A DNA stretch of 56,687 bases from an uncultured Pseudanabaenaceae cyanobacterium (GTDB lineage: Bacteria; Cyanobacteriota; Cyanobacteriia; PCC-9006; JAAUQQ01), in contig CALLAT010000015.1 of the NCBI GenBank assembly GCA_938002085.1, forward strand, positions 1-56,687, given 5' to 3'. Within the stretch, counting starts at the first letter, position 1; each line of letters opens with the position of its first letter. Below the pieces are notes generated by a model. That model was not told where the DNA came from, did not search any database, and saw nothing but the letters and a program-made list of their open reading frames with translations. A program made the position numbers and the translations under genes. Shown piece by piece: positions 1 through 56,687 of this stretch.

Positions 1-123
1 GTCACCTTCTGCCAATCCACAGCATCCCCTTTAGACATCTCCCATCCCCCAACAACACAGCACCCAACAAAACGCCCTAAAAACGCTACGATCCAGAAAC
101 CTAGGCCTCCACTGCATTTTCCC

Positions 124-933
124 ATGACCAAGCTGCTTCGCTACGCCGCCCTCACCAGCCTCATGATTGGCCTAGGCTTCACCCTCACCCGCTCCCACAG
201 CCCCGCCCAATCCACCACCCCGGCTATCGACCCCAAACTCGAAGCCCAAGTCCTAGAAATCATTCGTCAAAACCCCGAAATCGTCATCGAAGCCATCCAA
301 AAAATTCAACAACAACAGCAAGCCGAACAAGCCCAGCAACAGCAACAACAAGCCAACAGCCAAAAACAACTCCTCAGCCAAGCCCTCAGCGACCCAGCAG
401 CCTTCCTCGGCAACTCCCCCCGCCAAGGCTCCGAAACCGCAGACATTATCCTCGTCGAATTCTCCGACTTCGAATGCCCCTACTGCGCCAAAACCGCGCC
501 GATTGTTAAAGACGCGATCGCCCAAAATCCCAACCTCGCCCTCATCTACAAACATTTCCCCCTCACCAACATCCACGACCAAGCCGAAGCCGCCGCCCGC
601 GCATCCTGGGCCGCCCAACAACAGGGCAAATTCTGGGACTACCACGATCGCCTCTTCGCCCTCCAGCCCAAACTTGGCGAAGCCACCTACAAAGCCATCG
701 CCACCCAGCTCAACCTGGACCTGAAACAATTTGAACTAGATCGCACCAGCGCTGCCGCCACCCAAGCGATCCAGCAAGATCTACAACTCGCCCAGCAACT
801 CAAAGCCCGAGGCACCCCCCTCTTCGTCATGTACGCCACCGCCGCCCCTGCTGAAACAGGCAAAATCATCTTCGGCATCAAAGACCTCGCTGACCTTCAA
901 CAACAAATTGCCCAACTCAAACAAGCCAACTAA
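124..933 (+). CDS. DsbA-family thiol:disulfide oxidoreductase, exported
   Basis: A 269-residue protein with an N-terminal hydrophobic signal segment (about residues 8-30), a Gln-rich low-complexity stretch (about 60-80) and a thioredoxin-like DsbA domain. The active site is CPYC at residues 118-121, inside FSDFECPYCAK, and the cis-proline loop GTPLF lies near 230. These features are those of the DSBA/Com1-like family, which forms or isomerises disulfides in exported proteins, so it probably works in the periplasm or thylakoid lumen. It stands alone, with the next gene 206 bp downstream. The poly-Gln region probably links the export or anchor segment to the catalytic domain. The family is sure; the exact substrate and whether the signal is cleaved are unknown. 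Confidence 0.9.
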   Translation: MTKLLRYAALTSLMIGLGFTLTRSHSPAQSTTPAIDPKLEAQVLEIIRQNPEIVIEAIQKIQQQQQAEQAQQQQQQANSQKQLLSQALSDPAAFLGNSPRQGSETADIILVEFSDFECPYCAKTAPIVKDAIAQNPNLALIYKHFPLTNIHDQAEAAARASWAAQQQGKFWDYHDRLFALQPKLGEATYKAIATQLNLDLKQFELDRTSAAATQAIQQDLQLAQQLKARGTPLFVMYATAAPAETGKIIFGIKDLADLQQQIAQLKQAN

Positions 934-1139
934 CCCCCAGATGTGCCCACATCTAAATTTGCCCCCAGTCCTCCGGCAAGGCTTCAGCCCCAAAAAGCCG
1001 TAGTCCCAATCCATTGACAGCTTGCCGCCCCCAAGGTGTAGGCTGATGCCGAGTCTACTGTGCATAAATCCAAACGGATGCAGCGATCGCCCCCAACGGC
1101 TATCGCCACATTGCCGTTGCCGTTTAAGGGCCATCTACC

Positions 1140-1370
1140 ATGAGTCTTTCCATTCCCCGCAACTCTCAGGAAATCCTGGCCTTGCGGCAATCATCCATTA
1201 ATAACGAAGTCGTCGCCAGCGCGATCGTCGGCGTCATCCAAGTCGCCCGAGAGCAAGGCAAAAGCCTCTCCGAGCTCCAGGCAGAGCTACTAGCTGAAGA
1301 TGCATTGCTAACCCAAGACGATCGCATTTGGCTCAGCAATCTCGTCGCCACCCAATGGGGGAAATTTTGA
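1140..1370 (+). CDS. Small conserved-looking protein of unknown function
   Basis: A 76-residue ORF with an ATG start. The composition is protein-like: amphipathic helices, no transmembrane segment, and a Leu/Glu-rich middle (SLSELQAELLAED). I recognise no domain. It sits between the DsbA-like gene and the Rieske gene, in the same direction, with ordinary cyanobacterial codon use and a HIP1 octamer inside. The opposite-strand ORF over it looks less like a protein. It is probably a real small cytosolic protein; no function can be assigned. Confidence 0.6.
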   Translation: MSLSIPRNSQEILALRQSSINNEVVASAIVGVIQVAREQGKSLSELQAELLAEDALLTQDDRIWLSNLVATQWGKF

Positions 1371-1497
1371 CCCAGCCCTAAGCCCATTTCAATGCAATAA
1401 CGTTCGATTAACTTTGGTCTCGAAATCCTGAGACCTTTGGCAGGCTCTCCTCAGCCCTTGCACAATACAAGGATGCTCGATTAGGAGAGACGCCTCC

Positions 1498-1953
1498 ATG
1501 GACCGTCGTACGTTTTTAAACTGGGTTGGACTCGGTGCTGTCGCCACATCCCTTCCCATTGCCCTAGCTGCCTGCGATAGCGATACAGATCTACAAACCA
1601 ATGAAACTCCTGCAGAGACTAGCTCCACAGCGACCGAATCAGCAGCGAGTGACTTTGTCGCCGTAGGCGCCGTTGCCGATTTAGAAGGCGGTGGCACCAT
1701 CGCAAATGAAAAATTTGCAGGTGGCTCCGGCAAACTCATCGTCTTTAAAGATGGAGACAACGTCGTGGCACTCGATGCCAAATGCAATCATGCGGGTTGT
1801 GCCGTGGACTGGGACGGCACCGAACTCATTTGCCCCTGCCACGACTCAAAATTCTCCGCCGATGGCAGCCTAATCAGCGGCCCTGCCACAGAAGGGCTCA
1901 ACAGCTTTGAAGCTAAAGTAGAAGGCGATCAAGTTCTCGTCAAAACCAGCTGA
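1498..1953 (+). CDS. Rieske [2Fe-2S] protein with Tat signal and lipobox
   Basis: A 151-residue Rieske-type iron-sulfur protein. The cluster ligands are visible as C96-x-H98 and C112-x-x-H115 (KCNHAGC and CPCHDSKF). The extra cysteines C101 and C114 match the disulfide of the cytochrome bc/b6f class. The N-terminus has twin arginines (DRRTFLNW), a hydrophobic stretch and then LAAC with Cys at 26. It therefore looks Tat-exported folded and then lipid-anchored, followed by a Ser/Thr/Glu-rich tether to about residue 55. It is shorter than PetC (about 180 residues) and lacks its usual membrane helix arrangement, so it is more likely an auxiliary electron carrier than the b6f subunit. AGGAGAG upstream of ATG supports the start. 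A strong hairpin follows. Confidence 0.9.
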   Translation: MDRRTFLNWVGLGAVATSLPIALAACDSDTDLQTNETPAETSSTATESAASDFVAVGAVADLEGGGTIANEKFAGGSGKLIVFKDGDNVVALDAKCNHAGCAVDWDGTELICPCHDSKFSADGSLISGPATEGLNSFEAKVEGDQVLVKTS

Positions 1954-1983
1954 CCTGCTACCTGCTCAAGTTAGAAACCCCAA

Positions 1984-2022
1984 AAAACCAGAGTATTGTT
2001 GATGAAACAATGCTCTGGTTTT
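1984..2022. terminator. Bidirectional terminator between Rieske gene and Amt fusion
   Basis: A 17-bp stem (arms 1984-2000 and 2006-2022, one G-U pair) has a 5-nt loop, A-rich on the left and T-rich on the right. It lies 30 bp past the Rieske stop and 20 bp past the stop of the convergent Amt fusion gene, so it can serve both strands. Confidence 0.85.
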
Positions 2023-2041
2023 GCTTTAACCTCTTTTCCAC

Positions 2042-5000
2042 TTACAAAGCATCATCTGCTGGAAGATCGACTTGCTCTAGCAACTCTTCCTGCATCGCGA
2101 CCGGAAAACCACTATCCATAGCAGCTTCCCCCAAATACAACACCTGCTGACAGCGTGCTAAATAATGTTGCACCACAGGGTCCTGGGGACAATCCTCAGC
2201 ACAATCGGCAAAATGCTCTCGGGCGATCTCCACATCTCCCCCATGGAACAGTGACACCGCAGACTCGAACAACGCTCGGCTCGATCGCTTGGCAGCCCGT
2301 ATCTCCGCCGGATCGCTATTGTAGACTTCATACACATCCGTAAACCTAGAACGCCCCTTCACTTGCACCTGATCAATGCGACGAATCTCAAACTGCTCAG
2401 GATGGGCTAAATCCTCAAAGGTTTTCTGGGTGATTAATAGCGGAACCCCATAACGCTTCGTTAAGCCTTCAAGCCGAGAAGCCGCATTCACCGAATCGCC
2501 AATCACCGTGCCATCAATGCGGCTACTGCTGCCCACAGTCCCCAACATCATGTCTCCCGTATTGATGCCCAAGCCAATCTGGATTTTGGCATAGCCCTTC
2601 ATACTGCGCTCCATATTGTAGTGAGCCAGCCGCTCCAACATCGCCAAGCCTGCCGCCACAGCATCATCTGCTGAACGCTGAAACAAGGCCATGATGGCAT
2701 CGCCAATGTACTTATCAATGAAGCCGTTATTCCCAGTAATCGCAGGCTCCATTCGAGACAGATAGCCATTGATAAAGCGGAAGTTATCCTCCGGCGTCAT
2801 TCGCTCACTTAGGGTCGTAAAGTCCCGAATATCTGCAAACAGGATCGACATTTTTTGCAGTACCTGATCCCCAGCTGCAATATCTAGAATCGATTCTTTG
2901 TCTAATAGCTCTAAGAACTGCCGGGGCACAAAGCGATTCAGCGCCAAGCTCATATTGGCCAAGTACAAATGGGTTCGCAGTCTGGCCAGCAACTCCTGCT
3001 TGCGAATGGGTTTTGTCAGGTAATCATTGGCCCCTTCTTTTAGTCCCTCCAAGACATCGGCGACCTGGGTCTTTGCGGTCAGCATCAACACCGGCAGCTC
3101 ATTGGCGGGAAAGCGCTTGCGAATCTCGGCACAGACTTCGTAGCCTGTCATGCCCGGCATCATTACATCCAGCAGAACGAGATCGGGGCGATCGCCCTGT
3201 TCTAACAATGCCAGGGCCTCCGGTCCACTACTCGCCCGCACCAGCTCGTAATGTTCCAAACTCAAATGATCCACCAACACCTTCAGATTCACCGGCTCAT
3301 CATCGACCAAGAGAATCTTGAAGCATTGCTCATCTTTTCGGAAAGAGCGCCAACCGTTAGCCGGTGTAGACAAATCAGCCGCAGCCTTCTCTGCCGAGAG
3401 ATTCGCCGCTTCAGAAAGCTCAATATCTGCTGGCTCAGTAGACCCTAGGTTCGACTCCGCTGGAGGCAACATCGAACGCCCCTGCCATTCCTCTTCCTCA
3501 GCCACTGGCAAAATGTCGCCTTGAAGCTCCTGCCAGTTTGCCGGACATAGCGGCAGCGTAAAGCGAAACTGAGAGCCTTCATCTACCACTGACTCGACTG
3601 AAATCTTGCCCCCATGGAGCTCCACCAGTTGCTGGGTGACAGCCAGGCCCAGCCCCGTGCCGCCGTATTGGCGCGCCGTCGAACCATCTCCCTGCTCAAA
3701 GGAGTTGAAAATATAGTCCAGTTTGTCCGGTGCAATGCCAATGCCTGTATCGGCGATCGTCACCTGCACCTGGCCTGGTGATTCATCTGCTTGAGCGATT
3801 GCAACTCCCTCCTGAACCAGTGCCAGTAAGGTCACCGAGCCCTGGGGCGTAAACTTGATGGCATTGCCAATTAAGTTATAGAGAATTTGCTGGAGTCGAT
3901 TGGCATCGGCATAGACCAAGGGCAAGTCCATGGGAATGGCATTGACGATCTCCAATTTTTTTTTTGAGGAAAGCGAGGCCTGACTCAAGGTGATAATTAA
4001 ATCCACCATTGTTCGCAAACGCACCGGCCTCATTTGCAGCTCTAACTGCTGATGACGCAACTGAGAGAAGTCCAAAATATCGTTAATTAAATTAGCCAAA
4101 CGCCTGCCGCTCTGAGCAATCAGCGTCAGGTTCTCTCGCTGCTCCGGCGAAACAGGGCCACCCACCCCATCCACCATGGACTCCGCCAAGCCGATCATGC
4201 CATTGAGTGGGGTGCGCAACTCATGGGAGGTATTGGCCAAGAACTGATCCTTAATCGCATCCATCCGCGTCAACTCTTGGTTGGCCTCGGCCAGTTCAGC
4301 CGTCCGCTCAGCCACTTGCTCTTCCAGTTGAAGATTAAAATCCTTGAGCCGGTTGGCATAGGATTCCACTGTTGCCATCACCTGGTTATAGCGGCGGGCA
4401 ATTTTCCCCACCTCGGTAAACGGCTCTTCCGGCACCCGCAGGCTAAAGTCCTGGGTCCTAGCTTGCTGATCCATCACCTGAAACAGGTCATAGACTTCAG
4501 TCTTAGCCCCATGCTCAGAGACATTGAGGCCTAATTCTTCTTCCTCTAGGCTCACTCGCAGCGGTGTAATGCGATTTAGCAGACTGAGCAAAATGTAGCT
4601 AATGCCAAAGGCCCAAATAAAACCAACGCCCACGCCCAAAAGCTGGACGCCCAGCTGAGCATGGCGAGACAAACCCGTCCCCAAAACATCTAGCTGACCA
4701 AACAGGGCGACGGACAGCGTCCCCCAGGCTCCACAGGCTCCATGGATGGCAACGGCATCGACACCATCATCAATGTGCCAACGGTTCATGAGGTTCGTCG
4801 TCAAGAGCATGACTGCCCCACCGATCGCCCCAATCAACGCTGCCGAGGGCGTCGACATGACATTGCAACCTGCCGTAATCGAAACCAACCCAGCCAGAGA
4901 GCCATTGATCATGGTCTCGACGCGAGGCATTTTGTTGTAATACCAACCTAAAAGCCCTGCCGACAGCAAGCCCGTCGTGCCTGCCAAAATCGTTTGAACA

Positions 5001-5722
5001 ATAATGCGGGGAATTTGGTCGTCAAACGAGAGCGTGCTGCCCCCGTTAAAGCCCATCCAGCCCAGCCACAGCAACATGCAGCCCAACACTGACAGAGGCA
5101 AGTCAGAACCGTGAATCTCATTGGCCTTGCCATCCGGCCCATAGCGACCCGTGCGAGGCCCAATCACCAGCAATGCTGCCAGAGAGACCCAACCGCCTAC
5201 ACTGTGAACCACCGTAGAACCGGCGAAGTCAGAAAACCCTAGGGACCCTAGCCAACCACCGCCAACTATCCCATTGCCTAGGTCTTCGATACCATTCCAA
5301 GCCCAATGGCCAAAAATCGGATAAATCAAGCCTGAAATCATCAGGCAAATTAAGAGATAGAGGCTATAGCGAACTCGCTCTGACACAGCACCCGAAACAA
5401 TGGTTGTGGCCGTGCCACAGAACATCGCTTGGAACAGGAAAAAAGCGGCGAGGCGCGAAGAATCCGCCAGTTCTGGCGCGAAGTTAGAAGTTCCGACCCA
5501 ACCGGCCTGGGTCGCGCCAAACATGACTGCAAACCCGAATCCCCAAAACACCATCACAGAGATGGCAAAATCCGTTAGATTTTTAATCGCAACGTTAATG
5601 CTATTTTTTGAGCGTGTTAACCCCGACTCCAAACACATGAAGCCGGGCTGCATCAAAAATACAAGCCCTGAGCAGCCGACGAGCCAAGCAACATCAAGCG
5701 ACAATTTCACAATCCTATGCAC
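2042..5722 (-). CDS. Ammonium transporter-histidine kinase-receiver-class III cyclase fusion
   Basis: One uninterrupted 1226-residue frame. Residues 1-390 form a complete Amt/Mep/Rh fold of about 11 helices with the key pore residues: D165 in DFAGST, and pore histidines H173 and H327. Residues 400-465 are a HAMP-like segment and coiled coil. HisKA has H500 in TSHELRTPLNG. The HATPase_c domain has the N box (N620), DTGIGIA and QYGGTGLGL. An acidic linker (735-795) leads to a receiver with D852 in LLDVMMPG. A class III cyclase domain (955-1135) has metal aspartates D964 and D1008, plus K1004 and D1076, typical of ATP specificity. A TPR-like tail follows 1145. The start is GTG. Amt-kinase fusions and kinase-receiver-cyclase proteins (CyaC type) are known separately. 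Here sensor and cAMP output appear joined. Whether it transports or only senses ammonium is inference. Confidence 0.93.
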   Translation of the reverse strand: MHRIVKLSLDVAWLVGCSGLVFLMQPGFMCLESGLTRSKNSINVAIKNLTDFAISVMVFWGFGFAVMFGATQAGWVGTSNFAPELADSSRLAAFFLFQAMFCGTATTIVSGAVSERVRYSLYLLICLMISGLIYPIFGHWAWNGIEDLGNGIVGGGWLGSLGFSDFAGSTVVHSVGGWVSLAALLVIGPRTGRYGPDGKANEIHGSDLPLSVLGCMLLWLGWMGFNGGSTLSFDDQIPRIIVQTILAGTTGLLSAGLLGWYYNKMPRVETMINGSLAGLVSITAGCNVMSTPSAALIGAIGGAVMLLTTNLMNRWHIDDGVDAVAIHGACGAWGTLSVALFGQLDVLGTGLSRHAQLGVQLLGVGVGFIWAFGISYILLSLLNRITPLRVSLEEEELGLNVSEHGAKTEVYDLFQVMDQQARTQDFSLRVPEEPFTEVGKIARRYNQVMATVESYANRLKDFNLQLEEQVAERTAELAEANQELTRMDAIKDQFLANTSHELRTPLNGMIGLAESMVDGVGGPVSPEQRENLTLIAQSGRRLANLINDILDFSQLRHQQLELQMRPVRLRTMVDLIITLSQASLSSKKKLEIVNAIPMDLPLVYADANRLQQILYNLIGNAIKFTPQGSVTLLALVQEGVAIAQADESPGQVQVTIADTGIGIAPDKLDYIFNSFEQGDGSTARQYGGTGLGLAVTQQLVELHGGKISVESVVDEGSQFRFTLPLCPANWQELQGDILPVAEEEEWQGRSMLPPAESNLGSTEPADIELSEAANLSAEKAAADLSTPANGWRSFRKDEQCFKILLVDDEPVNLKVLVDHLSLEHYELVRASSGPEALALLEQGDRPDLVLLDVMMPGMTGYEVCAEIRKRFPANELPVLMLTAKTQVADVLEGLKEGANDYLTKPIRKQELLARLRTHLYLANMSLALNRFVPRQFLELLDKESILDIAAGDQVLQKMSILFADIRDFTTLSERMTPEDNFRFINGYLSRMEPAITGNNGFIDKYIGDAIMALFQRSADDAVAAGLAMLERLAHYNMERSMKGYAKIQIGLGINTGDMMLGTVGSSSRIDGTVIGDSVNAASRLEGLTKRYGVPLLITQKTFEDLAHPEQFEIRRIDQVQVKGRSRFTDVYEVYNSDPAEIRAAKRSSRALFESAVSLFHGGDVEIAREHFADCAEDCPQDPVVQHYLARCQQVLYLGEAAMDSGFPVAMQEELLEQVDLPADDAL

Positions 5723-5917
5723 CGCTCCAAGCTCTGCTCTGCAGACCTAAAGCATCCTCGAAAAGATAGCCCTAGCATTTGCTGAAGATTAAGATTAACT
5801 CCTACAGGAATTAGTCCTAATCTCTATCTGCAACTTCAACATCTTAATGGACCCCGTTACTTTGCCCGAAGTATTGCAAAGAGTGGGCTTCGGTATTGCA
5901 GAACTTGAATAATCTTA

Positions 5918-5939
5918 TTGTACAAGGACAGTTGTACAA
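5918..5939. promoter_or_regulatory. Tandem palindrome upstream of the Amt fusion
   Basis: The 8-bp palindrome TTGTACAA occurs twice, 14 bp apart, in the gap between uvrC and the Amt fusion, about 200 bp before the fusion's start. Paired palindromes of this kind often bind dimeric regulators. No regulator can be named: the spacing does not fit the NtcA pattern GTA-N8-TAC. Confidence 0.3.
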
Positions 5940-5978
5940 CCCTGCACCATCCAATGACGAGGCCATGGCCTGGATAGG

Positions 5979-8030
5979 CTAATTCCCTTCATTGGCGGTG
6001 GGATGGAAGTAGTTATAGATTTGTTGGGCACGTTTGAGGCCAATGCCAGAGACTTCGGTGAGCTGCTCGACGGTGGCGATGCGAATGAACTCGACGGAGC
6101 GGAAGTGAGCCAGGAGCTCTTTTTGGCGGGCGTGGCCTAGACCGGGAATGTCGTCGAGGCGCGATCGCACTTGCTGCTCACTGCGCTGCTGCCGGTGGAA
6201 ACTCACCGCAAAACGGTGGGCCTCATCTCGCAAACGCCGTAAAAGCTGAACCCCAGGCTGATCCTTATCCGTCGGCAAGGAAACCTTCTCACCCGGTAAG
6301 AAGATCTCCTCCTCCCGCTTAGCCAAACTGCAAATATTCAAATCTTCCAACAGATTCAGCTCCTGCAACACCTCGACCACAGCCGAAAGCTGCCCCTTAC
6401 CACCATCAATCATCACCAGATCAGGCCAATCTGCCAGATCACCGGGATTGAGCATACTGGAAGCTCTACTCTCACTGGTTTTTAGTTCAGCCCCAGCAGC
6501 CTTCGCCGCAGCATGGCGACGGAAGCGGCGGCGAATGACTTCCTGCATGGAGGCAAAGTCATCAGAGTGGCCTACCTTTATATCTGGGTTGCGGATTTTA
6601 TAGCGACGGTAATGCTGCTTGGCCGCCATGCCATCGATGAATACGACCTGGGAGGCCACGGCATTAGAGCCCTGGATGTGGGAGATGTCGTAGCCTTCAA
6701 TGCGGCGGGGTTGCTCTGGCAAGTCCAGAATCGCTGCCAAATCATCAACGGCCTGCATATTGCGAGCAGCAGCCTGCTGCACCCGCGCCAGCTCAAACTC
6801 TGCATTACGCTCTACCATTTCCACTAAGCCAGCCTTGGTTTGGCGCTGGGGCTGGAAGATCGTGACCTTACGTTTGCGTCGTTCTTTAAGGCCCGCTTCT
6901 AGCAGTTCGGTTTCGGGCAGCTCATGTTGCACCAGGATTTCCGGCGGAATCTCCACGGGGTCAACATGGGAGTAATGCTCCTCCAGGACTCGCTGCAAAA
7001 TTGCGCCGGGGGAGTTGGATTGGGCATCGGCGATAAAGCCGAGGCGACCGACGAGGCGACCGGCCCGCACTTGGAACAGTTGGATACAGGCATGTTCATT
7101 ATCGGCAGCTAAGGCGATCGCATCCCGAGAAACCGACCCATCGGCCATGGCCACCTTCTGATCCGCCCCCATCTTCTCCAGGCCCTTGATGCTGTCCCGC
7201 AGTTCTGCCGCCAGCTCAAAGTTCTCTCGCTCTGCCGCCGCCATCATTTGCTCAGTCAGCGCTTCAGATAGCTCCGTTGTCCGCCCCTGGAAAATCATCG
7301 CCACCTTGCGCATGGTCTTGTGATACTCCTCCGGCGTGATCAGCTCTTGGCAGACACCGGGGCAGCGGCCCATGTCGTAGTTGAGGCAGGGGCGATCTTT
7401 GTGGACGGGCTTGCGCTTTTGCCGCAGGGGAAAGATGCGTTTGACGTAGAAGAGGGTGCTGCGCAGGAGGCCCGTGTCTACATAGGGACCGTAGTAGCGA
7501 TCGCGAGCAGCCCCGCTTTTCCGCCGCTTACGGGTAATAAAAATGCGGGGGTAGTCTTCGGACCAGGTTATACAGAGGTAGGGATATTTTTTATCGTCTT
7601 TGAGGAGGGTGTTGTAGGGGGGCTGGTGGCGCTTGATCAGGCTGGCTTCGAGGGCGAGGGATTCGGATTCGGTGTCGGTGACGATGAATTCGATTTCGCA
7701 GACGAGGCGGACCATCATCTCGATTTTTGGGGCGAGCTGGCGGCCTTCGCGGAAGTAGGAGCGGACGCGGGAGCGGAGTTTCTTGGATTTGCCGATGTAG
7801 AGGATGTTGTCGTCGCGATCGCGCATGAAGTAGCAGCCCGGCTCGGGCGGGATTTCTGTCAGGCGCTCCTCTAGTTTTTCGGGGCGTTTGAGCAGGGGGA
7901 GGCGATCGTCGCTGGGGCGATCGGGGTTGGCGGGCAGCTGGGGGTGAAGCTGGCTTTCCCCTTGGGGGTGATTTTCGGTTTGGGAGGTCGCTTCGGTTGG
8001 GCTCACAGCAGATTTCGACAACAAGCACAA
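5979..8030 (-). CDS. uvrC: Excinuclease ABC subunit C
   Basis: UvrC makes the two incisions flanking DNA lesions in nucleotide excision repair with UvrA and UvrB. The GIY-YIG-type nuclease domain begins near residue 58 (PGCYFMRD, then [18 protein letters not shown]). A UVR motif for UvrB contact follows the Cys-rich CPGVCQ segment. The RNase H-like second nuclease core contains [10 protein letters not shown] tandem helix-hairpin-helix ([26 protein letters not shown]) ends the protein. At 683 residues it is longer than the usual 610-640. The frame opens at a TTG and the first 50 residues are low-complexity, so the true start may lie at a GTG about 24 nt inside. Divergent from the NACHT-GUN4 gene. 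Confidence 0.95.
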
Positions 8031-8177
8031 AAGTATTCCACTCTATTGTGAATGATTCAGTGGCGGCTGGCGATCGCCCTCTAACAATTCAATATTTGAA
8101 ACCTGGGGTCAGTTTCAACTAGACCGCTCTAACATTACGAGTACTCCCCAATACTTCAAAGTCTCAGTGCAACGTCC

Positions 8178-10448
8178 ATGCAAGAGCCATCATCTCAGCC
8201 CCCCGCAAAGCAGAAACCCACACCAGAACGCAGGTATGTTGCTCGCTCGGTGAATGCGTTTGTTCAGTGGATGCCCCTGGGTGGGAGTGTTGCAGCCTTT
8301 ATTAGCTTCTGCTTCCAGCAAAGTTGGGCGCAAGCATTGATGATGTTTCCAGTCACAGCAGTGACTGGCGTTTGGGCTGCCTACAGCAAGAATTTTGTTG
8401 AGCAGCTCCAGACGATTTATGCGGAGCGGGGCAAAACCGATGCCCATCAATTTGTCGCTTTTCTGGACAGTCTCAATGAAACGGCAAAATGGCGATTTTC
8501 GGGCACAACCGGACATTATCTCAAGCTTGTTGCCAACCATTGTCGAGATTACACAACAGAAGGCTTTCGACCTGCGGGGTCAATTCCGCTGCTAGAAGAT
8601 GTATTTGTGCCACTACAGCTTAGCAATGAACTCCTGAGAGGAGCAGGTGGAGAAGTTTTGCCAATGCGGCCTAGTTTAGACACCAAGGGGAAAAGCCATC
8701 TTAGCCAGCAAGATGCTGGAGAAGTTGAACGACAACTACGTCGCAGGCAAGAAAAAGGCATTTCCATTTGGGAACTATTGCGGGAAGTACGACGAGTCCC
8801 AGCCTATCGTCAGCTCACCATCCTCGCTTGGGGTGGTTATGGAAAAACAACCTTGATGCGGAACTTAACTTACACCTTTGCCAAGGGCCGCCATCGCAAG
8901 CACAAAAGTCCAAAACTAATTCCATTCTTGATCTATCTACGCGATTGGAGAGAAATTCTATTGCAAGAGAAACCACCTAATTTACCGACATTAATCACCA
9001 ACCATTACATTCCTACATTACCCAACGGTGAGAGTTTGAAGCTGCCTCCAAACTGGGCTGTGGAGCTGCTAAGAAAAGGGGATGCTCTAGTGATATTCGA
9101 TGGTTTTGATGAAGTAGAAGAAAAGCCAGATAGCTTAAGCAACTGGATTAGCCAACAAATGCGCGAATACGATGAGTCAAATTTCATTCTGACCTCTCGG
9201 CCTGGTGGATATGCTCGCTACAGTGCAGAAAAGCCTCGAAGTGAAGTTCGTATCCACCCCTTTAATGCAAAACAACGCAAGCAATTTATCACGAACTGGT
9301 ATCTCTGCCAGGAGCGGTATCGACTACCAGGAAGGAAGAAAACCGAGATCTATCGCTCTGCTCATCAAGAAGCAACTGACTTATTGAACCAGTTCAACCA
9401 ACGCCAGGAGCTGCAGGAAATGGGACAAAACCCTCTCCTCCTCAACATGATTTTAACTTTTCATCGTTCATTCCCTGGGACAGAGCTACCTCAGCATCGG
9501 TGGGAACTCTATCGAGAGATTTGTCAAATACAGCTCGGAGCAAGACCATTAGCTCGAAACATTAATCTACTATTGCCCGCACAAGAAAGTCAGGAGAAAT
9601 TGCAGGAATTAGCTTTTCGAATGCAGGAATGCCATCTTCCTACAATCACCCGACAAGATGCCTTAAGCATATTAAAGTCAAATTTTAAATCTCAAAAGAG
9701 AAGTATCAAGGCAGACAAATTTCTTGATCACATGGTTGAGGTAAGTGAAGTATTGGTAGAGAAAGAAGCAAATAATTACGAATTTCTACATCTCAGTTTT
9801 CAAGCCTATTTGGCAGCAGGCTATGTACATAAAAACAAGGAAGAAGAAGCATCTCTAATTACACATTGGCCAGAAGACTGGTGGCGCGAGACAATATTGT
9901 TATACGCGGCACACAAGAACCCTTGTAGTATCGTTGAGCAGGCTATTCAGCATCATGGAACAGTTGCAGCAGACTTAGGATATGAAATATTACGTGAATC
10001 ATCATGGGATATTGATGCTGCCTTAGAAAGGAATGTAAAGCAACTTAGATACAGCCAATTAGAGCAGCTCCTTGTCGCTCAGAAGTGGTATGAGGCAGAC
10101 TTAGAGACATATCGACTGCTAGTAAAAACAGCGAATAAAGAGAAATTTGGAATACTTTGGCCAGACGACTTAATCAGACTTCCTAGTTGGGACCTACTAA
10201 AACTAGATGAGCTATGGAAAAGACATAGCGAAGGAAAATTTAGTTTTAGTATTCAGAAAAAGATATGGAATGAATGCGGCTGCCCATTCTCAGGCTTTAG
10301 CAAAGACTGGGAAGAGTTTAGCAATAAAGTCCACTGGGGCAAACCTATTACTGGTTTAAGCTACCAAGAGCTGAAACCCGGACATTTTCCTCGTCGATGG
10401 AGATGTTCTTCATTCAACGTACACTTATTCTCACGAAAGGATCTATAA
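8178..10448 (+). CDS. NACHT NTPase with C-terminal GUN4 domain
   Basis: A 756-residue STAND-type protein. Residues 25-70 carry two hydrophobic stretches that could anchor it in a membrane. The NACHT domain follows: Walker A GGYGKTTL at 219-226, Walker B LVIFDGFDEVEE around 304-315 and the sensor-like ILTSRPGGY at 337-345. A helical region reaches EFLHLSFQAYLAAGY near 535-549. Residues 622-745 match the GUN4 fold pattern (YSQLEQLLVAQKWYEAD, then DLLKLDELWKRHSEGKFSFS and IQKKIWNECG). GUN4 binds protoporphyrin and Mg-protoporphyrin and activates Mg-chelatase; here it is likely a ligand-sensing module. NACHT proteins are often antiphage or death-type switches. No HIP1 octamer is seen in the gene and its 3' half is AT-rich, which suggests transfer. 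Confidence 0.88.
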   Translation: MQEPSSQPPAKQKPTPERRYVARSVNAFVQWMPLGGSVAAFISFCFQQSWAQALMMFPVTAVTGVWAAYSKNFVEQLQTIYAERGKTDAHQFVAFLDSLNETAKWRFSGTTGHYLKLVANHCRDYTTEGFRPAGSIPLLEDVFVPLQLSNELLRGAGGEVLPMRPSLDTKGKSHLSQQDAGEVERQLRRRQEKGISIWELLREVRRVPAYRQLTILAWGGYGKTTLMRNLTYTFAKGRHRKHKSPKLIPFLIYLRDWREILLQEKPPNLPTLITNHYIPTLPNGESLKLPPNWAVELLRKGDALVIFDGFDEVEEKPDSLSNWISQQMREYDESNFILTSRPGGYARYSAEKPRSEVRIHPFNAKQRKQFITNWYLCQERYRLPGRKKTEIYRSAHQEATDLLNQFNQRQELQEMGQNPLLLNMILTFHRSFPGTELPQHRWELYREICQIQLGARPLARNINLLLPAQESQEKLQELAFRMQECHLPTITRQDALSILKSNFKSQKRSIKADKFLDHMVEVSEVLVEKEANNYEFLHLSFQAYLAAGYVHKNKEEEASLITHWPEDWWRETILLYAAHKNPCSIVEQAIQHHGTVAADLGYEILRESSWDIDAALERNVKQLRYSQLEQLLVAQKWYEADLETYRLLVKTANKEKFGILWPDDLIRLPSWDLLKLDELWKRHSEGKFSFSIQKKIWNECGCPFSGFSKDWEEFSNKVHWGKPITGLSYQELKPGHFPRRWRCSSFNVHLFSRKDL

Positions 10449-10504
10449 AATCCATTCATCAGAGCAGAGTATTAAAAAGACTATATTTCGACTGTAATAG
10501 AGAT

Positions 10505-10583
10505 TTCGGTTGATTGAATATAAAGTAGTCAATCAATAATTACTAATCCTTTCCTAATTCTCAGAATTCGGTTGATTGAATAT
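10505..10583. repeat. 17-bp direct repeat pair with inverted core
   Basis: TTCGGTTGATTGAATAT occurs at 10505-10521 and again at 10567-10583. Between them, TCAATCAA at 10529-10536 is the inverse of the repeat core TTGATTGA and can pair with the first copy. The pair lies 57 bp after the NACHT-GUN4 stop. It could be an operator, a recombination scar or part of a wider repeat family. Confidence 0.6.
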
Positions 10584-10664
10584 TACGAGACATCGACACC
10601 GTCATAAAGTTCTTCAATCTCCATTTCCCAACTCACACTTTGAAATTGTACGATACTCCCAGGT
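10583..10664 (-). pseudogene. Possible 3' remnant of a gene cut off by the IS element
   Basis: Reading out of the IS left end on the minus strand gives about 27 codons of plausible protein (including QFQSVSWEMEIEELYDG) before TAA. On the other side of the IS lies only the terminator of the lipoprotein gene, so no matching 5' part remains. An IS-adjacent deletion that removed the rest of the gene would explain this. The stretch is short and may be chance. Confidence 0.3.
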
Positions 10665-10679
10665 CCAGGCACTGTCCAG

Positions 10680-11324
10680 TTAAAGAGTGAAGCTCTTAAA
10701 GCTCCTACTCAAAAGTAATTCGGCAATCGCGATAGGTCTTGTGATGAATCCCATGGCCATAGCTGGTGTGCGCTTTCCGCCCTGTCCCCAATGAGGTCGA
10801 ACCCAGTTGTGTATCAATCTCTGCACATTCAAAGCTCGCTGTAATCCATCCAAGTGCTTGGCATAGTGGTTTTGACGACGACGATAGGCTGTCGCTTTAC
10901 GCCTCAAGGCACTGTTGTGAGCTTCATTATGATTGGCATGGACCTCTGACTTGGCGCTGATGGCCGTGTAAGGATGGGTGACCTTCACCCACTCCACCCG
11001 GGGCTTTCCCTGGGAGCCTTTGATTTTCATCGCCACTTCCAATCCCTCACGCCACACCTTGCAATAAGGAAACGCTGCGGGTGTAGCAATCGCTGGCAGG
11101 TAGATGCTCGCTGACTTCCACAGTTCATTCCCGTAGCGCCGTTCCCCATCTGTGAACCACCGAATAAACTGACTCGGCTCAGCCCAATCCCAGGCGGCTT
11201 TAACCCCCAATTCAAACAACTCTGCATCTTTCAGACCCGCTCGTGCTTCTACCCAATAGCGGCTGTCTCGTTCGAGAAAGTGAATCGTCCAACCTTCGCT
11301 CTCACTGGGGGGAAAGGTTCTCAC
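10680..11324 (-). CDS. IS1-family transposase, catalytic (InsB-like) part
   Basis: A 214-residue frame carrying the second half of an IS1-type DDE transposase. Recognisable pieces are WTIHFLERDSRYWVEARAG, FTDGERRYGNELW, EVHANHNEAHNSALRR, and IHNWVRPHWG near the end. The first catalytic acidic segment (LEGDEVYTRV) is encoded in the upstream frame. The frames overlap by 23 nt across a CTTTCCCCCC run and are offset by one base, so a single protein needs a +1 shift. Related transposases seem to read continuously here (ENLPPS), so an extra base in the run is the simpler explanation. It may therefore be inactive. Confidence 0.8.
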   Translation of the reverse strand: MRTFPPSESEGWTIHFLERDSRYWVEARAGLKDAELFELGVKAAWDWAEPSQFIRWFTDGERRYGNELWKSASIYLPAIATPAAFPYCKVWREGLEVAMKIKGSQGKPRVEWVKVTHPYTAISAKSEVHANHNEAHNSALRRKATAYRRRQNHYAKHLDGLQRALNVQRLIHNWVRPHWGQGGKRTPAMAMGFITRPIAIAELLLSRSFKSFTL

Positions 11325-11685
11325 TCACTCGAGTGTAGACTTCATCTCCCTCTAGGGTTACGCTCCCTCCCGCTGGAGCAGACGGTGACCAATTCTCTAA
11401 ATGGGCCGATAAGCGCTCCTCCCATAACGTAATACTGCTGGGGGATTTGCCGAAAACCCTGGCTGTCGCTCGAATCCCCAATCCTTCACTTCGGCTCGTC
11501 ATTGCCCTCCCTATCTCTTCGGCAGACGTTCGTAGACGTGCCATTGGGGTTCCACTCACCTCATTAAAGCGGCGACCGCAGCCATTGCATTTGTAACCCT
11601 GTCGCACCTGCCCTGTCTTCAAGGTTTTAGTACCGTTCTTGACGATGGCTTCGCTTACACAATAGAGACAAGTCATATCTGCCAA
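11302..11685 (-). CDS. IS1-family transposase, N-terminal (InsA-like) part
   Basis: A 127-residue frame with a zinc-ribbon, CLYC then CNGCGRRF, followed by an HTH-like segment (EEIGRAMTSRSEGLGIRATARVFG) that would bind the IS ends. It ends with LEGDEVYTRVSENLSPQ; the DEVY segment should be the first catalytic Asp region of the DDE domain. The frame then stops, and the reading continues one base off in the next ORF. It is either a programmed frameshift pair or a single-base indel. Confidence 0.8.
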   Translation of the reverse strand: MADMTCLYCVSEAIVKNGTKTLKTGQVRQGYKCNGCGRRFNEVSGTPMARLRTSAEEIGRAMTSRSEGLGIRATARVFGKSPSSITLWEERLSAHLENWSPSAPAGGSVTLEGDEVYTRVSENLSPQ

Positions 11686-11750
11686 ACCTAGAGTAGCTCT
11701 ATATTATAGCTCTCACTCTCTAGCTGGACAGTGCCTGGGAATCCAAACAA

Positions 11751-11782
11751 AATCGGCTCCCAGCAAAAGCGAGGAGCCGATT
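11751..11782 (-). terminator. Terminator of the lipoprotein gene
   Basis: A 10-bp perfect stem (AATCGGCTCC and its complement, loop 12 nt) is followed on the minus strand by TTTTGTTT. It lies 50 bp past the lipoprotein stop and just outside the IS right end. Confidence 0.85.
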
Positions 11783-11831
11783 GAGTGATGCTGTCAATGC
11801 ATCAGGGCATCAACCCATGCATTAGCTGCAA

Positions 11832-13232
11832 TTACATCATCATGCGTAGGAAGGACTGAACCAAAGGGCTCTCGTTGCCATTGTTCATCGCAATTTGGAT
11901 GTACTTGCTGGCGATCGCATCGTTGTTCGTGCTGCTCGCCATGCGTGCGTACCAAGCAGGGAACAATGCAGAATCAGGCAAGCCTGCAATGGCACGCTCA
12001 GCATTCTTCTGAACTTCAGGCCATACATCGGGCTTCTGCATGTGCTCAGCCATGGCATCAATGTCAGCACCCACGTAGAAATGAATCATGGGAATCAACA
12101 TCGGTACAGCGCTACCTGAAGGTGCGGCCGCCGCCAAAGGACGTAGATACTCCAAGGCGCGATCGCCGGAACGATCTTTGAGGAAGAGGTACTGTGCCTT
12201 CTCTTGAGCCACTTCAAAGCTATTGGGCATTGCTGCATTCGCTTGCTTGAAGGTCTCTTCGAAGAAGCTTTCGTCGAAGGAGCTCTCATCATCGGTCTCA
12301 AAGCAAGACAACTTCGCGAGGCGCAGCTGGGCAATCATCGCCAAACGGTTGCCAGACTCCAATTCCAAAGCAATTTCGGAATCCAACAGGCTCACGAGCA
12401 ACTGCTGAGAAGAGGCATCAGGCTGGGTATCGCGAGAGCCTTCGCGCACCATGCGCAGCTGAGTCCAGGTAACAGGAACCTGATTGAAGTAAGAGCGCAC
12501 AACATAGGCCATTGCATTGTTGGGCTCAGCCTCCACCCACTTGTTGAGCTGCTGCATCAACTCAGGCATATAAACCACGCCAGGGCCATTCAAGGCATTC
12601 ACCAACACAGCATCTGCGTACATCATGCCGTTGCTGGTACGGCGGTTGCTGCTAACGCTACTACGCAGAAGGGTATTGACCTTCTTAAACTCACCCTTGT
12701 GCAGCCATTCGCGCACCTGGCGAGCATCCGCTTCAAAGGTGCCAGCCTTGGGCGCATCGTTAATCGGAGACGTAGTCAACGTGGTGTAACGGGCCGCATC
12801 TGCAGAGAGATAGTTCTTCGCTGCTGCCGCTTGGCTATTTTTGTAACTAGCCAACTTGGTGCGGGCCTCACCATACTCAGCAGCATCTTCGGAAACAAAC
12901 TCCAGGTTGCTAATCGCCTGCTGCCAGTCCCCATCCACCTGGGTCCATTCGGCGCGGGTCACCGCAGTCTTTGCATTGTTCTGAGCACGGGCACTGGCTT
13001 CTTCAGCCGCCTTGATGTAGTCAGCCTGGGAAATCAGCTCAGGGACTTCCTCTTCTTCCACGACTTCAGCTTCAGTGATAGCCGCTTGAGCTTCTTCAAT
13101 CGTTTCGGTCAGCGTGGCCTCAAGGGACTCCGACGCCTTATTGGAAACCATGTTGGAGATCTGGGAGCAGCCCGTGCCGCTAACCAGCAGCACACAGGAA
13201 AGGGCAGCGAGGGAGATAGACCGGGAGGACAT
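11832..13232 (-). CDS. Large alpha-helical lipoprotein of unknown function
   Basis: A 466-residue protein with a lipoprotein signal: a hydrophobic stretch and VSGTGC, Cys near residue 22. An acidic helical segment follows (ATLTETIEEAQAAITEAEVVEEEEVPEL in pieces, residues 40-70), then a long all-helical region that looks like degenerate tetratricopeptide repeats, with pieces such as EWTQVDGDWQQAISNLE and SGDRALEYLRPLAAAAP. It probably acts as a protein-protein scaffold on the periplasmic side of a membrane. It has its own terminator and is divergent from msrB. I cannot assign a specific role. Confidence 0.75.
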   Translation of the reverse strand: MSSRSISLAALSCVLLVSGTGCSQISNMVSNKASESLEATLTETIEEAQAAITEAEVVEEEEVPELISQADYIKAAEEASARAQNNAKTAVTRAEWTQVDGDWQQAISNLEFVSEDAAEYGEARTKLASYKNSQAAAAKNYLSADAARYTTLTTSPINDAPKAGTFEADARQVREWLHKGEFKKVNTLLRSSVSSNRRTSNGMMYADAVLVNALNGPGVVYMPELMQQLNKWVEAEPNNAMAYVVRSYFNQVPVTWTQLRMVREGSRDTQPDASSQQLLVSLLDSEIALELESGNRLAMIAQLRLAKLSCFETDDESSFDESFFEETFKQANAAMPNSFEVAQEKAQYLFLKDRSGDRALEYLRPLAAAAPSGSAVPMLIPMIHFYVGADIDAMAEHMQKPDVWPEVQKNAERAIAGLPDSALFPAWYARMASSTNNDAIASKYIQIAMNNGNESPLVQSFLRMMM

Positions 13233-13869
13233 AGCGTAAATACCGGATAAAAAGCCGTCGTAAAACTTGTGTAGAAGGGCCTCAACACAGCCTTGTCATG
13301 CTGTGTCTGAGATTGCATGGGGCTATATGCATCTAAAAAGGAGGAACCTGAGCCAATGTTTCGCTCCGCCACCGCTCCCAAAGGAGAAATTCAACTGCAA
13401 CTGGCAAAGTTGTAATGGCGGTTTAGGTGCACTGGGCTTATTTGAATATTGCCCAAGGGAAATAAGGAAAAAACGCTCTGACGAAGGATTAAACGTTTTT
13501 CTTCAAACTCTTTCCCTGAGGCTATTTGAGCAACTTTTATTCCCTACAAAAGGTTTATTGTCACCCCCCTCATAAATTCCGTTTGTCGGCCAGGCAGAGA
13601 TTAGCCACGCCTGCTAGACTCAACGGAGATAGAGCAAGGGATTGCTGCTGAATGGACTGCCCTCGGATAGTCTCCATTTGTCGCATTGCCTAGCCTTCAT
13701 TTTCGAACCATCCCGCGCATTACCCCTCTCAGAGGATGTTTGAAAAGTGCCTTCGTCTGTATCAATGATCCAGATTGGCATTCAAATATCCGCGAAACCA
13801 AGCATAAATCTGAGTTGAGCGGTACCGGGCTAATGCCTTTGCTGACTTTTCCAACCTTCTCTCAACTTC
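13233..13869. other. Intergenic region between lipoprotein gene and msrB
   Basis: About 640 bp between two divergent genes. No ORF here has a convincing protein-like composition, and I see no RNA gene. It should hold both promoters; nothing specific was identified. Confidence 0.4.
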
Positions 13870-14286
13870 ATGGCAGACAACAACGAACAGTATCCCGTCC
13901 AAAAAACCGAGGCGGAATGGCAGGCGGAATTGTCTCCCGAAGCCTTCCGTGTTCTGCGTAAGCATGGTACCGAGCGCGCTTTCAGCAGTCCCCTAGACAA
14001 GACTTACGATGCTGGCACTTATTACTGTGCAGGCTGTGACCAAAAGCTGTTTGATGCAGAAACGAAGTTCAACAGCCGGACTGGTTGGCCCAGCTTCTAT
14101 GACGCCCTTCAAGGTGCGGTGGGAACCACTAGCGATCGCACCCTGTTCATGGTGCGCACTGAAGTTCATTGCAGCAACTGCGGCGGCCACCTCGGCCATG
14201 TCTTCCCCGACGGTCCCAAGCCCACGGGTCAGCGCTACTGCATGAATGGCGTTTCCCTGCGCTTCGAGCCTGCCAGCGGCACCTAA
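13870..14286 (+). CDS. msrB: Peptide-methionine (R)-S-oxide reductase
   Basis: MsrB reduces methionine-R-sulfoxide in oxidised proteins. The 138-residue protein has the whole SelR fold. The zinc ligands are C53/C56 and C101/C104 (YYCAGC and HCSNCGGHLGHVF). The substrate segment is TGWPSFYDAL, and the catalytic cysteine is C124 in RYCMNGVSLRF. The N-terminus has no export signal, so it is cytosolic. It is monocistronic, with a strong terminator 80 bp downstream. The family is certain. Confidence 0.95.
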   Translation: MADNNEQYPVQKTEAEWQAELSPEAFRVLRKHGTERAFSSPLDKTYDAGTYYCAGCDQKLFDAETKFNSRTGWPSFYDALQGAVGTTSDRTLFMVRTEVHCSNCGGHLGHVFPDGPKPTGQRYCMNGVSLRFEPASGT

Positions 14287-14675
14287 AATCAGCCCCGGCG
14301 GACGAGGAATAGAAAACTCTGCACTTTTTGCAGAGTCATACCAGCGGCGGAACCACCGCTCATCCGAGCCCACTCCATGTCTATGGAGTGGGCTTTTTGC
14401 AACCAGAGTCGGCATCCTGCCCATCCGAAACGGTTCAAAACTCGGAAGGATCACCAGGGCTCCCAATTAGCTCGCAACGCGCCCCTCGGAGACTTCCCAT
14501 GACGAGGGAGAGAAATTTTGAGAAAATCGAACTTAGGTAATATCGCCATAGACTAGCCCGACGATTCCAAGTCCATTCCCCAAGGCAGGATCTGTGACTC
14601 TATCAATGAGGTCATTCCAGGGGAAATCGAAACTCAGGCACCTCTTGGCGGCTTCATCACAGCAGGTCTCAACCC
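14287..14675. other. Gap holding the msrB terminator and a leader region
   Basis: Apart from the terminator at 14367-14399, I see no gene. The second half is the presumed promoter region of the alpha/beta hydrolase gene. Confidence 0.4.
14367..14399 (+). terminator. Terminator of msrB
   Basis: A 12-bp perfect stem (AGCCCACTCCAT and its complement) with a 4-nt loop is followed by a T run on the plus strand. Confidence 0.9.
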
Positions 14676-16463
14676 ATGACGCGATTGCTTCGCAAACTGA
14701 CTCAGGAATCGCAGCCACAGCTTCCCTCGTCCCCCACAGCTAGCTCCCCCATCCCAGGCCAGCGCCAGGGGCATGGCCAGGTCACCAGATTTCTCGGTGC
14801 TTTTCTGGGCAAAGCTTTGGGAGTCAGTCTGACCAGCTGGGCCCTGGTGGTGCCTCAACCTAGCCTGGCCGCCGAGGCCATCAACGTCACCCTCAAGTCC
14901 ATCTCCTTTGATATCCCCCTGGCTGACCTAGAACTTTTAGCCGATGAGGGCAAAGTTTCAGCCAACCTAGGCTTTGTGAAAGCCGCCAGCCAGCCAGGCC
15001 AAATCGAATCCCTAAGCGCCCTACTCCAGGCTCGCTTTGATCTCAATCCCACGGCCCTCTCTCAATTTTTAGCCCTGCCTGAAGGGGACGTTTTACTGGC
15101 TCGCCTAGGCAGCTTGCTCATCGAGGATGAAGCTTTTGAAGGGACAACGCAGCGCAACAATGCTGAACTCCTCCAAGAAAGCATCCTCGCGGCATCGGTC
15201 CATCCCGATGGCCTCAGTCTGATCAACATCGTGCGCCAATATCCCAGGCAACGGCTCGCCCTCGATGTCTCCCAAGCACTTACATTGGTGAGCGAAAATT
15301 CTGACTTCTACATTCGCCGTCCTGAGACCATTCGGGCGATTCAAGCCCAAGCCAATCGCGATCGCCTCCCCACCACCCGCAGCTTCACCGACCTCACCGA
15401 GCTCGGCCCCCAGCGCTGGCGGCGCCAGCCTCTCACCTTCCGCACCCCCGGTCGCCCCAGCTTTTCCTTCGCAGACCTCTATCTCCCCCAGCGGTCCACA
15501 ACGACCCTCACCACCAACGACGATAAAGCGCCCCCTAAAACCCCCGTCATTCTGCTGTCCCATGGACTCGGGTCCAATCGCCGAACCTTGGCCTACCTAG
15601 CCCAGCATTGGGCCTCCCACGGCTATGCAGCATTAGTTCTTGAACATAACGAAACCAACAGCGATCGCTTCAACCGCTTCCTCAGCGGCATGGCAGCTCC
15701 CCCCAGCGCCCGGGAATTGCTCCTGCGTCCCCAGGACATCACCGCAGCCTTAGACCACCTGACCCAGCGAGCGCAAACCAACCCCAACCTCGCCAACCTC
15801 AACTTAGAGGCAGTGGGCGTCGCGGGCCAATCCCTGGGCGGCTATACCGCCCTCGCCGCTGGAGGCGCACAAATCAATCGACCGCTCCTCAACTCCTATT
15901 GCCCTGAAGAGTTGAGCCGCTTTACCCTCAATATTTCCATCCCGCTCCAATGTCGTGTCCTTGATTTGCCGCCAGAAACCTCCCTGGAGACTCGGGATGA
16001 ACGTGTCGCAGCCATCCTGGCCATTAATCCTCTCACCAGCCAAATCTTTGGCCGCGCTGGACTAGAGCCCTTAGAGATTCCCGTAATGGTCGTGGCAGGT
16101 ACCCATGACTATGTCGCTCCGGCGCTCCCCGAACAGCTCCAGCCTTTCCAATGGCTCAAGACGCCCAACAAATATCTGCTCCTCGTCAACAACGGTACCC
16201 ACTTCACATTTATTGGCGATGATGGCAGCAATGAGGTTGTTGCCCTACCCGAAACTGTGCTTGGCCCCAATGGAGAACTGGCTCAGCCTGGGCTCCAGGC
16301 CATGGGGTTAGCCTTTTTCAATCGCCATCTCAAGGGTAATAGTCAATACGGTGACTACCTTAACCAAAACTATGTGGATAGTTTGACGCGATCGCCTGTC
16401 ACCTACAGCCTCGTCAAATCGCTTCCTGAGTCACTCTCAGCGAGCATCCCATCTACACCTTAA
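14676..16463 (+). CDS. Alpha/beta hydrolase with N-terminal DUF1400 domain
   Basis: A 595-residue protein. After a basic N-terminus and a hydrophobic signal-like stretch (about 45-68) comes a DUF1400-type domain (AINVTLKSISFDIPLADLELLA), a module typical of cyanobacteria. A platelet-activating-factor-acetylhydrolase-like alpha/beta hydrolase fills the second half. The oxyanion region is LLSHGLGSNRR, the nucleophile Ser is in GQSLGGY near residue 385, the acid Asp is in GTHDYVAP near 476 and the His is in NNGTHFTF near 509. It is probably an exported or membrane-attached lipase or esterase; the substrate is unknown. A U-rich hairpin follows the stop. Confidence 0.85.
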   Translation: MTRLLRKLTQESQPQLPSSPTASSPIPGQRQGHGQVTRFLGAFLGKALGVSLTSWALVVPQPSLAAEAINVTLKSISFDIPLADLELLADEGKVSANLGFVKAASQPGQIESLSALLQARFDLNPTALSQFLALPEGDVLLARLGSLLIEDEAFEGTTQRNNAELLQESILAASVHPDGLSLINIVRQYPRQRLALDVSQALTLVSENSDFYIRRPETIRAIQAQANRDRLPTTRSFTDLTELGPQRWRRQPLTFRTPGRPSFSFADLYLPQRSTTTLTTNDDKAPPKTPVILLSHGLGSNRRTLAYLAQHWASHGYAALVLEHNETNSDRFNRFLSGMAAPPSARELLLRPQDITAALDHLTQRAQTNPNLANLNLEAVGVAGQSLGGYTALAAGGAQINRPLLNSYCPEELSRFTLNISIPLQCRVLDLPPETSLETRDERVAAILAINPLTSQIFGRAGLEPLEIPVMVVAGTHDYVAPALPEQLQPFQWLKTPNKYLLLVNNGTHFTFIGDDGSNEVVALPETVLGPNGELAQPGLQAMGLAFFNRHLKGNSQYGDYLNQNYVDSLTRSPVTYSLVKSLPESLSASIPSTP

Positions 16464-16497
16464 ACATCACCGTAGCCAAAAGACATTCCCCTCACAG

Positions 16498-16527
16498 CTG
16501 TCTTGGAAAATCCAGGGCAGTTTTTTT
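16498..16527 (+). terminator. Terminator of the DUF1400 hydrolase gene
   Basis: A 10-bp stem with two G-U pairs and a 3-nt loop is followed by seven T residues, 35 bp after the stop codon. Confidence 0.8.
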
Positions 16528-17084
16528 GATCTTCAACTCACTAAATCTCCAAGTTCTTCAAACAAAGCCCAGAAGCCCCCAAGCCCAAAGACCCTGTATT
16601 TCCGCCCACTGATGTACTGCCTCCGAATTCACAGAGTGTCCCTGAACCCTCTAGCATGCGTGCCTTAGGTGGTCTGGTCTGGGCTTACTCGCTGCGCCCA
16701 AACTTCGCGGCTCCAAAAGCTAATTCACCTTGAGCTCGGGTAATATTCCAGGGCTACGAAGCAAACATTTTAATGACAGACCTCTCAACGACGACTCCTA
16801 AATCAGTGAGTCGCCGTTTTCTCTTGTAACCATGAATGGTTCCACTGAGCGCGCTTCCATTCATCTATGGCTATCAAAGCGAACTCGTCTCCAGCGTGAC
16901 AATCCATCAGCTTACCCATGTAATAGTTTGAGGCGTAGTCTCCGCTCACTCCGGCTTTGCGAGACAACCCCAGCCCTAAAGCCTTCTAGAATGCCTGCCA
17001 TGAACAGACTCATTTCCCCCACATCAATGGCAAGCAGTAATGGGGATAGCCAACGGCCTTGCGACCCCCATCTCAGTAATGCCA

Positions 17085-17123
17085 AAAAACACCCTGCTAG
17101 ACAGTCTCTAGCAGGGTGTTTTT
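17085..17123 (-). terminator. Terminator of the Bax-inhibitor-1 gene
   Basis: A 17-bp perfect stem built on ACACCCTGCTAGA and its complement with a 5-nt loop, followed by a T run on the minus strand. The T run on the plus strand is equally good, so it may work both ways. Confidence 0.85.
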
Positions 17124-17158
17124 GTTCGTTGGGGCAGTCGTTCTCAAGAGCTCGAGCT

Positions 17159-17866
17159 TTAGCGGCGACTCATACTCATGACGATGCGCAGGACATACCA
17201 GAACAACAGCGCCACAGAAGCAAATAGCTCCAGTGAGGCCGCCACGTGATGGCGCGTGGAGTAATGCTTCATCACCTTAGAGGTGTCATACAGAATTGCC
17301 ATGGAAGCAAACGCAACCATCGCCGCAGAGAAGAAAAGCCCAAGATTAAAACCAAACAGGGCACCGCAAACCATCACGCCTAAGGCCACAAATCCACCAA
17401 TGCGCAAAAACCCGCCAAGAAAGGAGAAATCCTTCTTAGTCGTGAAAGCAATCATGGTCAGACCGCCAAACATTGCCAGTGTCAAACCTGCAGCAGTGGT
17501 GAGAATATTTTCTGTATTCGGGAATAGCTGAGCTTGGGCAATGAGAGGAACAAAGAGAAATGCCTGGACAAGGATGTAAATTCCTAAACCGGTATATTGC
17601 AGATTCTCGTTATCTGCTTTTGCTGTTAAACCTCGCGCCATCCAGCCGATGAGGGAGAAGGCCCCCATAACGACCAGCCACCCAATTCTTCCACTACTAA
17701 AGATGGCAGCCGCGATGACATCAGCTATGCCGGTTTGGAAAAGGATGTACTCGACCAAAGCAAAGGCCAAAACGGCCCCAGCAACATGGACATAGGTTTT
17801 ACGAATGAATCCAGCCCGCTCCTGGGCAGGGGCTTGAGCCACGGACAGCATGGGCATTACTTTCAA
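17159..17866 (-). CDS. Bax inhibitor-1/YccA family membrane protein
   Basis: A 235-residue protein with seven predicted membrane helices, the BI-1 pattern. Family hallmarks are the loop FTTKKDFSFLGGFL between helices 4 and 5, the ILYDTSKVMKHY segment in the second-last region, and the short basic C-terminus. Bacterial members are pH-sensitive calcium-leak channels (BsYetJ) or FtsH modulators (YccA). The residues after the ATG (MKVMPMLSVAQAPAQERAG) are a short cytosolic tail. It has its own terminator and AGGAG-like sequence upstream. The family assignment is firm; the role in this organism is unknown. Confidence 0.92.
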   Translation of the reverse strand: MKVMPMLSVAQAPAQERAGFIRKTYVHVAGAVLAFALVEYILFQTGIADVIAAAIFSSGRIGWLVVMGAFSLIGWMARGLTAKADNENLQYTGLGIYILVQAFLFVPLIAQAQLFPNTENILTTAAGLTLAMFGGLTMIAFTTKKDFSFLGGFLRIGGFVALGVMVCGALFGFNLGLFFSAAMVAFASMAILYDTSKVMKHYSTRHHVAASLELFASVALLFWYVLRIVMSMSRR

Positions 17867-17985
17867 TCTCCTAGGTAACCCTTTGTAGTTGATAGCTTAG
17901 CCAATATCTACAGAAGCGGAGCCCCATGGCAGTCAAGAATTCATAAATCTCACGATGGTTGAATAGTCTCCAGGCCACTGAGCAC

Positions 17986-18630
17986 CTAGGCGATCGCAGC
18001 AATCTGGGGCCCCTGCTCCTCCTGGCATAGAGGCTGAGCCGCAGCCTGTTCATCTCCCTCATCCGCCTCAACTTCAATCTCAACGGCCTCAGCCAGAACC
18101 ATGAAGTTCAAATAATTCGTTAGTAGATCCAAACTCAAGACTGCCTGACAGCCCGTAGGTCGATAGCTACGCAAAAAGGCTTTACCGGCCTGAGTCAACT
18201 GAACATCTGCGGCTCCTCGCCCTGTCACTTTGATAAATTCTCGTTGCTCCAGCTTCTGCAACAAGTCCTGGCGGGCAGACACGGGGACCTTCGCCACAAT
18301 TTGCTCCACAGCGATCGCCCCTTTACGACAGGACTGAATCACCAACCATTCATCCGGCGTCACGGGTCGGGCCGCCATTTCTAGACGAAAGAGCATCCGC
18401 CCTCGCTGAGTAATGGCGAACCGTTCAATCTGGTTGTGGTAGTCAATCAAGTCCTTGCTTTGGAGAGACTGTGCGATCGCCATCAGCTCACTTTTGGGCA
18501 CTTTCGCCGTCGGCTTAAGCTGCTCAAGGGGAGCACAATAGTCCACTGTCCCCAGCAGTTTGAGCAAAACCTTGAGTTCGACCACAGGAAGAACAAGAGA
18601 TTGAATAGCGCTAGACACAACAGAACTCAT
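17986..18630 (-). CDS. Winged-helix-like protein of unknown function
   Basis: A 214-residue protein from the ATG I prefer (MSSVVSSAIQSLVLPV). The frame itself opens 21 codons earlier, with a poorer N-terminus. It shows repeated winged-helix-like units: PKSELMAIAQSLQSKDLIDY followed by RFAITQRGRMLF, and later RQDLLQKLEQREFIKV followed by VQLTQAGKAFL. The C-terminus is acidic. The pattern suggests a DNA- or protein-binding regulator. It is close to, and in the same direction as, the Bax-inhibitor gene 120 bp downstream. I recognise no named family. Confidence 0.7.
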   Translation of the reverse strand: MSSVVSSAIQSLVLPVVELKVLLKLLGTVDYCAPLEQLKPTAKVPKSELMAIAQSLQSKDLIDYHNQIERFAITQRGRMLFRLEMAARPVTPDEWLVIQSCRKGAIAVEQIVAKVPVSARQDLLQKLEQREFIKVTGRGAADVQLTQAGKAFLRSYRPTGCQAVLSLDLLTNYLNFMVLAEAVEIEVEADEGDEQAAAQPLCQEEQGPQIAAIA

Positions 18631-19969
18631 TGCAGCAAAAGCAGAACAAATGAACGCATCGCCATTGTTCCAAATCGCCTGCTGCGGATGCAATAAAACC
18701 AGCCGGGCTGTTGCACAATGTCATGTTCCAAGCACCATCCCCTAGCCGCAACTTCAGCAACAACCCACAGATGCCCCACAAATCCCTCAATGGGAAAGCC
18801 AAGGGAAGCCAAGAGCAATTTCTATCCACGTAACACGCTTCAAGACTCCAGACAGTTTTGAATTGGCAACGACAGCATGAGGGTTTCAGCATTCTGCCAG
18901 GCGTAGCTGATTTCAAAACTGTCCGAACTGTGGGCTCTTGTAGAGCCGAACAAATATCGGTGGATAGATAGCGGCAGGCAAAAGCGATCAAAAGAACCGC
19001 TATTTAGCCCATAGGCTTCTGGGCAAGACCAGGGCAATCTCCAATTAGATTGGATCATGTACAGTCTCAACTGCAAAGTAATTTTCACTTGACTCATCCA
19101 TTCAGCACCGGAAACGAGGTCCCTTAGCCAGCACCCACATAACAAATCTTTTCCAAATTGAACTTTCCTATTTTGCTCCGTTCTACGAAGTCAACAGCTT
19201 TTAGCCCAGCAGCGTCAATTCCTATCACTAAATAGGTTAGATTCAACATCACTTAAGTGAGGAATAGCAACTCAACAGAATCAACAAGTAAGCTAAAGCA
19301 CTCAAAATATTTAATTCACTCTGTAGGTTCGCCAACAAACAAACTTCAACTGTGTTTCCATTGCCGCACTGAATCTCTTCTTCAGCCTTCAGAATCTACC
19401 TGGGTCCAGCTCAGGAGAGGCTTGTCTAGCGCCCCCAAGAGCCATATAGACCAGACATGAGACTTCTCAGGCATCCCTTCAGATATGGCAAGGTTGACTT
19501 TCCTCAGGATGCGACCGCTATGTAGATTTTCCAGGTCAGCAGGGAATTATAGGCCTGAGCAGCCTTACAAAAAATACATTTAATTGAAGAACGACAAAAA
19601 CCAAGATTTCCTGACATTTTCTTAAAGCATTATTAGGGAAAACAATCGAGTCAGTTTTCGAGTTATCCCGGGGTAAGCATCATCGTCTCTCAGTCATCTT
19701 TCTATTATTTTCACAGCCTATTAAGGCAAAAAGATGGTTCTATTTCTCCAAGCGTTCTCTCTAACAACAGTTATATTTCTAGTCCAAAGCAACAGATTCC
19801 AATAGTCAAACCTCTTAAAATGTTGCCCTCTGCGAATGTGGCGAATTCATCCCCCACAACCGTTCGGCCATTGAAGGGCTGCTATTGCCAGTGAGTCGCT
19901 CAGGTTTCTCCAGCAATCACTTTGGCCTCAACTTCAACTGCATTTGCCACCAGCCCAACCGCACCTACC
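18631..19969. other. Long gene-free region before the GGDEF-EAL gene
   Basis: About 1.3 kb, AT-richer than its surroundings, with many stops in all frames. A minus-strand frame at 18840-19145 has some protein-like patches but no recognisable family and no clear ribosome site, so I leave it out. The region may hold the promoters of the two divergent genes, an untranslated leader or a small RNA. I see no specific RNA structure. Confidence 0.4.
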
Positions 19970-22249
19970 ATGAGACCCGTCATCCTCTGCATTGACGACG
20001 AGGAGCCATCCCTTGCCCCTCTTGTTCAAAAGCTGCATCGCAGCTTGGGCGATCGCTATGACATTCAACTTTCAAGCAGTGGCCAAACTCCTGAGTTGCT
20101 GAACGTTTTGCAAGCGGAGAATCTTGAGCTGCCTCTCGTAATCATGGGCCAGCTCTCTTCTGACTTAACGCCGGAAAGCCTCCTCACAGCCATTCATCAC
20201 GCCTTCTCCCATACCGTCCCGGTTGTCTTAACGAAGCATCAGCCCGCTGAGCCAATTGTCACGAATGAGGCCCCTCCATCTAGATACAACCTGCCTCATC
20301 CCTGGGATGAAGCCGAGCTACTCCTCACGCTCACGGCAGCCCTAAGCGACTACGAGCAGCAAACGGCCGTCTCCCCAGCCACCTTCATTCATTCAAAGAC
20401 CAATCGCGATCGCAGTAACAAGGACCATGCCCTACTCCAGGCGACTCTAGATGCCACGGTAGATGGCATTCTCGCCCTGGACTGCGATGGTCAAATCACC
20501 CATTTCAACCAAGCGCTTCTCAATCTGTTTGCACCAGCATATTGGGCCAGCACTCAACTGAGGCGCAGCCATGATGACCATGCCTCCCTTAGCTTGCGCA
20601 GTGATCCTCACGAAAGCTTGCACAGCAATCGCGAACAAATCATTCCCCTGCTAACCCAGTGGCTTCAAAGCTCTCCTCAGCTATGGGAGCAACTGATGAC
20701 CCAACGATTTAGCCAAGGCCGCTCAGCCCCAAGCGAAGCAGCGGTTTCCCAGGCGATCGCCGAAGCGAAAGGTCTCTGCGAGCCTCACATCACAAGCATC
20801 CGCCTCGCGAATGGACGCAGCCTGGAATACCAGAGCCAACTCCAATGGGTGGGAAACCAAATCGTGGGGCAAGTTTGGAGCTTCCACGATGTCACCGAAC
20901 GCCAACGCAACGAAGCCCTGATTCGCTATCAAGCCCACCATGACTTTCTCACCGGCATTGCCAACCGCTTTAAGTTCAACGATGTCTTAGATGAGATGTT
21001 GGCCCAGGCCGCAGAAGAGCAGACTGAACTCGCTGTCCTGTTCATTGATCTCGATCGCTTCAAAATCATCAACGATAGCCTGGGCCACAGCATTGGTGAT
21101 GAACTGCTCAAGCACTTTGTCCAGCGACTCCAGCGCATCCGTCGCCCTGGCGAATTAATGGCACGCTGGGGCGGGGATGAGTTCACGATGGTCGTGGGCA
21201 ACTTAGCTGAGACCGACGGAGCCACCCAAGCAGCTCGGCGTATTCTGTCCATCTTGCAGCGCCCCTTCGAAGTCCAAGGGCACCAGTTGCGGATCAATGT
21301 CAGCATCGGCATTGCCCAATATCCCCAGGATGGGACCTCGGCAGAGCTGTTGCTCAAACGGGCAGATCTGGCGCTCTATGAGGTGAAGGCAGAAGGGCGA
21401 AACGGCTATCAGCATTACCATCCCCAATTGGACAAAAAGGGGCAGGCTTTATTTGCGATCGAAAGCGCCCTGCACAAGGCCCTGGAGCGTAATGAGCTCA
21501 GCCTCCATTACCAACCCCAACTCGATAGCAACACAGGTCAAATCACCCATATGGAAGCCTTGTTGCGCTGGCAGCACCCCACTTTAGGGAATATTCCTCC
21601 CCAACAATTCATCACCATCGCAGAGCAAAATGGCCTGATTTTCTCCCTCGGCGAATGGGTCCTGACCGAAGCTTGTCGCCAGACTAAGGCTTGGCAACGC
21701 ATGGGCTTTGAGACCTTAAAGATGTGCGTGAATCTTTCTCCCCTTCAGCTATCCCAAACCAACCTGCCCCAGATGATCCAGCAGGTTTTGCATAAAACGG
21801 GGCTCGATCCCCAATGGCTTGAGCTAGAGATCACGGAGTCTGCGGCGCTGCGCAACGAGCATGTCATCAAGGATGTGCTGGATTCGCTACAACAGTTGGG
21901 ACTAGAACTCGCCTTGGATGATTTTGGAACAGGCTATTCATCCTTGAGCTACGCCAAACAACTACCGTTTGACACGCTCAAGCTTGACCAGTCCTTTGTG
22001 CGAGATTTGATGACGAATCACAGTGATGGGGTGATTGTGCAGGCGGTGTTAGCCATGGGTAAGGGTCTCCAGCGACGGGTGGTGGCAGAAGGGGTGGAAA
22101 CGGAAGCATTACGAGATTTACTTCAGTCCTGGGGCTGTCGCTATCTTCAGGGCTATTGGTTTAGCCGTCCTTTGCCCACCCAGCAGGCGACCGACCTATT
22201 GCTTCAGCAACAGCAGTCTTTCATGCAGGTTACTGAAGCAAAGGTGTGA
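19970..22249 (+). CDS. Receiver/PAS/GGDEF/EAL cyclic-di-GMP protein
   Basis: A protein of about 759 residues from the ATG (MRPVILCIDDEEPS). The frame extends 16 codons to a TTG. Order: receiver-like domain with the acidic pocket CIDDEE but no clear phospho-Asp in the usual LxDxxMP motif (VIMGQLSSDL instead); PAS (LDATVDGILALDCDGQITHFN); GGDEF with an intact ARWGGDEFTMV; EAL with MEALLRWQHP, DDFGTGYSSL and AEGVET intact. The inhibitory RxxD site before GGDEF reads RPGE, so product inhibition may be weak. Both synthesis and breakdown of c-di-GMP look possible. In cyanobacteria this messenger affects motility and aggregation. There is no obvious export signal, so the protein is cytosolic. Confidence 0.92.
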   Translation: MRPVILCIDDEEPSLAPLVQKLHRSLGDRYDIQLSSSGQTPELLNVLQAENLELPLVIMGQLSSDLTPESLLTAIHHAFSHTVPVVLTKHQPAEPIVTNEAPPSRYNLPHPWDEAELLLTLTAALSDYEQQTAVSPATFIHSKTNRDRSNKDHALLQATLDATVDGILALDCDGQITHFNQALLNLFAPAYWASTQLRRSHDDHASLSLRSDPHESLHSNREQIIPLLTQWLQSSPQLWEQLMTQRFSQGRSAPSEAAVSQAIAEAKGLCEPHITSIRLANGRSLEYQSQLQWVGNQIVGQVWSFHDVTERQRNEALIRYQAHHDFLTGIANRFKFNDVLDEMLAQAAEEQTELAVLFIDLDRFKIINDSLGHSIGDELLKHFVQRLQRIRRPGELMARWGGDEFTMVVGNLAETDGATQAARRILSILQRPFEVQGHQLRINVSIGIAQYPQDGTSAELLLKRADLALYEVKAEGRNGYQHYHPQLDKKGQALFAIESALHKALERNELSLHYQPQLDSNTGQITHMEALLRWQHPTLGNIPPQQFITIAEQNGLIFSLGEWVLTEACRQTKAWQRMGFETLKMCVNLSPLQLSQTNLPQMIQQVLHKTGLDPQWLELEITESAALRNEHVIKDVLDSLQQLGLELALDDFGTGYSSLSYAKQLPFDTLKLDQSFVRDLMTNHSDGVIVQAVLAMGKGLQRRVVAEGVETEALRDLLQSWGCRYLQGYWFSRPLPTQQATDLLLQQQQSFMQVTEAKV

Positions 22250-22515
22250 AGCTGGATGAGGCCAGTCCAGACCTCTACAGCCGCTGCGGCGGCCCCCAGG
22301 CGAAGTCCGCCCAATCAACCTTAGAATCAGTAGCCTCACTCCCTTATAGGACATAGAGCCATGATTCTGTTGATTGTCCAGACTTCAGAGCAAAACGGCT
22401 TTTCAATAATTGTTGCAAAGACAACTCGGGCGTCATCCAACCAATAATCTCCGCTGCTAAACATTTCATCAACAATGGCCAAGGGAAGACTAGAACAGCC
22501 GATATTTTCTCTGGT

Positions 22516-22788
22516 CTAGGCCGCTCGTCGATCAATCTCAAACGGCACAGAAGGAGGAAGGGAAATACCAAAGCCAGCCTTGCCGTAGTTATCTGCATCC
22601 GTGATTTGGCGATCGCCCTCATTGATACAACCCGCTGATGCAGCAAAGCGGCAGACCCTTGCGTAGAGACGCTCCCTACTCCCAGCGGGTCCAGCATTAA
22701 AGTGAACTTTGCCCTCATTATCAATAGACACACCGCAAACCGGACAGGTTTGGCAGTTGGGGGGTAAAGACTTTGGGGTGGAAGGCAT
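22516..22788 (-). CDS. Small protein with CPVCG motif, unknown function
   Basis: A 90-residue protein with a C-rich start (CQTCPVCG) and two later cysteines (RVCRF and AGCIN) that could complete a zinc site. The central part VHFNAGPAGSRERLYARVCRF and GCINEGD recalls a family seen in cyanobacterial genomes but without a known function. The ATG start is clear and the composition is protein-like. An overlapping minus-strand frame in another register is a shadow. Confidence 0.7.
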   Translation of the reverse strand: MPSTPKSLPPNCQTCPVCGVSIDNEGKVHFNAGPAGSRERLYARVCRFAASAGCINEGDRQITDADNYGKAGFGISLPPSVPFEIDRRAA

Positions 22789-22936
22789 AACGCATATTCC
22801 AAACTCATCTGCCGGGATTGTAACGATCTAAAACTAGAGTCGTCGTATTCTCTGCGACAGAACTGAGAAAGGATTCTACGGAGAAGGCTGCACTCTTTGG
22901 CTCTCCCTAGCCCTCATATGGATACCCCTCCCCTCG

Positions 22937-23119
22937 TCAATTATCGTTTGAGGTTGTTGAAGGGCGACGTCTGCGGCAGCGATCGCTGCAATATTTCACT
23001 TCATCCCAGCAGTCCGCCCATTTTTTGCGCCATTCGAAGGGGCGATCGCACACCACGCAAACCTTGCTCGGCAAATTGGACTTCGTCGGCTTCTTTTTCT
23101 TGTTCTTGCCGTGGGCCAT
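22937..23119 (-). CDS. DUF2256 zinc-binding-like small protein
   Basis: A 60-residue protein starting [17 protein letters not shown]. It has the DUF2256 pattern: a lysine-rich N-terminus, then [20 protein letters not shown], then [12 protein letters not shown]. Four of its cysteines (CVVC and CSDRC) can bind zinc. The frame extends upstream to 23266, but that part has an unlikely composition and the ATG here matches the family's start. The family is widespread; its function is not established. Confidence 0.85.
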
Positions 23120-23320
23120 GGATCTTGAGTGATGAGGAACGGAGGTGAGCCTCCATCTTAAATATGCCTTGCTCAACCTGCCGCCTCCCTGGCCTATCCC
23201 GATGGGCCAACCATGACGAACTAAACATGACGAAAGCCAACTTCCGCCCCAGCTCGCCAGCTCCATCGGTAATAATCAACAAAGCGAGACTGCCCAGTCC
23301 TTTCATCCCAGCCATTAACC

Positions 23321-24193
23321 ATGCTGTCGAACGCCAAACTGTCCCTAAAACGACTCGTTAAGCTACGCAATTTCGTTTTAGTTAGCCTGATGGCGCTGTT
23401 GCTCTCCGGCTGCGTCAACTACGACGTAGGGGTCCATTTCGACAATCAGCATTCCGGCCAGTTTACGCAAACCGTGAAACTGGGCGATCGCCTCGCCGCC
23501 ATCAACGGCATCAGCGCCCAGCAATGGCTCGACAGTTTAGACGAGCGGGCTCGCAAGCTCCAGGGCAACACCCAGCGCATTTCCCATAACGAACTCCAAG
23601 TCAGCATTCCCTTCACCACCGACAAAGACTTCGTCAAAAAATTCAATCGCTTCTTTGAAGGCCAGCCCGCCGCCTCAGATCTGATTGAGACCCCTAATGT
23701 CAGCGCCCAGGTAGCCCTGCAACAGGCCAACTGGCTCCTCATCCTACGCAATCACATCACCCTCGATGTGGACTTGACCAGTCTGGGCATCAACTCAGAC
23801 GAGGAAGGCATGTTGGTGAATCCTGGCAACCTGCTCAACTTGGACTTCCATGTGGATGCCCCTTGGGGAGCCAAGTATAAGCTGCGGGGTCCCAATGCCA
23901 TCGCCGGAGAAGACCTACCCAATGGCATGGTCTGGCATATGCTGCCCGGTCAGCTCAACCACATCGAAGGTTACTTCTGGATGCCCAGCCCCTTGGGTCT
24001 CTATAGCTTGGGTGTGATTGGCCTGGTGGTAGGCGCAACCTATCTCAAGAAGTGGAAAGACCAGAAAGCAGCGGAAGCCGCATCTGGAGAGAAAGCCGAT
24101 GCAGCGATCGCCACCGCTCAAAAGAGTGAGGCATCCGCTGATGCCAGCGAAGAAGCAAACGAAACCGAAACCGCCGAGGAAGCCCAGGCCTAA
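23321..24193 (+). CDS. DUF3153 lipoprotein
   Basis: A 290-residue protein with a lipoprotein signal (LMALLLSGC, Cys near residue 31), a DUF3153-type domain, one C-terminal membrane helix (LGLYSLGVIGLVVGATYL) and an Ala/Glu-rich charged tail. DUF3153 is common in cyanobacteria and lacks an assigned function. The arrangement (lipid anchor, domain outside, helix, charged cytosolic tail) suggests an envelope or thylakoid protein. The MlaE-type permease gene follows by 56 bp in the same direction and may be co-transcribed. Confidence 0.82.
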   Translation: MLSNAKLSLKRLVKLRNFVLVSLMALLLSGCVNYDVGVHFDNQHSGQFTQTVKLGDRLAAINGISAQQWLDSLDERARKLQGNTQRISHNELQVSIPFTTDKDFVKKFNRFFEGQPAASDLIETPNVSAQVALQQANWLLILRNHITLDVDLTSLGINSDEEGMLVNPGNLLNLDFHVDAPWGAKYKLRGPNAIAGEDLPNGMVWHMLPGQLNHIEGYFWMPSPLGLYSLGVIGLVVGATYLKKWKDQKAAEAASGEKADAAIATAQKSEASADASEEANETETAEEAQA

Positions 24194-24249
24194 CCTGACC
24201 CTAGACCGGCATCAAACTCCAATCAGACCCGGGTATTAGGTCTACTCCC

Positions 24250-25080
24250 ATGGCCCCTCCCTCCCCGAAGCCGAATTCCCCGACCCCAGTACCTCTTCAA
24301 TCCAGACAGTATCCCCTCAAGCAAGCTGCCCCCAAAGGCCTCCGCAGACTGGGCATCGCAGGTTTACTGGGGGGACAAGTGCTGCTGAGATTGCTCAAGG
24401 GCAAGCTCCAACTGCGCAATCTGATGGAGCATTTGGTCACGGTCGGGCCTGGCTCCATCGGCGCCGTCCTGCTGATCAATGGCTTCGCTGGCATGATTTT
24501 CACCGTGCAGACCGCTCGGGAAATGGCCAGGTTGGGCGCTTTAGAAGCCGTCGGCGGTGCTTTCGCCATGGCCTTCTGCCGAGAGCTAGCTCCAGTGCTG
24601 ACGGCGGGGGTCGTGGCGGGGCAGGTAGGCGCAGCCTTCGCGGCAGAGCTGGGAGCCATGCGGGTCACGGAGCAGATCGATGCGCTGCTGATGATGCGCA
24701 CAGATCCGGTGGATTATTTGGTCGTGCCCAGGGTGGTGGCTACCTGTGTGATGCTGCCGATTTTGACGATGTTTGCGATCGCCTCGGGCTTATTGGGAGG
24801 AACGGCGATCGCCTACCAAGCCTATGGACAACAACCGGGCACCTTCCTAGGAGCAGCCAACGCATTTTTAACCCTAGACGATCTCTTTGCCGTGCTCCTC
24901 AAGGCCCTAATGTTCGGCCTGATTGTCTCCGTAGTGGGCTGTAGCTGGGGACTGACGACTTGGGGCGGTGCCAAAGGCGTCGGCGAGTCAGCCACCTCAG
25001 CAGTTGTGATGATTTGGATCGGCATCTTTATGGCAGATTTTGCCTTATCCCTATGGCTCTTTGGGACATTGCCGACTTAA
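24250..25080 (+). CDS. MlaE-family lipid ABC transporter permease
   Basis: A 276-residue integral membrane protein of the MlaE/TGD1 family, the permease of a transporter that moves phospholipids between envelope membranes. Typical features are the periplasmic-face amphipathic stretch FAGMIFTVQTAREMARLGA, the conserved ELAPVLTAGVVAGQVGAAFAAELG in pieces, and the EQIDAL(L)MMRTDPVDYLV loop. The MlaF ATPase and MlaD-like partner genes are not in the window, as is usual in cyanobacteria, where these genes are scattered. Confidence 0.93.
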   Translation: MAPPSPKPNSPTPVPLQSRQYPLKQAAPKGLRRLGIAGLLGGQVLLRLLKGKLQLRNLMEHLVTVGPGSIGAVLLINGFAGMIFTVQTAREMARLGALEAVGGAFAMAFCRELAPVLTAGVVAGQVGAAFAAELGAMRVTEQIDALLMMRTDPVDYLVVPRVVATCVMLPILTMFAIASGLLGGTAIAYQAYGQQPGTFLGAANAFLTLDDLFAVLLKALMFGLIVSVVGCSWGLTTWGGAKGVGESATSAVVMIWIGIFMADFALSLWLFGTLPT

Positions 25081-25113
25081 AACGTTCTTTAAGTCGGCTC
25101 GCTTTGCCTCTCG

Positions 25114-25153
25114 CTCCCCTTCTCTCTTCAGGAGAAGGGGCTGGGGGATGAGG
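25114..25153. repeat. Palindromic intergenic repeat between convergent genes
   Basis: A 9-bp stem (25116-25124 with 25132-25140, loop 7 nt) is followed by CTGGGGGATGAGG. Hairpins of this CCCTTCTC/GAGAAGGGG type with a G-rich tail recur in intergenic DNA of many cyanobacteria. There is no T run, so termination is uncertain. Confidence 0.5.
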
Positions 25154-25164
25154 AAGCTTTGTCT

Positions 25165-25599
25165 CTAAGCCAACGCCGCCAGCACATCCGCCGCATGGGT
25201 CGCGGTCTGCACCGAATCCATCACATGGGAAATGTTGCCCTCACCATCAATAATGTAAGTCACGCGCTTGGCATAGCCGCCGCCTTCCACATCATAGGCC
25301 TTCGTAATTGCGCCATCCTTATCCACAACGAGGGTGAAGGGCAAGTTGTACTTCTCCTTAAACGCCTGGTGGGACGTCGCATCATCCATGCTCACCCCCA
25401 GAACCTTAATATCCTTGCTTGAGTAATCTGCTTCGGCATCGCGGAAGCTGCAAGCCTGCTTGGTGCAACCCGGTGTGTCGTCCTTGGGATAGAAATACAT
25501 CACCACGGTCTTACCTTTGAAATCCGCCAGGGAAACAGGCTGGCCCGCTTCATCGGTAGAACTAAAGTTCGGGGCCTGGGTGCCAACAGATAGGGTCAT
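25165..25599 (-). CDS. Peroxiredoxin, PrxQ/BCP type
   Basis: A 144-residue thiol peroxidase from the ATG in MTLSVGTQAPNF. The frame extends 39 codons upstream with an unlikely composition. The motif DTPGCTKQACSF places the peroxidatic Cys at 45 and the resolving Cys at 50, the 5-residue spacing of PrxQ, an atypical two-cysteine enzyme. PrxQ reduces hydrogen and alkyl peroxides with thioredoxin. No transit or signal sequence, so it is cytosolic. It is convergent with the MlaE permease gene. Confidence 0.93.
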   Translation of the reverse strand: MTLSVGTQAPNFSSTDEAGQPVSLADFKGKTVVMYFYPKDDTPGCTKQACSFRDAEADYSSKDIKVLGVSMDDATSHQAFKEKYNLPFTLVVDKDGAITKAYDVEGGGYAKRVTYIIDGEGNISHVMDSVQTATHAADVLAALA

Positions 25600-26053
25600 G
25601 GGAGGGGCGTCCAAATACTGTTTTGAGGATTGACCAATCAGCCCAGCACAATAGCCGTAACTTGATTGGCCCCCCATTATTATGGGGCAGATTGCAGCAG
25701 CGGTTGAACGTAACAATCAAGCCGCCTCTAGGGCAGGTTCGTCGCATTCGACCCTGCAATTGGGCATGCTCAGGAAAACTGTCCACTTGCTGCGATCGCC
25801 CCCCAAGCTTCTACCCGTCCCCAGCTTCTTTTCCTGTCCTATATACTTTCAGGGCATTTAAAGGCATCCTATAGGCGACTCTAGCCCCTGCGGCTGTAAG
25901 TGCGATGTTTAGAGTCAGCCCGGCCTGCCTGATTGAGACGGTTCTCCTTGGAGGCCACCTCGGCTCCATCATTACCCTCGGTCAGTCACAGTCCATCGCC
26001 CCATCTGCGACGCATCTATCTCCAGACGGCCCTATTTTTGACTCCGACCCACC
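25600..26053. other. Divergent promoter region of PrxQ and the roadblock gene
   Basis: About 450 bp. No gene was recognised; small frames here have unlikely compositions. It should contain promoters for both flanking genes. Confidence 0.4.
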
Positions 26054-26425
26054 ATGGCCATCAATACCCAAAAGCTGAGCAGCGTTCTCCAAGACTTCGT
26101 AACCTCCACCAGTGACATTCAGGGCGCGGCCCTGGTCACCCCCGACGGCTTACCCCTCGCCTCAACCCTGCCCGCAGGCATGGATGAAGAGCGGGTCGCC
26201 GCCATGTCCGCCGCCATGCTCTCCCTCGCGGAACGCATTGGCATGGAGCTGTCCCGTGGCCAAATTGATCGGATCTACGTCGAAGGCGACCAAGGCTATG
26301 GCGTACTGACTAGCTGTGGCGAAGATGCGGTCTTCCTGGTTCTCGCCAGCCAGGCGGCTAAACAGGGCTTACTGATGTTAGAAATCAAACGTGCCCTTGC
26401 AGAACTCAAGCTAGCCTTGATGTAA
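26054..26425 (+). CDS. Roadblock/LC7 domain protein (MglB-like)
   Basis: A 123-residue single-domain protein with the roadblock/LC7 pattern: an N-terminal helix (KLSSVLQDFVTSTSDIQG), the strand pair AALVTPDGLPLAST, a central helix (EERVAAMSAAMLSLAERIG) and the strands RIYVEGDQGYGVLTS. Bacterial members such as MglB act as GTPase-activating partners of small GTPases. The next gene, 174 bp downstream in the same direction, encodes an MglA-like GTPase, which supports this role. Confidence 0.9.
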   Translation: MAINTQKLSSVLQDFVTSTSDIQGAALVTPDGLPLASTLPAGMDEERVAAMSAAMLSLAERIGMELSRGQIDRIYVEGDQGYGVLTSCGEDAVFLVLASQAAKQGLLMLEIKRALAELKLALM

Positions 26426-26599
26426 CCACCTCATCCTCAGCGCATCTCGGTCCAATCTCGATTCTGACTTTCAAGACGAATCTCGGGCCGCCCCTGGGCG
26501 ATTCCTTCGTAAGCTTGCACAGCCAAGTCCTTGCAGACGAAGCGTTATCCCCGCTCACTCCTCCCATCACCCAAGCATCTTCACGAAAAGGGGCCTGCC

Positions 26600-27139
26600 A
26601 TGGAAATCATGCGTCTTGTGGTCACCGGCACCGTCGGGGCCGGAAAAACCACCTTTATCCGCACCATCAGCGAAATCGAGGTCGTCGATACCGATCGCAC
26701 CGCCACCGATGAAACCGCCCTGATGAAGCGCACCACCACCGTGGCCTTCGACTTTGGTCGCCTGCAATTCGCCCCGGACATGGCCCTGCATCTCTACGGC
26801 ACCCCCGGCCAGTCCCGCTTTGACTTTATGTGGGACATCCCGATCCGCAAGGCCCACGCCTACATCCTGCTCGTCGCCGCCCACAGGCCCCAGGACTTCC
26901 GCTACGCCCGGCGCATCCTCAGCTTTATGCGTCAGCGAGCCCATATCCCGATGATCATCGGCATGACCCACACGGACTGTGAAGGAGCCTGGGCCCCCGA
27001 GAACGTCGCCCTGGCCCTGGGTTACCTGGACTCCAAGCACCAGCCCCCCATCGTCATCGTCAACGCCAACGAACAAGGCTCCGTGGCCCAGGCAATCATC
27101 GCCCTAGTCCAACATCTGATGCAGGGCGTTGCCGTGTAA
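26600..27139 (+). CDS. MglA-like small GTPase
   Basis: A 179-residue Ras-like P-loop protein. Walker A (G1) is GTVGAGKT at 10-17. G3 reads YGTPGQSRF (about 67-74): the usual DxxGQ has become TPGQ, as in MglA-type GTPases. The usual G4 NKxD is replaced by THTD (123-126), so guanine specificity is uncertain; the G5-like segment is VNANEQ. The start chosen (MEIMRLVVTG) follows an AAGGGGCCTGCC leader; the frame extends 23 codons upstream without support. It lies between roadblock and DUF4388 genes. MglA/MglB pairs set cell polarity and motility in other bacteria; here that is inference. Confidence 0.88.
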   Translation: MEIMRLVVTGTVGAGKTTFIRTISEIEVVDTDRTATDETALMKRTTTVAFDFGRLQFAPDMALHLYGTPGQSRFDFMWDIPIRKAHAYILLVAAHRPQDFRYARRILSFMRQRAHIPMIIGMTHTDCEGAWAPENVALALGYLDSKHQPPIVIVNANEQGSVAQAIIALVQHLMQGVAV

Positions 27140-27701
27140 CCCGCTGGCTTTGCCTTGGTGCCCATAATGATGGCGGTGGATTTCGTAAGGGCGGGTTTAG
27201 CAAATATTTTTCGTGGCTTCACCGGAAACCTTCGTCAAAACCCGGCCCCTAAGCTATGTCATGCCCCCCTCACAAGGTCGCCAGGGGCCACGACCCCATA
27301 TCTTTGCCAGAGCCTCCCCCCTCAGAACTTTTCACGGCTAGATCTACCAACTTTGGGAAGGGGTTTGCTATCGTGACCTCAACGTAAACGGCCCTAGAGC
27401 GATCGCCTACTAATTCTCTAACCGCAGTGAATTATGTGGCAGCCCAGACAACCCTCAGGAGGTTTAACCAATCTCCATCGGAACTGGCTCCAGATTAAAA
27501 GAGTCAGTGAAACCGGCGACCTTTTTGACCCGGTCCCTTGTCAGCCCCAAGGCCACGACCCACAATGGGGTCGATTACACTGCCAAACTGCAAGATTGTT
27601 CTTCAGAGCCTGTTTCTTTGAACATTGGCGATTTGTGGGTCAACTTGCAACGCCCCCGCGCAACTTCATTATCGGAACGCAGTCGGAGTTAAGTCATCGC
27701 C
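27140..27701. other. Gap between GTPase and DUF4388 genes
   Basis: About 560 bp without a convincing gene. It separates the DUF4388 gene from its two neighbours, which may therefore have its own promoter. No terminator-grade hairpin was noticed. Confidence 0.4.
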
Positions 27702-28553
27702 ATGGCCATTACCGGGCAACTTGCAGAATTTTCCTTGCCAGAACTGTTCCAGTTCCTAGAACAAGGCAATAAAACCGGACAGCTCACCCTCCAAACCGCT
27801 GCCCAAGGTGACGAGAAGCAGGGGAACAGCCATCCTGCTCGCACCTTCTACATCTGGCTGCGCAAAGGCCGCATTGTCTCCGCCTCCAGCTACAGCGACG
27901 GCAATGGCCTGCTGCGCCTGCTGTACCGCAAGGGCCTCCTCCAGAACATCACCAAGGAGCAAATCCAGCAGTTCGGCTCCCTTGTCGTCCCCCTGGGCGT
28001 CTACTTAAAAATTCGCGAGCAAGTCACGCCAGAACAGCTCAAGCTCACCTTCTACACCCAGGTGATGCGTCAAGTCTGCGCTCTATTTGAATATAGCCAG
28101 GGCCAATTTGAATTTGAGAGCGGCGTGAAAATGCCCATGCAGGAGATGACTGGGCACATGATGTTGCCCACCGAAGTTACTCTGGGAGCCCTACGAGTCC
28201 TGAAAAACTGGGATGCGCTAGAGGAGAAACTGCCTGAGACTAATTCGACTTTGGAGAGCGCCATTGAAGGCAAACCCCATCTCAAGCTTAATGAGCTGGA
28301 ATGGCAGATGTGGGAATTTACCAATGGCACGGTTTCCCTGGCCAGCATGGCCGAACAGCTGCGCATGGACATCGAGGAAGCCCGTCGCGTCGCCTTCCGC
28401 CTCATCCTGGTGGGCATTGCCGAGGAAGTGCCCATGGTCGCCGCTGCAAGCCGCAGCCTAATGAGTGAGACACCTGCCGACAATGATGCTGATGACCTCA
28501 GTGAGAGCTTCCTAGAGAGCCTTGTGGACTTCCTCAAGGGGAATGCCCAGTAG
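27702..28553 (+). CDS. DUF4388 (PATAN) domain protein
   Basis: A 283-residue protein with an N-terminal DUF4388/PATAN domain: AITGQLAEFSLPELFQFLEQ, then GQLTL, FYIWLRKGRIVSASS, and GLLRLLYRKG. A second helical part (about 185-245) has winged-helix-like features (SLASMAEQLRMDIEEARRVAFRLILVG). PATAN proteins in cyanobacteria include response regulators that bind the pilus ATPase and steer phototaxis. Its position after the roadblock and GTPase genes suggests a shared signalling module, which is inference. A very strong terminator follows. Confidence 0.85.
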   Translation: MAITGQLAEFSLPELFQFLEQGNKTGQLTLQTAAQGDEKQGNSHPARTFYIWLRKGRIVSASSYSDGNGLLRLLYRKGLLQNITKEQIQQFGSLVVPLGVYLKIREQVTPEQLKLTFYTQVMRQVCALFEYSQGQFEFESGVKMPMQEMTGHMMLPTEVTLGALRVLKNWDALEEKLPETNSTLESAIEGKPHLKLNELEWQMWEFTNGTVSLASMAEQLRMDIEEARRVAFRLILVGIAEEVPMVAAASRSLMSETPADNDADDLSESFLESLVDFLKGNAQ

Positions 28554-28575
28554 TAGAGTCAGCGATTGTAAAGCC

Positions 28576-28619
28576 AAACCCCGGTGAAGCAGAGTTTTCA
28601 ATCTGCTTCACCGGGGTTT
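28576..28619 (+). terminator. Terminator of the DUF4388 gene
   Basis: An 18-bp perfect stem (AAACCCCGGTGAAGCAGA and its complement) with an 8-nt loop, 20 bp past the stop. The arm core AAACCCCGGTG is identical to that of the terminator at 36459. Confidence 0.85.
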
Positions 28620-28717
28620 GTGTATGGGCAAAGTCAGGTTTCCAGCCCTGGCCTTCAAAGCAGAGCAGCTAGGCAGAGAGAACTTTTCCCCAGCGAGGGT
28701 TTGGAATGGGGCTAGAT

Positions 28718-28999
28718 TTAACTGGCCTTGGCTTCAGAATCGATCTTGGTGCCTTTATTGGCACGGAACTTTGCGCGGAACAACTGGCCTTTGAGGAGCT
28801 TGATCTCTGCTTCGTAGTCAAAGCGCTGCTGGCTCAGGTTGTCATGGAGGCGATCGCCAAAGTTCCGCTGCATGTCATTGAGCTGATGACGCAAATCTTG
28901 GTTGCGGGTGCGATAGGAGTCGATGCGGCTATCCAAAAAGCAGTAGACCGCACTGGCACCTAAGCCAGCTCCCAGTAGCAAACTACACAAAATCACCAT
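28718..28999 (-). CDS. Small membrane-anchored coiled-coil protein
   Basis: A 93-residue protein from the ATG that follows GGAGGTGAG. The frame is open for 42 more codons, but this ribosome site decides the start. One N-terminal membrane helix (LCSLLLGAGLGASAVYCFL) is followed by a charged helical, probably coiled-coil, tail (RTRNQDLRHQLNDMQRN and EAEIKLLKGQLFRAKF). I recognise no family. It lies beside the photosystem I genes on the psaL strand, but psaL has its own terminator between them. Confidence 0.7.
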   Translation of the reverse strand: MVILCSLLLGAGLGASAVYCFLDSRIDSYRTRNQDLRHQLNDMQRNFGDRLHDNLSQQRFDYEAEIKLLKGQLFRAKFRANKGTKIDSEAKAS

Positions 29000-29198
29000 A
29001 TGCTCACCTCCCCCTGCTTGTCCTGGGCCACGTTCGTCGGTCAGGGCTATATGTAAACACAAAAAATCCAAAACGCAAATGCCCCCAAGCCAATTCCCAG
29101 GGAATCGCGGCAAAACCAGACGCAATCAGGCGAACACCGAGGTTTCCGGCGACCCCAACCATGCCGTCTGAGCTGCCCTTTCTGAGCCCCAACAAAGC

Positions 29199-29236
29199 AA
29201 AATCCCCAGAGAAGAAATTTCTTCTCTGGGGATTTA
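29199..29236 (-). terminator. Terminator of psaL
   Basis: A perfect 18-bp palindrome (AAATCCCCAGAGAAGAAA and its complement) that lies 140 bp after the psaL stop, between psaL and the small coiled-coil gene. Its A/T-rich arm ends let it act on both strands. Confidence 0.75.
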
Positions 29237-29375
29237 CATGATGAGATCGCCCATCAGCAGTTGAAGGGCCACAAACCTAAGAACCTCAGTAGAGCCACCT
29301 CAACAATGTGCTGCCACCGTTCCTTCGATTATCTTCAAGCACTGACAATCCCGCGACCTCATCATTCACAAGGTT

Positions 29376-29861
29376 CTACGAAGACCACACGCCACTCGCC
29401 AAGCTTTGCAGCAGGTCGAGGTGAGGAGTCTGGCAAAGGAAATAAGCGAAAGCAGCACCGCCGCAACCGCCCACAAAGAAGCTACCCGCCAGCTCGCTCC
29501 AAGCATCGCGGTCAAGCGCAGGAGGCTCAGGGGTTGTGACCGTCGCTTCAGGCAGCGCAGTCGTCACAGAGCCATACAGCGACATAGCAATCGTCAGCAA
29601 GGTAATCAAGCTAACGGTGCCAATGATGCCTGCAGTCGCTGCCACATCAGCGTGACGCAGAGGGCCTAGCAAAGCTAGAGGGCCATAGATGAAATAGCCG
29701 TGGGCCATGCCAATCTCCAAGCCACGACGGCTGGGGGAAAGTCCCTTACGGTAGGCAGGCAAATTACGGATGAACGCCTTGGAAAAGCCAGAGGAGTTTA
29801 GAGGGGTGGCCAGGTTGCCCACAAAGGGGTCACCGGGGTGGGTCACCATATCTTGAGTCAT
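29376..29861 (-). CDS. psaL: Photosystem I reaction centre subunit XI
   Basis: PsaL forms the contact surface for photosystem I trimers or tetramers and binds chlorophyll and carotenoid in the thylakoid membrane. From the ATG in MTQDMVTHPGDPFVGN the protein is 161 residues, the usual length; the frame extends 22 codons upstream. Family signatures are GDPFVGNLATPLNSS, NLPAYRKGLSPSRRGLEIGMAHGYF in pieces, and three membrane helices, the last within SFFVGGCGGAAFAYFL. It is encoded divergently from psaI, with 187 bp between the starts. Confidence 0.96.
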   Translation of the reverse strand: MTQDMVTHPGDPFVGNLATPLNSSGFSKAFIRNLPAYRKGLSPSRRGLEIGMAHGYFIYGPLALLGPLRHADVAATAGIIGTVSLITLLTIAMSLYGSVTTALPEATVTTPEPPALDRDAWSELAGSFFVGGCGGAAFAYFLCQTPHLDLLQSLASGVWSS

Positions 29862-30048
29862 GCGAATACGACCTCTCTTGGAGTGAAGAAATCCTAAGCA
29901 GTAGCGTAGTTTAAACAGATTCCTCAATAGTTTGATTATTAAGATTTCTTTTGTTAAGAATCTTTATCCTGGCCCTAGTCCAGAAACCTTCGAAGTAGAC
30001 TCCTAACTAATGACCGCCCTCTTGCCGTATTTAAGGTTTAAGAAAATT

Positions 30049-30147
30049 ATGTCGTCAATGTTGCCTAGCATTTTCGTTCCTCTTTGCGCCATCGCAGCCT
30101 TCGCTTCCATGGGCCTGTTCTTCCTCTATGTGGAAGTCGACGCCTAG
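30049..30147 (+). CDS. psaI: Photosystem I reaction centre subunit VIII
   Basis: A 32-residue ORF that starts ATG TCG TCA ATG and encodes the PsaI pattern: LPSIFVPL, then one membrane helix, then LFFLYVEVDA. PsaI is a single-helix subunit next to PsaL and stabilises it. It is slightly shorter than the usual 36-40 residues, and a second Met at codon 4 could also start it. Its position, divergent from psaL and followed by its own terminator, supports the call. It is too short for ordinary ORF finders. Confidence 0.85.
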   Translation: MSSMLPSIFVPLCAIAAFASMGLFFLYVEVDA

Positions 30148-30611
30148 GCGATTTCAATCGATCCGTTGAAACGCGATTCTTCGCTGATTAGCTGATCAAT
30201 TTAAAATCCATTTGTTGAAGAGCGATTGCCCTGGGGCGATCGCTCTTTTTTCGTTGTCTCCTGCCAACCCAACTCACCCCACTCCCCATTGCTACCACGA
30301 CATCCTCTGCGGGCGAACAGCTGTTCGTCCCTACGGTTCAACTGATAGGAATCGTCGCACTCTATTCAGAATGGACATCAATCTGCACCCCCCTGCAAAC
30401 AGTTGGTCAAACGCCAAAGAATGCATCCTGAAGCACCGCCATCTCTTGGGAAGGGTGACCCGTCAGGGAACGCCGTCGTTCCCTACGGCAGGGGTTTGGG
30501 GACTGGTCCCCAAGGATTTGCTCGCTTGCCTCTTCCAGCCAGCCATAAGCAATCGCTGTACGATAACCATGGCTCACCAAAAGCCAGCGACCCCAGCCCT
30601 CACCTCAAACC
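30148..30611. other. Gap between psaI and the SUI1 gene
   Basis: It holds the psaI terminator at 30219-30251. The plus-strand frames in the rest have unlikely compositions. No other feature was seen. Confidence 0.4.
30219..30251 (+). terminator. Terminator of psaI
   Basis: A 13-bp stem with one wobble pair and a 2-nt loop, built in part on a HIP1-like GGGCGATCGCTCT arm, followed by six T residues. Confidence 0.85.
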
Positions 30612-30962
30612 ATGGGAAAACAGAAAAAATCCAAAAACAAGAAGGCAGGTGACAAAACCGTCTACCGCGAATTCGGCACCGAAGACGCCCTAGAACGCCC
30701 CACCCCCGAACTCCCCCCCGGAGACCACAACCTCCGCATCCAAACCTCCCGCAAAGGCCGAGGCGGAAAAACCGTAACCCTCATCGGTCCCTTCGAACTC
30801 AGCGACGAGAACCTCAAAAAGCTACTCAAAACCCTCAAGAACCTCTGCGGCACCGGCGGCGCAGTCAAAGAAGATCGCCTCGAAATCCAAGGCGACCACC
30901 GCGACAAACTCCTAACCAAACTTACTCAGTTGGGATATCCCGCCAAGCTGAGCGGCGGTTAA
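30612..30962 (+). CDS. SUI1/eIF1-like translation factor (YciH type)
   Basis: A 116-residue protein with a lysine-rich N-terminus (MGKQKKSKNKKAGDK) and the SUI1 fold: NLRIQTSRKGRGGKTVTLIG, ENLKKLLKTLKNLCGTGGAVK, and RLEIQGDHRDKLLTKLTQLGY. Bacterial SUI1 proteins resemble eukaryotic eIF1 and influence start-codon fidelity. The last 41 bp overlap tail-to-tail with the end of the LCP gene on the other strand; both frames are well supported there. Confidence 0.93.
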   Translation: MGKQKKSKNKKAGDKTVYREFGTEDALERPTPELPPGDHNLRIQTSRKGRGGKTVTLIGPFELSDENLKKLLKTLKNLCGTGGAVKEDRLEIQGDHRDKLLTKLTQLGYPAKLSGG

Positions 30963-32481
30963 CCTTCGTCAGCCAATCCCGGCCCAACTGAATCGTGATA
31001 TCCGAATCAATATCACCAATACTGTCCACGCGTACATTGCCCAAACCTAGCGCCTGCTTAACTGCCTCGGCGCCTTTGAGATCGCCTTTCTGAGCAATAA
31101 TGCGAGTCTCCTGCAACGGCTCAGACCAATCAGACTGGACATACAAATTGTTGTATCCCTCGTCATACAGCTGGTCCATCACGGTATCAATCGCTAAATC
31201 CCGCCCCGTACTGTCTTGGATGGAAATGCGCAGATTCGTGGATATCCCTTCGCTATACTCCGCTAAATCCCATCCCCCCAGTTCATTGCTGAGCCCATCG
31301 CCAGACTCGGCATTGGCATTGCGAAACTCAAGATCGCTCCCATAGCTACTACTGCGGCTATTTGTATAGCCACCACCGTCGCCGTAGTAGTCATCCCACA
31401 AATCCTCATTGCTAGCTGGACTGACACCAAAATAACTCTCGGCGATCGTGTCAATTTCGTCGTAGTGAGGCAACCAGTAACTGGCCTCATAATCATCAGG
31501 ACTACTGAAAGAGCCCGGCAACATCACCATTTGCACATCGCTGCGCTGCTTCTTACTAGCAAAGTTAACCAGCGCAAACAGCTCTTCAACCGAAAGGTTG
31601 GTATCTAAGTGAGAACGAACGATAGACAGAACCTTCGGCAGCTTACCCAAGGTTTTAGGCGTCAAAGCTTGCTCAATAAAAGCCCGCATCAACACTTGCT
31701 GGCGCTGTACCCGGCCAATATCGCCCTTATTGTCATAGCGGAACCGGAGGAATTGCATGGCCTTATCACCATCCAAGACCTGCTTGCCTTCCTTCAAATT
31801 GATGTAGAGATGCTGGCTATCATCCTGATACTTCATGTCCTGGGGAACATAGACCTCTACCCCACCCATGGCATCGATCAACTTCTCGATCGCCTGGACA
31901 TTCACCCGCACATAGCGATCAATCCCAACCCCATTCAGCAAGTCGCTGGTGGCCTGGGCCGCCAAAGCAGGGCCGCCTTCTAAGTTGGCCTCATTCATCT
32001 TGACCATGCCAATACCCGGCACATTGGCCCGAGTATCCCGAGGAATAGACAGCAAAGTCAGCTTGTCCTTGGCTGGGTCAAAGCGCAGCAGCAACATCGT
32101 GTCACTGAGGCCTTCAAACGTATTTACCAGGGCGTGATAGCCCAGCTCCTCAGACTTGCCCTCCAGCTCAGGGATGTCTGAAGTGAGGACCTTAGTTCCC
32201 AGCAGCAGAATATTAACGGGCCGGTTCAGAGCCGGCAGATTGAGATTACCCGAGGCAATGGAGCCACCGTTTTGCTCAAAGAATGCAGCCTCCTCTGGGC
32301 TGAGTTTGCTTTGGAGCAGCGGGGTACTGGAAAGAGAGACCGCCAACAATGCGCCCGCCGTAGCCGAGACCATCGAGGCAGCTGTCAGCGCCAGGGTAAT
32401 ACCCACCCAAGGAATACGACGCGATCGCTTAGCCGCCGCCTTACCTTTTGCCGATGAAGACTGACTGGACTTCCGAGACAT
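30922..32481 (-). CDS. LytR-CpsA-Psr family protein with LytR_C domain
   Basis: About 519 residues from the ATG in MSRKSSQSSS; the frame continues upstream to a GTG at 32577 and the true start is uncertain. A basic cytosolic N-terminus and one membrane helix precede the LCP domain (NILLLGTKVL, LSIPRDTRANVPGIGMVKMNEA in pieces, YVRVNVQAIEKLIDAMGGVEV, AMQFLRFRYDNKGDIGRVQRQ). A LytR_C domain ends it (ISIQDSTGRDL to QLGRDW). LCP enzymes attach glycans to peptidoglycan or other envelope acceptors. The 3' end overlaps the SUI1 gene by 41 bp. Confidence 0.92.
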   Translation of the reverse strand: MSRKSSQSSSAKGKAAAKRSRRIPWVGITLALTAASMVSATAGALLAVSLSSTPLLQSKLSPEEAAFFEQNGGSIASGNLNLPALNRPVNILLLGTKVLTSDIPELEGKSEELGYHALVNTFEGLSDTMLLLRFDPAKDKLTLLSIPRDTRANVPGIGMVKMNEANLEGGPALAAQATSDLLNGVGIDRYVRVNVQAIEKLIDAMGGVEVYVPQDMKYQDDSQHLYINLKEGKQVLDGDKAMQFLRFRYDNKGDIGRVQRQQVLMRAFIEQALTPKTLGKLPKVLSIVRSHLDTNLSVEELFALVNFASKKQRSDVQMVMLPGSFSSPDDYEASYWLPHYDEIDTIAESYFGVSPASNEDLWDDYYGDGGGYTNSRSSSYGSDLEFRNANAESGDGLSNELGGWDLAEYSEGISTNLRISIQDSTGRDLAIDTVMDQLYDEGYNNLYVQSDWSEPLQETRIIAQKGDLKGAEAVKQALGLGNVRVDSIGDIDSDITIQLGRDWLTKVNRRSAWRDIPTE

Positions 32482-32596
32482 TCCAGTCTTCTGTGCAGCA
32501 GAATTAGCGTTCGTCCGGGGAAGGGAACCTGCCGCCCGATTTCGAGCGTTATGAGTTACGGGCACAGATTGTCTCACACCTTTTATCTCGTAAGGG

Positions 32597-32986
32597 TTAG
32601 GGCAGTCGATTCCCTAGGGCATCCAATCCTGGTAACTCTGGGCGCTTGCCACGCCCAAGTTGGATCATCAACCAACAGTTGGCTATGAAATAGCCCGAGG
32701 TTAGCACACTGTTGAACAGCATGACGCCAAGCTGAGGGGTCTCACCTAGCTGGCCCCCAAGATTCACCAACGCCAGCGCTAACAACCAAACCGCTGCAAG
32801 GCTGACCGCCTGCCGGCTGACTTGTAAGTCTTGGCGCTGAGCACGCTGTTCTGAATTGGGCTTGGGTTGATTGCGTTGGAGGTACAGATTGACCCCCGCC
32901 GGTACAACCCCGACCAATGGCATCAAATACAAGAACAACCGCAAACGCTTTTGTTCGTCGCGCTCAAAGGGATCATCAGGAAGCAT
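32597..32986 (-). CDS. Small membrane protein of unknown function
   Basis: A 129-residue protein from the ATG in MLPDDPFERDEQKRLRLFL. The frame extends 9 codons to a TTG. Three or more hydrophobic segments: LYLMPLVGVVPAGVNLYL, AVWLLALALVNLGG and MLFNSVLTSGYFIANCWLMI. It lies immediately upstream of the LCP gene in the same direction, so a cell-envelope role is possible. No family was recognised. Confidence 0.7.
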   Translation of the reverse strand: MLPDDPFERDEQKRLRLFLYLMPLVGVVPAGVNLYLQRNQPKPNSEQRAQRQDLQVSRQAVSLAAVWLLALALVNLGGQLGETPQLGVMLFNSVLTSGYFIANCWLMIQLGRGKRPELPGLDALGNRLP

Positions 32987-33367
32987 GGACTGGGAATCTC
33001 GCCCGAAGTGCAATTGGCTCGCTTATAAACCAAAAGCGCCTCAACTGTCGAGGAATTTATCCAAGCGACTGAATCTATCACAACCTGGTACCGGGGCAAT
33101 GTTCTGCCAACAGCAAAACCAATAGCACCGGAAAAGCCAGACGAGTACAACGCTGAGGGGATAGAGGTCCAGCCCCAGCCGTACAGAAAGAACAGACTCA
33201 GCTCAACCGTATTATTTTTCACTCAGACCAATTGGTCATCCGGATTAGTACCCCCTTTTCCAAAGTAGCAGTGCCCCTCTGGACAAGTCAGTGACTCTCA
33301 CTCCAACAGGCAATCCCTCCAATAATCCAGGTGGCAACCCGCTGACCAGGCAACAGCAACTAAAAAT
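32987..33367. other. Gap before the TPR gene
   Basis: About 380 bp on the upstream side of the small membrane protein gene. A frame that continues from it upstream (to 33222) lacks protein-like features. Nothing else was seen. Confidence 0.3.
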
Positions 33368-34267
33368 TTAAGATCGAGAACTTCCCATCGTCACCTCTTC
33401 ACGCAGATGGGAGGCCTGCAACAAGGACTTTAGCCTGGGCTGTTGCGATAGAGACTGCAAGCTTGCATCCGCTTGCCAACGATCCATAAATCGTTCGCGG
33501 TTGACTGCCGAAGCCGCTTCTAAAGCATCCATGCTCTGCTCTATCTCACCTTGGCGGTAGTGACAGCGTGCCAATCCCCAATAGGCATCCAGATTCGACT
33601 TGCGATAGCTGAGGGAGCGCTGAAAGCTTTCGATCGCCTCGGGCAAGCGGTCCATCCGCTGGAGCAGTACTCCTCGATAGGTCCAAGCGTAGTAGCAGTT
33701 GGGCTTTACAGTTAAAGCAATATCAATACTAGATAGCGCTTCTGCCCACTGATTCTGGGCCATCAGACAAACCGCACGGTGATACCAAGCCTGGTGCTTT
33801 TGGGGCTTGTGTTCCAGGGCATGGTCGAAACTTTCAACAGCCTCTCGATGGCGACGCAGGGTCACTAACACACGGCCTCGGTTATACCAAGCCCGATAAT
33901 CTTCCGGAGCAAAACGCAGGGCGCGATCAAAACAATCCAGAGCTTCAGCAGACTCGTTGAGTTGAGCATGAATAATGCCTCGTCCGAGCCATGCACTGGC
34001 GTACTTTGGACGGCGGGTAATGGCTTCGCCAAAACTATGGGCCGCCTCTTCGTAGCGTCCCAGCTTCTCTAGGGTGTAACCCCGATCGCACCAAACCACA
34101 GGGCTATGGCGATCTTGCTCCAGAACCTTGTCATAGCGAGTCAAGGCCCTCTCATAGAGGCCCAAACCGCTCAAGGCTTGGCCTTGACGATGAAATGTTT
34201 CTGAGAAACCAATGCTATCTGCATTAGTCTCATTTTCTACAGTGCCGAAGGATGTCCGAGATTGCAC
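33368..34267 (-). CDS. Tetratricopeptide repeat protein
   Basis: A 299-residue protein consisting almost wholly of seven TPR units, for example AWYNRGRVLVTLRRHREAVE, ALEHKPQKHQAWYHRAVCLM and CYYAWTYRGVLLQRMDRL. The frame opens at a GTG. There is no export signal or membrane helix, so it is cytosolic and probably a protein-binding scaffold. It follows pdxA on the same strand by 145 bp. The partner is unknown. Confidence 0.88.
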   Translation of the reverse strand: MQSRTSFGTVENETNADSIGFSETFHRQGQALSGLGLYERALTRYDKVLEQDRHSPVVWCDRGYTLEKLGRYEEAAHSFGEAITRRPKYASAWLGRGIIHAQLNESAEALDCFDRALRFAPEDYRAWYNRGRVLVTLRRHREAVESFDHALEHKPQKHQAWYHRAVCLMAQNQWAEALSSIDIALTVKPNCYYAWTYRGVLLQRMDRLPEAIESFQRSLSYRKSNLDAYWGLARCHYRQGEIEQSMDALEAASAVNRERFMDRWQADASLQSLSQQPRLKSLLQASHLREEVTMGSSRS

Positions 34268-34412
34268 GGATGGTTTTGCGACGATGCGCCCTCAACGTCT
34301 ATTGCGATTATAGGAATGTACTCCTGGGTCAGTCATCGCAAAACCGTTGATTTGGCGTAAGTTTCTTGTTTCCTTTAAATAGAGATGGCTTGCCTTCGTT
34401 GAACGCGAGGAT

Positions 34413-35516
34413 TCAATGAATATAAGCTGTTGAGCGAATAAGCCTAATGGCCCAGGCAATCGCGGACTCCATACTTTCAGACCGAGCAACCCCCTGATCG
34501 GCAATGTCAAAAGCAGTACCGTGGTCGGGCGAAGTTCGCACAAAAGGCAGACCAATCGTCGTGTTCACGGCACGATCAAATGCCAGTAATTTCACCGGGA
34601 TGAGACCTTGATCATGGTATAGCGCTAGGTAAGCGTCATAGGTCCTCGCCAGGGGAGCTTTCGCTCTGGGGGCAGCTAGCTGGCCTTTCTCATCTAAGCC
34701 ATACCAAGCTTGGCCAGATGTGACCCAAAGCGTATCCGGCGGGACTGGGCCCACAAGCTTGGCCTGGGGATGACGTTGGCGCATCTCCTCTAGCCAAGGA
34801 ATCAGCCAGTCCTGTTCCTCGGTCCCGAGCTGGCCCAGTTCGCCGCTATGGGGATTGAGTCCAGCTATACCAATGCGAGGCTGGGTAAGGCCACAGCGCT
34901 CCTGAAGAAATCGCAACAGCAGCTCTAGCTTGCGGGTCATGAGCTGGGGAGTCAACGCCGTGGGCACTTGGTGGAGGGGAATGTGGGTGGTTGCCAGGAG
35001 CGATCGCAGCTCCCAACCTGTGTGGGGTGACTCGCCCAAGAAAGCCATGGCAAAGTCATCACAATCCGCCCGGCTCGCCAACAGCTCCGTTTGGCCGGGG
35101 TAATGGTGCCCGGCTGATTTCCAAGCCGACTTGGCAATGGGGCCTGTGACCACCGCCTCTGCTTTGCCGGACAGGGCTAGATCAATCGCCCCATTTAACG
35201 CGTCAAAGCTCGCTGCTCCTGTCCCGCGATTGGGCTGACCCAGAATTATTTCTTCCTTGAGCGGAATATCCACGAGCTTGAACTGACTAGGATCTGCCAC
35301 AGCCTGGCCCTGATCCAGCAAGCGGCGATAGGTTGACTGGAGCCAACGTCCGCAGCCCACTAGGGTAATGTCGCAACTCTGGCTCAATGCTGGTTTTGCC
35401 AGGGCCTTGAGAATCACTTCTGGCCCAATCCCCGCCGGGTCTCCCATAGAAATAGCAAGGTGAGGTAAGGCTTCGGTCGTGCGAGATGCAGCAGGCGCAG
35501 AAACTGTTGATACCAT
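34413..35516 (-). CDS. pdxA: 4-hydroxythreonine-4-phosphate dehydrogenase
   Basis: PdxA oxidises 4-phosphohydroxy-L-threonine in the deoxyxylulose-5-phosphate-dependent route to pyridoxal phosphate. Signatures: [15 protein letters not shown] at the start of the domain, [13 protein letters not shown]-like [22 protein letters not shown] and [20 protein letters not shown]. From [10 protein letters not shown] it has 367 residues; upstream ATGs at 35579 and 35588 are possible, but the 35666 end cannot be the start because it overlaps the divergent ABC-2 gene. The family usually has 330-350 residues. Confidence 0.94.
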
Positions 35517-35665
35517 TTGATGGAGAAGCGACGGTCTCACAGACCAGCGCACAGAGGGACTGTTATGATTCTGCGCCATGGTTGCCATTACGCGTGAATT
35601 GCCTGCAAATGAAAGGTCTTTAGAGCGATGGCAAGGATAATGAGTCGGGACAAGGCGAGAACGCA

Positions 35666-36445
35666 ATGAAGTATTTCAAGGTACTGGGGCGATTTTGGGG
35701 GGCGGCGATCGCAGCTGAGATGGAATATCGTCTCAACTTCCTGCTCGCAGCCATGGGCAGTCTAGGCAACTTTGGCGGCAACCTTTTCAGCCTGTACCTC
35801 TTTTATCGCACGGGCTACAGCTTTGATGGCTGGCCCTGGGAAGCAGCTCTCCTTGTGGTGGGCATCTTTACCCTGCTGGAAGGGTTTTCAGCCACGATTC
35901 TGTCCCCGAACCTCAACCGCATCGTCACCCATGTCCAGGAGGGCACCCTGGATTTTGTGCTGCTCAAGCCCATTAGCTCCCAGTTTTGGCTCTCTACCCG
36001 CAGCTTTTCTCTCTGGGGTCTACCAGACTTTTTGCTGGGGGGGTTATTGATTGCCTATGGGGGCAACAAGCTGAACTTGCCGCTCACAGCTTATTTGTTG
36101 GCATTGCCAACATTCGTCTTTAGCTTCCTGATTCTCTATAGCCTCTGGTTTGTGCTGGGAGCCACCAGCATTTGGTTCGTCAAGGTCTACAACGTCACGG
36201 AAGTCCTACGAGGCCTCGTTTCTGCCGGGCGGTTCCCCATGGTGGCCTACCCCACGGCTTACCGATTCTTCTTCACCTTCATCGTCCCAGTGGCTTTCCT
36301 GACCACCGTGCCCGCTCAAACCCTACGGGGTGAAGTCAGCAGCACTTGGCTCATGGCAGCAGGCCTACTGGCCGCAGTGCTACTAGTGGCAGCCAATCAG
36401 TTCTGGCGCTTTGCACTACGCTTCTACACCAGCGCTTCCAGCTAA
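35666..36445 (+). CDS. ABC-2 family transporter permease
   Basis: A 259-residue protein with six membrane helices of the ABC-2/DUF990 type. Typical segments are [37 protein letters not shown] and [13 protein letters not shown]. Such permeases pair with a separate ATPase in export of drugs, lipids or polysaccharide; the ATPase gene is not in the window. The gene starts at 35666, divergent from pdxA, and ends before a strong terminator. Confidence 0.9.
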
Positions 36446-36458
36446 CTGACCCAACTGC

Positions 36459-36493
36459 AAAACCCCGGTGTCTCAAAGACACCGGGGTTTTTA
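36459..36493 (+). terminator. Terminator of the ABC-2 permease gene
   Basis: A 15-bp stem (AAAACCCCGGTGTCT and its complement) with a 3-nt loop, followed by T residues. It also lies just past the end of the convergent TpsB gene, so it may work both ways. Confidence 0.9.
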
Positions 36494-36512
36494 TGCGACA
36501 ATCTGCCGCAAT

Positions 36513-38642
36513 TTAGAACGGGTTGTAATTCACCGAGAAGTAAATTCCATTCTCCTGCCAGGTATCATCCTCATTCTCCACATCAACTAACGGGAACCCC
36601 CAATCCACGCGAGCCGAGAAGTTATTGCCCTGACGCCAAATAAAGCCTAAGCCCGTACCCACCAGAGTCTTCTCTTCGGGCTGGTTGTCGCCATCTTTAT
36701 TCCAGCCATGGCCTAAATCTAAGAACGGAGCCACCTGCAACGTCGCCTCCCATGCAGGAATCCGAGCTACAGGAAGACGAACTTCCGCTGACATTAGCAA
36801 GCCATTATCCGTCAGCAATACATCCTGGCGATAGCCGCGCACGCTGCTTTGGCCACCAATGCCGAACTGCTCTAGGGGAACCAAGGTGCGATCGGCAAAC
36901 TGCAGGTCACCGCGCACCAAAGCCAGCGTGTCGGGTGCTAGCAAACGCACCCACTGGCCTTGACCGCGCCAAGTAAAGAAATTGCTATCTGGTCCACCAT
37001 CGGAGCTTTGGTTCGAGTCAAACCAATTGGTACCTAGGCTCAACTGGGAACGAGCCGCCAAAACTTGATTGCTACTGCGCTTGTTCCACTCTTGGAAGAA
37101 ACGCAGAGCTGAGATTTTGGTCTCACCATCTTCGTTGGCACCGGGAGACAGCGGGAAGCCACCGATATCAGCAAAGCCCAGCTTTGTGCTGCTTTCCTGG
37201 CGGGAGAAAGTCAAACCGAGCGCTAATTCTTCGCTCGCCGTTTGGTAGACGGGCTGACGATAGGTACCTTCGTAGTAAATCGACTTCGCCGCAATTTCGA
37301 GTGGACTAAAGGGCTCCTCGATCACCTCACTGCGCGTCCTGCCATAGGCGAAGCGCAAAGTACCATTGCTCGCATTGAGGGGCACGGTATAGCCCAGGTC
37401 TAGGGCATTGCTACCGTCTGTATTGCTATAGGCCAGGTTGAGAGCATCGCCGTAGCCCAATAGGTTGGCGTGGTTGAGGGAGACTTTGCGGCGGAAGCTG
37501 CCGACACTGGGCGATCGCGCATTATCGAGTGAAACCGTCGCTGTAAAGGGGTCCGTTTCAGTAACCTTCACATCCAGCAGACTTGTGCCCGGCTGAATGC
37601 CCGCCTGCAAATCGGCAGAGATACTGCCCAGCAGCGGATCGAGCTGCAACAACTTCAACCCTTCCAACAAGTTCTGCACATTCAGGGGTTCAGCCCCAGC
37701 CCGCTCCAATCGGCTGCGTACATAGCTCGGCTTCAAGCGCTGGTTACCGGTGAGGCGGACATCCTCCAGCTTGCCCTCCAAAACCTGAATCTTGACGAGA
37801 CCACCTTCCAAAGTCTGGGGTGGAATAAAAGCACCAGAGGTCACATAGCCGTTATCCACATAAAGCTGGGTTACCGCAGAGCGGGCCTGGAGCAACTGGC
37901 TAAAGGAAACATCCCCAGTGAATTCTTCAGTGACCTCAGCAAGCTTCTCTGCATCAAAGACAGTGCTGCCTTCAACGGTGTAGCCCGTGACGTTGATTGT
38001 GGCAGGACCATCGACATCTTCATTACCAGGCTGCGCAGGAGCAGGTGTAGGCAAGATTTCACTCGCCGGGGGCAACTCAGGCAGAGGCTCATCCGGCAGC
38101 TTTTCTTCGGGACGAGGATCTCGGCCAATACCTGTATCAGGCGATGGCGGTGGAGTAGGATTCACGAAGTCCGGCTGATCGTCATTGCCAGTCGGCAAAG
38201 GCACAGGCAACGGCGGGGTCCCTGGCGGCAATTGCGGGACGGACTGAGCCACCACCACGGCATCGGCAAGCTGGTCCACACTCCTCAAAGCCTCTACAGC
38301 TAGCGGCTCAGCTAGCTCATCTTCGCTCTTCAAAAGAATCTCATCTTCAGAACGAACCAGAGTCTCCACCTTAGGCTGAACCTCTAAGGATGGAGCCTCT
38401 AAGACAGGAGATAGTTCTGGTGCAGCCAACTCCGGCGGAGGCACCACAGCCACTAGACTCTCCAAGGGAAACACGTCTGAAGCTGAGTGGCCTAAATCAT
38501 CAATTGCAGCTGGGGTAGCAGCGTCAAGACCACTCGCAGCTGGGGGAAGCTCCATGGCCAGAACTAAGCTGGGACTGCTGGCCAGCAAAACACCAGTCAT
38601 CAAGGTGAGGAGGGCGTCGCCAGAGATAGAAGAGTAGCGCAT
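36513..38642 (-). CDS. TpsB-type two-partner secretion outer-membrane transporter
   Basis: A 709-residue ShlB/FhaC-like protein. Signal peptide (1-29, cut near VLAM), then an unusually long acidic, Pro-rich segment (30-210), then a POTRA domain (215-290: INVTGYTVEGSTVFDAEKLAEV). A hinge follows (LEDVRLTGNQRLKPSYVRSRLERAG) and a 16-strand barrel to the C-terminal Phe. The LRGY-like motif reads SSVRGYRQDVL. TpsB proteins thread a large beta-helical partner out of the cell. No TpsA gene is in the window, as happens often in cyanobacteria. It is not BamA, which has several POTRA domains. Confidence 0.92.
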   Translation of the reverse strand: MRYSSISGDALLTLMTGVLLASSPSLVLAMELPPAASGLDAATPAAIDDLGHSASDVFPLESLVAVVPPPELAAPELSPVLEAPSLEVQPKVETLVRSEDEILLKSEDELAEPLAVEALRSVDQLADAVVVAQSVPQLPPGTPPLPVPLPTGNDDQPDFVNPTPPPSPDTGIGRDPRPEEKLPDEPLPELPPASEILPTPAPAQPGNEDVDGPATINVTGYTVEGSTVFDAEKLAEVTEEFTGDVSFSQLLQARSAVTQLYVDNGYVTSGAFIPPQTLEGGLVKIQVLEGKLEDVRLTGNQRLKPSYVRSRLERAGAEPLNVQNLLEGLKLLQLDPLLGSISADLQAGIQPGTSLLDVKVTETDPFTATVSLDNARSPSVGSFRRKVSLNHANLLGYGDALNLAYSNTDGSNALDLGYTVPLNASNGTLRFAYGRTRSEVIEEPFSPLEIAAKSIYYEGTYRQPVYQTASEELALGLTFSRQESSTKLGFADIGGFPLSPGANEDGETKISALRFFQEWNKRSSNQVLAARSQLSLGTNWFDSNQSSDGGPDSNFFTWRGQGQWVRLLAPDTLALVRGDLQFADRTLVPLEQFGIGGQSSVRGYRQDVLLTDNGLLMSAEVRLPVARIPAWEATLQVAPFLDLGHGWNKDGDNQPEEKTLVGTGLGFIWRQGNNFSARVDWGFPLVDVENEDDTWQENGIYFSVNYNPF

Positions 38643-39074
38643 GGTTTATCCTAAAACAGAGGTCCCAACCAGAAATATCTGAGACCGATCAGCAACGGGG
38701 GAGATGCCAGAGGTTCAACAAGGAGAGGACATAGACTGTCCAGAATCTCGCCTTAGAGCACCACTCAAGCGATGTAGAAGCGACTAAGCTCGCCAATGTA
38801 ATCGTTTAACTCGCCTTTAGAGTGCCCAACCTATAGAGAATAATCGAAATACAGAAGGCTTTGAAGCGACTGATTTCTCAATCCCCTGGAAAGCTATTCA
38901 GCATTTCCAGTCCCAGGCTTAATGACAACATCTATGCGGTAGAAAGACCTTAGGGTAAAGGCTCCGACTTCCTAACAGGAAGAGTTTTCACTGAAGAAAC
39001 AATAACAGTCCATCGAGGACCAAGGACTAGAGCTTAAGAGCAGATTAAGGCCTGGCTGAAGCCGCTAGGTGTAT
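38643..39074. other. Gap between TpsB and glycosyltransferase genes
   Basis: About 430 bp that should hold the TpsB promoter and the end of the glycosyltransferase operon. No gene or terminator-grade hairpin was identified. Confidence 0.4.
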
Positions 39075-40013
39075 TTAATGGAGCGCCCAACGCTCGCGCA
39101 ATACCACTGGCGACAGCAATAACCCCAAGGCAATCTTGGCCAGAGTAATGGCCATGAGACGCGATCGCTGCCAAAGGATCTGCGGTCCGTGGAACCAAAC
39201 CAAGAGTAAGTAGCGCAAGCTCTGCAGATACTGCCGTCGCGTTTGCCCCAAACTCAAGGAACGGAAGGTGAGGTACTGGTAGAGGTTCGTCAAGCTAGAA
39301 CGACGATGGGGGGCAAGGCGTTGGGGCGATCGCGCCATCGCTGCTTCCACCACTCGCCGCAGATTATGCTCTTGACGAGAGAGATTGCTAGAGATCGACC
39401 CCGGCATCACCCGATAAAGAATTTGAGCCTTGGGCACGAGGGCAAATTCTCCAGCCTCGGCCAAGCGCAACCACAGCTCCCAATCATGCACCGAGGCCAA
39501 GTCGGGATCAAAGACACCCACCTGCTCAATGGCAGAACGGCGCACCATTAAATTGGAACCGTTCTCAATGAAATTCTGCTGAAACAATGCGGCATAGACA
39601 TCGCCCTGATGTTTCACTCGACCACCGGGATAGAGCGGCTGGCCATCCACATCAATGTAGTCAGTCCAGCTATAGACCACGCTGACCTGGGAATTAGCGG
39701 CCAGGGCAGCCACTTGGTCCGCTAATTTTTCTGGGGTCCAGAGATCATCCGCATCCAAAAATGTAATCAGTGCTCCCTGGGAAGCCTCAATGCCATGGTT
39801 ACGCGCAGCGGCAGCTCCGCTGTTAACCTGAGTCAGCAAGTGGATTCGGCCATCGGATTGGGCCTCAACCAGGGCTGCGGTGCCATCACTGGAGCCATCA
39901 TCTACCACCCAAACCTCAAAGTCTTGATAGGTTTGACCTAGGACGGATTCAAGGGTGCAGAGGAGGGTGTCTGCGGCGTTGTAGGCCGGGATGATGATGG
40001 AGACAGTGGCCAT
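39075..40013 (-). CDS. Family 2 glycosyltransferase
   Basis: A 312-residue GT-A fold enzyme from the ATG in MATVSIIIPAYNAAD. The frame is open 86 codons upstream but inside the preceding gene, without protein-like sequence. It has the nucleotide site VVDDGSSDGTAAL and the DxD-type motif FLDADDLWTPEKL. The acceptor-side segments include LASVHDWELWLRLAEAGEFAL. The C-terminal hydrophobic stretch (MAITLAKIALGLLLSPVVL) may dock to membrane. The gene overlaps the upstream glycosyltransferase gene by 76 bp in another frame, so the two are likely translated together. Confidence 0.9.
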   Translation of the reverse strand: MATVSIIIPAYNAADTLLCTLESVLGQTYQDFEVWVVDDGSSDGTAALVEAQSDGRIHLLTQVNSGAAAARNHGIEASQGALITFLDADDLWTPEKLADQVAALAANSQVSVVYSWTDYIDVDGQPLYPGGRVKHQGDVYAALFQQNFIENGSNLMVRRSAIEQVGVFDPDLASVHDWELWLRLAEAGEFALVPKAQILYRVMPGSISSNLSRQEHNLRRVVEAAMARSPQRLAPHRRSSLTNLYQYLTFRSLSLGQTRRQYLQSLRYLLLVWFHGPQILWQRSRLMAITLAKIALGLLLSPVVLRERWALH

Positions 40014-41032
40014 AGCTTCAGTAGAAAATGGGTCAAGGAACGAGCACGCTGGTAGTTGAGCCAGGTTCCCGCTCGGGGAGCCACAGCTAGAAGGGGACTC
40101 AACATCCCTCCGAAGTAAAAGCAAAACAAGAACGTCAAATTGAGATTGCTGCGCAGACCGGGACCATGCTGCCAAAGCCGCATGATCATGCGCCGCAATC
40201 CCCCCACAAAAGTACGGAGGGCGATCTCCCAACGGCGCAGACCCCGGGCATTGATGAAGCGTAGCTGGCAAATCGCCATGCCAATGCCATAGGCCAGGGG
40301 CAATAAATAGGCTCGCTCAAGACGGCCAGCTGGAATGGCATGGTGTATCACCATGCCAGGGTTATAGGCAATGCCATGGCCTGCCCGGTGCAGATAAAGC
40401 AGTGCCGCATAATCAGAACCACTGATCAAGATATCGGCCGTGCGGCCCACCACAGACATTGACTCTGGGACAGCCTCAAGCCAACGCTGACGGTTGACCA
40501 CCATGCCTGCACCGGGGGGAAGTTGAAGGTGCTCTGGATCGAAGGGGTGCTCGTTATCCCCATGGTCACGGATGGCTAGGAAGGCTTCAATTTCCTCAAA
40601 ATCCTTCGGGGGCTCCACCTCGTAGACTGCCTTAATGCGACTGCCAAATGCCCCTAAATCAGGGTTCGCTGCTGCAAAAGTCAGGGCTGAAGCCACCCAT
40701 TGGGGCTCGGTCAAATTGTCATCATCGATGAAACCGACCCAGTCCCCCTCGGCTTGGGCGATCGCGGTCTGGCGGGCATAGGCTAAACCGGCCTGGGGTT
40801 CAAAACAATAGCGGAGCGGCACGCGATCGCCCCACAATCCCTTGGCCCAATCCACCTGAAGCTGGGTCACAACCACCGCAGTATCATCACTGCTGTTGTT
40901 ATCCACCACCAGGATTTCCCAAGTATTAGCCTCGGCCCAGGCTCCCGTTAGCTCCTGAGCTTGGAGATGCTCCAAGACTTTGGCCAAGCGAGGCGCACCA
41001 TTGAAAGTGGGAATGGCAATCGTCAGTTTCAT
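39938..41032 (-). CDS. HpsE-like family 2 glycosyltransferase, copy 2
   Basis: A 364-residue GT-A enzyme that starts MKLTIAIPTFNGAPRLAK. Motifs: VVDNNSSDDTAV (nucleotide site), FIDDDNLTEPQWV (DDD metal motif), LQLPPGAGMVVNRQRWLE and HHAIPAGRLERAYL. It resembles HpsE, which in filamentous cyanobacteria is needed for the hormogonium polysaccharide. The next upstream gene is a clear paralog. The C-terminal 25 residues overlap the following gene's start in another frame. Confidence 0.88.
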   Translation of the reverse strand: MKLTIAIPTFNGAPRLAKVLEHLQAQELTGAWAEANTWEILVVDNNSSDDTAVVVTQLQVDWAKGLWGDRVPLRYCFEPQAGLAYARQTAIAQAEGDWVGFIDDDNLTEPQWVASALTFAAANPDLGAFGSRIKAVYEVEPPKDFEEIEAFLAIRDHGDNEHPFDPEHLQLPPGAGMVVNRQRWLEAVPESMSVVGRTADILISGSDYAALLYLHRAGHGIAYNPGMVIHHAIPAGRLERAYLLPLAYGIGMAICQLRFINARGLRRWEIALRTFVGGLRRMIMRLWQHGPGLRSNLNLTFLFCFYFGGMLSPLLAVAPRAGTWLNYQRARSLTHFLLKLWPLSPSSSRPTTPQTPSSAPLNPS

Positions 41033-41187
41033 AAGCGTTATTCGTCCACAACAGACTGTCCGAAAGCAGTCACAACACAGTTCAATCTCAAGAGGCCTGC
41101 GATTCCATCGCTGCCTGCCGTGGGTGGCTGAGACAGGAGAGAAGTCTCAAGCGAGACTCATCAAGGCTGGTCCCCCAACGGCCCCAT

Positions 41188-42213
41188 TCAAGTCCGCCCC
41201 ATGCGCCAAAAATACAGAGGACTGCGCAGGGAGTAGAGAATCAAGGTCAGCTGACATTGAGCCGTTAAGTTCTCGCGTAGCCGAAAACCATGACGCAATA
41301 GCAAACCCACGGCCTTACGCAAATCATTCAAGGCATAGACCGGCAAGGCAAAAGGCCTCAGCCAGGGAGAGAGCCCCTGCATCCGCGTCACATAGCGACT
41401 CAAGCCAATCCCTTGAAAAAACGGAATTAAATAGCTACGCTCCAAACGCCAATGGGGAATGCGATGCCACAAGCACATCGCTGGGTTGTACCAAATCTCC
41501 CAGCCGGACCGCAGCAGATAGGTTAGGGCTTCGGTATCTTCCCCGGTCAACATGCTGTCTTGGTTGCGCCCCCGCAACATGCAGGTCTCCGGCATACTCT
41601 CCAGCCAGGCTTCTCGCCGCACCACCAGCCCAGCCGAAGGCGGCAACATTCGCTTCATCGAGTCATAACGCAGCGGCTCTGTACCCCGCTCCACAATGGC
41701 CAAGAATGGCAAAAGTGGCTCCAAGTCTGCTGAAGGCTCTACCTCATAATCGCCATGGATCTGGCTACCAAAGGCACCAGCATTGGGATACGCCTGGGCA
41801 AAGCGATAGGCTTCGTAAACCCAATCAGTTGCGGGTAAATTATCATCATCCAAAAAGCCAATTAGCCCAGCCTTCGCCTCGTGTACTCCTAGCTCGCGAG
41901 CATAGGAAGCCCCCTGCTGAGCTTCAAAGCAATAGCGCAGGGGATAGGCCTCAGGCCAGTTTTTCTGAGCTTGTCGAATCACCGCTGCGGTCTCATCACT
42001 GCTGTTGTTGTCCACCACCAGAATTTCCCAGCGGAGCAATGGCTCTGTGGCGCCATCCGCAACATCATGCGGTCGAAAATCACAGCATTGCTTCAATCGT
42101 TCGAACAGATCAGGCAAGCGCGATGCACCGTTATAGGTGCAAATCACAATGGAAAAATCCAGCGACAGCTGAGGTGTCAGCGTAGGCGTGAGAACAGAAG
42201 CAGTAAGGGCCAT
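41188..42213 (-). CDS. HpsE-like family 2 glycosyltransferase, copy 1
   Basis: A 341-residue enzyme from the ATG in MALTASVLTPTLT; the frame extends 28 codons upstream without support. Motifs parallel the next gene: ICTYNGASRLPDL, VVDNNSSDETAAV, FLDDDNLPATDWV, LPPSAGLVVRREAWLE and HRIPHWRLERSYLIP. The pair probably arose by duplication and diverged. In the tandem with the two downstream glycosyltransferases it suggests a small polysaccharide operon, a plausible surface-slime or hormogonium role by inference. Confidence 0.88.
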   Translation of the reverse strand: MALTASVLTPTLTPQLSLDFSIVICTYNGASRLPDLFERLKQCCDFRPHDVADGATEPLLRWEILVVDNNSSDETAAVIRQAQKNWPEAYPLRYCFEAQQGASYARELGVHEAKAGLIGFLDDDNLPATDWVYEAYRFAQAYPNAGAFGSQIHGDYEVEPSADLEPLLPFLAIVERGTEPLRYDSMKRMLPPSAGLVVRREAWLESMPETCMLRGRNQDSMLTGEDTEALTYLLRSGWEIWYNPAMCLWHRIPHWRLERSYLIPFFQGIGLSRYVTRMQGLSPWLRPFALPVYALNDLRKAVGLLLRHGFRLRENLTAQCQLTLILYSLRSPLYFWRMGRT

Positions 42214-42580
42214 GACCAATGATGCGAGGTAGCTGAGTTGAGCAAGCTGATTCCCCGCAAATCTGCGTTTTGGAATCAACCTTAGAAATAAATGCACTCA
42301 CACAAAAGCAGGCGGCAAAAAGCTTTGGCGATGGCCCTAGAATGCCCAGCATCTCACCTAAGACAGACAAGCAAATTACAATCCGCTAGAAAATAAAATC
42401 CTCTCCCTGCAATGTTTTCAGCCCCCCTCGACCTCAGGAAACATTGCGATGGAGGTTGCCCACCCATCCCTTCAGCGTTCCAAAACTGCCAGCCCCATTC
42501 CCCCCAACAACAAAGCGCCTGGCTTAAATCAGCCAAGCGCTCAAAACTCAATTTTTTGCCCTCACGAGCTCCCAAATAGC
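42214..42580. other. Gap between glycosyltransferases and ferredoxin gene
   Basis: About 370 bp between genes on the same strand. It should contain the promoter of the glycosyltransferase set. No gene was recognised. Confidence 0.4.
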
Positions 42581-42805
42581 TTAAGGCGTCTTTTGTAAAT
42601 CAGGCCGCTCCTCTGGCAAGATTGCTCCCTCTACTGGGCAAACCTGAAGACAAATCCCGCAGTCAATACAAGTCGAGAAATCAATCCAATACCAATTGGT
42701 TCCCTTCTTATTCTTACCAGGTCCCTCATCAATACAGGCGACTGGGCAAGCATCTACGCAATCCGCTACCCCTTCACAAACATCCGTCACAATTGAAAAG
42801 GCCAC
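42581..42805 (-). CDS. Bacterial-type ferredoxin with two Fe-S cluster motifs
   Basis: A 74-residue soluble electron carrier. The N-terminal Cys set is C10, C16, C20 and C24 in VCEGVADCVDACPVAC; the C-terminal one is CIDCGICLQVCP (C46, C49, C52, C56). The first set lacks the canonical CxxC start, so it may be an unusual 4Fe-4S or a 3Fe-4S site; the second is a classic 4Fe-4S. It follows hisZ on the same strand at 96 bp. Electron partners are not known. Confidence 0.9.
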   Translation of the reverse strand: MAFSIVTDVCEGVADCVDACPVACIDEGPGKNKKGTNWYWIDFSTCIDCGICLQVCPVEGAILPEERPDLQKTP

Positions 42806-42901
42806 AGTTCATTCCCCCTAATAAGGTCTTCCTCTCGGTAATCAATCTATCGCAGTCTTATCGGTTGAGTCTCATAGGCGCTTGAAATCTATCGCTCCCC
42901 C

Positions 42902-44122
42902 TCACTCGGCCAGAGACTCTTCATCTGGGGCCTGTCCTGCCGTAATCCAAGCAATTTTAGCGATCGCGCGATCGCGAGCATAGGTCTTCACCGCATCACC
43001 ATCCGAGCCAGCTTCCAAATACAGCTCCACGCGTTGGTCCTGACTGCGCAGCTGCTCTCCGTGATCCAACGCGAATTGCTGGTCAGCCTCAGTCAGGGGA
43101 ACCACTAACCAATCCACGGCACCTGTGGACTGGGGCAACGTCCCTGTGAATTGCAAAGCCTGCTGAAGCTGCTCGATTTCAAAGCTAAAGCCAATGCCTG
43201 GAGAAGTCTTCTGCTGGGGGTCATAGAGGCCCAGCAACTGATCGTAGCGTCCCCCTTGGGCAACCACATCATTGGTGCCCCCAGAGCCACAGGCCACCTC
43301 AAACACAATGCCGGTGTAGTAATCAAATGTCTGCACCAGGCTTAAATCGAGAATCATCGCTGGACCGGCATTGCCCAATCGTGAGGCTAATAACTCTGTT
43401 AGTTGGGACAGGCGCTGGGCGATCGCCTGTTGCCCATCGTTCAAGTCAAACTCCTGGAGCTTTTTCAGCACCTCTTCTGGCTGACCTCGCAGGTCCATCA
43501 GGGCTAGGGCTTGCTCTCTCAGCTCCGGGCTCAGGTCTAAGGTTTCTAACGTAAGACGGTCTAGGTGGGCGATCGCCTTCAGCACTCTGCCACGTAGCTG
43601 CTCAGGGAAAGGCACTAACAACGACTTCGTTAACGCTGCCTGGCCCAGAATAATCGTGCAAGGGCTAGGGCCATCCAAAGCCGCCAACCCCAAAGCATCC
43701 AAACAGCCACTCACCAACAGCAGGGTTTCAGCATCTGCCATGACCGAACCTGCTCCGAGCAGTTCTACCCCAGCTTGATAGCTCTCTTGCTCCTGCTGGC
43801 GGCGAAACACATTCGCCAAATAGAACAAACGCAACGGCCTAGGAGCCTTCGCTAGGCGAGTCACCGCAGCCCGAGCAATGGAAGCCGTTAGCTCGGGGCG
43901 CAGGCCCAACTCACTCTCGTCATCAGAAAGGACCTGCAACAAGCTGCGGCGCTGGACAGCACCACCTGCCATCAGCGTATCCAACCGCTCCAACGTGGAT
44001 GTGACGATGCGCTGATAGCCCCAATGCTCAAAGACTGAGCGCAGACGCGACTCAATCCATTGCTGCTGAGCAACCTCGACGGGCAATAAATCCCTTGCGC
44101 CCAAGGGGGGCTGATAGACCAT
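42902..44122 (-). CDS. hisZ: ATP phosphoribosyltransferase regulatory subunit
   Basis: A 406-residue HisRS-like protein without the tRNA anticodon domain. It begins MVYQPPLGARDLLPVEVAQQ and has the class II motifs LGLRPELTASIARAAV and LFYLANVFRRQQEQE, and VFEVACGSGGTNDVVAQGGRYDQL in pieces. With a short HisG it forms the first enzyme of histidine synthesis. Its ATG overlaps the stop of the upstream DnaJ-TPR gene as TAATG, so translation is probably coupled. HisS itself is ruled out by the weak histidine-binding segment and the length. Confidence 0.92.
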   Translation of the reverse strand: MVYQPPLGARDLLPVEVAQQQWIESRLRSVFEHWGYQRIVTSTLERLDTLMAGGAVQRRSLLQVLSDDESELGLRPELTASIARAAVTRLAKAPRPLRLFYLANVFRRQQEQESYQAGVELLGAGSVMADAETLLLVSGCLDALGLAALDGPSPCTIILGQAALTKSLLVPFPEQLRGRVLKAIAHLDRLTLETLDLSPELREQALALMDLRGQPEEVLKKLQEFDLNDGQQAIAQRLSQLTELLASRLGNAGPAMILDLSLVQTFDYYTGIVFEVACGSGGTNDVVAQGGRYDQLLGLYDPQQKTSPGIGFSFEIEQLQQALQFTGTLPQSTGAVDWLVVPLTEADQQFALDHGEQLRSQDQRVELYLEAGSDGDAVKTYARDRAIAKIAWITAGQAPDEESLAE

Positions 44123-45189
44123 TACTTTCTTTTACTTTTGCCACCCCCAAAGATACCGCCAAATAGACCGCCACCTCCCTTAGACTTGGAGCCAGGCTTT
44201 GTCCCGGTCTTGGCGCGGCCCTTGGCAGGGGCACCATTATTACCTCCAGCAGGAGCACTGCTTGCCTCACCGCTCAGCTCAATATTGTGTCCCATGGTGG
44301 AGAGCTTACGGCGACCTTCGATCGCACGCAAATCTTTTGGATTAAGCTCTAAAGCCTTGCGAATAGAGACCTTCGCCATGGTGGCCTGGTTTTGCTGCAA
44401 ATAGATCATGCCCATCAGGCTATGGCAACGGCTGTCTTTCGGAGCCGCACGGAGGCCATCACGCAACTCGAGGATGGCCTGAGATAAAGCCTTTTTGCGC
44501 AGATATTCCTCCGCTCGACGCAGATAACCATCAGCCAAGGACATCTGGTGGGCTTGGGTTTGAATGATCGTCGGCTGATTGTCGTTGCCAGGGGGCATGG
44601 GTGGACGGCCCATTCCCGGCGTAGGGGGCTGCCCAGGACGGGGAGCCGCTCCAGCGGTCGGAGCCGCTGCGGGGGGCTTTTTGGCCGCTGCCTTAGGAAT
44701 GGCATTCCCTTTCTGACGCAGGAGATAGACCAGGTTCAACTCACTGAGGGTACCTACCACCTCAACAATCTTATCTAGCTCGTCGAACTGCGTGGAGGCC
44801 AGCTGGGTAACCAACTGCTTATAGGCACCTTCCACATTGGGAGCCTTACCCAATTGTTTCGCCTCTTCTCCCAACCCAGTCGCCAGGGTGTCTTTCTGCT
44901 GCTCAACCTGTTGCCCCTTGAGGCGAGTGAGAATCAGATATTCTTTGCGGTTCTTGTCCTGGGAGAGCATTTCATAGGCTGGATTCACCAACTTAGAAAG
45001 CACCTCAGTCGCCCGCACTTTCTCCTCGGCGCTGCAGCCCACCATACTATCCGGGTGGAGCTTACGAGCAATCTTCAAATACCGCTTCCGCACTTGGGAA
45101 GCATCAGCATTCACCGGCAGGCCAAGGGCAGCGTGGTGGTCTTCAAAGGTGTCGAGGTTGTAGAGGCCTTTTTTAATCTCGAAAGACAT
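44122..45189 (-). CDS. DnaJ-domain protein with TPR region
   Basis: A 355-residue protein. A J-domain at residues 12-80 includes the HPD motif at 45-47 (ARKLHPDSM), so it can stimulate a DnaK ATPase. A Pro/Ala/Gly-rich linker (165-215) leads to TPR-like helices (LRRAEEYLRKKALSQAILEL, then RCHSLMGMIYLQQNQATM). The tail is Gly/Lys-rich. No zinc-finger or client domain of DnaJ proper, so it is a class C J-protein. It is coupled to hisZ by a one-base overlap. Confidence 0.9.
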   Translation of the reverse strand: MSFEIKKGLYNLDTFEDHHAALGLPVNADASQVRKRYLKIARKLHPDSMVGCSAEEKVRATEVLSKLVNPAYEMLSQDKNRKEYLILTRLKGQQVEQQKDTLATGLGEEAKQLGKAPNVEGAYKQLVTQLASTQFDELDKIVEVVGTLSELNLVYLLRQKGNAIPKAAAKKPPAAAPTAGAAPRPGQPPTPGMGRPPMPPGNDNQPTIIQTQAHQMSLADGYLRRAEEYLRKKALSQAILELRDGLRAAPKDSRCHSLMGMIYLQQNQATMAKVSIRKALELNPKDLRAIEGRRKLSTMGHNIELSGEASSAPAGGNNGAPAKGRAKTGTKPGSKSKGGGGLFGGIFGGGKSKRK

Positions 45190-45633
45190 TGTGTGTCCCT
45201 TGCTGAATCTGGAGTGAAACCGTGGAGTTCCCTAGATGCTGAATAACTGCGTCAAACGATGCGCCGAGGATGCGATCGCTCTAAACCCTACGGCATGCAA
45301 TGGCTCAATCCCATAACGCCATTATCTATTAGGAGTGGAACAGTCACTGTCCACCGCTAACGGCATTTAGTTAAATCTGCTGGGGATGAACACAGATTCT
45401 AAAGACCGACCGATACCTGGATCGATAAGCCCTTGGCTAACAATGCCCCTTAACCAACGAGCCCTAAGACCTGTGGTGCATTGTAGGCGATGGACCCATG
45501 AAATGGATCGACCTACATGGGAGCACAAAGCCGCTAGGCTAAGCACTTTGGCCTAATTTAATTGACCCAAGCAGTGAGCACCAGGGTGCGATCGCCATCG
45601 CCATTGTGCGTGGAATAACGCTATCAAACTTCT
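45190..45633. other. Gap between the DnaJ-TPR and inositol phosphatase genes
   Basis: About 440 bp that should hold the promoter for the DnaJ-TPR/hisZ unit and the end of the phosphatase transcript. No gene, tRNA or clear hairpin with T run was found. Confidence 0.4.
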
Positions 45634-46470
45634 CTAGGAATTCCGGTACTGATCCGGATGTCCCAGAGGACGAGTTTCGATTAAAGCCTGGCTGAGCTCC
45701 TGATGAAGCAAGCCATTAGTGGCCAAAACCCGTCCCGACGAGATTTTGAATGGTGATTGATCGTAGGCCGTAACGCAGCCCCCTGCCTCTTCTACCAAAA
45801 TTATTCCCGCAGCGAGATCCCAAGCCGACAATCCGCGCTCCCAATAACCGTCGAGTCGTCCACAGGCCACGAAGGCTAAGTCGACTGCTGCCGAGCCTCC
45901 CCGCCGGACCCCCTGGGTTAAGTGGGTGAGGCGATTGAACTCTGCGTAATTATTGTCATCGGTCTGGTGGCGATCGTAAGCAAATCCCGTAACCAGCAGA
46001 CTCTGGGCGAGATCGGGGGTCGCGGAAATGCGAATGGGCTTTCGATTGCAAAATGCTCCCAGGCCCTTAGCAGCCTGGTATAGCTCATTGAAAAAGGGCG
46101 CATAAATAACGCCTACGACCGGCTCTCCCTTAAAGAGAAGACCAATGGACACCGCGAAGAAAGGGTACTGGTGGGCATAGTTTGTCGTCCCGTCCAAAGG
46201 GTCAATCGCCCACAGATAGTCATTGTCCTCGGCATCAGCGCTCTGCCCTGATTCCTCAGCTAAGATGGCATGCCCAGGCAAATGGCGCCGCATCACCGCC
46301 AAAACAGCCACTTCAGACTCTTTATCAGCATTGGTCACCAAGTCGCCTTGGCGCCCCTTTTCTTCCACAGAAGTCAGCTGGCCATAGTAGCGCTGAAGCA
46401 CTGCCCCCCCGGCCATGGCCGCTTCGGTCGCAATATCGAGGAAACGCTGGAGTTCTTCAGGGGTGGGCAT
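45634..46470 (-). CDS. Inositol monophosphatase family protein
   Basis: A 278-residue Mg-dependent phosphatase of the IMPase/SuhB/CysQ superfamily. Metal-binding residues are visible in AEESGQ (E72-E73) and AIDPLDGTTNYAH (D90, D93), and the C-terminal motif is LSAWDLAAGIILVEEAGG. The GDLVTNADKESE segment is also typical. Substrates in the family include inositol phosphates, fructose bisphosphate-type sugars and PAP; specificity cannot be read here. Cytosolic. Confidence 0.93.
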   Translation of the reverse strand: MPTPEELQRFLDIATEAAMAGGAVLQRYYGQLTSVEEKGRQGDLVTNADKESEVAVLAVMRRHLPGHAILAEESGQSADAEDNDYLWAIDPLDGTTNYAHQYPFFAVSIGLLFKGEPVVGVIYAPFFNELYQAAKGLGAFCNRKPIRISATPDLAQSLLVTGFAYDRHQTDDNNYAEFNRLTHLTQGVRRGGSAAVDLAFVACGRLDGYWERGLSAWDLAAGIILVEEAGGCVTAYDQSPFKISSGRVLATNGLLHQELSQALIETRPLGHPDQYRNS

Positions 46471-46554
46471 GGTGGGAAAACGAATAAAAAGAGATAGACG
46501 GGGTGAACAGTCCTGTTTGGACTTCTGGGTCTTAGAGATTTGGATTGTGTTGTT

Positions 46555-47196
46555 CTACTGGGGCCGTTGCTCTTGAAACTCATCCGGCGTCTGGCGCATG
46601 GGATTCGCTGGGTCCCAAATGCCTAAGCCCTGGAGTCGCGCTGATTCCTGGCCTCGACGCAGCTCATGCTCATAGCGAATGTTGGGCAAATGGGAATCCA
46701 TCAGGGCATGACCTTCGGCCACGATAGCGAGGTTGAGCAATTCGCCATTGTGCCAAACGTAGGCGAGGAGGCGGTTGTAAGGATCCTGTTGCTCTTGATC
46801 GAATTCCAGCTGAATCGCTTCCTTATCAACCTGCCGCAGGAAATCCATCGCTGCTTTTCCCCAAGGACGCTGGGCTGGTGTAGGCGCATCAAAGCCAATG
46901 AGACGAACACGCTGGATTTGGTTATTGGCCAGGCTGGGGACAATAACTTCCAGCGTGTTGCCGCTGATCACTTGCTGGACAGTGGCATTAACCAAGGCAT
47001 CCTGGGGCCGCAGAGCGCTTTGGCAACCTGTGAGCAAAAGAGAGCAACCCAGCAAGACGCAAAGGGGCAGGGCCATCGCCAAACGAGGCCAACGGCCAGA
47101 CAGCCTCGCGTTCAATCGAAGGGACAGCAGGTGCAGCGCCTTAAGCGGCAATACAACAGATGCTGGGGCCAGGGCTAATCGCGATCGCAGCGCCAT
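46555..47196 (-). CDS. Staphylococcal-nuclease-like lipoprotein
   Basis: A 213-residue protein with a long N-terminus, then a hydrophobic stretch ending LLLTGC (lipobox, Cys at about 58), and an SNase domain (about 70-195). Family pieces: VISGNTLEV, VRLIGFDAP, PWGKAAMDFLRQ and YNRLLAYVW. The Arg equivalents of the nuclease (in RLIG and NRLL) are present, but the Glu that normally follows DxPE is Thr (FDAPTPAQ), so catalysis is doubtful. It starts two bases after the FdC2 ferredoxin stop (TAATGTGATG), so it is in an operon with it. Confidence 0.85.
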   Translation of the reverse strand: MALRSRLALAPASVVLPLKALHLLSLRLNARLSGRWPRLAMALPLCVLLGCSLLLTGCQSALRPQDALVNATVQQVISGNTLEVIVPSLANNQIQRVRLIGFDAPTPAQRPWGKAAMDFLRQVDKEAIQLEFDQEQQDPYNRLLAYVWHNGELLNLAIVAEGHALMDSHLPNIRYEHELRRGQESARLQGLGIWDPANPMRQTPDEFQEQRPQ

Positions 47197-47200
47197 CACA

Positions 47201-47569
47201 TTACTCTTCTTCCAGAGGGATACCGTAGCTCACCTTACCCTTGCCGAAGTACTGGCCAAACTGCTGTTCGTAGACCTCGTCTTCATCCTGGGTCTCTACT
47301 TCTAAGTCAGAGCGGGGACAAGCCACACAAAGCAGGGCATAGCCCTTATCTCGCAGGGGCTGAGACAGTCCCATAGCATGGGGTTGGTGAACCTCACCCG
47401 ACAGGATTCGAACGGCGCAGGTTGTGCAAGCGCCGTTGCGACAGGCAAAGGGCAAATCGATGGCTTGGCTTTCAGCGGAATGCAGAATATAGCGATCTTC
47501 AGGAACATGAACCGTATGCTCCACGCCCTTTTGGCGATCGTGAACGCGAATGGTGTGAACTTTGGTCAT
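47201..47569 (-). CDS. FdC2-type [2Fe-2S] ferredoxin
   Basis: A 122-residue plant-type ferredoxin with ligands C43, C48, C51 and C81 in FACRNGACTTCAVR and ALLCVACP. The C-terminal extension DLEVETQDEDEVYEQQFGQYF is the mark of FdC2, which in plants carries the same extension and supports the oxygen-dependent cyclase step of chlorophyll synthesis. Cytosolic, no signal. It is followed at once by the nuclease-like lipoprotein gene. Confidence 0.9.
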   Translation of the reverse strand: MTKVHTIRVHDRQKGVEHTVHVPEDRYILHSAESQAIDLPFACRNGACTTCAVRILSGEVHQPHAMGLSQPLRDKGYALLCVACPRSDLEVETQDEDEVYEQQFGQYFGKGKVSYGIPLEEE

Positions 47570-47680
47570 GGATAAATGTTGTTTAAGGCCTATCTGAAAG
47601 GCATATCTAACAGGAGTAGCGAGAGGCCTTACAACGACTCGGTTTAACCAGCATATCGTTCCGCTCTCATCCCTGGCTGA

Positions 47681-48577
47681 TCAAAACAAGCTGAGCTGGG
47701 AGGTTGGTGGCGTCGCTTCTTCGACCTGGAGGGCATCCCAGGGCAAGGACGGCACCGAAAGACCTCGGATTTCGGCCTCTGCTTCCAGCAATTGCTGGAA
47801 GTTCCGCGTCGTCGCGGGAGACTGGGCCTCAATGGGGCAATGGACAAAGAAAAACACCTGAATACCCTCTGCCAACCAATCCGCCACCCGCACAGCCCAT
47901 TCCGCGAGGTAGACCTGATTGCGCTCAGGGTTGGGATGGGTAATGAACCGCACCAAGGAAAAAGGAGCCGTTACCACCGGTTGGAGCGGCACATTGGGCT
48001 TTTTGCGCTGGGATAGGGCCTGGGGATTATCGGGCCCTTCATACATCAACCGCGTGTCCAACAAAACCCGACCCACGCCCCGCTCTTGAAGACGCTGGTT
48101 AATGCGATCGCTCATTTTCTCCGTAAACCAAGCGGGATGGCGCAGCTCAACCGACAGCGGCATATACAACGGGTCATCGGGCTCGGGCCAAGCATCCAGA
48201 AAGGCCAACAGATCCTTCCCCAGCGCAGGACTATAACTGGGCGGCAATTGGACAAACAGAGGTCCCCGACGCGGCCCCAAAGGAGCCATCCGCTCTAAAA
48301 AAGCGCGACTGCCCTGAATGTGAGGAACCAGCGGTCCCTCATGGCTATAAATACGGGGCAGCTTCAAACAAAATTGAAACGACTTCGGCGTCTCTCCTGC
48401 CCAACGGGCCACCGTCTCAGCACTAGGAATGGAATAGAACGTTGTATTGCCTTCCACCGCTGTTAAGCGATCGCCATAGAGCCGCAGAAAATCACCGGGC
48501 TTACTGCCCTTGGGATAAAAATCCCCCAACCACTCGCGATAAGCCCACACTGCACAACCGAGATAGAAATTAGTCAT
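47681..48577 (-). CDS. DUF72 family protein (YecE-like)
   Basis: A 298-residue TIM-barrel-like protein of the DUF72 family: FYLGCAVWAYREWLGDFYPKG, then YGDRLTAVEGNTTFYSIPS, FQFCLKLPRIYSHEGP and VFFFVHCPIEAQSPATTR. The family is widely conserved and its function is not established. It is monocistronic, 111 bp before the FdC2 gene on the same strand. Confidence 0.92.
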   Translation of the reverse strand: MTNFYLGCAVWAYREWLGDFYPKGSKPGDFLRLYGDRLTAVEGNTTFYSIPSAETVARWAGETPKSFQFCLKLPRIYSHEGPLVPHIQGSRAFLERMAPLGPRRGPLFVQLPPSYSPALGKDLLAFLDAWPEPDDPLYMPLSVELRHPAWFTEKMSDRINQRLQERGVGRVLLDTRLMYEGPDNPQALSQRKKPNVPLQPVVTAPFSLVRFITHPNPERNQVYLAEWAVRVADWLAEGIQVFFFVHCPIEAQSPATTRNFQQLLEAEAEIRGLSVPSLPWDALQVEEATPPTSQLSLF

Positions 48578-48625
48578 CGCTCAGTCGCCATAGGAGGATC
48601 GTTCCCAGCTCATCCAGTAACATCC

Positions 48626-51313
48626 CTAACGACCGGGCTCGCGGGAGACACGCTGAAATCCCAGCGCAACCGCTCCTCCAGCCACTAGAAATACCCCCAA
48701 CACCTGGGAAACCGGTAACACTTCATCCGTCAAAAATAAACAAACCACGCCCACAACCAGAGGCAAAGTGCCCTGAATCACCGCACTCAGCCCAGCCCCC
48801 AAGCGCCGCCGACTCGCCAAGCCAAACAACTGACTTAAGCCCACCGTCGCACTCAGCACCGCACAGGCCACCACATAACCCACGTCATTCATCGGATCCG
48901 TACGCGACAAGAAAAACACCGCAGGCACAGCCCACAACCAAGCCAAACCGAACTGCAACACCGTCAGCGTCATGGGATTCATCCGCCGCCCATTCACCGC
49001 CGTTAACATCAAAAACATCGCATAGCAAAGACCACTCGCCAGCCCAGCCACTCGGCCACCCACCGCACTCCACTGCACAAGCAGCAGCAAGACGCCCAGC
49101 ACCAAGGGCACCATTGCCAACAACCGCGCCGACCCCAAACGCTGGTTAAACAAACTCCATCCCAAAAACTGCCCCAGCACCGGATACAAGAAGAACAGAG
49201 CCACTGCAGGCGTAGCCGAATTATGGGCAATCGTCCCGTACAGCAAGAAATGGGCCAGGAAGAAAAACAAACCACTCGCCGCAATGCTGTAGAGCGGGAT
49301 GCGATCGCGATCGCGAAACACCGCCTGCATCTCCGGCAACAACGGCGGATAAAGCCCTTGACCGATCACCAGCATGAAGGGCAACACCATCAACATCCGA
49401 ATCCAGAACGTCACCAGCGCACTGCTCCAAGTTGCCGTAATAAAGCCCTGACCATCCGCAATCCAAGGGGCACCGTGGAACAGAATCTGCACAGTGCTGT
49501 ACTGCACCGCCCAGAGCAGGAGCGCGATGACCGCAATGACTGCACCGCTACGGCGCAATTGTTCGCTACCGCTGCGCTGGAGCACCTCCTCCTCAACGAC
49601 ACCACCACTCATCCCATCCCCAAAGACTTCAGTCGAGGTCGGCTCAGCAATAGCAGCTTCCTCCACTCCCGTGATCGACAGATCCAGCCGTGAGCCAGAC
49701 TCCCCTGCTAAAACGGGCACTGCTCCAGAAGTTCCATCAGTTAGCTCAACCAAGCTCGAAATCGTCGTAGGCGGCTCACCCAGCCAAGGTGAAACGGGCT
49801 TTAGGGGGGGCTGGGGGGGCTCTAACTCTCCCTGGACTCGATCCACCATGCCTGGCGGCATCGCAATGCCAGCGCCCACTGCTTCAGAATTACCCAGCCC
49901 CGATGCCCCAGTCTCAGGAAATCTAGTCTCACTAGGGCTAACGCTCCCAGCACCGGGCTGCCCCACTGCACCATAAAGCTCATCCAAGGAAAGTCCATTG
50001 GCAGGTCCAGGACTCATCACATCAAAACTCAACGGCCCAGCCTGTCCAACGCTCCCCTCAGTCGCGGGAGCCTGGCCCTCGATCTCTGCTGCACCCGTCG
50101 CAGGAAAACCCGACACATCCGGACGCACCACATCAATGGGAAAATCTGCAATGAACGACTCATCGGGTCCTTCATCTGATTCAAGCTGAGGGACTGGGTT
50201 CGCAGGTACCGGAGTGGTTAGGCGAGGCGGGCTAGGCATCGCCGCCGCCCGGCTACTAGAGACTGACAGATCCTGCTGAGGGGTAGACGGCGCTTCAGGG
50301 GTTGGCTCTCCCATGAAAGCCTCCGCCAGAGACTCAGCAGTGACCGGTTCGACCGGCTCATCTCCACCGGGCGGCTTTAATCCAGACATAGCTGCCATCA
50401 CCGATGCCACATCCGTGGGATGGCCCGGCAAGCGACTCTCAGCCGCACCCGCCTCGCCTGGCGCAGACATGGCATCTGCGCTCGCCAAACCTGGCTCATG
50501 CCAGTCCAGCCCCGTCATTCCCCCAGACAATTCGCCAGCGCTCTGAGCCATGGGCATTGTCCCCACATCCTGATTGCCAGGATCAGCAGGTAACTGAAGC
50601 GAGTCCATAGATCCCTCAGTCAATGCTTGGGGCTGAGGCGAGGCTCCCGTTGAGCGACCCTGCTGCTGACCTTGCACCCGTTGTTGTGCTTGCAGCTTTT
50701 GCACCAACGCCCCTAAAAGGACTTCTCCCTGCTGCTCTAAATCCTGCATCCGCAGCAGTTGCTGGCTCAGGTCGCTCTGGTGCTGCCCCAGCTCCTGCTG
50801 TAGCGTCTGAATAGCAGCCCCCAAGCCCTCTTCCAGGCTCACCATCTGCTGATGCAGAGCCAACAGTCGCTGTTCGGGCCGTACCGTACCGCCCGACTCA
50901 GAGAGGCCAAAAACCTGGGTTTGAAGCTGTTGGCGCAAGTTTTGGGTCATGACCTGGGCAAATTGCTGAGCCCATTGCTGTTGCTGAGCCTGTTGGCGAT
51001 CGCTCAACAGCTCATCCTGCTGGTGGCGCAACTCCCGAACCTGGGATTGCAGCTGCACTTTCTCCGAGCGCAACGTCGCGATCTCTCCACGCAACTCCGT
51101 CAGCACGTATTCCTTAACCTCTCCCAGCTCCTGATTCAGTGTCTGGAGTAAGCGCTCCGTCACCTGCCAGTTGCCATCCATCGGAGATTGAGGCGATCGC
51201 CCTGAAGAAGCCTTAGCCACAACATCTTCTGCCGGTTCCTGAAGCTCCCCCCCTGGTAAGCCAACCTCTTCGCCATTATCTAGCCCTTCTTCAAACCCTC
51301 CACTACGCCCCAT
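48626..51313 (-). CDS. EamA/DMT-type permease with long cytosolic N-terminal extension
   Basis: An 895-residue protein from the ATG in MGRSGGFEEGLDN; a TTG is three codons earlier. The last 309 residues form ten membrane helices of the EamA drug/metabolite transporter type (two repeats, e.g. FFFLAHFLLYGTIAHNSATPA and LASRRRLGAGLSAVIQGTLP). The first 585 residues are soluble: coiled-coil Gln-rich segments (50-215), then a Pro/Ser/Glu-rich, probably disordered stretch to about 575. The family normally has 280-320 residues, so this extension is unusual. The substrate is unknown. Confidence 0.85.
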   Translation of the reverse strand: MGRSGGFEEGLDNGEEVGLPGGELQEPAEDVVAKASSGRSPQSPMDGNWQVTERLLQTLNQELGEVKEYVLTELRGEIATLRSEKVQLQSQVRELRHQQDELLSDRQQAQQQQWAQQFAQVMTQNLRQQLQTQVFGLSESGGTVRPEQRLLALHQQMVSLEEGLGAAIQTLQQELGQHQSDLSQQLLRMQDLEQQGEVLLGALVQKLQAQQRVQGQQQGRSTGASPQPQALTEGSMDSLQLPADPGNQDVGTMPMAQSAGELSGGMTGLDWHEPGLASADAMSAPGEAGAAESRLPGHPTDVASVMAAMSGLKPPGGDEPVEPVTAESLAEAFMGEPTPEAPSTPQQDLSVSSSRAAAMPSPPRLTTPVPANPVPQLESDEGPDESFIADFPIDVVRPDVSGFPATGAAEIEGQAPATEGSVGQAGPLSFDVMSPGPANGLSLDELYGAVGQPGAGSVSPSETRFPETGASGLGNSEAVGAGIAMPPGMVDRVQGELEPPQPPLKPVSPWLGEPPTTISSLVELTDGTSGAVPVLAGESGSRLDLSITGVEEAAIAEPTSTEVFGDGMSGGVVEEEVLQRSGSEQLRRSGAVIAVIALLLWAVQYSTVQILFHGAPWIADGQGFITATWSSALVTFWIRMLMVLPFMLVIGQGLYPPLLPEMQAVFRDRDRIPLYSIAASGLFFFLAHFLLYGTIAHNSATPAVALFFLYPVLGQFLGWSLFNQRLGSARLLAMVPLVLGVLLLLVQWSAVGGRVAGLASGLCYAMFLMLTAVNGRRMNPMTLTVLQFGLAWLWAVPAVFFLSRTDPMNDVGYVVACAVLSATVGLSQLFGLASRRRLGAGLSAVIQGTLPLVVGVVCLFLTDEVLPVSQVLGVFLVAGGAVALGFQRVSREPGR

Positions 51314-51406
51314 GGGTGCCAATCCCCAACCTCGCTAAACTCACACTCAATACCCCAGTTTTGCAGCACATCTAAGACGCACAGCAATCAACAACAGAGC
51401 CCTCAA

Positions 51407-52438
51407 CTAGCGGGGCAACTGTGTGGAGATTTCCGCATCTTCCAACCCTGGAAGCCCACCAGGAACTTCATGGTGTGGAGCCGAACCTGCCACAAATCCA
51501 TTTCCATGGAGCAATCCGTTCATCGCAGCCTCATTAGAGGCGGGTGGCCCGCTGGCTGCGCCCTGACTGACAACGGAAGCCGGCAAGTGATGTAAACGCA
51601 CCAATTGAGCCAGCGTCTTCTTCATCTGAGTCCGGGGAATAATCGCATCAACAAACCCATGCTGAACTAAATACTCCGCCGTCTGAAAATCATCCGGCAA
51701 CTTCTCCCGCAAGGTCTGCTCAATCACACGCCGTCCCGCAAAAGCGATCATGGCATTGGGTTCAGCAATAATCAGATCTCCCAACATGGCAAAACTCGCC
51801 GTTACCCCACCGGTCGTCGGGTGAGTTAACACCGGCACATACAACAGTCGTTGAGCACGGTGACGCTCCAACGCCCCAGAGATCTTCGCCATCTGCATAA
51901 GGCTCAGCATGCCTTCCTGCATCCTCGCCCCACCTGATGCACAGGCAATAAACACAGGCAGGCGCTCCGCCGTGGCTCGCTCAATCAGCCGGGTCAATCG
52001 CTCTCCCACCACAGAGCCCATGCTGCCGCCCATAAAGCGAAAGTCCATCACCCCCAGGGCGACGGGCTCTCCTTCGATTTTGCCAATCCCCGTACGCACG
52101 GAATCTGTCAGGCCTGTCTTGCTTTGAGTAGCCTTGAGATAATCCTTGTAGACGCGGCGATCGCGAAACTCCAACGGATCCGTGGGCCTCACCTCATCAT
52201 TGAGAGGCTCCCAGGTTCCAGCATCAATTAACTGCTCAATACGCTGATCACTAAAAATTCTTAGGTGATGGTTGCACTCCAGGCAGACCATCTGATTCGC
52301 CCGCAGGTCCTTGGTGTAGGTCAATACCCCACAGGAGTCACACTTCGTCCACAAACCATCGGAAATATCACGTTCTGGCTGAACCTGTTGCGTGGGCTCT
52401 GCCTTACGACGATTTGCGAACCAATCAAATAGAGACAC
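51407..52438 (-). CDS. accD: Acetyl-CoA carboxylase carboxyltransferase beta subunit
   Basis: AccD with AccA transfers the carboxyl group from carboxybiotin to acetyl-CoA, the first step of fatty acid synthesis. The start is a GTG (encoding the V in [13 protein letters not shown]) preceded by GGAGAGGGG; the frame runs 20 codons upstream. The zinc ribbon [10 protein letters not shown] and CLECNHH is intact. The carboxyltransferase core follows ([53 protein letters not shown]). The C-terminal 40 residues are a variable tail. 343 residues in all, typical. Confidence 0.95.
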
Positions 52439-53060
52439 GGGCAACCCCTCTCCAGCATTGCTGACAGGGCCGATGGAGATATCACGCTCAGCCCGCAATC
52501 ATCCTACCAGCTCGACCGAGAGGCCTAAATAAGCGATTGATATCACAGGCTTGGAAATCACCACTCAACTAAAGCGATCTAACTGAATGAGAAATCCCCT
52601 AGCGAATAAAGACATGGCTTAACCAAGCGGTGAACGATCCATCACGAGAAATGCCTCGCCAAGACAGCAGACAAAAAAAATGTCTCCTTGGCCAGGCCAA
52701 GAGGAGACATGGAATGGAGTTGTGAACCACAAGTTCTAAAAACTTTGGTTACTAACGAACATGCCTGCATTCGTTCAAGGTTGAGACGATCTCAAGATGA
52801 AATTCAGCTTTTCTTAAAGCAACTTTACCCATAGATCCGGGCAAGTACTTTTTCGCAACCGTCAATAGTACCAAACCCTAGTTTCTGGTCCCTAAAGCTC
52901 TCAAAAGCGAACAGCTTGCTTGGAACTCTAAGAATAGATGAATGGGAGTTACTAAGAGCACCACCCAAACGCCGAGCATAATGAGGACCGATCCAATCAA
53001 ACTTTCGATTCAACAAACTTCTGTCAAGCTCACAGCACAACATTGCTGGGCGATCCCCCA
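52439..53060. other. Gap between prepilin peptidase and accD genes
   Basis: It holds a strong minus-strand terminator (52680-52710) and a doubtful 78-codon frame. It should also contain the accD promoter. Nothing else was seen. Confidence 0.4.
52680..52710 (-). terminator. Terminator downstream of prepilin peptidase
   Basis: A stem with a 2-nt bulge (TGTCTCC and TTGGCC arms) and a short loop, followed on the minus strand by eight T residues. Confidence 0.8.
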
Positions 53061-53061
53061 T
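52825..53061 (-). CDS. Doubtful 78-codon ORF overlapping the prepilin peptidase stop
   Basis: The ATG overlaps the prepilin peptidase stop as TAATG, a form of translational coupling, and a terminator follows 115 bp after its end. The protein (MGDRPAMLCCELDRSLLNRK) resembles no family I know. The position argues for a real coupled gene; the composition neither supports nor excludes it. Confidence 0.3.
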   Translation of the reverse strand: MGDRPAMLCCELDRSLLNRKFDWIGPHYARRLGGALSNSHSSILRVPSKLFAFESFRDQKLGFGTIDGCEKVLARIYG

Positions 53062-53885
53062 TAAATGGCAGGGAAAAAAGCAGTCACATATAAATCAATC
53101 AAGGCTCTCCCCCACAAGGCGCTAATGGCAGCACCCAAAGCTAAAAATGGCCCAAATGGCATGGCTTGACGGCGACCCAAGCGGCCCGACAGCATACCGA
53201 GTACGCCCACAGAGGCCCCCAAAGCACAAGCCAGAAAGCCACTCAGAAGCAACAACTTCCAACCGAGCCAAGCCCCCATCATCGCTGCCAGCTTGCTATC
53301 TCCAGCCCCCATAGCCGTTTGTCCCAGGGCCATCGAACCGCCCCAGCTAATCAAGCTCAGCAGCCATATCCCTAACACAGCGCCCACCACACCACTCATC
53401 ACACCGCCCGCCGCATTGCCAGCCAAGGCACCAATCGCCCCTTGAAAGAGAATCCCTAGAACCAAGCCGGACTGAGTCAGTGGATTGGGCAGCGTGAGAG
53501 TATCAAAATCAATCAATGCTAGAGCAAGCAACCAGCTAAAAAAGAGCCAATATCCCAGGGTTTGCCATGCAAACCCAAACTGTGCAAAGACCAAAACAAA
53601 AATCAGTGCCGTAGCAGTCTCAACCAGTGGGTAACGGGATGAGATCGCAGTCTTGCAATTCTTACAGCGTCCCTGTAATCTCAACCAGCCAAAGATTGGG
53701 ATATTTTCAGTCGGTCCTAACTGATGTTCACAACGGGGACAGCGAGATGGGGGCCACAGCAAAGACAGCCCCTCTGGCAATCGGTACACCACCACATTCA
53801 AGAAGCTACCGATAGCCGAACCGAGAAAAAACACAAAAGCAAAAGGAGCTAGTTCAAAGATGCGAAGCAGCAAGATAATCCTCAC
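53061..53885 (-). CDS. pilD: Prepilin peptidase (type IV leader peptidase)
   Basis: A 274-residue membrane aspartic protease that cuts and N-methylates type IV prepilins. Start is GTG. The N-terminal zinc ribbon is C49-x2-C52 and C74-x2-C77 (CPRCEHQLG and CKNCKT). The catalytic aspartates lie in LIDFDTLTLPN (D126 or D128) and MGAGDSKLAAMMGAWLG (D196, the GxGD motif). Type IV pili drive twitching, phototaxis and DNA uptake in cyanobacteria. It may be coupled to the small ORF downstream. Confidence 0.94.
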   Translation of the reverse strand: MRIILLLRIFELAPFAFVFFLGSAIGSFLNVVVYRLPEGLSLLWPPSRCPRCEHQLGPTENIPIFGWLRLQGRCKNCKTAISSRYPLVETATALIFVLVFAQFGFAWQTLGYWLFFSWLLALALIDFDTLTLPNPLTQSGLVLGILFQGAIGALAGNAAGGVMSGVVGAVLGIWLLSLISWGGSMALGQTAMGAGDSKLAAMMGAWLGWKLLLLSGFLACALGASVGVLGMLSGRLGRRQAMPFGPFLALGAAISALWGRALIDLYVTAFFPAI

Positions 53886-54051
53886 CGAACTTATTTTGAC
53901 CTAACCACAATAACGAAAGAACTTAAGGAACAAACCCATGGCAGGCAACCACAACCAAACTCATCAAGGCACAGGCCAGTGAGTGACCTGAGATCCACGC
54001 CATGGGCCCATGCAACAGCTTAAAACGCGCTTCAGCCCAAAAGGGAAAATC

Positions 54052-54327
54052 CTAATATAATTCGGCCTGAACTTGCTCAAAGGGAATAAAGCATTCCTGG
54101 GGCAACAGAATGGGCTTACGGCCAAAGATGAGCTTACCGCGATGGTTATAGCGGTTGAGTGCCACACCGGAAGGGCGCTGAACCACATCGGGATTCGCTT
54201 CATAGAAAGAGCGATAGAGGTGGCGAGCGGCTTGGAGAAGAGCAGGGTCTAAAAGATTTGGAGCAGACCGGTAAGGACTGGGCTGTTCAGTTTTCTGCCT
54301 GGTTGCAGGCTGAGCGGTGTATACCAC
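54052..54327 (-). CDS. Small protein of unknown function
   Basis: A 91-residue protein from the GTG preceded by AAGGAG with 9-bp spacing. The frame opens three codons earlier at a TTG directly touching that ribosome site, so the GTG is preferred. Pieces include LLDPALLQAARHLYRSFYEA, RYNHRGKLIFGRKPILLP and FIPFEQVQAELY. It is compact, charged and without membrane helix. I recognise no named family. Confidence 0.65.
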   Translation of the reverse strand: MVYTAQPATRQKTEQPSPYRSAPNLLDPALLQAARHLYRSFYEANPDVVQRPSGVALNRYNHRGKLIFGRKPILLPQECFIPFEQVQAELY

Positions 54328-54949
54328 GAAGTTCAACTCCTTGTAGTTGAGCCTGTTCGAAACTCAATTGAGTTTTGAAACGTTTTTTCGAGCTGTGATG
54401 CGTTTATTGAGCTATGGACGATAGCCTAACACCCCGCCTAGAGACGGAATACTCGGTTATCACGGACTTCTAAGACATGAGAACTGAGAGGGCACCCTCC
54501 TGAGTAAGGGTTCTTTCGAATGCCAACCAGCGCTTCTAGATGAATATCCCCTGAAGATCGCTGAGGTCGTAAACCTCAATGAAATGTTAAAGCTGTGAGC
54601 GATCACCCAGCACCATTATAGTAACTATGAACCATGCAAAACACATAAACTTTACCTAGAAAGGATTTCAGCATTGTGTCTCCTTAAAATATTCACCCTC
54701 AGCACATTCAGCCCATGATCTAGTCCGTATTACGGAGTAAGCCGCAATTACCCTGAGATGCAATCGCAACTATATTTCATGACATAGAATCATCAATTCA
54801 TCATTTTTCCGCCAGACATAGCATTATCCCCTCCAAGCTCGATGGGCTCAGAGGGGATAAGAAGGAGAAATGTAGCCAAGATCTTCAAGCAGAATGGCAG
54901 ACAGATAGCAGCCTGTCCTAAGCTGCTAAGCTTGACGGCTCTACTACCA
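54328..54949. other. Gene-free region between the small protein and leuB
   Basis: About 620 bp. It contains a hairpin near the leuB end (see the entry at 54824). No convincing ORF was found. Confidence 0.4.
54824..54860 (-). terminator. Hairpin after leuB, possible terminator
   Basis: A 10-bp perfect outer stem (TTATCCCCTC and its complement) encloses a smaller inner stem, 90 bp past the leuB stop. There is no T run, so termination is not certain. Confidence 0.4.
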
Positions 54950-56038
54950 CTAGCCAGCCGTGAGGGCATCCTTCAATGCAGTCCCCATGGCCTGGCAGCC
55001 CACAAGCTTCATGCCTTCTGACATCGTGTCGCCAGTGCGATAGCCCTGATCCAGCACCTGGCTTACAGCCTTTTCTAGCTTGCTAGCCGCTTCTGGCTGG
55101 TCCAAACCATAGCGCAGCATCATGGCCGCACTCAGTACCTGGGCCATGGGATTTGCTTTGTCCTGGCCAGCAATATCTGGCGCGGAGCCATGGACCGGCT
55201 CAAAGAGACCGGGACCATCGGCACCCAGGCTAGCGGAGGGCAACATGCCGATGCTGCCGGTGAGCATGGCGGCGATGTCGGAGAGGATGTCGCCAAAGAG
55301 GTTGCCCGTGACAATGGTGTCAAATTGCTTGGGGTCGCGGACGAGCTGCATGGCAGCGTTATCGACGTAGAGGTGGCTGAGTTCGACGTCGCTATATTCT
55401 TTGGCTAGCTCATTCATGCGATCGCGCCAAAGCTGGGACACCTCCAGCACATTCGCTTTATCCACAGAGCACAGCTTCTTGCCCCGCTTACGCGCCGTTT
55501 CAAAGGCCACCCGGCCAATGCGATCTATCTCGCTGAGGTTATAGGCCATGGTGTTGACCCCACGCTGCTCACCAGACTCCGTCTCAAATAGCCCCTTGGG
55601 CTCACCGAAGTAAATGCCCCCCGTCAGCTCTCGTACCACCATCAGGTCCACCCCTTCAACCACGTCGCGCTTGAGGCTAGAAGCGTCAATCAGCTGGGGC
55701 AGAATCGTCGCCGGGCGCAGGTTTGCAAACAGCTTTAACCCCGCCCGCAAGCCCAGCAAGCCCGTCTCTGGGCGCTGACTGCGAGGCAAGTTATCCCACT
55801 TGTAGCCACCAATCGCCGCCAACATCACTGCATCGCTAGTCTGGCACTGGCTTAGCGTTGCCTGGGGCAATGGCTCGCCTGTGGCATCAATTGCAGCCCC
55901 CCCCAGCAAAGCCTCCGTGAACTCAAATTGAATTCCCTGCTGCTCACCCACCAGCTTCAGAATGTCTACGGTCACGGCCATAATTTCAGGGCCGATGCCG
56001 TCACCGGGCAGCAAAGTAATGCGGTAGGTCTGAGACAT
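54950..56038 (-). CDS. leuB: 3-isopropylmalate dehydrogenase
   Basis: A 362-residue NAD-dependent decarboxylating dehydrogenase of leucine synthesis. It begins [20 protein letters not shown] and has the substrate loop [33 protein letters not shown] and [19 protein letters not shown]. These separate it from isocitrate dehydrogenase. Length and start are typical. It is a single gene, on the same strand as petL, which lies 123 bp upstream. Confidence 0.96.
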
Positions 56039-56161
56039 AATCGAGGATCAAGCTTGAGGGGCAGAAAGGGAAAACAGCGACATCAGCGCATAAAAATATC
56101 CCGAGGGGAATCATACAACTCACCCTCGGGATAACAAGCATATAAGCTCAAAAGCCAAGAC

Positions 56162-56254
56162 TTAGATCAGTTTGACAGCCCGCAGACCAAACATCAGGCC
56201 TGCTGCCACAGCAAGACCACCACCCAAGAACAAAATGAATCCCAAAACGCCCAT
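56162..56254 (-). CDS. petL: Cytochrome b6f subunit PetL
   Basis: A 30-residue ORF with one membrane helix ending in the PetL-like pattern GLMFGLRAVKLI; the preceding part is GVLGFILFLGGGLAVAAG. The ATG follows AAGGAAAG. PetL is a small peripheral helix of the cytochrome b6f complex that helps hold the complex together. It is too short for common ORF finders. PetG, PetM and PetN have different end motifs, so PetL is the best fit, though not certain. Confidence 0.75.
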   Translation of the reverse strand: MGVLGFILFLGGGLAVAAGLMFGLRAVKLI

Positions 56255-56450
56255 AGTGACTTTCCTTAAAAATGTTTTACCTTGCTTCATTTATTGAAGC
56301 ACATCTGCGAGAGAGGCAAGCTGATCGATGCAATTTATAAGGTCTGGCCTGCCCTAACTAAAGCCGTTCGCTGAACAGGACCGAAACGCTACCCGTCTGA
56401 ACAATCGCTAGCTTCGACTTTGCTCATCCAACAGCCACTAGCTCCTGCGA

Positions 56451-56487
56451 AAGCGGCGGCCCCCGCTTTCGTAGGAGCCGCCGCTTT
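56451..56487. terminator. Hairpin between psbA end and petL
   Basis: An 11-bp stem (AAAGCGGCGGC and its complement) with a 15-nt loop lies 41 bp past the psbA stop. The T run on the plus side is five long and on the minus side only three, so it may be a weaker psbA terminator or a transcript-stabilising hairpin. Confidence 0.55.
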
Positions 56488-56527
56488 TTCTCAAACCTTT
56501 TTCAAGGACTGAATCTCACAAGGAGAT

Positions 56528-56687
56528 TTAGCCGTTGATAGCAGGTGCAGTCAGTGCAACAGGTGCAGACTCACCAGCAGCCAGGTCGAGGGGGAAGTTG
56601 TGAGCGTTACGCTCATGCATTACTTCCATACCCAAGTTGGCGCGGTTCAACACATCAGCCCAGGTGCTGACCACACGACCCTGAGAG
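56528..56687 (-). CDS. psbA: Photosystem II D1 protein, C-terminal part (partial)
   Basis: The window ends inside psbA, which encodes the D1 reaction-centre protein. The 52 visible codons give [39 protein letters not shown] in pieces and end [12 protein letters not shown]. The cleavage site after DLA is intact, so the 16-residue tail is removed by CtpA. The residues E, H and D of [15 protein letters not shown] bind the manganese cluster. The 5' end lies outside, so the D1 variant cannot be told. Confidence 0.97.

Follow-up and report, generated by a model that had tools for sequence, protein, structure and literature searches.

The window analysed here is a stretch of 56,687 nucleotides from an uncultured Pseudanabaenaceae cyanobacterium. 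One of its genes encodes a NACHT NTPase that ends in a GUN4 domain. An earlier note on this DNA had read the protein as a sensor of tetrapyrrole level or light-driven porphyrin stress that triggers a NACHT response. The locus raises the question of what such a GUN4 domain recognises.

Domain architecture of the NACHT-GUN4 protein

The profile searches confirmed the fusion described in the earlier note. Both the NACHT score (55.8 bits, cut-off 26.7) and the GUN4 score (87 bits, cut-off 29.2) of the window protein were well over the Pfam cut-offs. The PDB matches were exclusively GUN4-type structures and covered residues 620–738. The Walker A, Walker B, and sensor motifs were intact, as had been noted; they aligned with those of 17 homologues, in which they are kept together with the arginine of the sensor. 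A NACHT/STAND switch fused to GUN4 also agrees with the GUN4 fusions placed among cyanobacterial conflict systems by Kaur et al. (2020, PMC7159879; 2021, PMC8195603). The features of the gene are given in Table 1.

Hydropathy recovered the two hydrophobic N-terminal stretches of the earlier description at residues 27–46 and 50–69. They are moderately hydrophobic, with a best 19-residue Kyte-Doolittle value of 1.45. The hairpin lies ahead of the NACHT domain, its position is kept in most homologues, and it may be the effector of the protein. The AlphaFold prediction of the full window protein with one relative had a mean pLDDT of 35, which is too low for use.

Table 1. Features of the NACHT-GUN4 gene in the window.
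Feature	Position	Strand	Residues	Basis and remarks
NACHT-GUN4 fusion gene	8178..10448	+	756 aa	ATG start, ORF exact
N-terminal hydrophobic hairpin, putative membrane effector	8247..8384	+	24-69	Hydropathy and homologue pattern PLGGS...W(A)xY
NACHT NTPase domain	8835..9299	+	220-374	Pfam PF05729, E 6.4e-15
Walker A, AWGGYGKTT	8826-8852	+	217-225	Motif alignment
Walker B, ALVIFDGFDE	9084-9113	+	303-312	Motif alignment
NACHT sensor, FILTSRPGGY	9183-9212	+	336-345	Motif alignment
GUN4 core, paralog type	10038..10352	+	621-725	Pfam PF05419, E 1.7e-24, profile 4-103 of 141
GHFP, equivalent of GHLP, 5′ border of hypervariable segment	10380..10391	+		Alignment
RRWRCSSFNVH, position of hypervariable region, where housekeeping GUN4 has LxNxLR	10392..10424	+		Alignment; variability from relatives
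LFSRKDL and stop, C-terminal tail, third-frame remnant of 3′ element (family L[LF]SRRDL and stop)	10425..10448	+		Protein level

Two other database matches were rejected. The PADLOC PD-T4-6 match was not taken as defence evidence because it was limited to model positions 299–411, which align with GUN4, and the kinase part was unmatched. The NCBIfam DS8 match reached 28.7 bits against a cut-off of 790. The PADLOC model itself (PDLC04062) seems to hold a GUN4-like C-terminal part at these positions, and it can flag kinase-less GUN4 proteins.

Distribution and gene neighbourhood

The window protein was matched in 51 of the 386 genomes of the phylum at E 1e-20. ORF comparison placed NACHT-GUN4 fusions in approximately 25 of the 386 sampled genomes, with a compact form (about 750–830 aa) in approximately 15 and a longer form, extended by an insert ahead of GUN4, in approximately 10. 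Stops or frameshifts disrupted several copies, and GUN4 was missing from other relatives. The gene is thus patchy and dispensable, and the survey proposed in the earlier note found the fusion but not as a universal housekeeping gene. A separate full-length housekeeping GUN4 is present in the window's genome (G000:C78). In otherwise good genomes, stops or frameshifts also interrupt related genes of the NACHT-GUN4 or NACHT type (L043, L047, L049, L050, and L069), which suggests frequent loss.

The same note had asked for the defence-island context of the fusion, and the neighbourhood proved ordinary. Upstream lie uvrC and, beyond it, an ammonium transporter/kinase/cyclase fusion; downstream lies an IS1-like transposase, and a DUF1400 hydrolase is also among the neighbours. 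No defence island was found among the window neighbours examined; such a location is usual for bNACHT genes but not obligatory. The transposase gene (window 11302–11685, minus strand) is an IS1-family-like N-terminal part, 0.9 kb downstream, that scored 41.5 bits and thus under the NCBIfam equivalog cut-off. The adjoining ORF (10680–11324, minus strand), which has no assignment, probably belongs to it and may be a broken remainder. The transporter fusion is a single ORF of 1226 aa (2042–5722, minus strand) with ammonium transporter, histidine kinase, receiver, and adenylate/guanylate cyclase domains. A Bax1-inhibitor family membrane protein (PF01027) is encoded at 17159–17866 on the minus strand.

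A hypervariable segment after the GHLP motif

In the fusions, the GHLP motif is followed by a stretch that is nearly unique to each gene. A total of 52 distinct segments of 27–176 nt were collected directly after GHLP, and the length varies even inside one genome. Gene pairs were selected at no less than 85% identity over the 253 nt of upstream DNA. The 64 pairs had a mean identity of 0.89 upstream, 0.42 in the segment, and 0.84 in the 100 nt downstream, and shuffled segments gave 0.43; the pairs are non-independent and mix orthologues with paralogs, the synteny of close pairs is confounded by a downstream iterated repeat in one genus, and some pairs may be paralogs.

Single comparisons showed the same pattern. 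The NACHT-GUN4 orthologues L047 and L049 were 96.6% identical in the 500 nt upstream, 40% in the segment, and 97.1% downstream; L048 and L049 have a common segment (90%). Two genes lying 8 kb apart on the plasmid NZ_CP060823.1 were 93.5% identical upstream and 98% downstream, and their segments of 70 and 38 nt shared 38.6% identity, which is chance level. Clear hypervariable GUN4 examples occur on named plasmids of Cylindrospermopsis and Nostoc. Cylindrospermopsis curvispora GIHE-G1 has an intact 3′ element, with the plasmid genes IAR63_RS17585 and RS17625 as examples. Assembly error is an unlikely source of the segments, since examples come from closed genomes and finished plasmids. Neutral drift is insufficient for their divergence, because the synonymous and non-coding DNA on both flanks is conserved. 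Siblings of the same strain had identical tails, as did two Stanieria plasmids, so turnover of the segment is not seen at the laboratory time scale.

The base composition of the segments is G 0.37, T 0.32, A 0.19, and C 0.12. The G/T bias is nearly equal at codon positions 1, 2, and 3, in which the segments differ from the upstream coding DNA. This points to a process at the DNA level rather than to amino-acid selection. No report of GUN4 hypervariability was found in the literature searched, which mostly excluded subscription journals and bioRxiv; two papers use both terms, but in unrelated senses.

A conserved 3′ DNA element read in three frames

After the segment, the fusions end in one of three tails, namely SRxETCxL, SLASRLVNCxI, and LLSRRDL. 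The three tails are a single conserved DNA sequence, TCTTCTCTCGCGTCGAGACTTGTAAACTGTAACAT, read in three frames. Its conservation runs beyond the stop codons over approximately 125 bp, up to TACCTGGCAC. The use of the frames in 57 genes was 18/24/15, compatible with a uniform distribution (p = 0.33), and L001 has its stop codon ahead of the entire element. The element pattern gave 18 matches in 16 of the 59 genomes, all behind GUN4 coding sequence, and 0 in the reversed-pattern control; the seeds of this search favour intact elements. In L114, the ORF ahead of the match stops short of the segment. A second set contained three element copies without a recognised GUN4 ahead. The Rfam search of five element loci gave nothing convincing, and the element was absent from the viral contigs searched.

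Several loci with unusual arrangements were seen. The 3′ element occurs without a recognisable GUN4 core in L153 (G245:C1:2961806), L160 (G245:C1:1099120), and L180 (G022:C1:3499963), and in the first two the G/T-rich segment before the element is preceded by the same hairpin repeat, cgacttcttcaagaagtcggggat. The proteins of L119, L135, and L136 carry two or three tandem GUN4 domains, and their internal 3′ elements are all in the SRVETCKL frame, open into the next domain. In the genus g14 (e.g., L121, L124, L165, and L203), several copies of iterated units AATCAGGATATCCAGGATTAAAGGATTTACAGGATGG... follow the 3′ element.

The GUN4-tip module was also found on kinases, caspases, a caspase-FGE protein, and a TPR protein, as expected for a common recognition module. 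We favour, with modest confidence, the reading that the window protein is a putative STAND/NACHT receptor of the conflict-system type with the GUN4 tip as its variable recognition surface. This reading draws on the order of hairpin, NACHT, and paralog GUN4, on the loss of the tetrapyrrole motif described below, and on the replacement of the whole segment in its family; this segment comes immediately after GHLP, is flanked by conserved DNA, varies in length, and is free in frame. Another explanation is that the GUN4 core is a protein-protein adaptor, with an inert variable tail and flanks that happen to tolerate any insert. We consider this rather unlikely: the conservation of the core helices and the FGFSVQK region next to a non-conserved tail would fit, as would fusions to many effector types, but drift alone cannot bring a segment to the shuffled level between flanks (synonymous and non-coding) that are approximately 84–97% identical. 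An inert tail would also not be expected to carry a conserved element that runs on past the stop codon.

The window copy

The putative receptor of the window ends in GHFP-RRWRCSSFNVH-LFSRKDL and a stop, and this tail has the layout of the hypervariable GUN4 paralogs (GHLP motif, segment, and L.SR-type tail). Compared by eye with the tail DNA of L047, 15 of 24 bases matched and 6 of the 7 sense codons were synonymous. The 3′ DNA element of approximately 125 bp was not found in the window at up to 3 mismatches, and none was found in the window's own genome, which is 63% complete. The sequence suggests that the window gene is a divergent member of the group whose 3′ element has eroded and survives as a peptide only; it is probably a frozen or ageing copy. 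The sole close orthologue (L001/L138, 65–66% identical) ends differently and has the element beyond its ORF, which is compatible with decay as well. Since no DNA element was recovered from the window's 63%-complete genome, the statements on active diversification rest on the relatives.

Possible origin of the segments

We speculate that the segment would be renewed at the DNA level, by G/T-rich sequence of random length placed at the GHLP border. The 3′ element would close each of the three frames within a short SR-type tail, and frame changes would thereby be tolerated. Any segment length may be tolerated: stop codons all require an A and are rare in G/T-rich DNA, and each frame is closed by the element. 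Some genes (L109 and L132) have tandem GHLP copies at the 5′ border, which is a hint of slippage or end extension there. Our tentative proposal is that cyanobacteria may carry out a targeted replacement in which the ligand-facing tip of GUN4 paralogs is exchanged for untemplated, G/T-biased DNA of random length, guided by the 3′ element that is read in all frames. The replacement proposed here would cover NACHT, kinase, caspase, and other effectors and would be unlike the known bacterial routes tested, with an outcome similar to antibody junctional diversity.

The segments were searched for possible sources, and no enzyme that would carry out the replacement was found. Four segments (about 100, 155, 84, and 66 nt) were each found only once in their own genomes, a group that includes closed or nearly closed ones. 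Twelve segments had no match in phage and plasmid collections, and capture from the records in those collections was not supported. Shuffling of cassettes or gene conversion, with donor copies at other places in the genome, would be guided by the two flanks, which are common to many paralogs per genome. The congeners L167 and L192 have one segment in common, and the three element copies without GUN4 would fit donors of this kind. This origin is nevertheless quite unlikely, given that none of the four segments searched had a donor copy and that shuffling moves sequence and cannot create new G/T-rich segments of any length.

Loss of the ligand motif in paralog GUN4 domains

The hypervariable segment occupies the place in which housekeeping GUN4 carries its ligand motif. 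In the alignment, housekeeping GUN4 reads L(S/L)NQLRG after GHLP, which corresponds to the motif LxNxLR. The motif was present in 31 of 31 housekeeping GUN4s and in none of the 77 paralog tails (0/27 NACHT fusions and 0/50 other paralogs). The window protein has no LxNxLR (Asn211/Arg214 in Synechocystis numbering) and carries hypervariable-type sequence in its place. Among the matches listed in the phylum scan, housekeeping GUN4 reached profile position 140–141 and fusion or paralog GUN4 stopped at 124–136; the window protein stops at 103. The earlier claim that the C-terminus matches the porphyrin-binding GUN4 pattern therefore stands for the GUN4 profile match itself and not for the end with the ligand motif, which is missing.

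By alignment and from the GUN4 structures, we take the Arg of LxNxLR to be the conserved Arg of Arabidopsis GUN4 that is linked to porphyrins. That conserved Arg is important for porphyrin affinity (PMC8967248). A Chlamydomonas GUN4 study reports that the Asn of the motif is required for bilin binding and lost in paralogs, and that the N219G protein has lost bilin binding and kept porphyrin binding (PMC10156173).

Tetrapyrrole sensing by the NACHT-GUN4 proteins is unlikely on these sequence comparisons, because LxNxLR separates the housekeeping GUN4s from the paralog tails completely, and the light-stress idea of the earlier note was not supported for the window protein either. Some points favour a NACHT switch gated by porphyrin or bilin bound to GUN4: the GUN4 fold is present in the window protein, tetrapyrrole sensing is proposed for GUN4 fusions by Kaur et al. 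(PMC7159879), and loss of the Asn alone would be compatible with porphyrin binding, as in N219G. We give this explanation little credence, since in all 77 paralog tails the entire motif is gone, including the Arg, and a fixed small ligand would predict a conserved site, whereas unconstrained sequence was found there.

Comparison with known systems

Housekeeping GUN4, the Mg-chelatase cofactor, has the core fold and GHLP in common with paralog GUN4; it differs from the fusions in being a stand-alone protein that occurs in nearly all photosynthetic cyanobacteria sampled and in keeping LxNxLR (31/31). Synechocystis sll1380 and other GUN4 paralogs also have no LxNxLR, and loss of sll1380 gave no gun4 phenotype; as far as the available text of this study goes, the paralogs are treated as bilin non-binders, and the hypervariable segment and 3′ element are not described (PMC10156173). 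The GUN4 conflict proteins of Kaur et al. likewise have GUN4 on kinases, caspases, TIR, STAND, and other effectors. In the accessible text of these papers, GUN4 is described as tetrapyrrole-binding, and neither the motif loss nor the frame-free hypervariable tail is reported (PMC7159879, PMC8195603). The bNACHT antiphage proteins resemble the window protein in having a central NACHT in a tripartite layout (PMC12169576). They differ in having a known effector enzyme and NCH1/SNaCT C-termini, whereas the window protein has a hydrophobic hairpin and GUN4 in these places.

The nearest functional analogue is the sensors of NACHT defences diversified by diversity-generating retroelements (DGRs), in which a hypervariable sensor is also joined to a NACHT/STAND switch (PMC10907252). 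A DGR target comes with a reverse transcriptase and a template repeat and changes by adenine-directed substitutions (PMC10907252). The GUN4 paralogs differ: the fold is that of GUN4, the segments vary in length and frame, no template was found, and some of the genomes have no detectable reverse transcriptase. RVT_1 was detected in 11 of the 16 element-positive genomes and undetected in 5 (Fisher p = 0.14), and frozen segments could persist without a reverse transcriptase. It is highly improbable that a DGR uses a template repeat to rewrite the segment. The position at the gene 3′-end and the conserved DNA element that follows it closely are reminiscent of DGR targets, and both the C-type-lectin sensors of NACHT-linked systems (PMC10907252) and cyanobacterial CLec proteins (PMC7517822) are diversified by DGRs, but the segments span 27–176 nt and three frames instead of a constant length and frame, have no fixed non-adenine positions, showed neither a template repeat nor a second copy in the four own-genome searches, and occur in the five genomes where RVT_1 was undetected.

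Model and implications

In the receptor reading that we favour, the GUN4 core would be a scaffold, and the variable tip would recognise changing ligands, most likely molecules of phages or other invaders. Ligand binding at the tip would release the NACHT switch. The released NACHT may then oligomerise and push the N-terminal hairpin into the membrane, which would lead to cell arrest or death. We infer every step from recognition to cell death.

If this reading is right, the published photosynthesis-sensor interpretation of GUN4 fusions would be wrong for this class of GUN4 fusions. A cyanobacterial genome would then hold up to about a dozen hypervariable receptors feeding kinases, caspases, and NACHT switches, and bacteria would have a second route, beside DGRs, for diversifying immune-type sensors.
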